64,000 bases of DNA, taken from positions 1,719,414-1,783,413 of the forward strand of contig CM055097.1 of the NCBI GenBank assembly GCA_029204225.1. Direction: 5' to 3'. The notes under the pieces were generated by a model. That model saw only the letters and a program-made list of their open reading frames with translations. It made no database searches and was not told the origin of the DNA. This stretch comes from Diphasiastrum complanatum. Lineage: Eukaryota > Streptophyta > Lycopodiopsida > Lycopodiales > Lycopodiaceae. Shown here piece by piece: positions 1 through 64,000 of the stretch. A program made the translations under genes and the position numbers. The stretch's first letter is position 1; every line of letters begins with the position of its first letter.

Positions 1-701
1 AACAAAAAAAACGTATTTGAACGGATGCTTAGCTTAACCTTAGCTAATCAATCTTGTGATATGATCCAGCATGATATATGTATTGGATCAGAGACAGAGA
101 GATATACAGATATAGAGAATCATGAACGCAACATTCAGTGAGGTGCATATCTCTCATGCCGACGCGCTGATCTGGGAAACAAACAGCGCTCAAGGAAGAA
201 CTAATGTACACTCGATTTTTTACAATGTGGACGAGTTACATCTTCTCTGCTCAATGTGCAAACTATGAATGTTGTGATGCTTGTTCAATTTTTCAGTAGA
301 TATGTTTCCGCTGTCATTAGACATTGTCTGTTGTTTCCGACAGATCGGCTCCATCTGAGCTCTAAACCGGAAACGTCGCCTAATCAGGAACGCTTGGATT
401 TCAACAGGGCAAGAGAAACTACTTTTCCATCCTACCTCTTCAATGCTTGAATGCTACTCCTCAAGATTGTCTCCAAAACTCGCCTCGAATCAAATGTGAG
501 AAAACAAGCAAAACTTGCTAATTTGATCTGGTAGATAAGAAATGACTTGAAGCCTAAACACCTTTTGATCAGATCCTACAAGAACTCAATTTGATCAATA
601 CTAGGAGATACAAATCATAAATAATTATAAAGAATCAATCAATGCTTGAATTGATCAAAATATATGATGCTAGTGAATCAAATAACAAGGCTCTGATACC
701 A

Positions 702-1319
702 TGTTGAAAATGCAGCAAAAAGACTTTAATAAATGTTTGAAATGATGGATAAATCACCTTGAATGGATCCAATTGAGATCCTATGGCAAAAACACCAACC
801 AATTTAGTGTTTCCTAGTTTCACCTTGGCTTGAACTCTACTTTATGGCTCAAATTCTTGCAATATCCTTCACACGTGTGAAAGTACGGACTGCCACAGGA
901 AGAGTACAATACCTTAACTTGCTAATCAATCCCACAATTGCAAAGCACTCAACACAAATAGCAAATATCAAGCATATGGATCGCCAACAACATTGGTAGA
1001 TGGAAAACCAAACTTTTACTCATAATGAACCCTAACATCCAACCTAATTGATCATTGGATCCACCCTAATTAGGGGTCTTGATCTCAAGATCCAAAAACG
1101 ATGAAAAACATGCTATTTTTTGATGCTATTTTCTCTCTACCCTATCTAAGCACTTTTCGGCCTTATTTCAAAGGTGCCATTACAAAGTAGGATGTATAAT
1201 AAGCTTTGGAAAAGAATCCTATGCGATTTGGCACGCGTGGCATTCAATGGCCATCTTGCCAATTACAATACATATGACCAAAATTGGTCCAAACTAGCTT
1301 GTGAATTTTAACATCAACA
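702..1319 (-). repeat. copia LTR, minus orientation, with primer-binding site at 690-701
   Basis: Positions 690-701 read GCTCTGATACCA, the reverse complement of TGGTATCAGAGC, the plant initiator-Met tRNA primer site used by many Ty1/copia elements. It directly abuts a block that begins TGTTGA and ends TCAACA, the 6-bp inverted ends expected of a copia LTR of about 618 bp. The element therefore reads on the minus strand and its body lies to the left. Positions 1-689 look like untranslated leader: I see no gag there and the rest is outside the window. The right LTR edge was chosen only from the inverted termini. Confidence 0.6.
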
Positions 1320-1439
1320 ACCGACGATTATTTGAAGATCTGCTTAAATTTGACAAAAACTTGATCGATATATCCCTCATGCATTCATCTGTCTTGATGA
1401 ACTTGTCTCGGTTGCAAAAACTTTGTCTAGTTCAAATGC

Positions 1440-2650
1440 AGACAACTAGCATAAAGCCATAAATGCTGAGTGCAATTCTTTGGTGAAGAACAAGACATGG
1501 AGTCTTGTTGACCTCCTCCGAATGCGAAGATCATCAACACAAAGTGGATCTTCAAATTAAAGCTTGACCCAAATGGATCTATATCTAGATGGAAAGCTCA
1601 ACTAGTGGTGAAATACTATGAACAAATCTAGTACAAAATAGATTACACCGAGACCTTCAGTCTGGTGGTAAAACACCAATCTATTCAAACATTACTGGGT
1701 ATCGCAGCTGCAAAAGATCTCGACATTCAATAGATGGATGTTTAGACAACATTGCTTACTGGATACATACTAGAGGACATCTATATCTATCAACTGGAAG
1801 GTCATGTCCTTCAAGGTCAAGAGCATAAGGTATGCAAGTTGCATAAAGCTCTCTACGGGCTAAAGCAAGTTCCAAGGGCCTGGTTCGATAGAAAAAATCA
1901 AATCTTGTTGCAACATCAATTTACTTCTAGTTCTATAGATTCGAATGTGTATCTCAAGTACATAGACTCAAGCCATGTTATAATAGCGTTATATGTTGAT
2001 GAATCATTGATCATCAGTAATTCAAATCAGCTGTTGCATGAGACGAAACCTGTACTATCGAAAGAATTTGAAATGATTCATTTGGAGACAATACACTACC
2101 TACTCGGCATGGAGATCATGAGAGACAGAACAAGCAGAACAATCGCTATAAGCCAGAAAATGTATTTAACCAATGTACTCCACATGTATGGCATGGAAGC
2201 TTTTAAGTCGATAGACTCACCCATGGATCCATGATTTAAGCTATCGAAGGACATGTGCCAGAAGACTGAGCAAGAAAATGAGGATGTGCAAATACCCCTA
2301 TCAATAGATCATTGTTCGATCATGTATGTCATGATCTGCACACAACTTGATCTAGCATACACAGCCAGCACATTGTCGCAGTATATGTTGAATTCAGGCC
2401 GGGCCACATTGGAAATGTGTGCAAAGATAATTGAGGTCCATACAAGCCACGAAGCACTATGCTTTGTGCTATGATGAAAATATAGAGGATGCACTAATTA
2501 CAAAAGCCTATTTTTCAGATTGGGCTGGAGATATGGATACCAAAAAATCCACCTCTGGCTATCTACGCTTTTTGAAAGAGGACCCATTTCATGGAACAAT
2601 TGAATGTAGAAATGCATTTCTTTGTCCTCCACCATTAGAGAAAATTAGAG
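1440..2650 (+). pseudogene. Ty1/copia reverse transcriptase/RNase H remnant
   Basis: Translated pieces follow the order of a copia RT domain: a KWIFKLKLDPNGS-like segment near 1540, the ETF...VVKHQSI region near 1650, LHKALYGLKQVPRAWF near 1840-1885, a YVDE variant of the catalytic YVDD box near 1993, then a DWAGDMDTKKSTSGY-like RNase H block near 2515-2570. Several stops and frame changes break it, and the YVDD aspartate pair has become DE. The longest open stretch is 1752-2234. There is no gag or integrase beside it and no LTR in matching orientation, so this is a dead fragment. Confidence 0.85.
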
Positions 2651-3429
2651 CCCGACGAGGGCCTTTAAAAAAGATGATTTTTCATTTTTTTTTTCTGATT
2701 TGCGTTGCCATGTGGACCAATAGAAACCCTGATATCAGGCTTCCACATAACGTAGCTTTTCTCAAATATAAATAAAATGAAAACTTTTTAAATATATAAA
2801 TGTTTTGTCGGGCAGCATGTAGAAATGCTATTGGATGTTAAGACCCGCCCTTCCAGCTCATCACTGTCTGAAGAGGCCTAACCAAATCAAAAAATGAATA
2901 TGACAGGAGGCTATGCAGGGTTAAATTGAGTAAATCGATGTAAAGTTAATGTGAATAACTCGTACAATCATGGTTTACAAGGTTAACTAGAGTTAACTCA
3001 TAGCGCCAAAAAGTTCAATGTTTCAAATTTTTTCATACACAATTTCATATTCATAGCTTCTGCACATAATGAATGGCGCCATCAAGGAAACCATGCTCCT
3101 CAATTGATTCTGTGCTTCTCTTCAATGAGAAAGATGGCAATGGACTATGGGTGCCAAGAAAATATTCAAGAAACTCTCTGATGCATCCATCATCAAAAGG
3201 AACATTTCAAAAAAGCAAAAAGACAAAACTATCATTTTGATCTCATTGGAAATCAATTATCAATTTCAGAACATCATCAGGAGGAAAATCTATATCTGAA
3301 ATATTGGTCCACCAACGTGTGTATATGCATTTAGAGATAAATGTGCAAGGACAAAATCGTTATGATCACAGAAAAAACAACTGTGAGTACTGATATATTT
3401 CTTGTACTTTTATTTCTTTCATTCTGATT
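2651..3429. other. non-coding stretch, nothing recognised
   Basis: AT-rich sequence with no convincing coding frame, RNA gene or clear repeat boundary. It separates the copia RNase H remnant from the unidentified coding islands that follow. Confidence 0.5.
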
Positions 3430-4370
3430 TTTTTTAAAGAGCTAATACAATCATTCTTCTCTTGTAGATTATATCCATTCAATGTAAATGAATGGGAGCT
3501 AGCTGGATCTCTTGTAGGTGTATTAGATGTAGTGCACACGGATATTGGACAGTTGCAATATAAAAGTAAAACTGCTAAAGACCTTGCCTCCATGTACATT
3601 CCGGATTTAAAAGAGTCCAATCGATTTCACTACATAGTTTTACAATTGATGAATGAATGTTGCAGTTTCAGAATCATTTTGTTGCAAAAAACTGTATAAT
3701 GACGTAAAAAATTTGTTAAAGATAAGTACAGGCTCAAAAATAGTCCGATTAAGTTGGATTGTTGCTTTGAATATATTTGTGGATTTTTTTTCAAGTGTCA
3801 ATGTACACAAAACTCCAACTACGTTTGTATGTAAAAATTTGTTGGATGGTTTATTATCTGAGCAGGCTAGGATAAAAAATCAAATGAAGTTTTAGAATGC
3901 AAAATCAAAATGTCTTCCATGTGCTTTTGTTATCAAATAGAAAAACAAACGTTGAGCCGTTGCTTCCACTACCAAAGATGGAAAATGATTAAAAATAAAT
4001 GGGTGCCACTTGATCAAGAGATTGAAGAAAATGGACACTTCAATGAGCAAAAGAATATTGACATAATTTACAATGGACTTCTGACTTGTATGGAGGTTGA
4101 GGAATATTGGAGTTTGAATTACATCAGACAGGAGCTATTGCTACTACAATATGATACTGTCATACTTCAAATTCCTTTCCAATGGAAAGCTAGTAAGTAA
4201 CTGCAAATATTTTATTCCACTTAAATAGCTTGGTTCAAAGTCAGTTATATAATAGCTATTCTAAATGCAATATAATTTGTGTCACTTTTTTGCAGGTACG
4301 TAAAAGACATGAGATTGAGATCAAATGTAGAGATATTGATGGAACTATCCAAATAGTGGAGGAACATTGA
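3430..4370 (+). pseudogene. unidentified decayed coding islands
   Basis: Two stretches look protein-coding by composition. About 3460-3660 contains NEWELAGSLVGVLDVVHTD- and FHYIVLQLMNEC-like residues; 3900-4200 is rich in charged residues and contains NKWVPLDQEIEENG. The second ends near GCTAGTAAGT and is followed near 4293 by TTTTTTGCAG, so a donor/acceptor pair and a small final piece ending about 4370 are possible. Stops and frame changes interrupt the islands. I do not recognise the protein. It could be a lost host gene or part of a large DNA transposon. Confidence 0.3.
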
Positions 4371-4629
4371 AACTTATTATAAAAAATACAAGTCCATCAT
4401 CATCATTGAATTAAAAAAGAGGTAGATATTTATTTTTGTCAATTTAGAAATTGCAATACAATACTATTCTAAAGACACAACTTGATTGTAATAATCCATA
4501 TTCATACCAATAAAGATCCCAAAAATGGGTTGTGTAAATGTAAGATTGTATATATTTTTTGATTGTAATACATACATGTATATGTATACTTGAAATTTTA
4601 TAAAATTATCAGTATCTATTCAACATTTT

Positions 4630-4930
4630 TTTCCTATACAAAGAGAAGCTTCTAAAATTGCTTCTTTCAGTGCTATTTTAGTACGAGGAGGTCCAAAAAC
4701 TACAACCTCTTTTTATGTTATTTCTCCTTCCTCTTAATTGGGGAGGATTTTAATTCCCCGCTGATCGTATATTATAATATATGCATCTTGTGCAATTTGG
4801 AAGGCTGTTAGAGTAGGAGTAGCTTTCTTTTTCCCACCTTTGGGGCTCTCAATTTTAGGATCAAAACTTTTTTGAAAATGATTTTGAAGAAATAAAAATT
4901 TAGATGACAAGAATATCAAATGAATTGTTT
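4630..4930 (-). pseudogene. unidentified coding-like island
   Basis: On the minus strand a frame from about 4919 reads through a segment containing SPKGGKKKATPTLTAFQIAQ and YDQRGIKILPN. After stops it continues with a KEVVVFGPPRTKIALKEAI-like stretch to about 4640. The composition is protein-like but I recognise no family. It lies head to head with the islands at 3.4-4.4 kb and upstream of nothing recognisable. Confidence 0.25.
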
Positions 4931-5389
4931 TGCCAATACCAAAGTAGAGAAAATGGTACTACCTTATCAATATCAACGTCTATTTGTAGATTATACCATC
5001 CAAAAAATGGCTGTGTTGTACAACACAAACCATGCACAACTGAAAGAATCATTGTACTATACATACTGCAAACATTGAAAGAAAACTATTAACATTATGA
5101 AAAATATTTTATGCACAAAAGGATTAAAACTGAAATCCAAGAAGATATTAATTAGCAAAAATATCTACCTGAACAGATTTTATTTTTATTTCGCCAATAG
5201 ATATGGCAGTTGTTGTTGGAGAAATGAGAGGATCAGTCTGTTCAATTCTCTCAATGCGTGCACTACTGCTAACTTAGAACACAAGAACATAATAATTTTA
5301 GAGCTTTTAATGCGCGGTGGTACCGGAAGCAATGAGCAGACAACCAGACAAATCAATCAGATGGCCAGACAGAACATAGAAAAGTGTTG

Positions 5390-5610
5390 TAGTATTGACA
5401 TGAACCTGAATGTAGAACCAAACAGAGCTATAATCATATTAAGTATAACGAAATATACAGGTGAATAATTCAACTGAGCACAAAACAATAGCGAACATAG
5501 CCGCGTGCTTTACAAGGCTAATGACAATCTGTAAAGGTTATGAACCTATTACTGACAATCTGTCTGAAAGAAATAATCAATGCGTGAAAGCATCTCCAAT
5601 GTCTGTCTCA
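5390..5610 (-). repeat. fragment of a copia LTR family shared with 20.2 and 52 kb
   Basis: This block resembles 20220-20430 and 51960-52185 in the same order: a TTAAGTATA..AAATACA segment, then GTTGAGCACAAGACAAT-like, CGTGCT..ACAAAGCTAA and CCTATTACTGACAAT words. The 52-kb copy lies inside the LTR of the minus-strand copia element, so this is an orphan LTR fragment of that family, read on the minus strand. I give no identity value because no alignment was run. Confidence 0.5.
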
Positions 5611-5738
5611 ATGCGTCTGCAAAAAATTTCGAATGATTTTGTTCAGCCTCTTCTTTTTTGCAATTCTCGTGCAATCCTCATGTATTGCACATACATGACC
5701 ACAAACCAATCCACAATCATCTGCCATGCATCAATGAA

Positions 5739-6701
5739 TTAGTGTGAGCAATCATATGCTAAAATGACATGATCAAAATATAGATAATATACCTTCGCTA
5801 GACAAATTTTCTGTGTGATGATCATCTTCTGGAAGGTGGTCCTCTCCAGTATCACTATCATCTTCATTATGATTATGTGATGGATAATCATCGGAATCGC
5901 CATGTGCTTCAGCCTGCCCAGCTGCATAGTCCAACCTTTTTTGGCTTCTCGTCTTTTTTTTTGTGTTGTCTTCCTCGGTTTTTTTTTTTTTTTATGCTGA
6001 GGCTTCATGGATTGGAGGTAACACGGATTTACCTTTGTGCCTAGCTTCCCATCACGGAACATCTCGGCCACCAAGAACTTTGGCATTTTATATGATGGTG
6101 CCTTGAGGGCATATTCAGATGCTGATTTTGCAGGTGATAAAGTGGATAGGAGGTCCACAAGTGCTTTTGTTACCTTTCTTTGAAATGGCATAGTGTCTTG
6201 GCTTTCCAAAAGCAAGATCCTCACATGAATGCCTATCACCTTTCGGGTAGTCGACCACCAGGGACATTTCCTAAGCTCCCATGCACTGATGTCGTAATCT
6301 TTCCACTCAAGAGGATACAACGAAGATCAACCATCTATGTGTATTTAATCTTCAATCTCTACTGGAAGACCTTTGATTACTCGATCATCTATAAGAGAAA
6401 ACAACCATATGTTTGTGGACAGTAGTTTGTAAGCATTTTACATGTTTGCAAAAGAATTAAAACCAACAATGTTTCTTACAAAAAGTTCATAATACCAGTA
6501 CGTCAATCTCCTGGCACGAAACTGGAGTTGTGGTTGCTTGTCAAGTGTGGCAAAATTTTTCATGTCTCTCTGGAGATCTCCAAAAGCACATGTGAAATGC
6601 AACTGTCTTTGTCTCCTACAGAAGCTTCCTGCAGTGCCCGGTAGATGGTCACCATCCTCTGTTGTCAAGACGTCAATGATGGTGCTAGCCTCAAGCACCA
6701 T
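5739..6701 (-). pseudogene. unidentified decayed ORF with Lys-rich tract
   Basis: On the minus strand an open frame of 193 codons covers 6320-5739. It contains YPLEWKDYDISAWELRKCPW and a poly-Lys/Arg tract encoded by a T-run near 5975-5990. Upstream, 6701-6438 holds a second open stretch containing RQRQLHFTCAFGDLQRDMKN. Between them the same reading resumes piecewise, with stops. The order suggests one decayed protein, possibly of a large DNA transposon, but I know of no matching family. Treat any function as unknown. Confidence 0.3.
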
Positions 6702-6722
6702 TTGATACCAATATGTCTCTCA

Positions 6723-7546
6723 TTTAGATGTGCATAGTTTCTCTCATGTATCTAATGGAGGTGCAAAGGTGTGTGTATCATTTAAAGATGATCATTCAAG
6801 ATATGCTTGGATCTATCTTTTGCCTATGAAGAGTATGGTGTTTGATTCCTTTGTGAAGTTCAAAACTCTAGCTGAAAATCAACTTACCACTAAGATCAAA
6901 GTATTAAGATGTGATAATGGAGGAGAGTACATCTCCAATAAGATGATAGAGTTTTGTAAATCTAATGACATTAAGAGGGAGTTAACTTGTCCTTATACCC
7001 CTCAACAAAATGGAGTGGCCGAGAGAGAAAATAGATCTCTTTATGAGTGTGCTAAGGCCTTGAGGCTAGATGTCTCTCTTCCAAAACCATTTTGGGGTGA
7101 AGCCATTACATGTTCTAATTTTTTGTGTAATAGGTTTCCAAACAAAGCCATCAGAGGGATCACATCATATGAAGCTCTATATGGTAAGAGGCTGAATTTC
7201 AAAGATTTGAAAATCTTTAAATCTCCTTGCTATGTTCACCAATCTTTGGAAACAAGGCAAAAGGATGATGCTACATCACACAAAGGGATATAGAGTCTTC
7301 AATCCCATCACTAAAAAAATCATAGTGATTAGAGATGTTTTATTTGATGAAGGACATGGTTCTCAAGTGAATGAAAGTGCGTGTAATCATCTTGATTCCA
7401 AGGATATTGCTAGGATTGAGGAGGAGCAATCAAATGATGAAGATCTTGAGGATCCGCCTCAAGACTCGAGAGCTCCAAGGAGGTCTTCAAGGGCAAGGGC
7501 CGAGCCATCAAGGCTCACATATGCTGCAATAGAGGTTCATTTATGA
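6723..7546 (+). pseudogene. Ty1/copia integrase remnant
   Basis: The frame 6730-7293 shows the copia integrase core: a DDHSRYAWIYLL segment, CDNGGEYIS with the second catalytic Asp, and PYTPQQNGVAERENRS with the catalytic Glu. It continues into the NRFPNKAIRGITSYEAL linker. A frame change near 7235-7290 shifts to a second frame through 7546, carrying the VFNPITKKIIVIRDVLFDE and SRLTYAAIE linker that normally precedes the RT. The first catalytic Asp region and everything downstream of the linker are missing. It resembles the integrase at 26 kb. Confidence 0.85.
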
Positions 7547-10000
7547 TCCTATTTACTGAACTTTCAATATGGGGGGAGGGGGTTCTCTAGTGTTCTTAGG
7601 GCCTTGGTGAGGTAGGTCCTATGGAATTCAACGAATTGGACCCTAGCTCATGGAGATGGCTATCATTTGAGGCCTCTAGATGGGACTAAATGTGTCAATC
7701 AAGTGCTCAAAGTCAAGTGCTCAACATCATGAGACCTCATGGTACAACTCAAGATTTCAACTGCTCACGTAATCAGTTTTGCAAGGTTATTTTCTTGTTT
7801 AAAAGGAGATATTAGGTTGATTAGAAGGAGTCTTAAGAGGAGACTCAATGTGTGGTTGTCATAGTCTCTATTAAGAGGGTTTGGGTTTTTCTTTGGCATT
7901 TGGCCTCAAAATTCTAGCCACTTGGACATTTTTCATGGCTTTCAATTGAAGATTTAGGCTTGCTCACTTTAGATCCAAAACTAGCAAGCTAGACAACTAG
8001 AAAATGGATACAATCACATCAACATTCAAAGGTGTGGAGAACACCAAAACTAGGTTAAAATGAAATGTTAAACACCCATCAAGAATTATATGGACAAGTC
8101 CCAAGCTATCTCAATACTAGCTTCACTACATACAAGATATGAAAGAAAGGTACAAATCACTTTTGGTATCTACAAACAAAAGAGAATTTTTCTACTTGAT
8201 ACTAATGAATGAAAATAACTCAGGTTAGATTTAGGTTGCTTAGATTCAATGTATATAGTTCACATCCGAACCACCATCTCTCCTCCACTATTAGCCATAC
8301 ATCTAACCAACGGTCTAGATCTCATATGAAAGCGTGCACTGATAGGAAATAACTCATGTGCTATGTTAAATTTCGGATTCCATCTAGAAAACTCATTGAA
8401 ATATGGAGGAGGGACCAAAATTATGACTTGTCCAGTAGGCTACCAAAGCTGATATTTGGCCTAAAGTGACATTTAAGCCCAATTTGGCTCATGTGGCAAA
8501 TAGCTCTATTTCCAACCTTGTTTGCCCATTTGAGAACATGCAAATGTAGGGTTGAGGCCTACATTTGACATAGGCTCGAGGCCTATACTTGAATTAGGCA
8601 TATAGTTTCATAGATCGTGGTATTGTCTAGTATGACCCCTTGACTCAAGTGCCATAATGATGTTGTATCACAAGTTCATAAAAACTTCCATATTACTAAA
8701 ATATTTCTTATTAGTTTTCCCTATCAATTGTAGGATGGAAATGGTTGACTTGTGCTTACTCTTAAGATCACTACAAGCATTTAGAGGGTACTAGCAATAT
8801 TAGAATCATTAAGGAGGGAACTCTTCATTATAAACATAATTGTTCTTCTTAGGCTAGGGCTATCTAAGGGCAGACTTCAATTCACTAGCCATTTGAGGAT
8901 CATTAAGGAGACAACCAATTATTACATAAACAGTTGTTCTTTTTTTTTCGGAGCTATAAGAAAAGCAACATCTTGTAGCATCAAAGATTGATGCGAGAGA
9001 GAACAAAAACCAAGACTTAATGTTTATTCAAATGAATCCATGAAACAATGTTGAAAAAAAAAATACAGTTTAATTTAGTACATTAGAAAATATTTTTCAT
9101 TTTTATCTAAATCCCCCCTCCCCTTCCCCCCCCCTCCAAAAAAAAAAAAAAAAAAACATCACTAAGTGCTAAATGAGATGCAAAGGAGGAATATACCTAA
9201 AACTCATATAATGAGCAAGGCCTAGGGCCATCATTTTGCTCCAAATACATATTAGGATCAACTTAAACAAGTAGCTTATTGTGTCTTATGGTAGAGAGGA
9301 GGGCTAAAAGTCACATCTCTCACTACTAGTGCATGGGGCATACATAATCAAAACTTGGAAACTGGGATAACTTTTTAGGATTGATCAACATCTTTAAGAG
9401 TAGGGAGGTTTTTGAAGATAAGAGTGAGATTTTTTATAAGAGGGTGATAAATTCCTACACCTTTGGATTCTTAGGAGCTAAGCATGGAATTCACTTGGAA
9501 AGACTTTTACTCATCAAGATTCGAAAGAACGCTTAGATCATTTGCAAATGCTTGGCAAGGGTGAACTCCCAAAGGAGAGAATGGAGGTGGCTTAATGGGG
9601 CTCTTGCAAAATGTGAGCGTTCCTTTTTCTCTCACGCGCACGTGCGCGCGCACACACACACAGACATGTTTCATAATTGGGTGGAAAGGAATGGTCTTAG
9701 AACTCAGGCCTCACAAATGTGAGTTGCAACTTGCAAGAGTCATGGGTTGAGACTTGCAAGAGTCATGGGTTGTGACTACATTTATAAATCAATAACATTT
9801 CTATATAATGCATCTCAGTATCAGGGCAATAAGCTATCTTTACAAGGCATAAGTTCATTCGGATGGACCCAAAACCCTAAGAGTGTGAATGTTTGATTTC
9901 AAGCAATGAGGGGGCCAAAAGTCACTCCATCAAGAGGAAACAAAGTAAATGAATAAAATGTGGGCTTTATTTATAAGGCGCAACACCTATTGAAGGGCTT
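7547..10000. other. non-coding intergenic stretch
   Basis: I see no supported gene in this 2.4 kb. It contains a C-run/A-run around 9113-9157, a short CA repeat at about 9650-9661, and an imperfect direct duplication of ACTTGCAAGAGTCATGGGTT around 9728-9770. It may be decayed 3' sequence of the copia fragment plus the promoter side of the eIF3i gene. A TATTTATAAGG word near 9968-9979 is a possible TATA element. Confidence 0.45.
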
Positions 10001-10068
10001 GCAACCACAAATGTGATATAAGCCTCGCAGGGCTCCTTTATGTCTTTATTAATAAACAGCCTTCGAGA

Positions 10069-10078
10069 TTTAGGGTTT
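10069..10078 (-). promoter_or_regulatory. telo-box (AAACCCTAAA on the minus strand) in the eIF3i leader
   Basis: Positions 10069-10078 read TTTAGGGTTT, about 170 bases before the eIF3i start codon. Telo-boxes of this type are common near the transcription start of plant ribosomal-protein and translation-factor genes, which fits the adjacent gene. The position just inside the presumed 5' leader is typical. The transcription start itself is not visible. Confidence 0.55.
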
Positions 10079-10250
10079 CGTTTTTGCAGAGCAGTATTCC
10101 CGATCCTCTATATTGTAGCGTGCGCTGCTCCTGCTTCTTCGTTCCGATCCTGTGTTGGAAGAAGCTCAGCAGATTCATCCTTTCTTTCTTGCGATCGCTT
10201 GCTGCTTGAGCTCAATTGTTTAGGTTCTCCAACGCACAAGCAGAGCAGCC

Positions 10251-13200
10251 ATGAGGCCGATCTTGTTGAAGGGGCATGAAAGGCCCCTTACGTTTCTCAA
10301 GTACAACAGGGATGGGGATCTCTTGTTTTCGTGTGCGAAAGATCACGATCCGACCGTGTGGTATGCGCACAATGGCGAGCGCCTTGGCACTTACCGAGGC
10401 CACAATGGAGCTGTATGGTGCTGCGACGTTTCCAGTAAGTTCGTATATTTTCATCGTATCATTATCTTTCTGAGCTCAGGGTTTCTGTGGGGCAAATTTT
10501 GCAAGCCACGATAGTTGTCATTCTCTTTATGATTTGCCGCTAGTTCATCATATTATAGATTACAAAGTGGCAGGTGTTTGAGATAATGTACTCGCGTGCT
10601 CAAAGCTAGCGTGTTAATTAAGTAATGAAGAAAAATTTACAAAGAGTACATCGTTACTTTAAACGCAAACGCAAAGGTCTTTTTGATCCATCAGATTTGT
10701 CCATTTTCGCTGTATATTTTTGTCATGAGCTCTCTTCTTACATTGCATCTCCCTTTTGGTAAATCTACATCTCTTTAACGTCTAGGTTAATGTCCTCCGG
10801 TGAAAAAACATTGCATCTCCATTTTGTTAAAACTATATCTCTTCAACGTCTAGGCTAATGTCCTCTGTTGGAACTTCATGGCAAGGGTATGTGTCGGTAG
10901 GTATGGGATGGTTGTTTTGAAGGAATTTCGTGCAAAACTTCGCATTCATAATGCATTGCCTCAGCAACCATTATGAAATAGATCAATCCGATAGTGCCTA
11001 AGTGTTGAGTTCTACATGGTAATATTATTCTGTAAAGTTTCTGTGACATCCCAAGAGATCATCTGAAGTTTCTACCGAAGTTAGATGGCATTAAATTACT
11101 CGCAGGGTGTAGGTTGCAATCCCATCAAAGTCATCTAACGTGTATGATATGGTTACAGGAGATTCGACAAGGTTAATAACAGGCTCAGCTGATCAGTCTG
11201 CTAAGCTTTGGGACGTGGAAACTGGCGCTCAGTTGTACTCTTTCAATTTTGAGTCTCCAGCAAGAGCTGTAGATTTGTCCGTGGGTGACAAGTATGCTGT
11301 TATCAGTACAGATCCCTTCATGGGACAAACCTCTGCCATTCATGTGAAAAGGATTGATAAAGATCGTTCAAAGCGTAAGTAACTTTGCCTATTTAGTTGC
11401 TGATATTTTGGTATACCACATATTACAAAGGTTGTCATTGCAGCACTAATGCTATTACGACATTTAAAGCTTGTCCATATTCCTTTTTAAATTTCACCAT
11501 GTATAATGCTCATTCAGGACCTTTATGTGAGAATATTGGTGCTAGAGGCCAACTTCACTGTGAAAACTTGTCTTAATAGAATAGGTAGCTAGGTTCATAC
11601 GAAGTCTGTTATTTGCCTTGTGTATGGGTGGATTTATCGAACACGAATGGTATACAATGGCATGTTACACACTTTGCATATACTAAAGGGTTTTCCGAAA
11701 CGGACTTGTCTGAGGGACACTAGTGATCACTGATTAGGACATTGAAACAACACACAATCACATGCTAGGCACTTTGTACTTCACTGTGTATACTAAAGGG
11801 TTTTCCAAATCTCAGGAGGAAATAGACTTGTTTGAGCGATATTAGTGATGAGGACATTCATTCAACTTCCCAAAGAAACAATGCATGCTGACCCTTGAGG
11901 TGTGGGAGTCTACACAAACATCTAAGATCAATCCCTCAAAGAATTACTAGTAGTTATGTTGTCCCATACCACCATAGCCCACTTAAGTGCAGAGATTTTT
12001 TGTCCAAGATTGGGTAATCTATTGGACTGATGATCCTGTCCAAGCCAAGAGTGATCAATCAATAGTCGACATAATGCCGATCCCCGATATATATAGTTAC
12101 AACTTGGGCTACCTACTACTAGTAGTTAAGTGTAGCCAACTTCCATGGATGGTGGTAACCACTAGCAGAAGATAGAGAATACCTTTTTTTGCAGAGCATG
12201 ATAGCTTGTGGCCTCTAGTTGCTGCTTTCTTGGTGATGCAGCCTGTGTGGTAGGTCCACGCAAGTATTGGCAACGGTGATTGTCAGCTGTGAAGTTCTCT
12301 TAACTTGAAATCTCGTAAATAACAATACAATGGAGGCACACATATACATTCTCCTCCTTTTGTGATCTTGGTGGCAGGTCTTGAACCCTTGTCACAACAA
12401 TTTCATCCAGATTGATTTGCATACCTTTATGCATCACAATTGATGACTCACAACTTACTGCTTCAGGCATTTTACAATTCACAAACACAGTGACTCTCAA
12501 CTGTCAATTTCTTATATCACAATAAACTTTACAATTACGATTTATCTACATGGGCATAATTTTGGCCAATTTTTTCTTGGGTATGGGTAATCAAATTAAC
12601 TGTTAACGACTTTTGTAGCTTATTGAATTTTGAATATCGGACTATAATGAAGAGTTCACAGTGATGTTGCAGGTGGACATCAGATACATCTCTTTTTGGC
12701 TTATACAAAACATAATAAATTGAACATGAAAGACAATTTCTGCATTGAGAAATATTTAATAGTCAATGTGAGCACTAATAATTTTTGTTAGATGTTCAAT
12801 GTAGACAGCCAATCGCTTTCCTATTTTCGTTCTTTATCATCTATTTTAATCTCAGTGAATGTATTTGTTTGCCTCTTTCAGAGGGCAGTGACTCCTTGCT
12901 GGTTATAACTGGTCCTCAAGGAAGGATAAACAGAGTTGTATGGGGTCCTTTGAACAAAACTATTATCAGTGCTGGAGAGGACTCTGTTGTGCGCATTTGG
13001 GATGCAGAGGTTGTATTATGTTTTTCATTTTATTTTTCTTGCATTTCTTTGTCATTATGTCACTCTGTTGTCATGTATACATGTTGCCGATATCATAGCA
13101 TCTAAATCTATACATATGAATACTTAAAAATCAGATGACTGTTTTACAAATGAGCCGTTTTTCTCAGAATCATAGCTTCTGACTTGTCTCATTCAGACAG

Positions 13201-13707
13201 TGGGCTTGTTGACCTTGAAATTCTGACCTTTTTTGCCTCTGATCTAGTCTTGTTAGTCAATTCCAAGATTTGCACTTTGCACTAATTTTGTTGCAGTTTA
13301 GCTGACGTAATTATTCATTTATTTGCAGTCTGGTAAACTTCTGAAAGAAAGTGATCCAGAAACTGGTCATCAGAAGGCAGTCACATCTTTGGTAAAATCA
13401 GCAGATGGATCACACTTTATTACAGGGTCTCAAGATAAAACAGCCAAGGTATCCTGCCAACTGAAAACTGGATATTTTTTGTGATTTTTGTCTACCTTAC
13501 TGTTCTTCGAAATTTGAATTCAAATTGAAGTCGAGGTAATTCTTTGGTCTAACTCTTAGCGATTAGACATTTGACTTGAACAAGCTCTTACCAAGTATTA
13601 ATCGTCTTTTAGTTGTGGGACACCCGAACTTTGACACTTCTGAAAACCTATGTTACGGAGCGCCCAGTGAATGCAGCTGCAATTTCTCCTCTCCTTGATC
13701 ATGTGAG

Positions 13708-13738
<31 letters not shown>

Positions 13739-16700
13739 CTCTCTCAAACTAATCCGGCTTCCTACTAAGGGGCTGTAGGTAGGATATTTCAGGGTATTTG
13801 GACAGCTGCCCTGCATTACGTGTTGGTCTTAGACTCTGTAAGGAGACTTTGTCTTAAAGACATGGATTTCAACTTTCCATGTTCTGTTTGAGCACCTTTT
13901 TATATCGGTTATGAATTTGAGGTATGGAAAATTTGGATACAAAGCCTAATTGAATGAAGGTTATAAAATCAGACATGATAAATTCAAGCAATTATCAAAA
14001 TATCATTATATAATGCTTTAAAACCTCTTTGAGTGTTTTACATATGACATCTAGTTAAGGAAATGAGGTATATTAAACCTTATAGTTCACGCTTGCTAAC
14101 AATGCACATGGGTTGTAACTTGTTGTGGTTATTCAGAATTTTTGTATTAGGGCCTTTTCACTCACATAAATGATCCTCCAAAATGCGTATTTTAGTAACT
14201 ATTAACGTAGTTTAGATTATGCAAATTGAGTAAACTTTTCGATGATATGAATTTTTAGGGTCCGAGGTCACTTTTCCATGCTTGCATAGCCTATAAATAT
14301 ATCCAAAGCAAGGTCTATGTGCTAATTGTATCTACTAGTTATTCAGTAGCTACACAATCTATCTAATTTTGTGTATCTTATTAGGAGTAAAGGAACAATA
14401 TTAGAAAGGATACTTTTAACCTTAGAAGCCCGTTCTGACCAAAATGGGTCGGAACGTTCCGTTCCGCCCGTTCCGTACGTTCCGGAACGTACTGGGTCGG
14501 AACGAGTAACTGTTTTTCTGAGAACCGTGGGTACTATGATACCATATAAATGGCATATAGTATAAAATCATGGGGTATATACATCTTGTACCATTAATCT
14601 AAGGGTAATTCAAAATTTAAGATTATAGAAACACGTTGTATATGTAATATTATGTATGAAATTAATTTGAGAAAAGAGTTCCAGGGGGGTCTGAATGTGG
14701 TTTGCACATAACTAGGGCTTGGTTTGTTACTGGAATGGAAAGCTCAAGTCTTAAAGCATGTGGCTTTGAGCCTGAACAAAGTTGCCTCTGTGGCATCCTC
14801 GAATGCTATTTTTTCATAAGGAGGAAGCCACTCAAAAAGGCAAATAGAGCGACATTTCACCTAATTTGATCAAGACGTAAATACACTGGATAATCTTTGA
14901 AATCGTGGAAAATCTTGACCTGCAACAAAGCTCGACAAGAGAAGCAAGCATGCAGGAGATTCGATCGTGGAGGAGAGTAATGGCCAACAATAATGAATTT
15001 GTTGAATCTTTCCAAAACCTGCGAGAGGTTTCTCTTGAAAAGTAGAGTTTTGTTCTAGGTGGTAGGGTTATTTTAATAGTCCAACAGAACCCAAATGCAT
15101 CTCTGTTGGATTAGGGTGTGACAACATAATTCAGGGAGGTGAGTATCTTACTCTTTTTTGGGAAGGGGTTCTTTTGAATCCTTATCCAATAATTTTTTGG
15201 GAAAGTTCATGTTTCAATATTGTTATATGAGTATTCTCTAATTGTAACTAATCTTAAAAAAATGTATGAACTAAAACAAAATGTGTTTTGAATTTTTTTA
15301 CCTTAGGCCACATTGCGAAATGAAATGTGTTCGGAACGTTGTTCCGAAACGCATTCCGCTTCGGAACGGGCATCTATACCAGCCTTCTTCCCGACTGAAT
15401 TTAGCCTCACCTGTGGAGAACCGACAAGAACTCAGTATGCTAGTTTGTCTACAGATGTATGATGTATAAAAGCTAAAGTGGTATGTTTGTGCACCACTCC
15501 TGGGCGTTGATGGGAGTGAGTAGGCATGTCATAGTATGTGATCTGTGCTATGCACGGTGAAGTTGATGGCTTAAGACTTTGTAGGTGGACTCCACAAGGT
15601 TCACAGTGATATGCCTCGTTTGTTATGTTGGGTACTATCCTAGACTTTGTAGGTGGACTCCACAAGGCTCACAGTGACATACCTCTTTTGTTATGTCGGT
15701 TACTATCCTAGACATTACATTGAGTATTTTTGTTGCATTAACAGACATACAGTTCTCATTTTTTGTCCAAGTTGCATCTCTGTGGTTTGTGCCAATTCTT
15801 CTGATTGTAAGTAGTGCATTCTCTCAATACGTAAAAATACATGAAAGCCATTGGACCCTACTGTTGTGCTGATGAGATCAATAGGGATGTAGCATTTGTT
15901 CCACACACTGTATGATGCAGTTGATGGGTAGAGATGCAGTTCTCAGTTAAGGTCCTTGTGCAAGCTGGTTTGTGCTAATTCTTTTCATCTGTAGCGGCAC
16001 ATTTTTCCCACCAGCGATGCTATTTGGTTGGGATTTGAGCAAGCTAAAGTGAGAAAACATTAATTTTTCTTAATTCTCCATGAGAAAGCAGGGGCTTCAT
16101 TAGATTGGATTTGCTCTTTAGTGCTTGCTTTCATTCTGACTGAGTTTGCCTTTGCATATGCTACAATTCCAATTGGGCCAAGTCATTCCCACGTCTTTTA
16201 TTTGGAGCATTTTCTATGGTAGTTTGATCTAGCTTTTCACTCTTTTGGAATGGGTTGTACTGCCCTTTTCACTCTTTTGGAATGGGTTGTACTGCACTAC
16301 AGTTCAGGTTTCATGTATCGGGCAGCTCTCTTGTTTGAACGAATCTATCTCCTTTTGGTATTTGACAGGTGGTAATTGGTGGTGGTCAAGAAGCCTCTCA
16401 GGTTACTATGAGCGATCGTCGAGCTGGAAAGTTTGAAGCGAAGTTTTTTCATAAGGTGGAAGGGCTTGTGTTGTTTTAGGCTTTCCTTCTTTATTTGATG
16501 TGCTTGAAACCTTCATGCTAATGGGGATATTAGTTTTGAATGCTAGAGAAATAGTTCAGATTTAATTTTTCTGCGAAGGCTCATTTTGGAGATTTTGATG
16601 ACAGATTTATGAAGAGGAGATTGGTGGTGTGAAAGGTCATTTTGGGCCAATCAATGCTTTAGCATTCAATCCTGATGGCAGAAGGTACTCTATACTTAAG

Positions 16701-16866
16701 GTTATAATGGTTTTGGACAATTTTAATCTCGCACACGTCTATGCTAAAACTTTATGTTTGATTTTTATGCCCATTTTTTGATAATTGCAGCTTTTCTAGT
16801 GGAGGCGAAGATGGATATGTACGATTACATCATTTTGATGCTGACTATTTCCACATTAAGATATAG
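10251..16866 (+). CDS. eIF3i: eukaryotic translation initiation factor 3 subunit I (eIF3i), 8 exons
   Basis: The exons that give a continuous protein with GT-AG introns are 10251-10434, 11159-11374, 12882-13009, 13329-13448, 13613-13702, 16369-16455, 16605-16684 and 16791-16866: 326 aa plus stop, the usual family length. The protein starts [20 protein letters not shown], which is diagnostic of eIF3i (TRIP-1). It carries WD40 blades with AKLWD, VRIWD and AKLWD strand ends, GSADQ and SQDKT turns, and ends in [21 protein letters not shown], the conserved C-terminus that contacts eIF3b. eIF3i is a beta-propeller scaffold subunit of cytosolic eIF3. No stop or frameshift is seen. The start is the first ATG in frame. 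An out-of-frame ATG at 10040 opens a frame overlapping this start and could act as an upstream ORF if transcription begins before it. Intron 5 (13703-16368) is unusually large and repeat-bearing. Confidence 0.97.
10740..10867. repeat. tandem duplication, about 68 bp x2, in eIF3i intron 1
   Basis: Two imperfect copies begin with ACATTGCATCTCC at 10740 and 10808 and both end with the words CGTCTAGG and AATGTCCTC. They lie wholly inside intron 1. Confidence 0.7.
13708..13745. repeat. CT microsatellite at the intron 5 donor of eIF3i
   Basis: A CT dinucleotide run with one CG interruption starts six bases into intron 5, directly after the GTGAGT donor. It is a likely polymorphic marker. Confidence 0.9.
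14423..15376. mobile_element. possible non-autonomous DNA transposon in eIF3i intron 5
   Basis: The left end reads TAGAAGCCCGTTCTG and the right end, reverse complemented, reads TAGATGCCCGTTCCG, an imperfect 15-bp terminal inverted repeat. Both ends run inward into arrays of GTTCCG/CGGAAC words (14450-14510 and 15330-15368) that are themselves partly palindromic, so the ends can fold back. The roughly 950-bp interior has no coding frame. I could not define a convincing target-site duplication; only a TA flank is suggestive. The superfamily is unassigned. Confidence 0.4.
15574..15713. repeat. 68-bp tandem duplication in eIF3i intron 5
   Basis: Two near-identical units start AGACTTTGTAGGTGGACTCC at 15574 and 15642 and end in TACTATCCTA. 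They differ at only a few positions. Confidence 0.85.
16233..16296. repeat. 32-bp tandem duplication upstream of eIF3i exon 6
   Basis: The unit CTTTTCACTCTTTTGGAATG... ending TTGTACTGC occurs twice with a period of 32, about 70 bases before the exon 6 acceptor. Confidence 0.8.
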
Positions 16867-17027
16867 GTGACGAAGCTCAGTTATTTGATCATGGTTTCCA
16901 TTTTGGAACCTCTTGCATTGACTATGGTTATAATACGGACATCCAGGAAGGTGGAAGCTTATATGCTCCTAATGTGTTTAATGTGTGAGTAGGCCAGGTG
17001 TAGCTTGTTTCTAATCTTATAAGGTGA

Positions 17028-17033
17028 AATAAA
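17028..17033 (+). terminator. candidate polyadenylation signal of eIF3i
   Basis: An AATAAA word lies about 160 bases downstream of the eIF3i stop codon in otherwise non-coding sequence. The position is typical for a plant 3' UTR. It is a candidate only. Confidence 0.4.
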
Positions 17034-17144
17034 GGAGCTATTTTTTTGCACATCGAGGAGCGAGGTAAAATTGCTCTCTTGGTTGATTGAGTTCAGCATA
17101 TTTCAATGTGCAAGCATAAATCTAAGAGTTGAAAGATCTGGTCT

Positions 17145-17188
17145 GCACTCAGGTAATATGTGAAGTGCACTCAGGTAATATGTGAAGT
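17145..17188. repeat. 22-bp tandem duplication
   Basis: GCACTCAGGTAATATGTGAA followed by GT is present twice in direct tandem at 17145 and 17167, in the eIF3i 3' flank. Confidence 0.85.
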
Positions 17189-17199
17189 GATGTCAACCT

Positions 17200-20090
17200 G
17201 GATGTCATGTAGATATTGTCCTGTCTTGTGCACAAGTATTGTGCTTCTGTATCTTTTGGTGTTTAAAAGGAAAGGTCACATATTCTTGCTCAGAGTGTAG
17301 AGACTCGCAACAAAGGGAATTTGACAAATCTATGTAGGGAAGTAGGCGTAATTTATATGAATCAGCCTTGAGATTTTGAGTCTTGAACAATTTTATCGTG
17401 AGCTAGGTGGTAAAGCTGCAGGTGGAATGAGTATTCCCCCTCAAATATCTCTTTGGATTTGTTGAGAACCCAGTTTTACTATTAATGCATAGCCTATTTA
17501 CAGTTCTCTTTATCTTCACTACTTTCTTTTGCGTAAACTGCAAAGCGGGGTAGCTTGTAGGTCTGGAATTCGAAGTTTCTTATTGATCATGCTATAAAGG
17601 TAGATTGTCACCTGCTGTTGAAGTCGAGTCAAGGATGTGGTAAAAGACCACGTACAAACTACAATCTATCACTTGTCCAAGCGTCCTTTTAACATTTTTT
17701 CCTATGACATTACCACTAGCGTCATCAAGTCCCTCCAATAACCACTCCATATATGACTCTATTGAGATTTCTTTTTATTTTTTGAGGGTTACCCATGTTT
17801 TGTTTTGTTTCTCCGAGGGTGTTTTGTAATTCTTATAAAAGTTACTCAATTTCTCATGTAACTGCACCTTCAATGCATGGTGATCAGCCAAGGGCTTGAT
17901 TCAAACTTCTATTGTTTTTTCTTCAATTTGTGAAAATATTTTAGGATTTGTTTGAACTGCTCGGGAACCATGCACTTGTGTCGCTACAAGCCGTCAACCT
18001 GAAGATGATAAAAATAAATATCCCACATATCCAATTGCATGACTTCAAGTATTAACATCCGATCTGTAGTTTTGTCCGTACATTGATTCAGCTTTTTTCA
18101 CAAGAATCAGCATCCCTTACTGCAATGTTAAATGGAAAGTTTAATAGTCCTAGAATAGACTCAAATACATGAGATCTTGAAGCAATAGCAAATGATATGG
18201 TTTTGTTTGGTAGGGCTGCCAAGGGTACTTTTAAATTGTCTTATCTTAGCATGCTTTTTAGGTTGCTGGCATTGCATAATGGTCAATAATGCATGAACCC
18301 ACGGTCAAAAAATGCAATTGGGTTCGTATTGATTTCCTTTTTGAATCTATTAGTGTTTAGGCAACTTTTGAGGAAGTATTGATGTGTGGTTATTGAAGAC
18401 GAACATGAGGTGTGGTATAGCTTGATCAAAGATCTAAGAAATTTTTTTTGTTTCATGATCCTTGTGCATATTTGTTTGGAAAGATTAGTAGTAGAGTCAC
18501 TACTCAAGAGCCCATTTGGTGGTGGATTTTTTAGGAAGAAATAAATGGGAAAGTGGAAGGACAATTTGGTGGAAATAGTGCATTATTGGTTAATTTAATT
18601 GTTAAAATGAAGTGATTTTTTTTGTGTATGGCTCTTCTCATTTTGGTGTCACATATAGCTCCTTCAATATAATTTCCATTAGTTATTTGATGATCAAAGT
18701 GCATACATGATTTTTATAGCCCTTGTGTATAACTATGATCCCAACTAAATATGTACATTTTATATACATTTTCACATTTGATCACGTGAATCTATGATGG
18801 AGACCACCTTTACTTATAAGGGATTTGGAGAGTAGAAGAAAATAAACCGCTTATGGGATAATTTGATATTGGTATCGACACATGTCGTTTATAGACCCAT
18901 CAGACTTTTCGATTTTATATTTACTTTTTTGATGGGTGGAGACACATCAGAACACATTTTTTTCATGGGTCTTCACTTGTGGCGTGGGTGGAGACCCATT
19001 AGAACATTTTTTTTTTGGAGAATAATTCAGATCTTCGGGACCTTCGTGACCTCCAAGATTGAGTGCCATTGATTAGATTTGACATTTTGAACAAAAATGA
19101 GTTTTTAATAGTCTTTAACATAATATAAAGTTTACAATCTCTCAAGAGGGGCTATGAGAAGACATATTATTCAACTCAAAGCCCATCAGATTGACTAAGG
19201 CCATCCCATCCATTAATTTGATCATTCTTATAGCCCCTCTTGATGGGGTGTAAACTTTTCAGGATGGGAGTATAAGAAGAGCATCAACAATAGAAACTTT
19301 TTTGTTGGTACAATGATATAGTCGCATGACATGCACAATAGATCAAAGTGTTGAAAAGTTTAGTTGGTCTCGTTGAAAAAATTAACAGATCACAATTTTA
19401 ATCATATGCTTTTTGATGACAATTGAAATTTGTCAATAGCAACTCGTAACATTATTTATAAAGTTTAGATCTCCATAACAACATTTTCAAAACATGCCAG
19501 AAGTAGTTACTTAATTTTGTCTTAATTATATGCACCATGTCAATCATTTGTTGTTTTTTAATGCACTTAATTGAACCTATAGATTGTCCAACATTGACCA
19601 CTTGAATATTTGTACATCATTAAGGACATTCATATACTCCTATAAAAGATTCTTCAAATGTGAACATGTAACATCATAAATGGACCATTTGAGCTCATTG
19701 CTAACTCCTATAGCCGTGACTAAAAAACACTAACTCTTATTGTAACAAATAACTCATCCTAACACCCCAAGTATATCTTTATTCTGATTGCAATTTGGTT
19801 CGATGAGTTCCATCCACTTCGTGACTAGGGTCAACTAGCTCTAGGGCATGGCCTCTTATAATGTGCATAAATTCTTAATTAACAGTAAAATGTACGAATA
19901 AATAAATAACTGCTAGCTAGAGCTTGATGGTGAAGTAATGCTTGCCCTTGAATCAATACGGTTAGATGTGTTGTCTAGCATCACAAAGCTTTCAACGTCG
20001 GGGAAAATGAGTGGATGAATCCGTGGAAATGGATCGATAGGTCGAACAGTCGAATCAAAACGATCCTACTACCCTGATTCCCTCGGTGTG
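17200..20090. other. intergenic stretch, no gene recognised
   Basis: AT-rich sequence with short chance ORFs only. Around 18890-19015 the words GGGTGGAGACACATCAGAACA and GGGTGGAGACCCATTAGAACA form an imperfect direct repeat with T-runs. I see no RNA gene and no retroelement domain. Confidence 0.5.
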
Positions 20091-20097
20091 TGCACTA

Positions 20098-20430
20098 CTA
20101 CAACATTAGGCAGAACACAAAGCAGAGCTTAATTGCATTTATGCGGAAGCGGAAGAGCAGACAGGCAGACAAAGCAATAAGAGAGTAAGACAGAAAGCGG
20201 ATGCAACCATGACATAATCTGAACGCAAAACTAGACAGTAATTTATTTAGATTGAATGTATAGAAATACAAATCACATAATGCTGTTGAGTACAAGACAA
20301 TAGCAGATGAAACCGCGTGCTCACAAAGCTAACTACGATCTGTAATAGCTATGAGCTTATTTTGACAATCAGTCTGAAAGAAAGAATCAATACTTGAAAG
20401 GATCTACTATGTCTGTCTCTGATAAGCTGT
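20098..20430 (-). repeat. copia LTR fragment, same family as 5.4 and 52 kb
   Basis: From about 20220 this block parallels 51960-52190: CTGAACGCAAA, GTTGAGTACAAGACAATAGC, GAAACCGCGTGCTC, ACAAAGCTAA and finally GTCTCTGATAAGCT. It lacks both LTR termini and any attached internal region. It ends just before the SET-domain reading frame, so that frame may have been caught up in retroelement rearrangement. Confidence 0.5.
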
Positions 20431-20491
20431 CGTCTTGGTGTCTATGAGCGCTCAAGCGTATACCAAATCAGCCTATCTCGTCTGGTTGTAA

Positions 20492-21465
20492 TCTGAAGAT
20501 CTAGTTGATGATTTTATTGATGAGGTCACTAGTGACTACACATCGAATAATGTGGAGGTTATGCATATTCCTATGTCTCATATATCCACTCACTCCACCA
20601 AACTTGACATTGGTCCTGCTTGCATGGATTTTGATCATCCCATAGTGTCATCACACATAGATTGTATCCAATCCACATAAATCATACAGATTCTTCTATC
20701 TTACCTACTCCATTAAAAAAAAGAACACGACCTGGACGTATTTTGACAAGATTTGAAAACGAACAAAGTCTTTTACGTACTATCGACTTGTCCAAAAATG
20801 TTTTAAATTCGTTGACCGAGTCTTCCCTTCATCCTCATATACATGCATTAGTTAAGCCATTTGATAGAAAGAAATCTTTATGTTGGCTTGATACGGTACC
20901 ACTACACCTATGTGGGACATCATTTTCATATTGGGGCCATATGTACATAATCAAGTCTAGTGAGCAATTTCCTAATGCCGAATTAGGTTTATTTTCCTTG
21001 ACTAGCATTGATGTCCCTTTGAATAGTGTTGTCACAGTAATGCCATATGCCAGACCTCAATACAATTGGGGTGATTGGCATGCTCTATGTCGCCACCAAT
21101 GGAGAATACAAATATATGGTTTAAATTCCAATGCTTGTTCTTTGGAAGAGAGGCACATGCAAGGAAAAAGAGTTTCAAAAGCACATCGTATGTACATCGA
21201 TGGGCGTCCAAAAATACATGGAAACATCGCTGCATATATAAATAGTTCTATTTGTCACCCTTCATTAACTAATTTTGACTTTGAAGAATGCACCAATGGA
21301 AAAGAAGATTATTTCCCTAGACATGTGAATGCTACATATGTAATGGTTTGTGCGATCAGACCTAATAAATGTGGTGAAGAACTATTCATCAACTATAGCC
21401 TCAATCGTCCTCTACCAAGATGTGTACAAAAAGTTTTGAGCCAAGCACAACCATGTGCATTGTAG
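20492..21465 (+). CDS. SET-domain protein, probably partial or frame-disrupted
   Basis: The main frame is open from 20635 to the stop at 21465. Its C-terminal ~150 residues have SET-domain features: ELGLFSLTSIDVPLNSVVTV near the domain start, HGNIAAYINSS at the position of the conserved N-(H/S) pseudoknot strand, and CGEELFINYSL, equivalent to the GEEL..(D/N)Y motif of lysine methyltransferases. The Asn is kept, while the usual NHSC is reduced to INSS. Upstream, 20492-20670 is coding-like in another frame (acidic EDLVDDFIDEVTSDYTSN), one base out of register, so a frameshift or unseen intron lies near 20640-20670. The main frame has no ATG before about residue 94, which is too late for a full domain. 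It could be a SET gene copy carried or truncated by nearby retroelements, or an exon of a spliced gene. Activity is uncertain. Confidence 0.6.
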
Positions 21466-21599
21466 ATACCAAAAGTACATCCTTTTCATTCAAGTTCAAT
21501 TTGGATGTCTTATTTGATTTTCACTTTAAATATGATGTTTGCTTTGGATGTCTTATCTAAGTTAACATTTGGTATGATGTTTGATGTTAAGATTTGCTA

Positions 21600-22090
21600 C
21601 GTGTGGCACTGCCATGTGTGGCAAATCTCTAGAATTACACTTCAAGAGAAAGGTAATTAAATAACAGCCATGCGTGGCACTTCCACGCGTGGCTTGACCA
21701 CGACAATAAGTTTGCCACTCATTTTTCTAAATTTGGTTTTAAATTTTTTTTGCGTGGCACTGCCACTTAAAACAAAAAAATTATTGCCGGATTTTACCTC
21801 CAGTCTGGATTTCACGGCAGGGTCTTCGGAGTAATTTGGCATAGATGTGCATGCATGGCAGAGTTCCACACAAAAGAGAAATGTCAGTATCGGGTTCGCG
21901 TGGCAAAACTCCCATATGTGTAGTTGTGAGTGTTTCCTCAATTGTTCGGACACCTTCGACTATGTGGTCACCCTTAATTATTCGACCCTCTTTGATTGTT
22001 CAGCCATCCTTGATAGTTCGACCACCTTGAACCATCTGATTAGATTCGATTATTCGGCCATCCTCAAACAATCGGCCGCAATCCGACAAG
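21600..22090. repeat. GTGGCAC palindromes and TTCG-type short repeats
   Basis: Between 21600 and 21910 the word GTGGCA(C) recurs in both orientations, for example GTGTGGCACTGCCATGTGTGG and GCGTGGCACTTCCACGCGTGG, giving several small hairpins. Between 21940 and 22080 a degenerate ATT(A/G)TTCG(A/G)CC...TCCTT(G/C)A unit of roughly 22 bases recurs about five times. I see no coding function. Confidence 0.45.
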
Positions 22091-22740
22091 TACATTGAAT
22101 CACGACCGGACATAAACTCTAAAAAAATTAGATACTATCCGAAGGCAATTGCCAACAACATGTAGTGCCTTAATCCTAATTGTAAAGTACATATTAAGGG
22201 TTCTTTTAATTAGTTAGCCATATGTATATAATCTAGCAACTTATCAATTGCTTAGTTACACTAGACAAAAAGAGATCGTTTTAGCTCAGTAATTTGTCTA
22301 TTCGATCAATCAAACATCCAGAGCGCAATTGTTTTGTTCTTTCTCTCTGTTATTACAGAGTATTGTTTCAGGAAGAACATGACTCTGATTGCATTCAGAT
22401 TGTATATATTTGCAATTGAATGATCAATGTTCTAGTAATCTAGGTCATGTATATTGTGATTGAAAGCTCATTTTATTCATATTCAAATTCCTTCTTGCCT
22501 GCAGATAAACTTATTTGTAGATTAAATTGTCTTGTATGATTGATAGTCTGAGTCGATTGTGACGCTCTAATCTCTGCACCTAATACGCTTCCGCAAAGCT
22601 AAATCTGAAATCAATCTAATTCGTGCATGGCTATGGAATCAATTGTATCCATCTAGTGACTTTGAAGTTGTGATCAAGTAGGAAAAACTTCAAACTATTG
22701 AATTTGGTCTGAATACGATAGATGTAGTTGCATGCACAAA

Positions 22741-23860
22741 GAAAAATCATGAGTTATAGACATGCACAAAAATCAAAGCTCTCAGGAGCGACAATGACGG
22801 TGAATACATCTGAAATGAATTCAAGAATTACTGCTCAACCAATGACACTGAGCAACAATTTGTTTCTTCTTACTCTCCACAGTCGAATGGACTAGCAAAA
22901 AGGAAGAACAGGGCCTTAGTCGAGTCTGCCAAATGCATGATAACTCATGCTTCGTTGTCCAAATCATTATGAAAACATGCTGTATCAACAACAACCTACG
23001 TGCAAAGAATCAATGTATAACTAAAGATCTACATGACAACAAAACCCCTCATGAAGTCTGGACAGAATCCAAGTCTTCATTGAAACATTTGAAAATATTC
23101 GGATGTACTGCTTATGCTCATGTCCCAAAGGACAACAAAAAGAAATTAGATGAGCATTCAAGCAGAACTATTTTTTTTGGCTATTGTACTTTTGATGGAA
23201 TGTATAGAGTGTAGAATATAGATACATGTAAAGTTTTCACTAACATGGACGTGACTTTCATCAAAGATCAGTTTATTGATTTGAAGGCAAGGACCAGATG
23301 CAGTCTACAATTTTGCCCCGACAATTGATACATATCGCTAAACTATTTCGATTTCTTCCAGCAGTCATTCTATACAATCAGTCCCAGAAGAAGATGAAGA
23401 AGCTACAACTTAGGAGCAGCCAACACAATCGACACAAAGTCAAATTTTGTAGCCAAAAACTTCAACCAGGGGATCAACAAGAACTCGAAAGAAATCTGTT
23501 TGATACACTGATGAGGTTGCTCACTACTCTATTAAGGAGCCAACCACAATTGAGGAAGCTATGTCACAAGCCGATTCGGATCTCTAGAAAGAAGCAATGG
23601 ACAATGATCACTAATGAGAACCAACATATGGATTGTCACCAAGATGCCAACAGATAGAACGATAATCGACTACAAATGGATTTTCAAGATCAAATACAAA
23701 GCAAATGATAGTATTGACAGAAGGAAGGCTCAAGTCGTGGCAAGGAGATTTTCACAAATTTCCAATATCGACTACTTCAAAACTTCTAGCCCGGTTGTCA
23801 AGCACACTTCCATTCAACTGCCACTATCATATACTATTGGGGAAATTATTTTTGGTGAGC
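22741..23860 (+). pseudogene. Ty1/copia integrase to RT remnant
   Basis: Fragments in order are: RSDNDGEYI near 22780 (second catalytic Asp), [19 protein letters not shown] near 22870-22930 (Glu region, mutated to LAKRKN), a KTPHEVWTES...FGCTAYAHVP linker in 23040-23130, then KWIFKIKYKANDSIDRRKA of the RT near 23660-23730. The reading stops near 23840, before the RT catalytic centre, and many stops and frame shifts occur. The copy has no identifiable LTRs. Confidence 0.8.
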
Positions 23861-23869
23861 TTCTTGAGG

Positions 23870-24719
23870 TGAGCTCTTTTGTGTTTGAAGTGAGCTTTTT
23901 TTTTTTCGTTCGAATTGAACTTCTCTGACACCAATTCGGATAGGTTAATGGATCCAACGACCTTCATTTACCATGTACATCTCCTTGATAAGCAGGAAAA
24001 TACACAAATAAGCAAAAATGGATTTTTTTTTTGGTTGTATGGATGGATTTTGTATTTACATTAACATTGATGTTCATAGAGAGACAATAGACTATGATGA
24101 CAGTGGAAGTAATGGAGCAAAACACAATTAAAGATCAATAGAAGATCATGTTTGATTCTCACCATCGTGTTTCAATCGTGTTTAGATGCTTTCCTTGTAG
24201 TCTGGATAGGGCAAGTTCTCTTTGTTTCCTAAACAGGAGATCGAAGATGATATCACCTTTCTAAGGCATTCAGTCTAGATGGCGAACTTTACAACTTTGT
24301 GATTAGTTATTTTTGAGAGTTTGAGAGTTAGTTGTTTGAGAGTAATGTTAGTTGGTTGAAAGTGATGTTGCTTGAATATATGTTAGTGGTTATGCTTGAA
24401 GATGAGTTGAGAGCTCCAATGTGGAGTGGCAATTGTTTAGAGGTTGCTTGTAGGAAGCTGGAAGTTGATGGTTGTGTGAACGTTGATTGTTGCCTCTTGT
24501 ATTATGGACTAAGTTGTTGATGCATAGTTGGGTTGAAGTGGAGTGTTTGATGGTTCCTTGGATTAGATTTGTAGATTTGTGGCATTGTTATTTGGTTGGT
24601 AATGTTAGCGGGTTGTTGATCAATGTTGGAAGGATTGTTGTATGTTGGAAGAATGAAGCTTCTTACAAATTGGTTGATGGAGGTGGAGTGCTGGCATTTG
24701 GGATTTGGGTGGAGCCCTG
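23870..24719. other. stretch with no recognised gene
   Basis: From about 24300 the plus strand is T/G-rich with many TTG and GTTG words, which gives misleading open frames on both strands. No domain is recognised. It may be decayed retroelement 3' sequence leading to the LTR that starts at 24720. Confidence 0.4.
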
Positions 24720-25211
<492 letters not shown>

Positions 25212-25555
25212 TGTGGAAGATTCAACTAGTTTCATCACATTTTGCTATATTTCCATATTTGGCATATTGAGGCCAAAACTTGTTTTAGACTTAGAGGTTG
25301 ACTTTTCAAAGTTCATTAGTTTAAATTTAATTTGAATAAACACTTTTTAAAAGTGTGGGAAAGTTAGAATGCGAGTTAGAGTAGATTCAAATTTGAATAG
25401 TTGAGTACATTGAATCTAGACCCAAAATTAGTAGGGTTAGCATTTTGGAGGGAAAGCCAAGTGGCCAAATAGGGTTTGGACCTGTTATAAAAGGATGTAA
25501 CTTATGGAGAGAGTAATCTTCTCTTTTCTCTATCTCATTTCATGCTTATACATGG

Positions 25556-27017
25556 TTATTGTTATTCAAAAGACTTTGCCAAGTTTGATGGATCTTCAAG
25601 AGATCTTGATCAATGAAGAATATAGGCTTCAAACAAGAGCTGGATCTACATCGCCACTTCAAGAGGATGCTATGTTCACAAAGGGAAAACCAAAAGTAAG
25701 TGGTATAAAGGGTAAGATCAAGTTTATGCTTCTTCAAGTGGCAAAAAGAAGGACAGATCAAAGCTCAAGTGCTTCTATTGTGGCATCAAAGGACACTTTG
25801 CAATTGAGTGCTACAAGAAGAAGAGAGATCAAGGAGACAAGCAAGGTAATCTAACTCTTGATGAGGATGGTTTGGATGTTCAAGATGCAAATGATGATGC
25901 TTTTGTGATGTCTTCATGTATGCTTGCTAATGATGGAGATCTAGATCCTTGGTGGATTGATAGTGGAGCAAGTTCACACATGACCTTTCACAAAGAGTAC
26001 TTCACTTCTTTGTTGGCATATGGAGATGACAAGAGGGTGATCTACACGGCCAATGATGGTGAGTGTTCAATCAAAGGGATTGGCACAATTCCTATTTCTC
26101 TCTCTACAAATAGGAATGTTCATTTGGAGGATGTCTTGTTTATTCCATCTATTACCAAGAGTTTACTCAGTGTGAACCAAATGCTAAGTAAAGGCCTCAA
26201 GGTGGAGTTTGATGGAGATGCTTGTTTGATCAAAAGGAAGGATGTCTTGATTGGAAAAGGTAAAAGGCAAGGGAAATTGTTCAAACTAGATGCTTGTGTT
26301 ATTGCTAACCAAGTTGGATGTGTTGCAAGGCAGCAAATTTCTATTCAAGAGGTTTGGCACAAAAGGATGGGACACCTCAACTTCAAGTCATTGGAGGTAA
26401 TGGCAAGGAAGAAGGTTGTGATTGGTCTTCCAAGTTCCTTAAGTAGTGTCAAGCATGTTTGTGAGTCTTGCGCTTTCTCTAAGTCAGATAGACTACCTTA
26501 TACTAGATCTATATCTAGATCTACAAAGCCTTTTCAGCTTGTACATTCGGATATTCATGGATTTAATACAATTAGCAATAGTGGAGCTAAGATGTATGTA
26601 ACATTCATTGATGATTTTAGTAGATTTTGTTGGATCTATCTACTAAAGAGCAAGGATGAAGTGTATGATGTCTTTGTCAAGTTCAAGAATGCAAGGGAGA
26701 ACCAATTTTTCACAAAGATCAAGTGCTTGAGAGGTGACAATGGTGGTGAGTACATATCTAACAAGCTCAAGGCGTTTTGTGTTGAGCATGGGATCAAGAG
26801 GGAGTATACAACATCAAGGACCTCACAACAAAATGGAGTGGCTGAAAGGAAGAATAGGACTTTATGTGAAAGTGCTATAGCTATGAGGTTAAGTGCTAAT
26901 CTTGACAAACCATATTGGGATCAAACTTTGTTGTGTGCCAATTTCTTGTGCAATAGGTGGCAGAGTGCTATTTTTGATGGAAGGACATCAAGAGGAGGCC
27001 GAGTGTCAACTTTCTAA
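25556..27017 (+). pseudogene. copia gag C-terminus, protease and integrase
   Basis: Gag sequence enters at IQKTLPSLM and reaches a zinc-knuckle region (CFYCGIKGHFAIEC) that is out of frame with the ORF in front of it, so a frameshift lies between about 25670 and 25860. From 25872 a 381-codon frame holds WWIDSGASSHMTF (aspartic protease DSG active site), the H..H..C..C pre-integrase zinc region ending CESCAFSKSDRLP, and the integrase core with LVHSDIHGF, RGDNGGEYIS and QQNGVAERKNRT, that is, all three acidic residues of the DDE triad. The frame breaks near 26960 (CNRWQSAIFDG) and stops at 27017. The gene is closely related to the gag-pol at 60.3-61.8 kb. Confidence 0.88.
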
Positions 27018-27115
27018 GAACCTTTGGATGCACATGCTATGTCAACATTACTCTTGATGATAGGACCAAGGAGAATCCATCTTCAAGAAGAGATATTTTT
27101 GCTGGATATAGTGAG

Positions 27116-28656
27116 GTGAGTAAAGCCTATAAGGTTTACATTCCTTCTACTAAGAAAGTGATTGTTGGTAGAGATGTCATTTTTGATGAGGGGAACATTC
27201 CAAAGGTGTCTTCAAGCATGATTGATGGCAGAGTGGATGGATCTAACATTCTTGATGTTGATGAGAAGGATCCTACTTTGGATGGTGGTGATGATGGACC
27301 TTCATCAAGTCAAAAGCCAAGGAGAACATCAAGAGAAAGACAAGTACCTTCAAGGCTCACATATGATCAAAAGGGTAAGCAAGTAGTTTCTGGAAACTAT
27401 GTTGCTTTCCTAACCTCTTTGGGTGACACTACAAGTGTAGATCAATCAAGGAAAGAAGAGGAGTGGATCCAAGCAATGGATCTTGAGTATCAAGCTCTTA
27501 TGAAGTGTGGAACATCTTTTGGAGGATCTTCTTGTGTACATGGAGCTATGCAAGTGGATGGATTTTATCTTGCTGTAAAGTCAAGTATTGGATCTGGAAA
27601 ACAAAGTTTTTTCAATGTTTTTGATGGTCAAGTTGAAGATCAAGAGGTTGATCTCAAAGGGCTTCAACTAGTCAAAAGGGAAGTTGGCAATTTGGAGCTA
27701 GTCAAGAGCATCAAAGGAGAGGTAATTGGAAAAGGCGTTATGGATATGTTTTTACAGCATATTGAATACTCAAGTAAGGTCAAAGGAGCAGTAAGGAAGT
27801 GTTGTTCAGGTTTACTTTACTTGTTCTATCTCATGTTTGAGCAATTTCATGTGGATGTGTGCAAATTGTCAAGATATGGTAAAACTAGCTACATTGGTGA
27901 TTTGATGTTGGATTTGTACTAGCATTATTGGCTGATTTTGCTGATGGAAATGAAGCTATTGGAGGCTCATTATGTCACTCATTCATGGTCAAGTCATCAA
28001 GGCTTGATGGCATCTCATGGCAAGATGGAGATGGAAGCTCATTCATGGAGTATCATGGTGGATACAAGGCAACAAAGGACAAAGGAGGAGGAGACTTGCA
28101 AGCAAATGTTGATCACTCACATTTATTGTTTGTTTGCTATATTTTTCCAAAGAGTTCAGAGTTGGAAACATGGTGGAATCATTTCATTTACATTCTATTT
28201 GATTCTTCATGTTCTAGTCACATTTTGACATGTAGAATTGATGTAAAAAATAGTGAAGCATCCCAAGTGGACACTATTCTTTATATCAATTATGGTTGTT
28301 TCTATTTTGAGCATTACATGATCATTGAAAGGAGATATATCCTTAGGAAGAATATCATTCTTATGATGGATCAAAGTTCTATTGTCAAAAACTATGCAAG
28401 AAGCAAGCATATTGAGATACAATATCATTTTGTGAGGGAGCAAGTCATTGCAAAGGAGGTGGAGCTTCAACATGTGTCTTCAAGGGAATGTGTAGCTGAT
28501 ATCTTCACCAAAGCATTGGGAAAAGACTTGTTCATGAAGCATAGGACTTCACTTGGAGTGTTATCAAAGTCTATGCTAAAACTAGTTGAAGAGGGAGTGT
28601 GGAAGATTCAACTAGTTTCATCACATTTTGCTATATTTTCATATTTGGCATATTGA
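27116..28656 (+). pseudogene. copia linker and RNase H tail flanking an unrelated ~850-bp insert
   Basis: The frame from 27116 carries the copia post-integrase linker (KVIVGRDVIFDEG, RRTSRERQVPSRLTYDQ) and the conserved EEWIQAMDLEYQALMKCGT that normally leads into the RT. From about 27512 the protein no longer resembles RT: no KWVYK, no YGLKQ and no YVDD. Instead it continues open to 27922, and a second frame runs 27928-28656. RNase H reappears only at about 28365 with DQSSIVKNYARSKHIEIQYH and ends with TKALGKDLFMKHRTSLGV, just before the right LTR. The intervening sequence is unrecognised and has unusually long open frames for debris. It may be captured sequence. Confidence 0.7.
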
Positions 28657-29252
28657 GGCCAAAACTTGTTTTAGACTTAGAGGTTGACTTTTCAAAGTTC
28701 ATTAGTCTAAATTTCATTTGAATAAACACCTTTTGAAAGTGTGGGAAAGTTATAATGCGAGTTAGAGTAGATTCAAATTTGAATAGTTGAGTACATTGAA
28801 TCTAGACCCAAAATTAGTAGGGTTAGCATTTTGGAGGGAAAGCCAAGTGGCCAAATAGGGTTTGGACCTCCTATAAAACGATGTAACTCATAGAGAGAGT
28901 AATCTTCTCTCTTCTCTATCTCATTTCATGCTTATACATGGTTTTCTTGGGTTCTACTATCCATTGGTGCATTATCTTGGTGATTGCTTGCAATTCTATG
29001 TGTAGAATGATCTATATTTGTTATTTTTGGATCCACACATGTGAAATACAGTAGCTTGCTGGTTTTGTACGGACAGAAACAGTACATAATCATTTCATTC
29101 AAGTTTGATCAAGTTCTATTGGTGTTTGCATCTCAATGTGTGTGTAGATGCTGATTTTTCTACATTGGTGAGATTGGTAGTGTATTTCTCTTTCTAACCA
29201 AAGATCATTCAAGTAGATTGGATCTTAAGGATCTGAAATCTTCCACACACTA

Positions 29253-29517
29253 TAGTGTTGATATCTTGTTTTTTTGTGTGTACAATGCAATTTTTTATGT
29301 TTGTTGGATTTAAAATACAGTAGCCTATTGTTTTTGTATAGATAGCAACAATACTTTATCATTCATATGTCATTTTGTCAAAATCTATTTGAGTTTATGG
29401 CTTACATGCATTGTTAGAGCTAGATTTCTATATTGTAAATGGTGCTAGATGTGCTATCTTTAGTAACCAAAGATCTTAGAGTTTGATTGGATCTTAATGA
29501 TCTGATTTTTCTTCACA
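29253..29517 (+). repeat. older copia LTR, right part
   Basis: This continues the LTR interrupted at 25211. It shares TAACCAAAGATCTTAGAGTT, TTTTGTATAGATAGCAACAA and the terminal TCTTCACA arrangement with the LTR at 59055-59693. No primer site follows, so it may be a solo LTR or an element remnant. Confidence 0.6.
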
Positions 29518-30940
29518 CTGTTGTTTTTTGCAAAAATGCACATGTCCTCCCATCTGATCCCTAGTTGCGGCCTCCTTCCACAAGGCTCTGTCTACAGTAA
29601 TCTTCACCATCACTGGCTGCCTAATGTTTGCAACTCTGCGGCCCTACTATTTTTTTTTAGGCCTCTTCTTCCATTGGGGACCTATGGCCATCTGTAGTGT
29701 AGACATCCCATCCCAAAGGGAGCCGAGATCCACGACTTAGCTTCCCAGCTTTCAACTCTTGCCGTCCGAACCCACTTGACATACAAGCAGCCAACTCGCC
29801 AACAATGATCAGACTTAACCAACTTGAAGTTCGAAAACCAACATTGAGATCCAACCTGGTGCCATGCCAAATCGGGGGTCCTGATGTGGGTGACTTCTCT
29901 CCAAGCAAGCCGCCCGACATACATTAAACTTAACTAGCTTGAAGCTTCGTTACAAATGAGTAACATCCATTCCAAGCAAGTCGTCTGACTTACATCAGAC
30001 TTAACCAACTCAAAGCTTTGTTATGAGCGTTGGAAGCCAACCTGGTGCCACGCCAGACTGGACAACCATAAACATGTAACTTCCACCAAGCAAGCCATCC
30101 AACTCAGCCGATAGGTTAGAGCTCGTTCCCCAAGAGTTTAACCCATTCACGTTCATGCAAGGAATACTCAGAACCACAAGCCACGACAAATATGAAGACA
30201 ACCAATTTCTGGACCAAATGGTCTCGACAACATACCGCTAGCGTCTTGGGGTATGACCCTCAGCTATGTGCCAGATCAAAAAGATTTGAAGCGGTCTTAC
30301 AACTGGTGCTTTTACCGAAGACTGAAATCCAGAAGGTAATCAGAGTCAGTTTGAGAAAAATCCCACTTTATTAAATAATCTAAGAAGGTTACATTTCAAG
30401 TGTGTGACCGACCCTAGTCTCCGGGGCCCTGGCATGCCAAGGCGGGTGCCAGGACAACATTCAAGCAAGAAGGTAGGACTTGATTGGAGCTCGTCCTAAG
30501 TGACAACCCACCTTCCCCTATAGTTATGGTGGGATTTGCCACTCCCCTCATACCAAGTGCTCTGCCCAAGCTGGTAAAGCACATTTTATCTCTCTAGAAT
30601 TTATTGATCCCCATGCTTCCTTTAATCATGCTCAGATCGTGTGAGATGACTGCACATCGATCCGAGCTCTCTAGACTTCACTAGAACCGATCAAAGTTTT
30701 TCAGCCATAGGAACTTGGCACCGGCTGAATTCAAGTCACAGTGGCACCGGGAGCGACGCCGACATCGGGATCAGCAATGGCGCTGCTAGCGCCAGAAGTA
30801 AAGCTTGTAAAGGTAGCTTTACAACACCATCTCTGTCTCGTTGCACTTGCTCCACATTGCGCCTCTGTTTATTGTCTGCTATCAACTGTCTACATGTCTG
30901 ATAGTTGTCTATCTACTATAAGCAACCGTTCGTCCATACC
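29518..30940. repeat. non-coding, with two to three degenerate repeat units
   Basis: Units containing CAAGCAAG(C/T)CG(C/T)C(C/T)GAC, CAGACTTAACCAACT(T/C)(G/A)AAG and CCAACCTGGTGCCA(T/C)GCCA recur around 29807-29865, 29908-29960 and 29985-30060. I find no coding frame. Higher GC than its surroundings and proximity to a gypsy RT scrap suggest decayed gypsy LTR or leader sequence, but no termini were found. Confidence 0.4.
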
Positions 30941-30942
30941 TT

Positions 30943-31113
30943 GGAAAGTTTGTGGTGGTGTATTTGGACGACATACTAATTTATAGTCGGACCCTTGAGG
31001 AGCATGAGGAGCATCTTCGTATTGTCTTAGATCTTCTAAGGCAAGAAAAACTCTATGCTAAGGAGTCAAAATGTGAGTTCTTTCAGACTAAACTCAAATA
31101 CCTGGGGATTGCT
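30943..31113 (+). pseudogene. Ty3/gypsy reverse transcriptase fragment
   Basis: About 57 codons read [20 protein letters not shown] and on to [13 protein letters not shown]. This is the gypsy RT block around the YLDD catalytic motif followed by the conserved HL..V...L....L...KC.F spacing. Sequence on both sides is unrelated, so only this core segment survives. Confidence 0.9.
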
Positions 31114-31821
31114 CTTTTGTTTTTGTTGCTTTAATCTGGATTGTTGCATGCGACATTGCTTTAATAAGTAAGGATTGCTTTCATAAGTATGTATTTATCA
31201 ATATTTGTATTTTGGTTGTTGCAATCGGCATTGGAGCCTGAACATTCTTTCTATAAAGATAAATAAGGAAAGAGTATCAAATTTTCTATGTGTAAAATTA
31301 AACTCAGCTGCAAATACACATAGAGAATTTGATTCTCTACTTCATGATGCCGTTTGGAAAATACCGACAACGACAACCTCAATTGGAGAGATAACCATTA
31401 GATCTCTCAAGGTATATTCAATTTATCTCTGATATGCATGTATTCCTTTTTTGGTTCAAATCTATCATCATAGCATAAATAAATTTTCTATCATAATATT
31501 ACTGATTTTCGTTCTATATAAGCAATGTGTACAACAAAAGGACGCTTTTAGTTGTGCATGGTTCGTCCTAGCAAGGACTTCAAGGGAGACAACACAACAA
31601 GCTTGATTTGAGTTGATGGAATGTTAAGCAAAAATCGAACTCCTTCAAGAGGTAGTCACAAAACTGAATTTCAAAATAGTTGCCCAATAATAATATAATG
31701 TCTGATTTGTTACATTTGATTTTAAACTGGTGCTGAAAGCTAATATCATTAGTACTAGCTACGCATCACTTTGTTTCGTTGGACGCCTTAACATAATCAC
31801 GAAAATCATATGTGTGTCTGA

Positions 31822-32340
31822 TTAATGACACGTTTGGCTTTGACACATACGATTCCTCAACAATGCTTTGAAGCACTGGTAATGAAAATGCTTCTTGCTT
31901 CTCAACCTCTTAGAAAAGCAACTAAACATTTGATCAATTTGATCGTGGGTATGCCCTACCAACAAAAATCCTATTTTTACTTTTTTGAAAAAAAAATTCT
32001 CCACTAGCATAGACAAGTATGCCAAAACAGTTTGATTTTTATTTTCCCTAACAGTGTTGTCAAGCTGCAAATAAAGTATTTCTGAAAGATTTTCACCAAA
32101 TTCGCAAATTATCTTATGTACAATGTTGATCGTCAAATTTGGATCATTTCGAACATTGGGATAATTAAAAAAGATCTTGGACTCCAAAGTGCCATTAAAC
32201 ACAAGTGCTCCAACGAGATGAACCTGAATAGAATCTGCCTCGTTCAAATTTTTGGGCACTCTGACAAAATGAGGCAACATTGTTTTCTTCTGATCCATGC
32301 CATCAATAACAAGTCCCAGATATTTTTGTGGACATTCCAA
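31822..32340 (-). pseudogene. DUF7869-like ORF (transposon-associated family)
   Basis: The 172-codon minus-strand frame contains HLVGALVFNGTLESKIFFN, LSEILYLQLDNTVRENKNQT and FLLVGHTHDQIDQMFS. The LQLDN...ENKN and VGHTH..(I/V)DQMFS motifs recall large plant and animal proteins carrying the DUF7869 domain, often linked to DNA-transposon-like genes. Here the domain ends shortly afterwards (RNRMCQSQTCH) and no N-terminal zinc or transposase part is joined. A short coding-like piece at 32839-32582 lies upstream on the same strand. It is probably a decayed fragment; the family call is from memory. Confidence 0.5.
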
Positions 32341-32581
32341 ACATTTCTTTCGAGCTTGGCCAACTTTTGTCTTTCAACTGTTTAACATCTATTACAAATA
32401 AAAATATACGACCATCAAATGCTTCTTATGCTTCACCGATGTTTGTCTCATGATCTTTCGTGCCCTTTTATGCCCTATGTATATGCCTTGCACACCCTAT
32501 ACATGCATATTAAATGCCCTTTGTGTACAAGTCCACCCTTTACATAAAGTGTAATTATCATGCATTAGATCAATTGCACAT

Positions 32582-32839
32582 TCAAAACTTGAATGCTCTG
32601 ATGAGTGCTAATGTAAATGTTTGTTGAAGATGCCAGATCTCAGTTACTAATCTTTCATGTACAGAATTGTCAATTGAAGACCAATCCATTAATTCAGTTG
32701 TCTTTGGCTTGAAGTAGTTCGTGGTCCAATTTGTTTTCTTCAAGATAATGATCCTTGGTTTGCTCTTGACTGCTACCTTCCTTCCTTTATAATTAAGCTT
32801 TGATCCAGCTACCATATTCCCTCCACGCTTCTGCTGCAA
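32582..32839 (-). pseudogene. short basic coding-like piece upstream of the DUF7869-like ORF
   Basis: This 85-codon frame contains KSKPRIIILKKTNWTTNYF and TTELMDWSSIDNSVHERLV. It is on the same strand and about 240 bases upstream of the DUF7869-like frame, so it could be an earlier exon or segment of the same decayed gene. No family is recognised. Confidence 0.25.
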
Positions 32840-33235
32840 TTCAGCATTCTAACAATAGCCATCACATCTTGGTAATTATAAAGCTGATGCATATGGCATG
32901 GTGACTCTATTTACGATGATGACAAAACAACATGTTGGCCTTTTACAAGTAAAGATGAGGAAGTCCTCCAAATCCAAGGTAGAGCCTCCAAATGTCCTCC
33001 AAGCAACCTGCAAGCTTCAAGATGCTCCCCAACTCCAAGCTAGGATGCCTCCACCTGCAAGTAAGGATCTGCAAGCCTCCAAGGATCTCTCCTCCACCTG
33101 TGTCCCTACTCTTTAAATATCAGTTCAAGGAAATGGAGCTCGAATAGAACTCATTGCATCAGCTGCAGAAGAGAACGTGAATCTCAGAGAGGAGTTGAGC
33201 AAGCGCAGGTTGGAGAGAGCGCTGGCAACAGATGC

Positions 33236-33237
<2 letters not shown>

Positions 33238-33306
<69 letters not shown>
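33238..33306. repeat. GA microsatellite, about 34 units
   Basis: An uninterrupted GA run. The RERERE and SLSLSL reading frames over it are artefacts of the repeat. Confidence 0.95.
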
Positions 33307-33308
<2 letters not shown>

Positions 33309-33433
33309 TGGTTACATCGTAGACTCCTCAAGAAACATTCTTCTTGGAAAACCGATAGTACCAGTCACTCCTCATTGATGACCGGTTGGTGTAGTTTATT
33401 GCATGTGTGGGCCCATAAACTTTGTTGGATTAT

Positions 33434-33770
33434 GTGAGAAGAGCAGCTGCTAGAAACTAAGGGAGCGCAGGCAGAGAAAGATAGAACATTAAAGACTGTT
33501 GACTTCCTACGTTATATCCATCCAATTGCAAAGAGGGAGAACAACAAGAACGTTGCTGAAACAAAGACTCACATAGAATGTAAAACAGATGAGAGTACAA
33601 AGCTAGTTCTACTGTTTGGATTGATTGTTGTAATCCTCTACGTGCCTCCTCCTTTATAGGAAGAGGAGGAGTGCCTACATGCCAAAAAAATGATTGCCTG
33701 AGATCGCCACATAGGAAATGTGGGGAAGGCAGATTGCTGACGTCAGCAAACACATCTCTATTTTGCTTGA
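33434..33770 (-). repeat. possible minus-strand LTR fragment
   Basis: Read on the minus strand, CCTATAAAGGAGGAGGCACG (around 33640-33665) looks like a retroelement TATA box with a downstream transcribed, T-rich R/U5-like region. The plus strand folds locally as CTCCTCCTTTATAGGAAGAGGAGG. No termini, primer site or coding region could be linked, so this is tentative. Confidence 0.3.
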
Positions 33771-34139
33771 CACCAACGATGAGTTCAATTAGGGCTGTTT
33801 TTCTTTTCTACGAACTATTTTCTGGCCTCTTCAACTATCATACAAGCATTTTCCCCCCCTTTTCAGGTATAGTTTAAGGAAAAGCCCTCTTGGGTTAAGA
33901 AAACGTATTCCAAAAAAAACAAAAAAGACCAGTATCATTAGGTAGTTGTTTTTCCCTCTTTTCTCAGTTTGTAAGGTTTACCCTGTGCTTCGCTTTTGAT
34001 TTTCCAAGGCTCAGGATTTTTGTTTTTGCATAACCTTTTACAAAAAGCCTGTCTTGCTGTCTCTGCTTTCCATTTTGTCTTCTGCCTGTGCATTCCTCGT
34101 GTTGCTTTAATGTTGGGATCTTTTTTACCTGTCAATATG

Positions 34140-35870
34140 GTTCCTCAAGAATATTCTCATCCTCTGCAACTCACGGATTTCAATCCTCTTGCTCGTCGTG
34201 GAGAAAAGAGACCTGCTTCACCTTCAGACCACCCTCGATGCTTCCCCTTCATGTGCACATCGTGAAGCCCACTGTGATGTTGCGGATTCCTTGCTTGTTT
34301 CCTCTGGCCAGGTGGCGCCATACTGTCCGCCCCAATTTTGCCCCCACCTTTCTTCCTCTCTTTTAGTTTCTCAGCTTTTTCCTTCTTCCTCTTCTCGCCC
34401 CCCTGTTCCATGTTGCTTTTATTTGCAAGGTGCCGATCTTTCTCGCCATCAAAGCGCTTGCTCTGCTTTCCGTCAGCAACTTGCATTAACCAATGTCGAC
34501 CTTGCATCTCATCCTGCTCCCACTTCACCACCTAACTCGGCTTGGACCTGGATTTGCTCCCTTGATATTTTAGCCGTTTTTCACTTAGTTTTCCTCGTCC
34601 TCGTCTTTATGCACATATACCCTTTGCCTTGCGCTTAGACGTTCAAAGAGCTTTGTCCTCATCTTTGTCTCATTTTGGCTTCCAACCCTTCTGATACCGC
34701 AACTTGTCATGCCTTTTTACTTTTTTCCCTTTGGTGTTTGCCTTTGCCTCCTCAAGGTGGTGATTCAACAACATCTTCGTGCGGCCAAGGACCTCATCCC
34801 TCCACCTATGCGAGCTTCTTTGTCTCCCTTTGAGACTTTGCTTAGCCATCAGCGTGCTCATTTTCAAAAGTATCTTTTGGAGCAGTTCCACTCACATGCT
34901 TTCACTCAGCTTCTCAGTGATTCACCTTCCGATGAGACTCGGGCTCGTCTTCTGTCTTGTGCAGGACCTGGTGCTGGTGCTTGGCTTGTTGCGCGCCCTA
35001 TTGTTCCACTCTTGCACCTTTCTTCAAAGCTGTTTGTCACCACTCTTCGAGTCAAATTGGGTCTCCCTCATCCAGTGTTGGCGGGTTTGACAAGATATTC
35101 CTGTGGTCACCCTCTCTTGATTCTATTGGCACTCATCTCATGCGTTGTCCTTCTGGGGGAGATCGCACCGCGACTCATGATTCCATTCGTGACGTACTGA
35201 CATCTATTGGACATGAGTGCGGCTTTCATGTCGTCTGGGAGCAAACCCACATCTTGTTTGTGTCTGATTCATAGTCGCCTCAACGTCGAGTTGATCTCAT
35301 TCTTTCGCGCGAGGGGATTCACACGCTTGGGAATGTTGTTGTTTTTTATCCTTCGTGGCCAGACTTCCTTCGCCATGCTTTAACTACCCAAAGAGCCACT
35401 GCTTTTCATGCGACTCAAGATAAAGAGCGAGATTATTTACATCGCACTCCTGGAAAAGACTTTATTCATTTTGCCTTGGAAATTTATGGGTGCCTGCATA
35501 ATAAATTCGACGATTTTCTATCATCTTGTGTAGGTTTTGCAGCGAAGCTCACGTGGTGTTATCTATCATTACGTCTTATTATCGTCGACGAGTTTCTACC
35601 ACTGTACAACGCACTCAAGCACTTGCAATACTTCGACTTGCCGTAGTTGCAGAAACGGCTGTTTCACAGCTTTCTGCACTACCTAAATTTCCAACTATCT
35701 TAGCTAGCGACTTACATCAAGCAGTAGGCTTTTTATAGCTACTTTGTGAGATTGTTGTTTTGTTATGATTGATGTACAATATCTCAATTCGTCTTATGGC
35801 CTTTACACTTTCTACATGCATACCTTTGTACTCCGATGAGTTTCCCATCTTTTATTAATAAAAACAGGAA
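34140..35870 (+). pseudogene. internally deleted non-LTR retrotransposon (LINE)
   Basis: Three parts appear in LINE order. Near 34400-34490 there is an N-terminal zinc-finger-like CCFYLQGADLSRHQSAC. From 34800 to 35100 the post-RT region reads RARLLSCAGPGAGAWLVARP and LRVKLGLPHPVLAG. Around 35095-35160 a CxCGH...HLMRC zinc knuckle appears, split by a frameshift, and QRRVDLILS at 35281-35307 resembles the R.D strand of a restriction-like endonuclease, followed by DKERDYLHRTPGKDFIHFAL near 35420. The RT itself is missing between about 34640 and 34760. The 3' end is near an ATTAATAAAAAC signal at 35855. Architecture resembles LINEs with a C-terminal endonuclease; the clade is not determined. Confidence 0.55.
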
Positions 35871-36428
35871 GTATCATCTCACAAGAACATGGCCAAAATA
35901 TTTCTATAAATATTCTAGTTCCCTTCCATTATAAATACATGCTTATACTTGTCTTAGTTGGGATTCGAAAAGCTGGAACAATCCTAAAAATAAGTATGAC
36001 ACTATGAATGTGGGACTTAGCGTCATACAATGACATATACTTCGAGTTCTGTGGAGCCTCCTTGCTGGAGTGTGGCTTCAGCAAGTCGTAGAACATCACT
36101 CTCCTTCTCATAACACGAGTGTGAAACAGTGAAGGTAAGACCCATACCCTGACAGATACTTGCAGTTCCCTGGAGCCTCCTTGCTGCTTTGTCTTAGCAA
36201 GCCCTACAAAACTAATACCCAGGAACAGTCTGGCTTGCAGCGCCGGCCTTCTATGATTTTGATAAATTCACATCATCAACTTTCCTTGCAAAGCTTCTCG
36301 AAAGCACTCTCTTGTGGAAAGCCTGTAATTTGAACTTCTTCACGTGTTTTTATACAGATAGAGTAGGTGTATTTTGCCTGCAGTGCATAACAGTAGAAGG
36401 GCGTCTTCAAACCATCAACAGGTGTATA

Positions 36429-39400
36429 CTACCAGTAATCCCCACATGAACATATACCGTCTACAAAGTGATGAAATCTGTTAGCGTCTCTTACGACCAA
36501 CGACCTCCCAGCAATCCTAGAAATATATTTGCTGGCTGTGTGGCAGTCTTCACACACTCTCAGATTCTTAAATATATGGAGTTGACTTCCAGACGGGGTG
36601 CTGATGAGTCCAAATGCTATGGCCAGTCGCTCACTGTGCTGACAAGATGAATGACCTCCCTCCTCCCTGTCACGTATTTCAAAGCGTTTATCTGGCACAT
36701 ACCCTGCTTTTTTCATCTGCAAAGATAACTTCCTCAGTTCTTCTTGTATTTCTATGATCCGAGGATGCTCAGTGTCTGCTACAAAAAACCTATGAACTTC
36801 ACCATTAACCTCAATCCAGGTACACCCTGCCTCTTTGTGCAAATGTCTTTCCTTCCGCAACTTCTGAACCTTGATTCTGCTCTCCCAATTCCCGGCAGCA
36901 GCATAAACATTTGATAGCAACACATAACAGGAGGCATTATGAGGATCAAGTTCAAGAACTTGCAGTGCAATACGCTCTCCCATCTCCACATTGCCATGAA
37001 CTCGGCAAGCACCCAGTAAGGCCATCCATATAGGTATCTCAGGCTGATGAGCCATCCTATTGATCATGTCCTCTGCCTCATCCAAATAGCCTCCTCGACC
37101 AAGAAGGTCGACCATGCAGCTATAGTGCCCCACTGTTGTTGCAACATCAAAAACCGGACTCATGAGTTCAAAGTAGCAATGACCTTCATCAACAAAACCC
37201 GTATGACTACATGCTGATAAAAGGGTGACAAAAGTTGCACTATCCATCTGCACTTGTTTACCCATTTCATCGCAAAGTCGGAGTGCTTGCTTCCCGAGGC
37301 CATGAATGCCATACCCATCAAGCATGGCATTCCAGGCTGTTAATGTGAGGATTGGCATACTGTTGAACACCCTTTCTGCTTCATCTATCCTCCCACATTT
37401 ACTGTACATTTCTATCAATGAACTAGCCACAAGAACGTCAGATTCACAGCCATATTGAATGACCTTCAAATGGACATAGCGTCCCTCTTTAATTGCTGCA
37501 AGGCTAGCGCATACATGAAGAACGCTTACAAAAGTGACTGCATCTCCCGCTACTCCTGCCTGCTGCATCAATTTGAATAATTTCAATGCGCTTTTCTCCT
37601 CCCCAAGTTTGGAATGTCCCAAAAGGATGGCACTCCAAGAAACCAAATCCTGTGTTGGCATATTATTGAATACTCTGCATGCATCCACTATGCTGCCACA
37701 ATGTGCATACATTTCACACAAACAACTCCCAACAAAAAAGTCTGACTTATACTTGCTCCGACTTATCAGCATGTGAGTATATGTGCCAAAATCCAGTTCT
37801 AACAAACGAGCACATGCATTAAGGACATATACGTAGGTAGTATTGTCTGACTCGACCTTTTCACGCTGCATCTGTTGAAATAACACCAAAGCTTTTTCTT
37901 CTTGACTGTTCTTTACACAAGCTCCTATCATGGCATTCCAAGAAACAGTATTGCAATCTGGCATGCTATGAAAAACTTGAGTTGCATCCTCTAGGCTTCC
38001 ACATTTGCTGTACATGTCAATGAGAGAACTCCCAACAAAAACATCAGACACATAACGTTTTTCAATGACCTGTGCATGTACGCACCTGCCTTCTTCCAAT
38101 GCCTCTGTGCTAGCACATGCATTGAGGACAGCCATGAAGGTCACCCTGTCTGGATTCACCCGTTCCAATTGCATCTGTGAAAACAAGCTCACTGCCTTCT
38201 CTCCTTGATTACAGTCCGTATATCCAACAATCATTGAACTCCAAGAGACCACATTGCGGGTACTCATGGTTTGAAAAACTTCGATTGCATCCTCTATGCT
38301 ACCACATTTGTTGTACATATCAACAAGACAACTCCCAACAAAAATATCATACTCAAAACCGTATCTAATGACATGTGCGTGAATATGCCTCCCCTCTTCA
38401 AGGGCCGCAGAGCTTGTACATGCACTGAGGACATTGACAAATGTGATGATGTCTGGCTGCACATCTTCTCGCTGCATCTGAAAAAATAGTTGCAATGCCT
38501 TACTTCCTTGGCCACACTTGACGTAACCCATAATCATGGTACTCCAACAGACAACATCAGGTATGGGCATATTCTTGAATACTTTACATGCATCCTCTAA
38601 ACTCCCACACTTGCTGTACATGTCAATCAGGGAATTGCAAACAAAGATATCAGACTTGCTTCCACTTTCCATGACATCTCTATGTATCCTTCTGCCTATT
38701 TCCAACTCTAACAAACCAGTGCATGCCTTGAGGACCTGAACATAAGTGAAACTGTCAGGGTAAATATCCTCCTTTTGCATTTCCTCCCAACGTTCCAGGA
38801 CCTGTCTGTGTTGCCCAAATTTCATGAATCTTGTCAACATAGTGTTCCAGGAGAACACACTTCTCTGCACCGTACCTGGAAGCAAACTTACCACCTTCGC
38901 CTTTACCCAGTCAGGTGTAGACCTTCCATTAATCCACAGAGCAACATCGGTCTCTTTGTGCTTGAAGTCTGGGTATTTTGCTGTTCTCTGGTTGCATATT
39001 TTTTTGAAACAAATAATCAGACAAAACGATTTGCAGCCTATCAAAAGGAAGTATCATTCTAATAAGTACAGTGATCAATGATCATTAAATACGTCATCTT
39101 AAAATTGCTTGTAACTATCAAGAGCTCACCTTGTCAAATCTGTGATCCCACCACTTTGAAGGTTCTGAAAAAAATTGTCGCCAACGTTTTTCTGGAACAA
39201 TTTGCTTGCACATCATAAACTACAAAATAATACAATACGACTCTGAAAAACTGTGCATTCTCATTCATTTTGCAGGTCTTCCACATAATTTCCAATATTC
39301 CACCCAAGTTGAATCTCTGCAGTTCCACAATCCAATAAACCAAATGGAATTGTGATAAATGTTTAGAAAACAAAGTAAAAAAATCTTGATAAAGACCTTG

Positions 39401-41055
39401 TTCTGCTTCAGAGCTTGCATAGGTGTCCCATCTTCTTGTCACTCGAGAAGGGTCCAGCAAAGTGTCGACCCACAATGGTGGCATCTTATACCTCTTCTCG
39501 GAATTTGGGCACCAAAAATCCTTTTGTGGGGAGCTCTGCCACCAGTATCAACACGAATCAAGTGATACCAATCTCAAATTTACGCAAACCTTTAACTGCC
39601 ATCATTTTACATCAAAACACAGAAAAATAAAAAATAAAAACCTATTTAATGTGCACTTGAAAGAAAAAGCCAGTCCAACAGATGATAACATCATGAATCA
39701 ATACAATTACAAAGTAATGCAAAAGCAAAGAGGCAAAATCTTGTTTCTTCCAGAAAAGTATCACTTACTCATTTTACCAGGTTAGACACAAAGTCATGAA
39801 GCATTTCCATGTCATGCATTTTGTATGAGCATATCTTCTCTCAGAGTAACAAAATAAACCCAATGCAACTTAAATCAAGAAGTGGTAATTCCGTTCTTGT
39901 CTCTCCAGGCACAAAGAAAGACCACCATGCCGCTTCAGTGGCTGATGGTTTTTGATGAGGCAAAGTCTTTAAAGGCTTTGCTTACTCATTCCTTTCTAAG
40001 AATGCTAAAAGTGGCCCAGTTATCAACTGCGAACAGAAAAGCTGTAGCTTGTGACAGTAGCCAAAAGGTTGGGTTGAATTAACCATTGGACGAAACCATT
40101 TTGGAAGGAATCGGCCTTTTCAGAATCGGAAGAATTGATGGTTCAGGCGTTTCATAAAAGAATCAGTCAATTTTTCTAAAAGCCAATTCTTTTACAAAAA
40201 AATGTTAAAAAAACTAGAAAACACCGATTTGTCTTGCATTTCGATAGTTTACTTCTTAGTACTACTTAAATATTACAGAATCATCACTACAATGGCCAAT
40301 CTCAAGTGCTGACTCTTGAGTGCACATAATAATTGACTAAATTTGTCAGAATTCAAACCCAAGTATAACCACAATTCAAAACTGAAAATGACCATGATTC
40401 AAACTTAGAAGTTAGAAATAATCATGCTAGATATTTAACATTAAAAACAAGATTCAAACTCAAATATAACCCCGATTCATTATCCATAATAGAGTCACAT
40501 AAATAAGCCACGCAACACATTTAGATTCCCCCCCCCCCCTCTCTCTCTCTCTCAAACGCTATGCTGCAGCAATGTGGCTGCTCCTTGGACCTCAATAGCC
40601 GCAGTTGAAATGCCTAATAAGACTTTTAACCAACTAGTAAGGGAGAGCATTTCAGGTCTTTATGTATCACTTGTGAGAGGCACTGAAAATTCATGTAGTC
40701 ATGCTGGCAGAACCACATTTTGGCTGATGAGAACCAGTTTTTGGCATTTTATGTTACTCCACTCTGAGTGCCCTCACAATAACCTCAAGATCAGCATGGC
40801 ATCTGATGGCAAGGTGTTTCATTCCTTTACAGTAGATAATGAAAGTACATATAAATCAAACTTCCTGTTCTTCTGCAGTCATGCCCAATCAAACTAAGGA
40901 ATGAAACATCTCATGCCGTCACAGATAAGAAAAATGGTTACTTACAGAATGAATTTTTTCATGATCTCTTAAATTGCTCACCTTGTCAAATCTGTTGCTC
41001 CACTGTTGCAAATAATCCTGAGCAGATTTCAGCAGAGATACATTCTTCTTCTGAC
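36429..41055 (-). CDS. PLS-class PPR protein with DYW deaminase and N-terminal OSB-type PDF motifs (5' end unresolved)
   Basis: Exons in transcription order are 41055-40982, 39535-39397, 39191-39130 and 38987-36429, phases compatible, GT-AG introns of 1446, 205 and 142 bases; 943 aa visible. The first three exons and the start of the fourth give two PDF motifs, as in plant organellar single-stranded-DNA-binding (OSB) proteins: a divergent one (YLQQWSNRFDK then MPPLWVD) and a good one (WRQFFSEPSKWWDHRFDK then RTAKYPDFKHKETDVALWI). The last exon continues through 18 PPR motifs (five P-L-S triplets, then P2-L2-S2), E1, E2 and a DYW domain with HSE, CEDCH and terminal CSCGDYW, all zinc and catalytic residues present. 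Such proteins bind organellar transcripts and deaminate C to U. The big exon has no ATG before its first PPR motif, so translation must begin upstream; no OB-fold exon was found. No stop or frameshift is seen. Confidence 0.85.
40528..40553. repeat. C-run followed by CT microsatellite
   Basis: About eleven C followed by CT repeats, inside the first visible intron of the PDF-PPR gene. Confidence 0.9.
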
Positions 41056-41059
41056 CTAC

Positions 41060-42550
41060 ATGAGAAGAAGCACAAGAATAATATAGCAAGACACTGACTA
41101 GTAAAATCACTCAACGGGAAAAGTTCTTGCAAAAAAAATTGAAATCATTCCGCTGGAATTAAGCAAAATGAAATTTGAAGTTTCTGCTTAATGAAACTAT
41201 TCCGGTAACATAACAATGCAGAACCTTCTTGTAAAAGGTTCAAACACGGTAGACTGCCTGCACCCATGATGCAAATGTCACCGGAGGAGCTCAGCCGGGT
41301 TTGCCTTTATACAGAGCAGCATAGAGTAGAATATGGTTCATGCTTTATACTAAGCATGCATTTCACAGCTATTCTTCCTTCTCAGCTTCCACTACTGAAT
41401 GAATCCATTGGCAGGATAGCGACAATGGTGGACATTTGCAGTCCAGAATCACTTCCATTTTTTTGTCTCTGATTGATTGTACAATTCCCAATCGACAAGA
41501 AAGACAAAGATCCTGTACACTTTATAGATCAAAAAGCATTTTTGGTCAATGGATAATGTCTGGGAGAGATGTGTAACATAGTCGAACAGATTTTCTATAC
41601 TTCGAACTAAAGTTTGCCATCCAGAATAGAAATCATGAAGAATTTCGTAGCAGAAAGTCAATCCAATGAAATTTTCAAAATAAGTATTTTCATCAAAACC
41701 AAGCCAGAGACCAAATGAACCAAATTTACTAAGGAAAAAAGGTTTCACAAAGACCATTTCGAAAAATTCCAAAGACCAAGGGACATTCAACGCAGCTTTC
41801 ACGACGAAAGTAAAATACAGCTACATATGCATCATAATGCACAAGTTTTCCAATCTTATAACTGCCTTCCGCCATCCAAAATAGAAAAGTAACTTGACTT
41901 ATCAACTCTTCTCTGAGGTTCACACAACTGAAATCTTAATGGAAAGAATGAAAATGTTGGAGATATGATATTCATTTGCACTCAACATGCAAAATAACCG
42001 AGCCATAGATCAAACGAGACAAAATCATTTGACAAATAGAGTTATCTTTGCTCGCGAACAACATATCTCAATTACCAACCCAAACTTCCTTGACTAGATT
42101 GAGATAAAGCAGTGAAGAATAACTTGAAACACAGAACCTCAGAAACTAACGATCGAAATTCCCCAGCGAAAAATCAGCGAAAGTCGTGTGTGTCAGATGT
42201 CATGTAGACAAAGGACATAGTCCTTCTCGGAATTGAACGCAAGAGCTGCTTTTCTACAAAAGCAGGTTCGACATAGAAAATTGGACGTTACAATCCAATT
42301 GGAAGTCATTGGCACCAATCTGGAAAGAACAAATTTCATTCAGGCTCCTGAAATCCTTGAAGTATTTAATTCAATCCTCATGGTTCACGGAGTAATAAAG
42401 GTCTTGAAAAGAAAGATACGAACATCGCATGAAGCATGAAAATTCTTTTGCGTTATAAACGCTTCCAGACTGATAGAACACTACTCCATTTGCTCCTTTT
42501 TTAGTGGGAAAAAAAATTAGCAAATACTTGCGGAGCAGACAAACCTCAGA
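41060..42550 (-). other. presumed upstream intron(s) of the PDF-PPR gene, no exon identified
   Basis: I searched the minus strand for an OB-fold-like exon or another PDF motif and found none. The sequence is AT-rich with short chance frames, apart from a leader-like patch around 42130-42300. The acceptor at 41056-41060 (TTCTTCTCATGTAG) shows that an exon must precede it. Confidence 0.4.
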
Positions 42551-42559
42551 GAGCAGTAA

Positions 42560-42896
42560 GCCAGACTTAAAACAACCATTTAACAGACAGAAAGATGCAA
42601 AGAATGTACCTCGAAATCATGAAGAAGATACTGCAGGTGACTGAACGTACATGAATTTGCTGAAGGCTGTAAAAAAGGAAGGCGGAAATGGAGATCCACA
42701 GGCTTGCCAAGCGATTGTCAGTCAGTAGACAGACAAAAAACAAGTATACAGCGCCTAATGTATAAGGAAAAGATTGAGCATCGGAAGAAGAACGATCGTC
42801 AGAAAGAAAACAAAGAGAGCCTGAAAGAGTTCCCGACAGCCCAATCCTAAAGAGAAATGGTGTGGTTGCAACGCTCGCTTGCATCCAAGGGGACAT
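42560..42896 (-). other. candidate first exon of the PDF-PPR gene
   Basis: An ATG at 42896 opens a frame beginning MSPWMQASVATTPFLFRIGL, followed by Ser-rich sequence with few acidic residues, reminiscent of an organellar transit peptide. Possible donors are CAT|GTACGT near 42650 and GAG|GTACAT near 42610. Neither leaves the single-base phase required by the exon at 41055, so another exon or a different donor would be needed. It may instead be 5' UTR. Evidence is compositional only. Confidence 0.25.
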
Positions 42897-43006
42897 TTAA
42901 ATGGGATGCCTTACCAGCAAATTGATTGGTCCACACTCTATAATTGTGTAATATGGCATAAGGTATTCTTTGTGTAATATGGCATAAGTTCCGATGAGCG
43001 TATTTT

Positions 43007-43114
43007 GCACCACCACCACTCGAGTGACAATGGTGGTGTACTATCCATCTAATGGAGATGGGATGATACCACTTAAATCTGTGGGACACCGCCATTGCCC
43101 GAGAGTGGTGGTGC
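43007..43114. repeat. 108-bp inverted-repeat hairpin
   Basis: The left arm GCACCACCACCACTCGAGTG (43007 onward, to about 43038) pairs with the reverse complement of the right arm 43087-43114 (GCACCACCACTCTCGGGCAA...). The arms of about 30 bp enclose a 48-base loop. It sits about 110 bases upstream of the candidate first exon of the PDF-PPR gene and could be a small MITE. The words TGTGTAATATGGCATAAG are also duplicated at 42945 and 42972. Confidence 0.5.
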
Positions 43115-43249
43115 TAAATATTCTCATCCCATAAGTTTGGTCATTTAATATTAACAGAAGTCGAACCCAACCAGTATATTTTTCATGAAAAATCTCTCTC
43201 TCTTTAAGCTAATTGTTTTATCTCAAAATTCGAACTAGCAAAGGGCCTC

Positions 43250-43460
43250 TAAGAAACTTGAGGATAATAATTCATGGAAAAGAGTTAAGAGCATACAAAT
43301 GTGGATCTTCCCTAGTTGCTCGTTCTGAGGACAGAACTGGTTTAAGGGGGGAAGAATGTTACGTCCATGTCCAATATGTGGGATTCAGAATAATTCCTGA
43401 CATGGATAGCCGGTCACTCCAGTGTATGTGGTTATTGGTTATGCCTCGTCATTCCTAATT
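43250..43460 (+). pseudogene. Ty3/gypsy pol 3' end and LTR start
   Basis: CGSSLVARSEDRTGLRGEEC near 43288-43350 resembles the common C-terminus of gypsy polyproteins. It is followed by the purine tract AAGGGGGGAAGAA and then TGTTACGTCC at about 43356, a typical gypsy LTR start. The LTR is cut within roughly 100 bases, where minus-strand copia sequence begins. Confidence 0.65.
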
Positions 43461-43464
43461 AATA

Positions 43465-44620
43465 ACTTCATGTACTAATCAAATCATCCACGTACAACAC
43501 AATGAACACTATCTCTGAATCTTGCCTTAGAATGTAAAGATCAGGATCAGCATCACTCTTTACCATTCCCCTTCGCTTAAAGTGTTCATCTATCTATGCA
43601 CGAGTACCACGCCCGTGGTGATTGCTTCAATCCATAAATAGCTTTGTTGAGCTTACAAACAAGGTGCTCTCTCCCTGGTTCAATAAATCCTTGAGGTTGT
43701 ACTAAGTACACCTCTTCATCCAGCACTCCATTAAGAATAGCATATTTAACATCCATTTGCTGGATCTTCCAACCATAGAAAGCAGAAATAGCAATGACAG
43801 AACGTATAGTTACCATCTTAGCTACGGGTGCGAAGGTTTCCTCAAAATCAATACCTTCCTGCTGCTCAAATCCTCTCACAACCAACCGTGCTTTGTATTT
43901 GTTGAGTTGCTTGTATATCCATTTGCAAGTGATAGGTGTCTTACCATCAGTTAGCTCAACCAAGTTCCACGTCCTATTTTTTGATATAGCTTCCATTTTT
44001 GTTTCCATAGCTTCACGCCACTCCTCGTGCTCCTTTGCTTTATCAAAAGTTTTTGGTTCTTGAGCCTTGAGCACAGAACCCATTAGGGCTAGATTCATCT
44101 CTAATCTTGCAGGAGGTTTTCGATTTCTACTTGATCTTCTAGGCTCTCCCTACTCACTAGATTCGGGAGTATCTCCCTTCTTTGCACCATCTGTGACTGA
44201 TAAGTACCATTTAGGTACTCTCTTGGGAATTTCAGCATTGGGCTTACCTTTGTCCAATGGATTTTCTGTATCAAAATCCACTTCTTTCTTGACCTGTACT
44301 TTCGCTCCCTCATCAAAAGGTTCAGTGATTACTTCAGATTGTTCACCTCGGCCCATCTCGTCAAATGTAGCATCTCTAGAAATTACAGGCTTCTATGCAT
44401 TTGTATGCCTTGGCCTTCACATCATATCCAAGGAAAATACACTTGATAGCTTTTGCATCCAATTTCCTTCGTTTCTCATCAGGAATATGAGCATAAGCAT
44501 CACAACCAAATACTCTCAAATGAGAAATACTAGGTTTCTTTCCAGTAACAACTTCATGAGGTGTCTTACCTTCCACGGATTTTGTAGGACACCGATTCCA
44601 AGAGACTACTGGCCCTAGTT
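43465..44620 (-). pseudogene. Ty1/copia integrase-to-RT remnant, truncated at YVDD and interrupted by an LTR
   Basis: On the minus strand from 44620 the order is: NRCPTKSVEGKTPHEVVTGK and FGCDAYAHIP (post-integrase linker), a RRSSRNRKPP-like acidic/basic linker, EEWREAMETKMEAI, CKWIYKQLNKYKARLVVRGF, ETFAPVAKM, QQMDVKYAILNG, LNKAIYGLKQSPRAWY, and finally IVLYVDDLIS near 43475, where it ends. Frame changes occur near 44380 and 44150 and a stop follows AWYSCIDR. The integrase side is cut exactly at 44621, where a plus-strand LTR begins, so that LTR inserted into or recombined with this copy. Confidence 0.85.
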
Positions 44621-44885
44621 TGTTAGAAATCAATAATAAACTTCATTGTTACACTTCTTAGTTATTGTTTACGATGTAATTTGTTACTAGTTGTAACTAG
44701 TTGTAGGCTAGTCTAGTAGTCTACTCCTAGGTTCTCTTTCTCTATCAAGGTTTAGGGTTTATTATGTACATTTTACATTCAGTGAGTGGCAGTGTGATAA
44801 AGTGATATTGCGTGTTCTTCTTCCGTCTCCCTACTTGGTGATTGCTTATGGTGAATGCTTGATGTTACATTTCTGATTGTTTACA
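44621..44885 (+). repeat. copia 5' LTR (265 bp) with primer-binding site 44886-44897
   Basis: The block begins TGTTAGAAATCAATAATAAA and ends TTTACA. Immediately after it comes TGGTATCAGAGC, complementary to the 3' end of initiator-Met tRNA. A plus-strand gag follows at 45704, so this is the 5' LTR of the element at 45.7-46.8 kb. A telo-like TTTAGGGTTTA lies inside it (around 44752). No matching 3' LTR is seen in the window. Confidence 0.85.
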
Positions 44886-45703
44886 TGGTATCAGAGCTAC
44901 GATAGTCTTGCGTGCCTGATCAGTGGATACAACTTGTCACAGGCTCTGCAACGAAGTGAGAAAGTCCTTCACATGAAGTAAAAGCTTGGAGAAACAAAAA
45001 CAACTGGAAGAAATCCTTCTTGATGTATTTTGCAGGTTTTGGAGCTCACAGTTACTAGTGGGGAATGAAGACACAGTCCCGGAGGCATCGGAAAGGCCAG
45101 GGCAGCATTAGAGAGATTGAAAATCTGTTGAGTGAGAAAAGTTTTACAATTTTTTTTAGTCTTTGTGAAAAGTGCCATTTGTCAGAGAGTTGTGCCAAGA
45201 AATCTCTCATTTTTTTGTTTGGGGTACTGCAAATCACACCAGACAGCGTCTAGTACTGCCATTTAGAACTTTGAGGCTTCATACCTTTCACATTATTGAT
45301 ATCTGTCTGTTTGAACGATCACTCGTTTCGAAATCTAAGCAAAGAGGAGGAGGCGTAGCCCGCCGCGCCGAAGTAGGAAATCTGGATTATTCCCTCTGAA
45401 AGTTCTTATATTCTTCCCTTTTTATATCCATACCAATATTGGATCCAAGCGCGCTAGCTGAAGAGAAACCGGAGCAGTCGTACATCCGCGCTCCAGTCCG
45501 ATATTGTCCGTACCGATATCGGATCCAAGCGCACGAGCTAAAGAGAATTCCAAGCAGTTGTACATCTGCGCTCCAGTCTGATATCACATGCTCCAATATC
45601 GGATCCACGCACACAAGTCCATTCCGATATCAAGTGTATAACTAGAAAAATATACAGTTCTGTAGTGTGATAAATTACTTGATCTGGACTCATCTGTTCA
45701 ATA

Positions 45704-46818
45704 ATGGCAACTCTAAGTGAGAGTGTCCTCAATGAGTCAAGCAAATTGGAAGGAGCCGGCAACTATGCAGTTTGGAAATTCAAACAGAAGAACATTTTGA
45801 TGGAAAGGAGCTATGAGAAATCGTGACAGATGAAGAGACAAGACCAGTGATAGAAGAAGATCAGCGGGCATTTGACAGGAGAAAATGAAAAGCACAAAAT
45901 GTCATCAACTTGTCAGTTAGAGATGCAATTATTCCCTACATTTCAGATTCAAAAGGACCAAAAGAAGCATGGGATACGTTGAAGGCATTGTTTGAGACCA
46001 CAAACACATCTTGAGTGCTATTCCTGAAGACGAAGCTGCACACATTGTGGATGGATGATGGTGCAACTATTGCTGATCACCTACTGAAAATCAAAGAAAT
46101 TCGTGACCAATTAGTAGCAGTTGGAGAGCAAGTACAGGATCGTGAGATTGTGCAGTTGACATTGAAGAGTTTGAGTGAGTCACATCAAATGTTTGTGACA
46201 AGTATAGCCACACGAGAAAATCTTCCAACCTATGAAGAGCTAGGTGGATTGCTTTTGCAGGAAGAACAACGTCAAGAGAACTTGAGTCATCGCAACAGGG
46301 GATTTGATCAAGCTCTTGCAGTGAGAGGACGTGTTGGCAAATTTGGTCGTGGAAGACACCAATCAATAGGTGGAAACTCATATCATGGATCATTCCAACA
46401 ATTTCAAGAACAATCCAATGATGGCCCAAATCGAGGCAATTGGAATCAAGGCCGAGGTTAAGGACGCGGCTATTCCAAGCAAAATAAACTTGGAAATTGT
46501 AGGTACTGCAACAAACCTGGCCTTTGGGAGCGTGAATGCTTCAAGAAACAAAAGGAGATAGAACAAAGAATATCACCTTCATTGATGATTATAGCAGATG
46601 CATTTGGATTTATTTCATAAGCAAGAAATCAGATGTTTTTGCTAACTTTAGGGAATTCAAGGCATTAGTTGAAAATCAAACAGGACGTTGCATCAAGACT
46701 TTGAGATCTGATGGAGTGGTGAGTATTTTTTGACAGAATTTATTGATTTTTGCAAAGATCATGGGATCAAGAGGCAGACTACAATACCCTATTCACCACA
46801 GCAAAATGGAGTTGCAGA
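45704..46818 (+). pseudogene. Ty1/copia gag fused by deletion to integrase fragment
   Basis: Gag begins with ATG at 45704 (KLEGAGNYAVWKFKQKNILM), closely resembling the gag at 53185. It has early frame changes and stops near 45810-46014, then reads openly 46015-46461 (DGATIADHLLKIKEIRDQLV, GGLLLQEEQRQENLS). A zinc knuckle follows with its histidine lost (CRYCNKPGLWEREC). At about 46560 the sequence jumps into integrase (FIDDYSRCIWIYFISKKSDV) and continues past a stop to YSPQQNGVA at 46815. Protease and the front of the integrase are deleted. At about 46819 it is cut by LTR sequence of the next element. Confidence 0.85.
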
Positions 46819-47356
46819 TTCTGATGCAATTATTTTTCACACATTGTATGTAATACGCAAATGGTATTCAACATATATACATAATTTTACAGGTGTGCAG
46901 ATGAAGAAGGTACAAAGTGTATGTGTTGTTTGTGGGAGATCGTGGGTGGCTGCTGTCGTTGTCAAATCTGTTAGCCCAGTTGCATGGGATGAGCGTGAGA
47001 AGGCCGCGACGTCAACCTTTGCTAAAATAAACGTTGGTGAAGATGCAAAAAATGCAACACTCTGACAAATGCCTTAGGATTTGATTTAAAGGGTGCCTTC
47101 GTTTTTCCATTAGGGAACCTTCGGCATTTTGTAGGGCAATGTCGTCTTTTTCACCTGTCACAAATTACGTGTAAAAATACAGTTTCGTGTTTTTCGCCTG
47201 TGGAAAGTTACTTTTAATTATGCAAACAGTCACATATTTCGCCTGTCTTATTTTACATGTAAATATGCAGACTGTGTGACAACATGAGTAGAAATGCAGC
47301 ATGAATGGAGGCAGATTAAAATGGGATTTAGGAGAGTAAAGGAGATAAATCCAACA
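46819..47356 (-). repeat. 3' LTR of minus-strand copia element, truncated (538 bp)
   Basis: This sequence is a near copy of 52190-52737. Its right edge ends TCCAACA next to the purine tract (AAGGGGAGG on the minus strand, 47357-47365), the expected polypurine tract/LTR junction. Its left edge stops at TTCTGATGC, about 680 bases short of the partner LTR, where integrase sequence of the opposite-strand element begins. Confidence 0.8.
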
Positions 47357-47363
47357 CCTCCCC

Positions 47364-50300
47364 TTAATGTGGATCCGTGAATGCCTTGATCTTCAAACTA
47401 AGCAATGCACAAAACTTTTTGTGTGCATTAACACTTAATGCCTTTATAAATATATCTACAACCATGTCCTGCATTCTGCAGTACGTTAAGCTCACCTCCT
47501 TGTTGAGAACCTTGCCCCTGATGTAGTGATATCTCATTTCAATGTGCTTACTCCTAGAGTGAAATCCAGGGTTGGCCGATAAGACAATAACACTCTGATT
47601 ATCACAAAATAAAATTGTAGGGCTGTACTGATACAGATTAATGTCTGACAGTAAATTTCTTAACCAAAATGCTTCTTTAATAGATTGAGAAGCAGCAATG
47701 TATTCTGCTTCTTTAGAAGAGAGAGCGATAGAGGTTTGCATACGATTGTTCCATGAGATAGGACCGCCGTTGAAGAAGAATGTAAATCCAGATGTGCACT
47801 TACAATTGTCTACATCTCCTCCCCAGCTTGCATCAGAATATCCATTGAGCTGATGAAGATTGTCGTTGCTGACATCTCCATAATATATGCACTGGTCCAT
47901 GGTAGCTTGAATATACCTCATGACTCTTATGAGAGCCTTCCAATGGGTAATGTCAGGATTGGCCATATATTGGCTGAGTGAGCTTACAACAAAAGAAATG
48001 TCTGGTCTTGTACAGACCATTGCGTACATGAGATATCCAAATATCGATCGATAAGGATACTCTCTCATCTGCTCCTCTTTGTGCTTGGTCTGGGGACATT
48101 GGTCCTTTGACAAATGCAGGCCTGGATCCATCAGTGAGTGAGCTAACTTACAATTCATTAGATTGTATATGTTAAGAACATTGTGAAGATACCTTTGTTG
48201 AGTGATATAAATCAATCGTCTCGCTCTGTCTCTATGGATATGAATGCCCATACAAAAGTGAGCTTCATCTAGATCAGTCATGTCAAACTCTAAAAACATC
48301 ATCTGCTTAGAATTCGGTATTGTTGCTGAAAAGTAATGTATCATCCACATATAAGGTGATGATAATGAAAGATTGCTGCACTGACTTGGAATAGATGTTG
48401 CAATCAATAGTGCTTAATTGGAAACCTTGTTCAATAAGGAATGTGTTGATCCTTTGAAACCAAGCTCTGGCAAACTGTTTCAAGCCGTAAAAAGCTTTGT
48501 GGAGTTTACAGACATGATTCTTCATACCATCCAGAACGTATCCTTCAGGCTGGATCATGTAGATGTCTTCTTGTATAACTCCATTTAGATAAGCTATTTG
48601 TACATCAAGTTGATGTACTTCGAGGTCGGCCGCTGCATCATAAGACAAGAGGGCTCGGATCGAGGGCTCAGATCGAACTACTGGACTAAAAGTCTCCCTG
48701 TAGTTGACGTTGGGGATCTGAGTGAATCCTTGTGCTACTAGTCTTGCCTTCCTTCGATCAATTGTTCCATTGGCATTGTACTTGATCTTGAAGATCCATT
48801 TGCAATCAATGGTATTGCAGCCAATAGGAGCTTCGACTAGTGACCATGTCAGGTTCTTGATAAGAGAGGAATACTCTCTGTCCATAGCTTCTCTCCAAAG
48901 ATTAGAGTCTGGTTGGCTGAGTGCCTCTTCGACTGTCGTCGGTTCCCGTATCAAAATACATGCAGACTCAAGAGTGTACCTTGTGGGTTGTGTGCACACT
49001 CGGCTTGATTTTCTAGGTGAAAGTGACTGATGAACCATTCTTGGGACTTGTTGCTGGGTACAGCAACGTCTTCGTCTGATTCGCTATCAAATAGTGGGTC
49101 GACAATGGACATGCCTAAACCAGAAGCTCGGATTGTCATGTCAATGGCAGGTAATGAAGGTTCTTCTAGAGCAATATCCTTGGCTTTGATGTTGACAAAC
49201 TGATCCTCGATAAAGACTATATCCCGGCTATACAAGATTTGTTGGGTATCAGGCCCATACAGCTTGTATATATTATCAGATGAAGTATATCCAATCATGA
49301 TGGTCTTGAGACCTTGGAAGTCCAATTTCTCCTCTTGTCTTTTGGGATCTACGCGTAGGCAACGCATCCGAACACTCTTAGGTTCTTCACAGAAGGCTTA
49401 GAGCCTATCCACACCTCGTGGGGTGTTTTGCCTGAGAGGGCCTTGGTCGAACATCTGTTCCGGACGTAAGCTACAATGGAGACAGCTTCAACCCAGAATG
49501 TTCTGGGCAGCAATGCATGCGCTAGCATACATTTGGCTAATTCAACCAGGGTACGGTTCTTCCTCTCGGCTAAGCCATTAGATTGAGGACTGTAAGGAGT
49601 GATGAATTGCTGCTCAATGCCTTGCTTTGGCAGTACTCCTTAAACTTGGTAGAGATATATTCTCCACCATTCTCTGATCTTAGGGCCTTGATCGTCCTTC
49701 CAGTCTCCTTTTTTACATGCTCCTTGAAGATTCTGAAGCAATTGAAGGCTTCTAATTTCTTCTTTATAAAGTACACCATAGTCCTTCTGGAAAATTCATC
49801 AATAAAAGCTATAAAATACTTTGCATTCTTCAACGAAGGATTTTTCATCAGGCCACAAATGTCTGAATGTACAATGTCTAACAATCCTCTAGCAATATTT
49901 GATGGCTTGATTTAAATGGTTTCCTAGTCTGTTTACCAACTAGACAATCTTGATGGACAAGTAACTCGACTTTATCACGAGGATAGTCGAGATCAAGAAC
50001 AATAGATTGTCTAGACATTTGTTGTACAGCAACATGATTCAAGTGACCAAGTCTATAATGCAAAAATAAACTTTTATTTGCATGAATAGAAGTACTAAGC
50101 GCCTGACTAGAGACAGAAAAGCAATGACTTAATTTATACAAGTATCCGTGCCTCTTTCCAAGTGCTAGGATCTTGCCTGTCCTATCAACTACTTTGCACT
50201 GATCACATTCAAATTTTACTCTATGTCCTAGATCTATGATTCTGCTTATAGAAAGCAGATTCATAGATAAATTTGGTACATATAGGACTTTAGAGAGTAG

Positions 50301-51360
50301 CTTAGATTGATCATTTGCAAAACTCAATCTCACAGTACCTTCACCTTTAAGCTTGTGCGCTATTATCACCAAGGTGAACATATTTATTGGTACCGTAAGG
50401 TGTATAGGACTCAAACAAGCCAATGAGGCTGGTCATGTGTTGAGTGGCTCTGGAATCCAGGAACCAAGAACTGTCACTGGATGCTTCTTGATGGCTGGTC
50501 ATGAAGGCATCATGATCTGCTTCTTGAATAGGCTGTGGAGCATCTGTAAATGCATTTTTCACTTGATTCGACTGCCCCTTGCTATTGTTCTTTGCTTGCA
50601 GTATTCGGCAGTCTTTAATTTCGTGGTTGTTTCGCTTGCAGTATCTGCAGAACAGCTTCTTCTTCGTCTGCACATTTGACTATTCTTTGTGTTGTGCTGA
50701 TTTCTGGTCTGGCTTTGATTGCTTTAGGCCTTTCTTCTTCTGTCGCTGCTTAGTCATGCTCTTGTTGGTGTACAAGGCATGAGAATCAGCTGAGGAACTT
50801 GAGGCTTCGTTCCTTCGCGTGTCTTTCTACAACAACATAGTAATGACTCTTGAAAGAGTCAGAGACTAGATGTGTCATGATGATCATCACCCATCTGTCG
50901 TATGAGCTTGGCAATATTGTAAGCAGTTGCATCACTGCGTCTTGATCATCTATGACAGATCCGACCATTTGCTTCAGCAGGTTCTTGAATTGGTTGATGT
51001 AATCTGCAAGGAATCACCATTCGCCATCTTGAGGGATTAAAATTTCTTCCTAAGATGTAGCTTGGAAGCTATATTTCGCACTTCGTATAGTGTGCTCAAG
51101 ATGTCCCAGACTTCTTTTGATGGCCTTGGATACATGGCCGATCTGGGTATCCGTAATGTTGAGGATGATCAACGCGAAAGCCTTTCCATACTTCAGCTTC
51201 CATCTAGCGATTGTTGCTTCGGGTTTCCCTTTTGCACCTGCAACAACGTCATATAATTTTTTAGCCATTAGTACAGTTTTCATCTTAAATTTTCACAGAT
51301 GTTAATTGGCTCCATCAAGCTTGTCCATGATAGGACTGGCTCTCCCTTGGAAATCCATGT
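47364..51360 (-). pseudogene. nearly full-length Ty1/copia gag-pol, inactive
   Basis: On the minus strand: a gag start at about 51360-51280 (IMDKLDGAN; MAKKLYDVVAG) with stops, gag body 50968-50786, zinc knuckle CRYCKRNNHEIKDC near 50640, protease WFLDSRATQHMTS where the DSG active site is DSR, pre-integrase zinc region to 49878, integrase with HSDICGL, IDEFSRR and RSENGGEYIS, then a frame change near 49575 into [10 protein letters not shown] and the linker to 48951. RT covers 49038-48310 with WSLVEAPIGC, HKAFYGLKQFARAWF and TLYVDDTLLF intact. After another frame change RNase H covers 48300-47364 (GYSDASWGGD, ALSSKEAEYIA, SKHIEMRYHYIRG). At least four frame disruptions plus the protease change make it non-functional. 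Primer site and LTRs flank it. Confidence 0.92.
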
Positions 51361-51513
51361 GGAAGATTAGTCTAAGTGATAGGAAAAACTATCAGTGACC
51401 TAAGTATGAAAATCTGGTACTGAATTACAGAACAAAAAGACAATTACTCTATCGCCTAGTAGAGTCTTGTTACTGTGGAAGCTTATCAGGCTACCAAAAT
51501 AGCTCTGATACCA

Positions 51514-52737
51514 TGTTGGAGAAAGAGGGTGTGTGAGAGAGAGGAACAAAAAATAGCTCGAAAAGAAACGAACACGAAAAGAAGCAAACTTGAAACTCAA
51601 AAAAGAAACGAACTCGAATGGAAAGTGTTTGTGCGCAGCGGAATGAACTATCTTACTCTTTCCCTATGCATGACTACGTCTATTAGACATGAACAGAACG
51701 TTAGTGATAGAAATCACGTTCTGTCTGATTTCGTAGCCAAACATAAAACAACAAAGCATCAGTAAGATAATTTGTCGTGAACAGCTAGACAAATTATTTG
51801 TCGTGAATGATTCGCGAAGGGCTAGATTGAGCTCGATTGATAACCAGTCATGACTTAGTCGTGAAAGGTAAGACTAAACATTAGTCATGAACAGCTAGAC
51901 TAATAATATTCGCTAAGAACAGACTACTAGATTGAGCAATAAGAGAGTTAGGCAAAATGTAAAAAAGGATAGCAATATTGACACAAATCTGAACGCAAAC
52001 AAAACAAAGCTGTTATCAGATTAAGTATAGCAAAATACACAGGTCAATAATGTTGTTGAGCACAAGACAATTGCGAACGAAACCGCATGCTCTACAAAGC
52101 TAATCCAATCTGTAAAAGGAATAAACCTATTACTGACAATACAAAGAATTGATGCGCAAAAGCATCTACTTCGTCTATCTCTGATAAGCTTCTGATGCAA
52201 TTATTTTTCACACACTGTATGGAATACGCAAATGGTATCCAACATATATGCATAATTTTACAGGTGTGCAGATGAAGAAGGTACAAAGTGGATGTGCTAT
52301 CTGTGGGAGATTGTGGGTGGCTGCTGTCATTGTCAAATATGTTAGGACAGTTGCATGGAATGACCATGAGAAGGCTGCGACGTCAGCCTTTGCTAAAATG
52401 AACGTTGGTGAAGATGCGAAAAGTGCGACACTCTGACAAATGCCTTAGGATTTGATTTATAGGGTGCCTTCGCTTTTCCATTAGGGCACCTTCGGCATTT
52501 TGTAGGGCAGTGTCGCCTTTTTTGTCTGTCACAAATCACGTGTAAAAATACAGTGTCACGTTTTTTTGCCTTTTTCGCTTGTGGAAATTTACTTGTATTT
52601 ATGCATATAGTCACGTTTTTCGCCTGTCTTATTTTATATGTAAATATGCAGACTGTGTGACAACATGAGTTAAAATGCAGCATGAATGGAGGTAGATTAA
52701 AATGGGATCTAGGAGAGTAAAGGAGATAAATCCAACA
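51514..52737 (-). repeat. 5' LTR of the minus-strand copia element (about 1224 bp) with primer site 51502-51513
   Basis: GCTCTGATACCA at 51502-51513 is the reverse-complemented initiator-Met primer site. It abuts TGTTGGAG at 51514, and the block ends ATCCAACA at 52737, giving TGTTGGA/TCCAACA inverted ends. The outer 545 bp match the truncated 3' LTR at 46819-47356. The inner part holds the segment shared with 5.4 and 20.2 kb and repeated CGTGAACAGCTAGAC words. The bases AGATT follow the LTR at 52738-52742 and also occur at 46816-46820 beside the truncated copy. Confidence 0.75.
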
Positions 52738-53184
52738 AGATTGATGCCAGTAATGAATGACAATGTTAATCAGACAACTATATATCAATGTTGTCAATAA
52801 GGCACAAAAATAGCTCAAAAATTCAAAAAGCCCTTATTTTCACCTCCTTTAGCCTATTTGGGCCAAACGAAGGGCTATAGCCTCCAAGCGAAGGGCGCCC
52901 GGACTGTACCTGCAAGTATGGTACCTCAAAATAGAGTGATTGCAGTGAAGAACACACTCAGTGGACGTCAAATCTCTTTTGCCCCTTTCAGGGAGTGGGT
53001 AGTCATGAGTGTGAGGTAAGAAGCATTTCACGTTTGGAGAGTGATTTGGCTTGCGAAACACCACCTAAGCAACGGGATGCCCTGGTGTGAAATTATAGAA
53101 GGTCATCAAAATAAGTTATTAACATCGCCATTGTACTCAAAACACTTCTTTTAGCCTACGGTTGCAGTTTTAGGCAGTTTTGAG
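52738..53184. other. spacer between two copia elements
   Basis: I recognise no domain here. The stretch lies between the LTR end at 52737 and the gag start at 53185 and is probably 5' leader of the plus-strand element, without an identifiable primer site. Confidence 0.4.
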
Positions 53185-55837
53185 ATGACAAACATGGGAG
53201 AGCCCATTTTGAGTGAAAATAACAAATTGGACGGGATTTCTAACTATGCAGTGTGGAAATTCAAAATGAAAAACATACTGATAGAGAAGAAACTATGGGA
53301 TGTCGTCACAGGTGATGAGAGAAGACCACCAAATGAAGCGGACATTAAAGTGTTCGACAGGAAGGCGAGGAGAGCTTTGACCTTCATCAACTTGTCAGTG
53401 AAAGACCACATCATTACCCACATAAGTGATGCCATTACACCTAGACAGGCATGGGATGTGCTAAAGGAGCAGTTTGAGACGTCAAATCCATCAAGGATTA
53501 TGTTTTTGTAGTCAAAGCTGAATAGTGCCCGAATGGAACAAGGAGAGCACATTCAGACTTACATGACCAGAATCAAGACAATGAGAGATGAACTGCATTC
53601 CATTGGTGAGCGCATACGTGATGTTGAGCTAGTGCACAATGCATTGTGTGGCATTGCAGAACCTTATCAGATGTTTGTGAGTGGAATAGCATCAAGAGAA
53701 AGATTATCAACCTTTGATTATTTCATAGGAATCTTGATGCAGGAGGAGCAATGATGAGAGATGGTGAAAGCTAGACGTCAAAATACTAACGATCAAGCAC
53801 TTGCGACATGCCAAAAACAAGGCAAAGGCAAGGGTAAGAAGAAGTCTAAGCAGCAATTTGCCAAGACTCAGGAGGATGAGGGTAGAAAGACCAAGAAGAA
53901 GGAAAAATGCTTCCATTGCGGCAAAAAGGGCCATTGGAAAAGCGAGTGTCGAAAATTCTTGGTGGAATCAGGCAAGGGAAAACCAAAACAAGCAGGTAAC
54001 CTTGTCGACGAAGGTGAAGTTGAAGACTCTAGCATCTTCATACTAAGATCTAATAATGGAGTGAGTACAAGTCTACTGACTTCAATGATCTTTGTGATGA
54101 ATGTGGGATCAAAAGGCAATTTATGCAAGCTCATACTCCTGAACTCAATGGTGTAGCTGAGCGCAATAATCGTACGATTGTGAAAAGTGCCAGATCTATG
54201 CTAGTTGAGATGAAGCTGCCAAAAGATTCTTGGTCAGAAGCATGCAGTAACACATTTTATCTTCAAAATAGAAGTCCTACCATTGCCATACCTAAGATAA
54301 CACCTGAGGAGGCATTCACGAAGAAGAAGCCAAAGGTGAACCACTTGTGAATCTTTGGATATAAGGCCTTTGTAAACATTCCTAAGGAAGAAAGAAGTAA
54401 GCTTGATGTAAAAGTTATCATATTCTTAGAATATGATTATCGTGTAAAGGGCTATAGATGTTTTGATCCAGTGGAGAACAAAATACATGTTAGCTGTGCT
54501 TTGATGAATCTAAGATGTACGAAGATGAGGATGTTGAGAAGACGGATACATCTAGCGGGAAAGATGGTACAGAGAAAATTCCTCTTGATGATGATCCATT
54601 TGTTGACTTTCCTAGTGATGGACATGTGGATACATCTCATGATACTACTACTCAACCTCAAGAGATAGGTTGGAGAGGTAGAGATAAACCTTTTGGTGCA
54701 AAAAGGATTGAAGTTGCACATGACAAACACAAGGAGAAGGATGTATCGTGGGATACATTTTCACTAGGAAGCTGATCACCTGACATGAAGCTCACTAAGT
54801 GGTTTGAGAGACTGATGGAGAGCCGCGACATGGATGACTTTCCAAGATCATCTAGCCAGGGAGAGCTACGAAAATCAACAAGAGAGAACACACAACCTGA
54901 TAGGTATGAGACAAATTATGCTCTCTTATCTAGCATTATGCAAAGCAAAGAACCTTCGACTTATGTTGAAGCGAAGATGATGGCATTTGGGGCAAGGCCA
55001 TGGAAGAAGAGATGGAGTCAATTGCTAAGCGTAGCACATGGGACTTAGTGGGACCACTAGTTGGCAAGAAACTCATTGGCTGTAAATGGGTATACAGGAC
55101 TAAGTACCATGCAGATGGAAGTATAGCAAAGCACAAATCAAGATTGGTAATCAAAGATTATGCACAAAGGCATCGACTATGAAAAGACCTTTGCACCAGT
55201 ATGTAAGTGGAATACTCTACGTCTACTGCTTTAGCTTCACATTTTGGTTGGCCTTTACATCAGATGGATGTGAAATTTGCTTTTCTACATGGTGAGTCAG
55301 AAGAAGAGGTGTTCATGGATCAACCTGAAGGCTTTATAGCGAAAGGATAGGAGAATATAGTATGTCACTTGAAGAAAGCACTTTATGGTCTCAAACAGGC
55401 ACCACATGCGTGGTACAGTAGGATTGATGCCTACTTTTGTTCTAAGGGGATGGTGAGAACACACTCTGATCCAAATCTTTATGTCTTATGCTTTGATGGT
55501 ATGGTTTCTTTGGTTGCTCTTTACGTTGATGACTTGATGAAATAATCAAGAGATGATAGATATGATAAAAAAAGATCCCATGGAACAATGCGAGATGACA
55601 GATCTCAACCTAATGCATTATTGCCTTGGAGTAGAGGTGTATAAAAAAGGATATGAGGTGGGTTTAACACAAGTGAAGTATGTCAGAGAGTTGCTGCATA
55701 GGTTCAGGTTGCAGGATTGCAAGCCAGTGAATGTAGAACAACTGATCAGACAAATCTTGATTCTACCAACAAAGCGCCCATTTTACTTGACAAAGGATGA
55801 GAAAGAAATGAACGCAAACTCGAAACATTTCTATTAG
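53185..55837 (+). pseudogene. Ty1/copia gag-pol with internal deletion
   Basis: Gag starts with ATG at 53185 (LDGISNYAVWKFKMKNILIE), with a stop at 53509, and continues to the zinc knuckle CFHCGKKGHWKSEC near 53910. At about 54060-54125 the sequence skips protease and most of the integrase and re-enters at HTPELNGVAERNNRTI. The linker is broken by stops, then RT pieces follow: [53 protein letters not shown] and LVALYVDDLM near 55530. The tail YCLGVEVYKKGYEVGLTQ runs to about 55790. Many stops and frame changes are present. No RNase H end is seen; LTR-like sequence follows directly. Confidence 0.88.
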
Positions 55838-56240
55838 TGACCAACTCGAAAAGATTCACGAAGGATTCACGAAATTTGTCTTGCAGTCAACTCAAAAGAT
55901 TCGCAAAATAGTTTTTTGTAGAAGCTCGTGGCTTTCTTGTTGAAGCTCGAAAGATTCGTGAACAAAATTTTGTCGCATAATATTCTATTTCTTGTTCAAG
56001 CCTCAGATGTTACGAAATTGTTGCGAACAATTCGCGAAATATTCCAGACTGTTCTTCAAGCTCACCTGTCGTGAAACTATCTCGAACAGTTCGCAAAATA
56101 TTCTAGATTTCTTCTTCAAGCTCAAGAATTGTCATCTGTTGTGAACAATTTGCGAAAGACGAAAATGTCGCAAACAATTCGCGAAACACAAAGCTGAGAT
56201 GAAGAGATGAACTGTCATGAATTATTCGCTACCAGCTTTA
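55800..56240. repeat. degenerate repeats around CGCGAA / TTCGCGAA, LTR-like
   Basis: Words such as CAATTCGCGAAA, AACAGTTCGCAAAATATTC and TTCTTCAAGCTCA recur several times, and AAGAAATGAACGCAAACTCG resembles the AAAGAAACGAACTCG segment of the LTR near 51600. The block probably is a diverged LTR of the same family, starting near 55797, but its right edge is not defined. Confidence 0.4.
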
Positions 56241-57150
56241 ATTCGAGCTTGAAAACAGAGCGTCTATTTGAATATCAACCATCGTAAACGATTAGATATA
56301 AATGGAATACCCACTAGTTTTGGCATGCCCTAGTTTAACATGTCTTTTTTTTAAAAAAAATTTCAATGGTCGTGGGATCGGAAACTTTTTTACACATATC
56401 AACTTTATAGTTTTTTCTTGACTTTCTTGATGTTTTATTAAATTCCTCTTCGAAAAAATGTATTCTTTGCAATAATTACCATGGGCTTTCAAATTCTCAC
56501 AGTAACCTAAAAGACCATTTTTTCATGACACATATAAATTATCAATTGAGTTACTGATAAATGCTAATGAAACTCTTTTGCAATGAAACTCTGGATCAAT
56601 AAGATACAATGCTCATGATGACCATAAATATAAATGCTTTAGATTTTTCTCCCTATAATGGATCATATCAGAAGTTGATAATTTAGATTCTTTTGAATTT
56701 TTTGTTCTAAGCGGAGCATACTTTGGTATAAGATCCACATGAAGATGATAAAGCTTAGTCATCAGCAAAAATAGCAAAATAAAAATAGTAGCAAAGAGCA
56801 TAGTAACAATATCAGAACTGGAGATGGTGCTAAGACTCTGGAGATGGAGATGGTAGACTCCCATATTTATGAAATGCCACAATCCACGTCTTTTTTGAAT
56901 TTTTGAATGTCCCAACTATTGGGAGGGAATATTTCAACTCCTGAAGAATCACATTTAACTGTGGTTAAGCACCGGTGACGTTTGATGTGAGACTCATAAG
57001 GTACATTCATGCGCATGTAAAGTCATGCGGGCACATGCATAAAGAAGCTGAAAAATGATATTTTGATTTTTTAGTGTTATTTTTCTCTCCTACATGGCAT
57101 TTCGTATAGGACCCTCTTTAGGCCCATATTTTCTCTAATGCATGGATCTA
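56241..57150. other. no gene recognised
   Basis: AT-rich non-coding sequence with only short chance frames. No termini of a mobile element could be set. Confidence 0.4.
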
Positions 57151-57409
57151 TTGTGACAACCAATCAACCCAATCACTTGCACTAATCCTACATTCCAGAC
57201 GAGGAGCAAACATGTCGAGATTGCTCATCACTTTTTGTTTATTCCATCATTTGCCATCACCGGATTGCTTAGCTGATTTGCTTACTAAATCCTTGTCTAA
57301 GGATTCTTTCATTAAGCTAAGATAATTACTTGGAGTAATTGACAAACGTACTATCGTTTCCCAAGTAGTTGACAAATGTACTATAGTTTCCCGAGCTAGA
57401 CTTGAGGAG
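57151..57409 (+). pseudogene. Ty1/copia RNase H C-terminal remnant
   Basis: CDNQSTQSLALIL at 57151, TRSKHVEIAHHF near 57200 and, after a frame change, DCLADLLTKSLSKDSFIKLR ending near 57320 are the terminal copia RNase H motifs. A short duplicated segment (GACAAACGTACTATCGTTTC and GACAAATGTACTATAGTTTC) follows. The purine-rich GACTTGAGGAG then precedes TGTGAAAAATGAC at 57410, a plausible 3' LTR start. Confidence 0.7.
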
Positions 57410-59054
57410 TGTGAAAAATGACAAATTCTAGCTTGGTTGTATCTAAATTTTTGATGTACATTGTAATTCACACTTGTGAAACCAAATTGCCAAATGTGTA
57501 GACTAGTCTAGATAGGTTAGATCATGATCATATGGATAAGTTGAGATAGATATTGTTGATAATTTGTAAATATATATTACAGATATGTACAAATAGTGGG
57601 ATTGGTTGCAATGATATTGCCTCAAGAAAATGGGAGGGTAACTAATTTTCTCGAAAAGGACTTGGTTGTGTGCCAGTAAGATGTCTAATAGCAACATAAT
57701 TTAGTTCCATGCTGAAAATTTCATAAGGTTTTTAAAGATTTGATACCTTCAATAAGAGAGTGAGTGTCTGGAAAACTTTTGAAGGTTTTTTCGAGAGGTT
57801 CATAGTACCAATGATTTTTGATATGTTCCATAAGAGTTTGATCATAATTTTCATTTAGGGATTTATTTGGAACTCTTCAAGAGTTTGTGTATCTGAAGTT
57901 TTCTCGAGTATTTTTGTGCTATTTTTTGCTTCTTAAGATTTGGTCTTAGTGGGATTCATCGTTGGTTGAGGTGGGTATTCTATGTGCATTTGTTTCATTT
58001 TTTGAATGATGATGAGATAATTAATGCAGTGGACATGGTACCATGCGATTCTACTTGATTGGTAGTAGATTGGATGCATAAATAATTGATGGAGCACATC
58101 ATTAACCTTTACTTGTAAAACTGAAAATGGATGGTAGTTTTAGGTGGAATTGATGAAAGGATGGTGTTTAATTTTGTAAGATTCAAAACTGGTGACAAAT
58201 TGAAGTGGTTCTTTTGCTTTCAACTTTTTGATATTGAGTTTTATTACCATCATTTTGTTTTCATTACATTAAAAGAATTGTTAACACTTGTGGATATTTT
58301 TTTTACTATCATTTGTCGAAGTATGGCATCATTATCAAGCTTTTGGACTCAATTTACTCATTGCAAATTTATGATCACATCAAAGTTGGAAGTGAAAGAC
58401 TAATGTGGGTTTGGAGCTATGTGAGTTGTCAACAATTGCACACTTGTAGAAATATTGATGATGAATTTTGTAAACATGACATAAGAGGTTGCGACAAATG
58501 TTTTTGTGTACAAAATGAGAAAATGTAGAATAATTCCTTTGAAACCTTACAAGAATTTGCCAAAATTATGATTCCACAAGTAGTTGGCCATTATTTTGAA
58601 TCCTGATTGTTTACACTAGAAGTCGTTCCAATAATATAGGTCACCCAGGTGGCAAAGCATTTCCATTCATCTCATAAGTGAAAAATAGCCTTCATACACA
58701 TAGGTTCTAAGAGTGAGTGGGGGTTCATGCATTCCCAAAAAATGGAATCATTTATCACACTTACCGCTCACATTCATGTGAGCATAATAATTTAAGATAA
58801 GACCACTTATTGGAGGTCAATGCAAGTGTCTTCAATTTAAATTTGGATAATGTACCAATGACATACATTGGACATGGGCATATAGTTTTATCATTTACGT
58901 AGGGTAAGTGAACATATATGAAGACCTCTCCAAAAAATGGACTAACCCCATGCCACCACAATGTAACTCCCACGTTGTCCAAGAAGGGAGGAGGCCATGC
59001 CAATACCTACCCCCAACTTTTTTGACCCTCCGAGGTGTCACTCTAAACACTTCA
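57410..59054. other. LTR start then unassigned sequence
   Basis: An LTR appears to begin at 57410 (TGTGAAAAATGACAAATTCTAG) but I could not find its 3' edge. Between 58130 and 58530 a plus-strand stretch contains SKYGIIIKLLDSIYSLQIYD and RGCDKCFCVQNEKM, which look weakly coding but match nothing I know. The remainder up to 59054 shows no feature. Confidence 0.3.
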
Positions 59055-59693
59055 TGTGAAAGATTCAACTAGTTTGATCATATTTGCTACATTTCCATAT
59101 TTGGCATATTGAAGCCAACTTTGTTTTAGACTTAGAGTTTGACTTTTCAAAGTTCATTAGACTAAATTTCATTTGAATAAACACTTTTTGAAAGTGTGGG
59201 AAAGTTAGAAGGCAAGTTTGAGTAGATCCAAATTTGAATGTTGGGTACTTTGAATCTAGACCCAAAAATAGTAGGGTTAGCATTTTGGTGGGAAAGCCAA
59301 GTGGCCAAATAGGGTTTGGACCTGTTATAAAAGGAGAAAACTCATGGAGAGACACATCTTCTCTCTTCTCTCTCTCATTTCATCAATATACATGGTTTTC
59401 TTTGGGTTCTACTACTCATTGGTGCACTCTCGTGATGTTATCTTGCAATTCTATGTGTAGAATGATCATTTATTGCTATTTCCGGTTCCACATGTGTAAA
59501 ATATAGCAGGGTACTATAATTGTATGGACAACAACTATATTTTATGATTTGATCAGTATCTCTTAGAGTTTGCATCTCATTTTGTATGTGAATGCTGATT
59601 TTTCTACATTGGCAGGATTGTTGGTTTGCTCTTTTTTGTAACCAAAGATCACGGACATGGATTTGGATCTTGAATGATTTGAAATCCTTCACA
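59055..59693 (+). repeat. copia 5' LTR (639 bp) with primer site 59694-59705
   Basis: It starts TGTGAAAGATTCAACTAG, ends CCTTCACA and is followed at once by TGGTATCAGAGC. A TATA-like GTTATAAAAGG lies near 59323. It is the same family as the LTRs of the element at 25212-29247, with matching length and internal word order, and it precedes a related gag-pol. Confidence 0.9.
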
Positions 59694-60278
59694 TGGTATC
59701 AGAGCTATTGTGTTTAAGGTTATGAAAGTATCATTCACATTTATCAAAGATTTGGAGGAGTTACCAATGCTAGAGCATGCTAGATTGATTTCTACTCAAA
59801 AATCTCCATATGTAAAATTTATTTTTTGTAGGTCAAAACTCAATATAGGTTTATATATTTGATCAATTCCAATTTCACACTTGCTTTACTAGAATTATCC
59901 GATTTTTGGTGCATTAGGAAGGTCTCATTGGAGGCTACAAGATGATATATCAAGTTTTTAGAAATTGCATGTAGAATTTGAGATATTCAATTTTTTGTGA
60001 TTTTGTCAAAACCCTTATTTGATTGGATCTCTAGTTTGTGAGGTTACTGAACTTCATTTGAGTGTGTTTCAATCTTAGGAAGTGTCAAAAGTCATTAGAT
60101 TGAGGATAGATCATAGGTTGATCAAAATTCCATGATTCTATGTGTGGTATAAGTGCTATAAGAGAATTGTTGAGATTGTTTCAAATATTTGTGATTTCTT
60201 TTGAAAACATTTGTTGTTGTTAAAAGGAGTGCTTTGTGCATTGAAATAGGTTGAAAGAGAAGATCAGGTCATTGTTGC

Positions 60279-61784
60279 ATGGCAACCTCAATTGGAGTCA
60301 TGTTGGAAGCCAATGATAGGCTTACCTCAAGTAACTACTCATTGTGGAAATTGAGGATGAAATCACTTCTTGAGATGAATGATGTTTTGGATATTGTTGT
60401 AGGTTTGGAGGAGAGACCAGCAACACAACAAGATCAAGTGAGGTATGATAAGAGGGCCAATAAGGCTCTACACATGATCAAGATGAATGTTACCAATGAG
60501 CTTCTCAAGGAAGTTGGTAAGTGTACTTCATCTAAGGATGCTTGGGATTCATTGAAGAAGCTTTATGAATCCAAGTCCACTTCTAGAGTGTTGACTCTAA
60601 AAACGCAAATCTTTTCTTGTTTGTAAAATAATATAGAAAGTCCAAGTACTTTTGTTCTGAGGATGAAAGCATTGAATGATGAGTTGGCTTGCATTGATGA
60701 GAGCATTAAGGAAGGAGAGCGTGTTCAAGTGATTCTTAATGGATTGTTGAATGCTCATGCTAACATTGTTCAAAGTATTGCTATTCAAAAGACTTTGCCA
60801 AGTTTGATGTATCTTCAAGAGATCTTGATTAATGAAGAATATAGGCTTCAAGCAAGAGGTGGATCTACATCGACCACTTCAAAAGGATGCTATGTTCACA
60901 AAGGGCAAATTCAAGGGCAAAACCAAAAGTAAGTGGTCTAAAGGGAAAGATCAAGTGGATGCTTCTTCAAGTGGCAAAAAGAAGGATAGATCAAATCTCA
61001 AGTGCTTCTATTGTGGCATCAAAGGACACTTTGCAAGTGAGTGCTACAAAAAGAAGAGAGATCAAAGAGTCAAGCAAGGTAATCTTACTCTTGATGAGGA
61101 TGGTTTGGATGTTCAGATGCAAATGATGATGCTTTATTCATGTATGCTTGCTAATGATGGAGATCTAGATCTTTGGTGGATTGATAGTGGAGCAACTTCA
61201 CACATGACTTTTCACAAAGGGTACTTCACTTATTTGTTGGCATATGGAGATGACAAGAGGGTGATCTACACGGCCAATGATGGTGAGTGTGCAATTAAAG
61301 GGATTGGCACAATTCATATTTCACTCTTGACAAATAAGAATGTTCATTTGGAGGATGTCTTGTTTATTCCATCTATTACCAAGAATTTGTTTAGTGTGAG
61401 TCAAATGCTAAGTAAAGGCCTCAAGGTTGAGATTGATGGAGATGCTTGTATGATCAAAAGGAAGGATATCTTGATTGGAAAAGGTAAAAGGCAAGGGAAG
61501 TTGTTCAAACTAGATGCTTGTATTATTGCTAACCAAGTTGGATGTGTTGCAAGAGAGCAAATACATATTCAAGAGGTTTGGCATAGAAGGATGGTACACC
61601 TCAACTTCAACTCATTGGAGGTAATGGCTAGAAAGAAGGTTGTGATAGGTCTTCCAAGTTTCTTAAGTGGCATCAATCATGTTTGTGAGTCTTGTGCCTT
61701 GTCTAAGTCACATAGACTACCTTATACTAGATCTACAAAGCCTTTTCAACTTGTACATTCGGATATTCATGGATTCACTACAAT
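60279..61784 (+). pseudogene. Ty1/copia gag, protease and start of integrase, truncated
   Basis: Gag begins MATSIGVMLEANDRLTSSNY at 60279 and has a UBN2-type body (KLRMKSLLEMNDVLDIVVGL, SSKDAWDSLKKLYES), with one stop at 60624. A frame change near 60880 leads into the zinc knuckle CFYCGIKGHFASEC. Protease WWIDSGATSHMTF is intact. The pre-integrase zinc region (H..H, CESCALSKSHRLP) and the first integrase Asp (LVHSDIHGF) are present. At about 61784, after GFTTI, homology to the 26-kb copy ends abruptly and LTR-like sequence of another element begins. This is the least decayed gag in the window. Confidence 0.9.
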
Positions 61785-62560
61785 TCCAAGAATATTCTTC
61801 CAAACCGATTCTTAATAAGATTATGAGTTCCGAATTCTACAATCAACCAACTAATTAAAGACTATTATAACATTCATCTTTAACAATATCAACTTTTTAC
61901 AATCTCCTAGAACAACATCTAGAGATTTCAAAGTTTTACGGAATTCCCAAAATTCAGTTTATCATTCTTGGCATCATTAGGATCCGGTATCCAATTGAGC
62001 TCACTAGGATATTATCACTAATGAATAAAGTCTATTTCTCAACTGAGAAATACTTATCCAAGAAATCAATATGTAAAGACCACTAGGGACAATCCCCTAA
62101 GATGAGGATAGGAAAAACACAAGAGAGATTGTGGAGCAAAACCACCCAACCAAACCTAGATCCCTTCTGGAGAATCCTCCTGGATCTAGCCCCCAAGCCA
62201 TGACAATGTGACAGCAAGAGGAGAAGAGCTCATCAGGTAACCTAGACCAAGTCGTCGATGGGATAATCTCTACCTCAATATATAGAGAGTAGGATCCAGT
62301 GCATGAACACATGCAATCCCCATGCAAGTCAACTAAAAATAGGTTACAACTCTACATGCATACCTCCTGCCTATATCAGTCACACGCACATGCACTACTC
62401 CATATGTCTCAATTAGAGTGTCTGGGTCCTCTCAAGGTCATTAGTCACCAACTGGCCTTGACTTGGAATTAAATCTAGGCGTGACCAATAATCTCGAACA
62501 CTGGAGGGCCGACTACCATATTAGAACTATTCTAGGTCCTTAACCAAATATGGCCGTAAC
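61784..62560 (-). repeat. gypsy-type LTR, minus orientation, cutting the copia integrase
   Basis: The right end reads CCGTAACA|TTCTTCCTCTCTTAAACGAT. On the minus strand this is a gypsy pol tail (...AGAATCG..., purine tract AAGAGAGGAAGA) followed by an LTR starting TGTTACGG. A TATA-like CTATATATTG on the minus strand lies near 62275. The first ~465 bases are repeated at 63538-64000. The left edge abuts copia integrase sequence without a recognisable terminal TG. Confidence 0.65.
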
Positions 62561-63537
62561 ATTCTTCCTCTCTTAAACGATTCTGTCCTTAGAACGGAAA
62601 AATGAAAACATGAAACTATTTCTTAAGCTTTCAAATATTACCCATGAATCAATATTCTTAGCCTGATCTTTCCATTTGAATAAGCACTTAGAGATGCAAC
62701 AATATTTAAATTGCTTGCCTCTACTGATGAATACTAATTCAAATTCCAAAAGATACAGAAAGCTATAAATCCTCCAAATGGATAGATCTTATCCAAAATA
62801 AATACTCATCACCTTCATGTAATCCTAATTACACGAAATACTGGGTGATTTTACTTTATTTTAGAAATCAAATCCAAAAGCTAAAGAAATTCCATCTCAA
62901 TTTCTTGTAGTAAATAAGGCTTCTTGGTAAAAATATTTTTAGAATATCCAAGTATTCTAAAATACCACAATTCAATCATCTAAAATCTCTAGGAGATCCA
63001 TCAAGTCTCAAACAATCATAACTCAAACCAGAGTACTGCAATTACTCTAATGAGTTAACAACCCCATTTCTAGCATCATATGCATGAAATCAGCATCTAT
63101 CTGTATCTTAATAGATTTATGTGTCTCCTACAAAACTAGAGATATAGACTACACTTTGTACACAAGCACTTATAACGACAATCTATAAAGAAAACAATTC
63201 CTTATAAGTAAACAATCACTTAATGGAAAGACCTGTGAGATCCATACAATCTCAAGTATGTACCGGAATAAAGGAGTTTAGAGTTCAACCAACAGATCTA
63301 AATCCTTAACTCACCCAATTGATCAAGAATTACTCATTATCTATAGAATTTTCACAATTCTTTATAATCTTCAAATAATCTTTCAGTATCAGTTTATGAT
63401 CCGTCAACCATCAATCATAATTTACATGATTCCAAAACCATACTTAATCGTTGGAAAATACTGGAGTATATGTACAACATACAATTCTGGAAAATATAAG
63501 AATCATTCTGAAATCTTTTCCACAAGGAAAATCACTG
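62561..63537 (-). other. short internal region of the gypsy-type element, no coding frame
   Basis: Apart from the pol tail next to 62561 (RSKDRIV-like codons) this ~980-bp interior is AT-rich and without open frames. If the flanking copies are LTRs, the element has lost gag and almost all of pol, as in large-deletion derivatives or terminal-repeat-only elements. No primer site was recognised next to 63538. Confidence 0.4.
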
Positions 63538-64000
63538 GATTTCAAGAATATTCTTCCAAATCGATTCTTAATCAGATTATGAGTTCCGAATTATACAATC
63601 AACCAAGTAATTAGAGACTATTATAACATTAATCTTTAACAATATAAACTTTTGACAATCTCCTAGAACAACATCTAGAGATTTCAAAGTTCTACGGAAT
63701 TCTCAAAATTCAGTTTATCATTCTTGGCACCATTAGGATCCGGTATCCAATTGAGCTCACTGGGATACTATCACTAATGAATAAAGTCTATTTCTCAACT
63801 GAGAAATACTTATCCAAGAAATCAATATGTAAAGACCACTAGGGACAATCCCCTAAGATGAGGATGGGAAAAACACAAGAGAGACTGTGGAGCAAAACCA
63901 CCCAACAACCTAGATCCCTCCTAGAGAATCCTCCTGGATCTAGCCCCCAAGCCATGACAATGTGACAACAAGAGGAGAAGAGCTCATTAGGTAACCTAGA
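63538..64000 (-). repeat. second copy of the gypsy-type LTR, running off the window
   Basis: Positions 63538-64000 repeat 61784-62247 in direct orientation with only scattered single-base differences (for example ATTCTTCCAAATCG versus ATTCTTCCAAACCG). The copy continues beyond the window, as expected if the full repeat is about 780 bp. Confidence 0.85.

Follow-up and report, generated by a model that had tools for sequence, protein, structure and literature searches.

A PDF motif of OSB type joined to PPR-DYW proteins in a multi-copy gene family of Diphasiastrum complanatum

The gene described here lies on the minus strand of a 64,000-nucleotide stretch of the Diphasiastrum complanatum genome (contig CM055097.1, here C6; the whole stretch is called the window) and is one member of a large nuclear gene family, not a one-off, in which PDF motifs precede a pentatricopeptide repeat (PPR) array and a DYW deaminase domain. 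Its anatomy, with one or more PDF motifs, a PLS-type PPR array, an E motif and a DYW domain in one family-typical order, is almost certain. The naming of the motif as the PDF of OSB proteins, which we share with the sequence-only reading of this DNA, from which the analysis started, was put to a test inside the genome. The overall explanation toward which we lean slightly is that of a multi-copy family of editing factors descending from one PDF/PPR join, with the PDF acting as an RNA clamp.

Four minus-strand exons, placed as in the sequence-only reading, form one joined frame (Table 1). AG precedes each of them, GT follows the first three and the last one ends in a stop codon; splice borders and common frame agree with the placement. 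By arithmetic, the joined exons give 943 residues with the first coding exon still missing, and neither this exon nor an organelle targeting leader was found when looked for in the window gene. Frames that are candidates for such a leader were seen upstream in some paralogues only. The last exon is open throughout and runs from the second half of the PDF motif through linker, PPR array and E motif to the DYW deaminase, confirming that a PDF half and the first PPR motif share one uninterrupted exon. This exon also carries a donor-like GTAAGT at 38891-38886.

Table 1. Features of the window gene, in window positions; a slash within a donor sequence marks the splice point.
Feature	Positions	Strand	Evidence
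Decayed PDF unit upstream: exon with probable first half, SAQDYLQQWSNRFDK	40982..41055	-	AG before, AAG/GTGAGC after, in frame; PDF identity by layout and eye
Decayed PDF unit upstream: exon with probable second half, KDFWCPNSEKRYKMPPLWVDTLLDPSRV	39397..39535	-	AG and GT flanks, in frame
Intact PDF motif: exon with first half, EKRWRQFFSEPSKWWDHRFDK	39130..39191	-	Leave-out profile at 39183-39130, 30.0 bits, E 1.1e-10; donor AAG/GTGAGC
Intact PDF motif: second half, RTAKYPDFKHKETDVALWINGRSTPDWVKAKVVSLL	38880..38987	-	Leave-out profile at 38984-38886, 58.3 bits, E 1.3e-19
Linker PGTVQRS between PDF and PPR, kept in paralogues	38859..38879	-	Q aligned in 28 of 32 distinct units
PLS-type PPR array, roughly 18 motifs counted by eye	36999..38858	-	Pfam PPR_2, PPR, PPR_1, PPR_3
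E motif	36810..36998	-	Pfam PF20431, residues 665-727 of P0001
DYW deaminase domain, C-terminal DYW, with HSE and CEDC	36432..36704	-	Pfam PF14432, residues 763-853 of P0001; residues read directly
Whole last exon, from second PDF half to stop codon TAG	36429..38987	-	Frame without interruption

A Pfam search with the joined PDF exons returned no families, and profiles of our own were built for this reason, one for each half of the motif; a PDB search with the same exons gave weak matches only (E 0.59 or worse). The profiles were drawn from the 30 best-match loci and, after removal of the window gene and of duplicates, retained 19 distinct rows per half. For 39191-39130 and 38987-38870, the stretches on which the sequence-only reading had staked its PDF assignment beforehand, both halves were found by these profiles, with 30.0 and 58.3 bits. 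Only the window gene lay at E<1 in the 64 kb, the next-best match having an E of 1.5 and -2.7 bits, and the top score in 20 shuffled windows was -1.0 bits. Chance similarity as the source of the PDF match was ruled out by these shuffles together with the reverse-strand and shuffled controls of the DYW sample described below. In the upstream pair (41055-40982 and 39535-39397), neither half reached E<1 in the PDF profile search; its two-exon layout, which is the same, and the residues W..NRFDK and PPLWVDTLLD, recognized by eye, make it a probable second, decayed PDF unit. The PDF assignment thus stood for the intact unit, while the upstream pair is left without profile support.

In its PPR part, the predicted protein resembles a conventional DYW editing factor of PLS type. 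Pfam PPR_2 matched in 10 stretches (3.8e-94) and PPR in 12, and counting by eye gave the same 18 motifs as the sequence-only reading. The E_motif model scored 61.8 bits (cut-off 27.3, 7.4e-17) and Eplus_motif 20.3 bits, below its cut-off of 24. With 122.2 bits for DYW_deaminase (8e-36), and with HSE, CEDC and the final DYW present in P0001, the DYW domain is complete, as had been read from the letters. The best PDB sequence match of the PPR part was 9kfx, a synthetic PPR-DYW protein, and further matches were the DYW-domain entries 7o4e and 7w86.

The frequency of the fusion was estimated from searches of the whole genome (1.74 Gb, 5176 contigs). A PDF half of the window gene as query gave 488 loose candidates, the best 150 of which were scored (weakest E 2.2e-6), and with two further PDF queries, for which the best 150 were likewise scored, the candidates numbered 598 and 494; the three sets overlap and include unconfirmed PDFs as well as copies on small contigs. 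A DYW query gave 472 candidates, of which the best 150 were also scored. An open frame of at least 300 aa surrounded 71 of the 150 scored PDF matches, and within the best 150 of each list a DYW match lay less than 8 kb downstream on the same strand for 40 PDF matches and upstream or on the other strand for a single one. At the loci taken for the best PDF matches, both halves of the motif were present in order in all 30, a number that includes near-identical copies and corresponds to 20 distinct second halves with the window gene counted. All but one of these loci (29 of 30, window gene counted) continue into a frame matching the PPR array of the window gene at an E of about 3e-98 or better, the exception being L034 with an open frame of 50 aa.

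Approached from the other end, the first 20 of 40 random draws (seed 7) were taken from the 119 of the best 150 DYW matches that lie on contigs C1-C23, a sample that covers high-scoring genes on these contigs, favors well-conserved DYW domains and includes close relatives. PDF units were found upstream on the same strand in 14 of these 20 genes, three of which (L042, L047, L055) had contributed rows to the profile used and 11 had not; on the reverse strand and in shuffled sequence the count was 0 of 20 each. Since the remaining six genes (L048, L049, L053, L058, L060, L061) carry no PDF within 5 kb, the motif is not required in every editing factor. Among these six, L058 offers a frame of only 111 residues and clusters with a PDF gene. 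The PDF-PPR-DYW fusion proposed by the sequence-only reading finds support in profiles, splice sites, selection and the many paralogues; what did not survive is its status as a single odd case, given that 14 of the 20 sampled DYW genes have a PDF.

Two subclasses can be told apart by the way in which PDF and PPR are connected. In subclass 1, to which the window gene belongs, both lie in one exon, and 21 of the 32 distinct PDF sequences stay open through the linker and 300 further codons. Members of subclass 2 have an intron of 102-169 bases between PDF and PPR, with donor G/GTAT and acceptor ATGCAG/G, and the join was in frame in all nine genes sampled. A glutamine 14 positions past the W of PxW is found in 20 of 23 sequences of subclass 1 and in 8 of 9 of subclass 2; of the four exceptions, two (L044, L059) are shifted by one residue and the other two (L038, L039) carry E. 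This linker Q is absent from both OSB-like exons treated below.

These observations bear on an arrangement of two adjacent genes, in which an OSB-like gene would stop at the PDF and the PPR-DYW gene would start separately, and for which the donor-like GTAAGT inside the last exon might speak and for which internal starts are conceivable. The shared exon of the 21 distinct PDF sequences with their 300 PPR codons, the conserved linker and, for the other subclass, in-frame splicing in all nine genes sampled, together with the lack of any stop between PDF and PPR in the window gene, nevertheless make two separate genes highly improbable. Because both subclasses have the Q of this short linker at the same spacing, we infer a single fusion before they split, that is, a PDF/PPR join which would have arisen once in an ancestor and then been copied many times. 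In a tree of the E-DYW region, 15 PDF rows fell into two supported groups, one of six rows (97/97) and one of ten rows in which L058, without a PDF, is included (100/100). Of the six genes lacking a PDF, four formed a separate group (97/96). With 11 of 18 inner branches open, an arbitrary root and three changes needed for the PDF label, this tree does not itself demonstrate one origin.

The intron inside the motif follows the same K codon, with donor AAG/GT, in 48 of 49 units, a unit in L050 being the exception; the 49 were taken from 44 of 50 loci, include near-copies and count three genes twice. Comparison of the 32 distinct PDF sequences by the Nei-Gojobori method gave a median dN of 0.26, a median dS of 1.47, which is high, and a median dN/dS of 0.18, the medians being taken from the 256 of 496 pairs with a usable dS above 0.1 (240 were unusable). 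As judged from these predicted coding sequences, the PDF is shown to be under overall purifying selection. The 14 closest pairs with dS above 0 ranged from 0.11 to 0.61, for which reason constraint may be weaker in recent copies or the estimates noisy. Seven columns were invariant in all 32 sequences, namely the first W, the D of WWD, the closing K, the P, D and H of PDFKHK, and the P of PxW, a conservation that is partly a product of choice, 21 of the 32 rows stemming from loci chosen by motif similarity.

Purifying selection and invariant columns weigh against an alternative in which the fusion mainly gave the PPR array a ready-made leader and initial exons, taken from a gene for an organellar protein, leaving the motif as a spacer or folding cap. 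This account draws on the position of the PDF exons before the array, where a targeting leader must also be, on the candidate leader frames upstream in some paralogues, on the upstream unit of the window gene, which looks decayed by eye and has no profile support, and on the dN/dS of up to 0.61 among close pairs. With a median of 0.18 over the family and seven columns unchanged across 32 distinct units, we regard it as unlikely.

Kinship of the motif was sought among OSB-like genes of the same genome. A whole-genome search with the SSB family model gave 13 matches, four of which are ordinary SSB-type exons by eye; the other nine, on C4, C12, C13 and the small contig C1396, we take to be OB-fold exons resembling OSB. 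These nine are split by long introns, and a joined pair of them matches SSB proteins in the PDB (best 2fxq, 8.5e-12). An OB fold accompanying the fusion was looked for with the same model, and none of the 13 genome-wide matches lies on contig C6; at 19.7-24.4 bits, the model is weak on OSB-like exons and a very divergent OB fold could escape it. A consensus of the OSB PDF found its best match at C13:6165202-6165315, about 33 kb downstream of the OB-fold exons of C13 and on the same strand, and another at C4:14880790-14880894, about 12 kb downstream of those of C4, again on the same strand; no PDF match near the C12 OB exons was among the best 150 of the 494 candidates of this search. From order and strand we infer that OB exon and PDF exon form one gene. 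Both OSB-like PDF exons, inspected by eye, have their acceptor at the same motif position as the PPR fusions and reach a stop soon after the motif, and a profile made from PPR-linked PDFs alone scores them with 51.5 and 45.3 bits. At the level of predicted sequence, the motif of the fusion is thereby shown to be akin to the PDF of OSB-like genes in the same genome.

With a motif linked to organelle DNA upkeep found in many editing proteins, this motif appears to have been reused in RNA editing. A PPR array binds its RNA with the N-terminal end facing the 5' end. In a protein laid out as targeting leader, one to three PDF motifs of OSB type, PLS-type PPR array, E motif and DYW deaminase, the PDF would for this reason contact the RNA immediately 5' of the specific site. 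Clamping the single strand there without sequence specificity, it would raise affinity and keep the site unfolded for the DYW domain. Of the roles considered, this clamp is the one that we favor, and it holds, in our judgment, about as probably as it fails. According to PMC6963530, the PDF of AtOSB1 alone is enough for ssDNA binding, and PMC4166229 reports that AtOSB1 and AtOSB2 favor ssDNA over dsDNA or RNA, a preference that counts against a clamp on RNA if the motif is unchanged.

Because OSB proteins prefer DNA, a second role keeps some weight, in which the PDF would retain the ssDNA preference and hold the factor at the organelle nucleoid or at the DNA strand displaced during transcription, where nascent RNA would be edited. 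The sequence-only reading had already raised both possibilities, extra nonspecific single-strand binding and a link to organelle DNA. The preference of AtOSB1 and AtOSB2 for ssDNA over RNA (PMC4166229) fits the tether role, as do the retention of the motif-defining residues and the scores of the PDF exons of OSB-like genes with the same profile. The OB fold of OSB proteins was not found with the fusion, though, and very many such proteins would presumably compete for the nucleoid, so we consider a nucleoid tether rather unlikely. Equally doubtful to us is the broader idea that one OSB-PPR fusion founded most DYW editing factors of the lineage, in which case organelle editing would depend largely on proteins with an ssDNA motif of their own and would be physically tied to the DNA of the organelle or, at the nucleoid, to nascent transcripts.

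The specificity of RNA editing is commonly ascribed to the PPR array and its helpers. A large family with a second, nonspecific nucleic-acid-binding motif from DNA maintenance placed before the array would offer a natural way to ask what limits editing, be it affinity, RNA unfolding or nucleoid placement, and the PDF may serve designed editors as a natural part. The fusion family links two separate organelle gene families. The sequence-only reading had known of no described OSB/PDF-PPR fusion, and none was found in the literature searched, a partial coverage with most subscription papers outside it; within this coverage, 'PDF motif' and 'pentatricopeptide' were mentioned together in PMC6963530 only. 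For moss PPR proteins, a table in PMC9459714 names RRM, LAGLIDADG, SMR, NYN, CBS and SAP as additional domains, the PDF not being among them. Editing by moss PPR-DYW proteins in E. coli laboratory strains has been reported (PMC6397227). A loss of OSB in the pteridophyte line has been reported from table evidence in PMC4166229.

With OSB proteins, as represented by the two OSB-like genes, the fusion has in common the PDF motif itself and the position at which an intron precedes the second half, whereas the OSB-like exons stop shortly after the motif and the window gene continues into PPR-DYW. OSB proteins are defined with one to three PDF motifs in PMC4166229; the window gene has one intact unit, and up to three are seen in the paralogue L046. 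An SSB-like OB-fold domain before the PDF is a feature of OSB proteins that was not found for the window gene with the SSB model. Since no OB fold was found, the window protein would, by what was tested, be a PPR-DYW protein with an added OSB motif and stand outside the OSB family. With PLS-type PPR proteins of the DYW subgroup, which are organellar C-to-U editing factors, it has the PPR array, the E motif and the complete DYW deaminase in common, whereas the one to three PDF motifs before the array are the fusion family's own feature.

The DYW gene L046 (C23:35830138-35835436), a paralogue among the 20 drawn at random, carries three consecutive PDF units, in all three of which both the first and the second half are present. 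Among the SSB-family matches of the genome-wide search, those at C14:47792226, C14:47961724 and C1:3848279 revealed in-frame stops, which may be introns or decay, unlike the match at C13:49246103, which has none.

Within the window, the big exon of the PDF-PPR-DYW gene contains a consensus-like candidate donor, GTAAGT, at 38891-38886 on the minus strand. The site falls in the final four residues of the aligned PDF motif (WVKAKV/GTAAGT); if it were used, the downstream part of the exon would be lost from the message.

Copia-like fragments, seven stretches as called by eye, lie on both strands; the Pfam check among them covered the zinc knuckle at 53758-54156.

Other features of the window
Feature	Position	Strand	Basis
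Copia-like retroelement fragment	1746-2234		by eye, ORF list
Same	6706-7293		by eye, ORF list
SET domain, 276-aa open frame	20635-21465	+	Pfam, 29.3 bits (cut-off 22.4)
Copia-like	25716-28656		by eye, ORF list
DUF7869 match, 183-aa open frame	31822-32373	-	135.7 bits
Copia-like	43586-44149		by eye, ORF list
Copia-like	47364-50432		by eye, ORF list
Copia-like, zinc knuckle	53758-54156		by eye, ORF list; zinc knuckle, Pfam
Copia-like	60255-61815		by eye, ORF list
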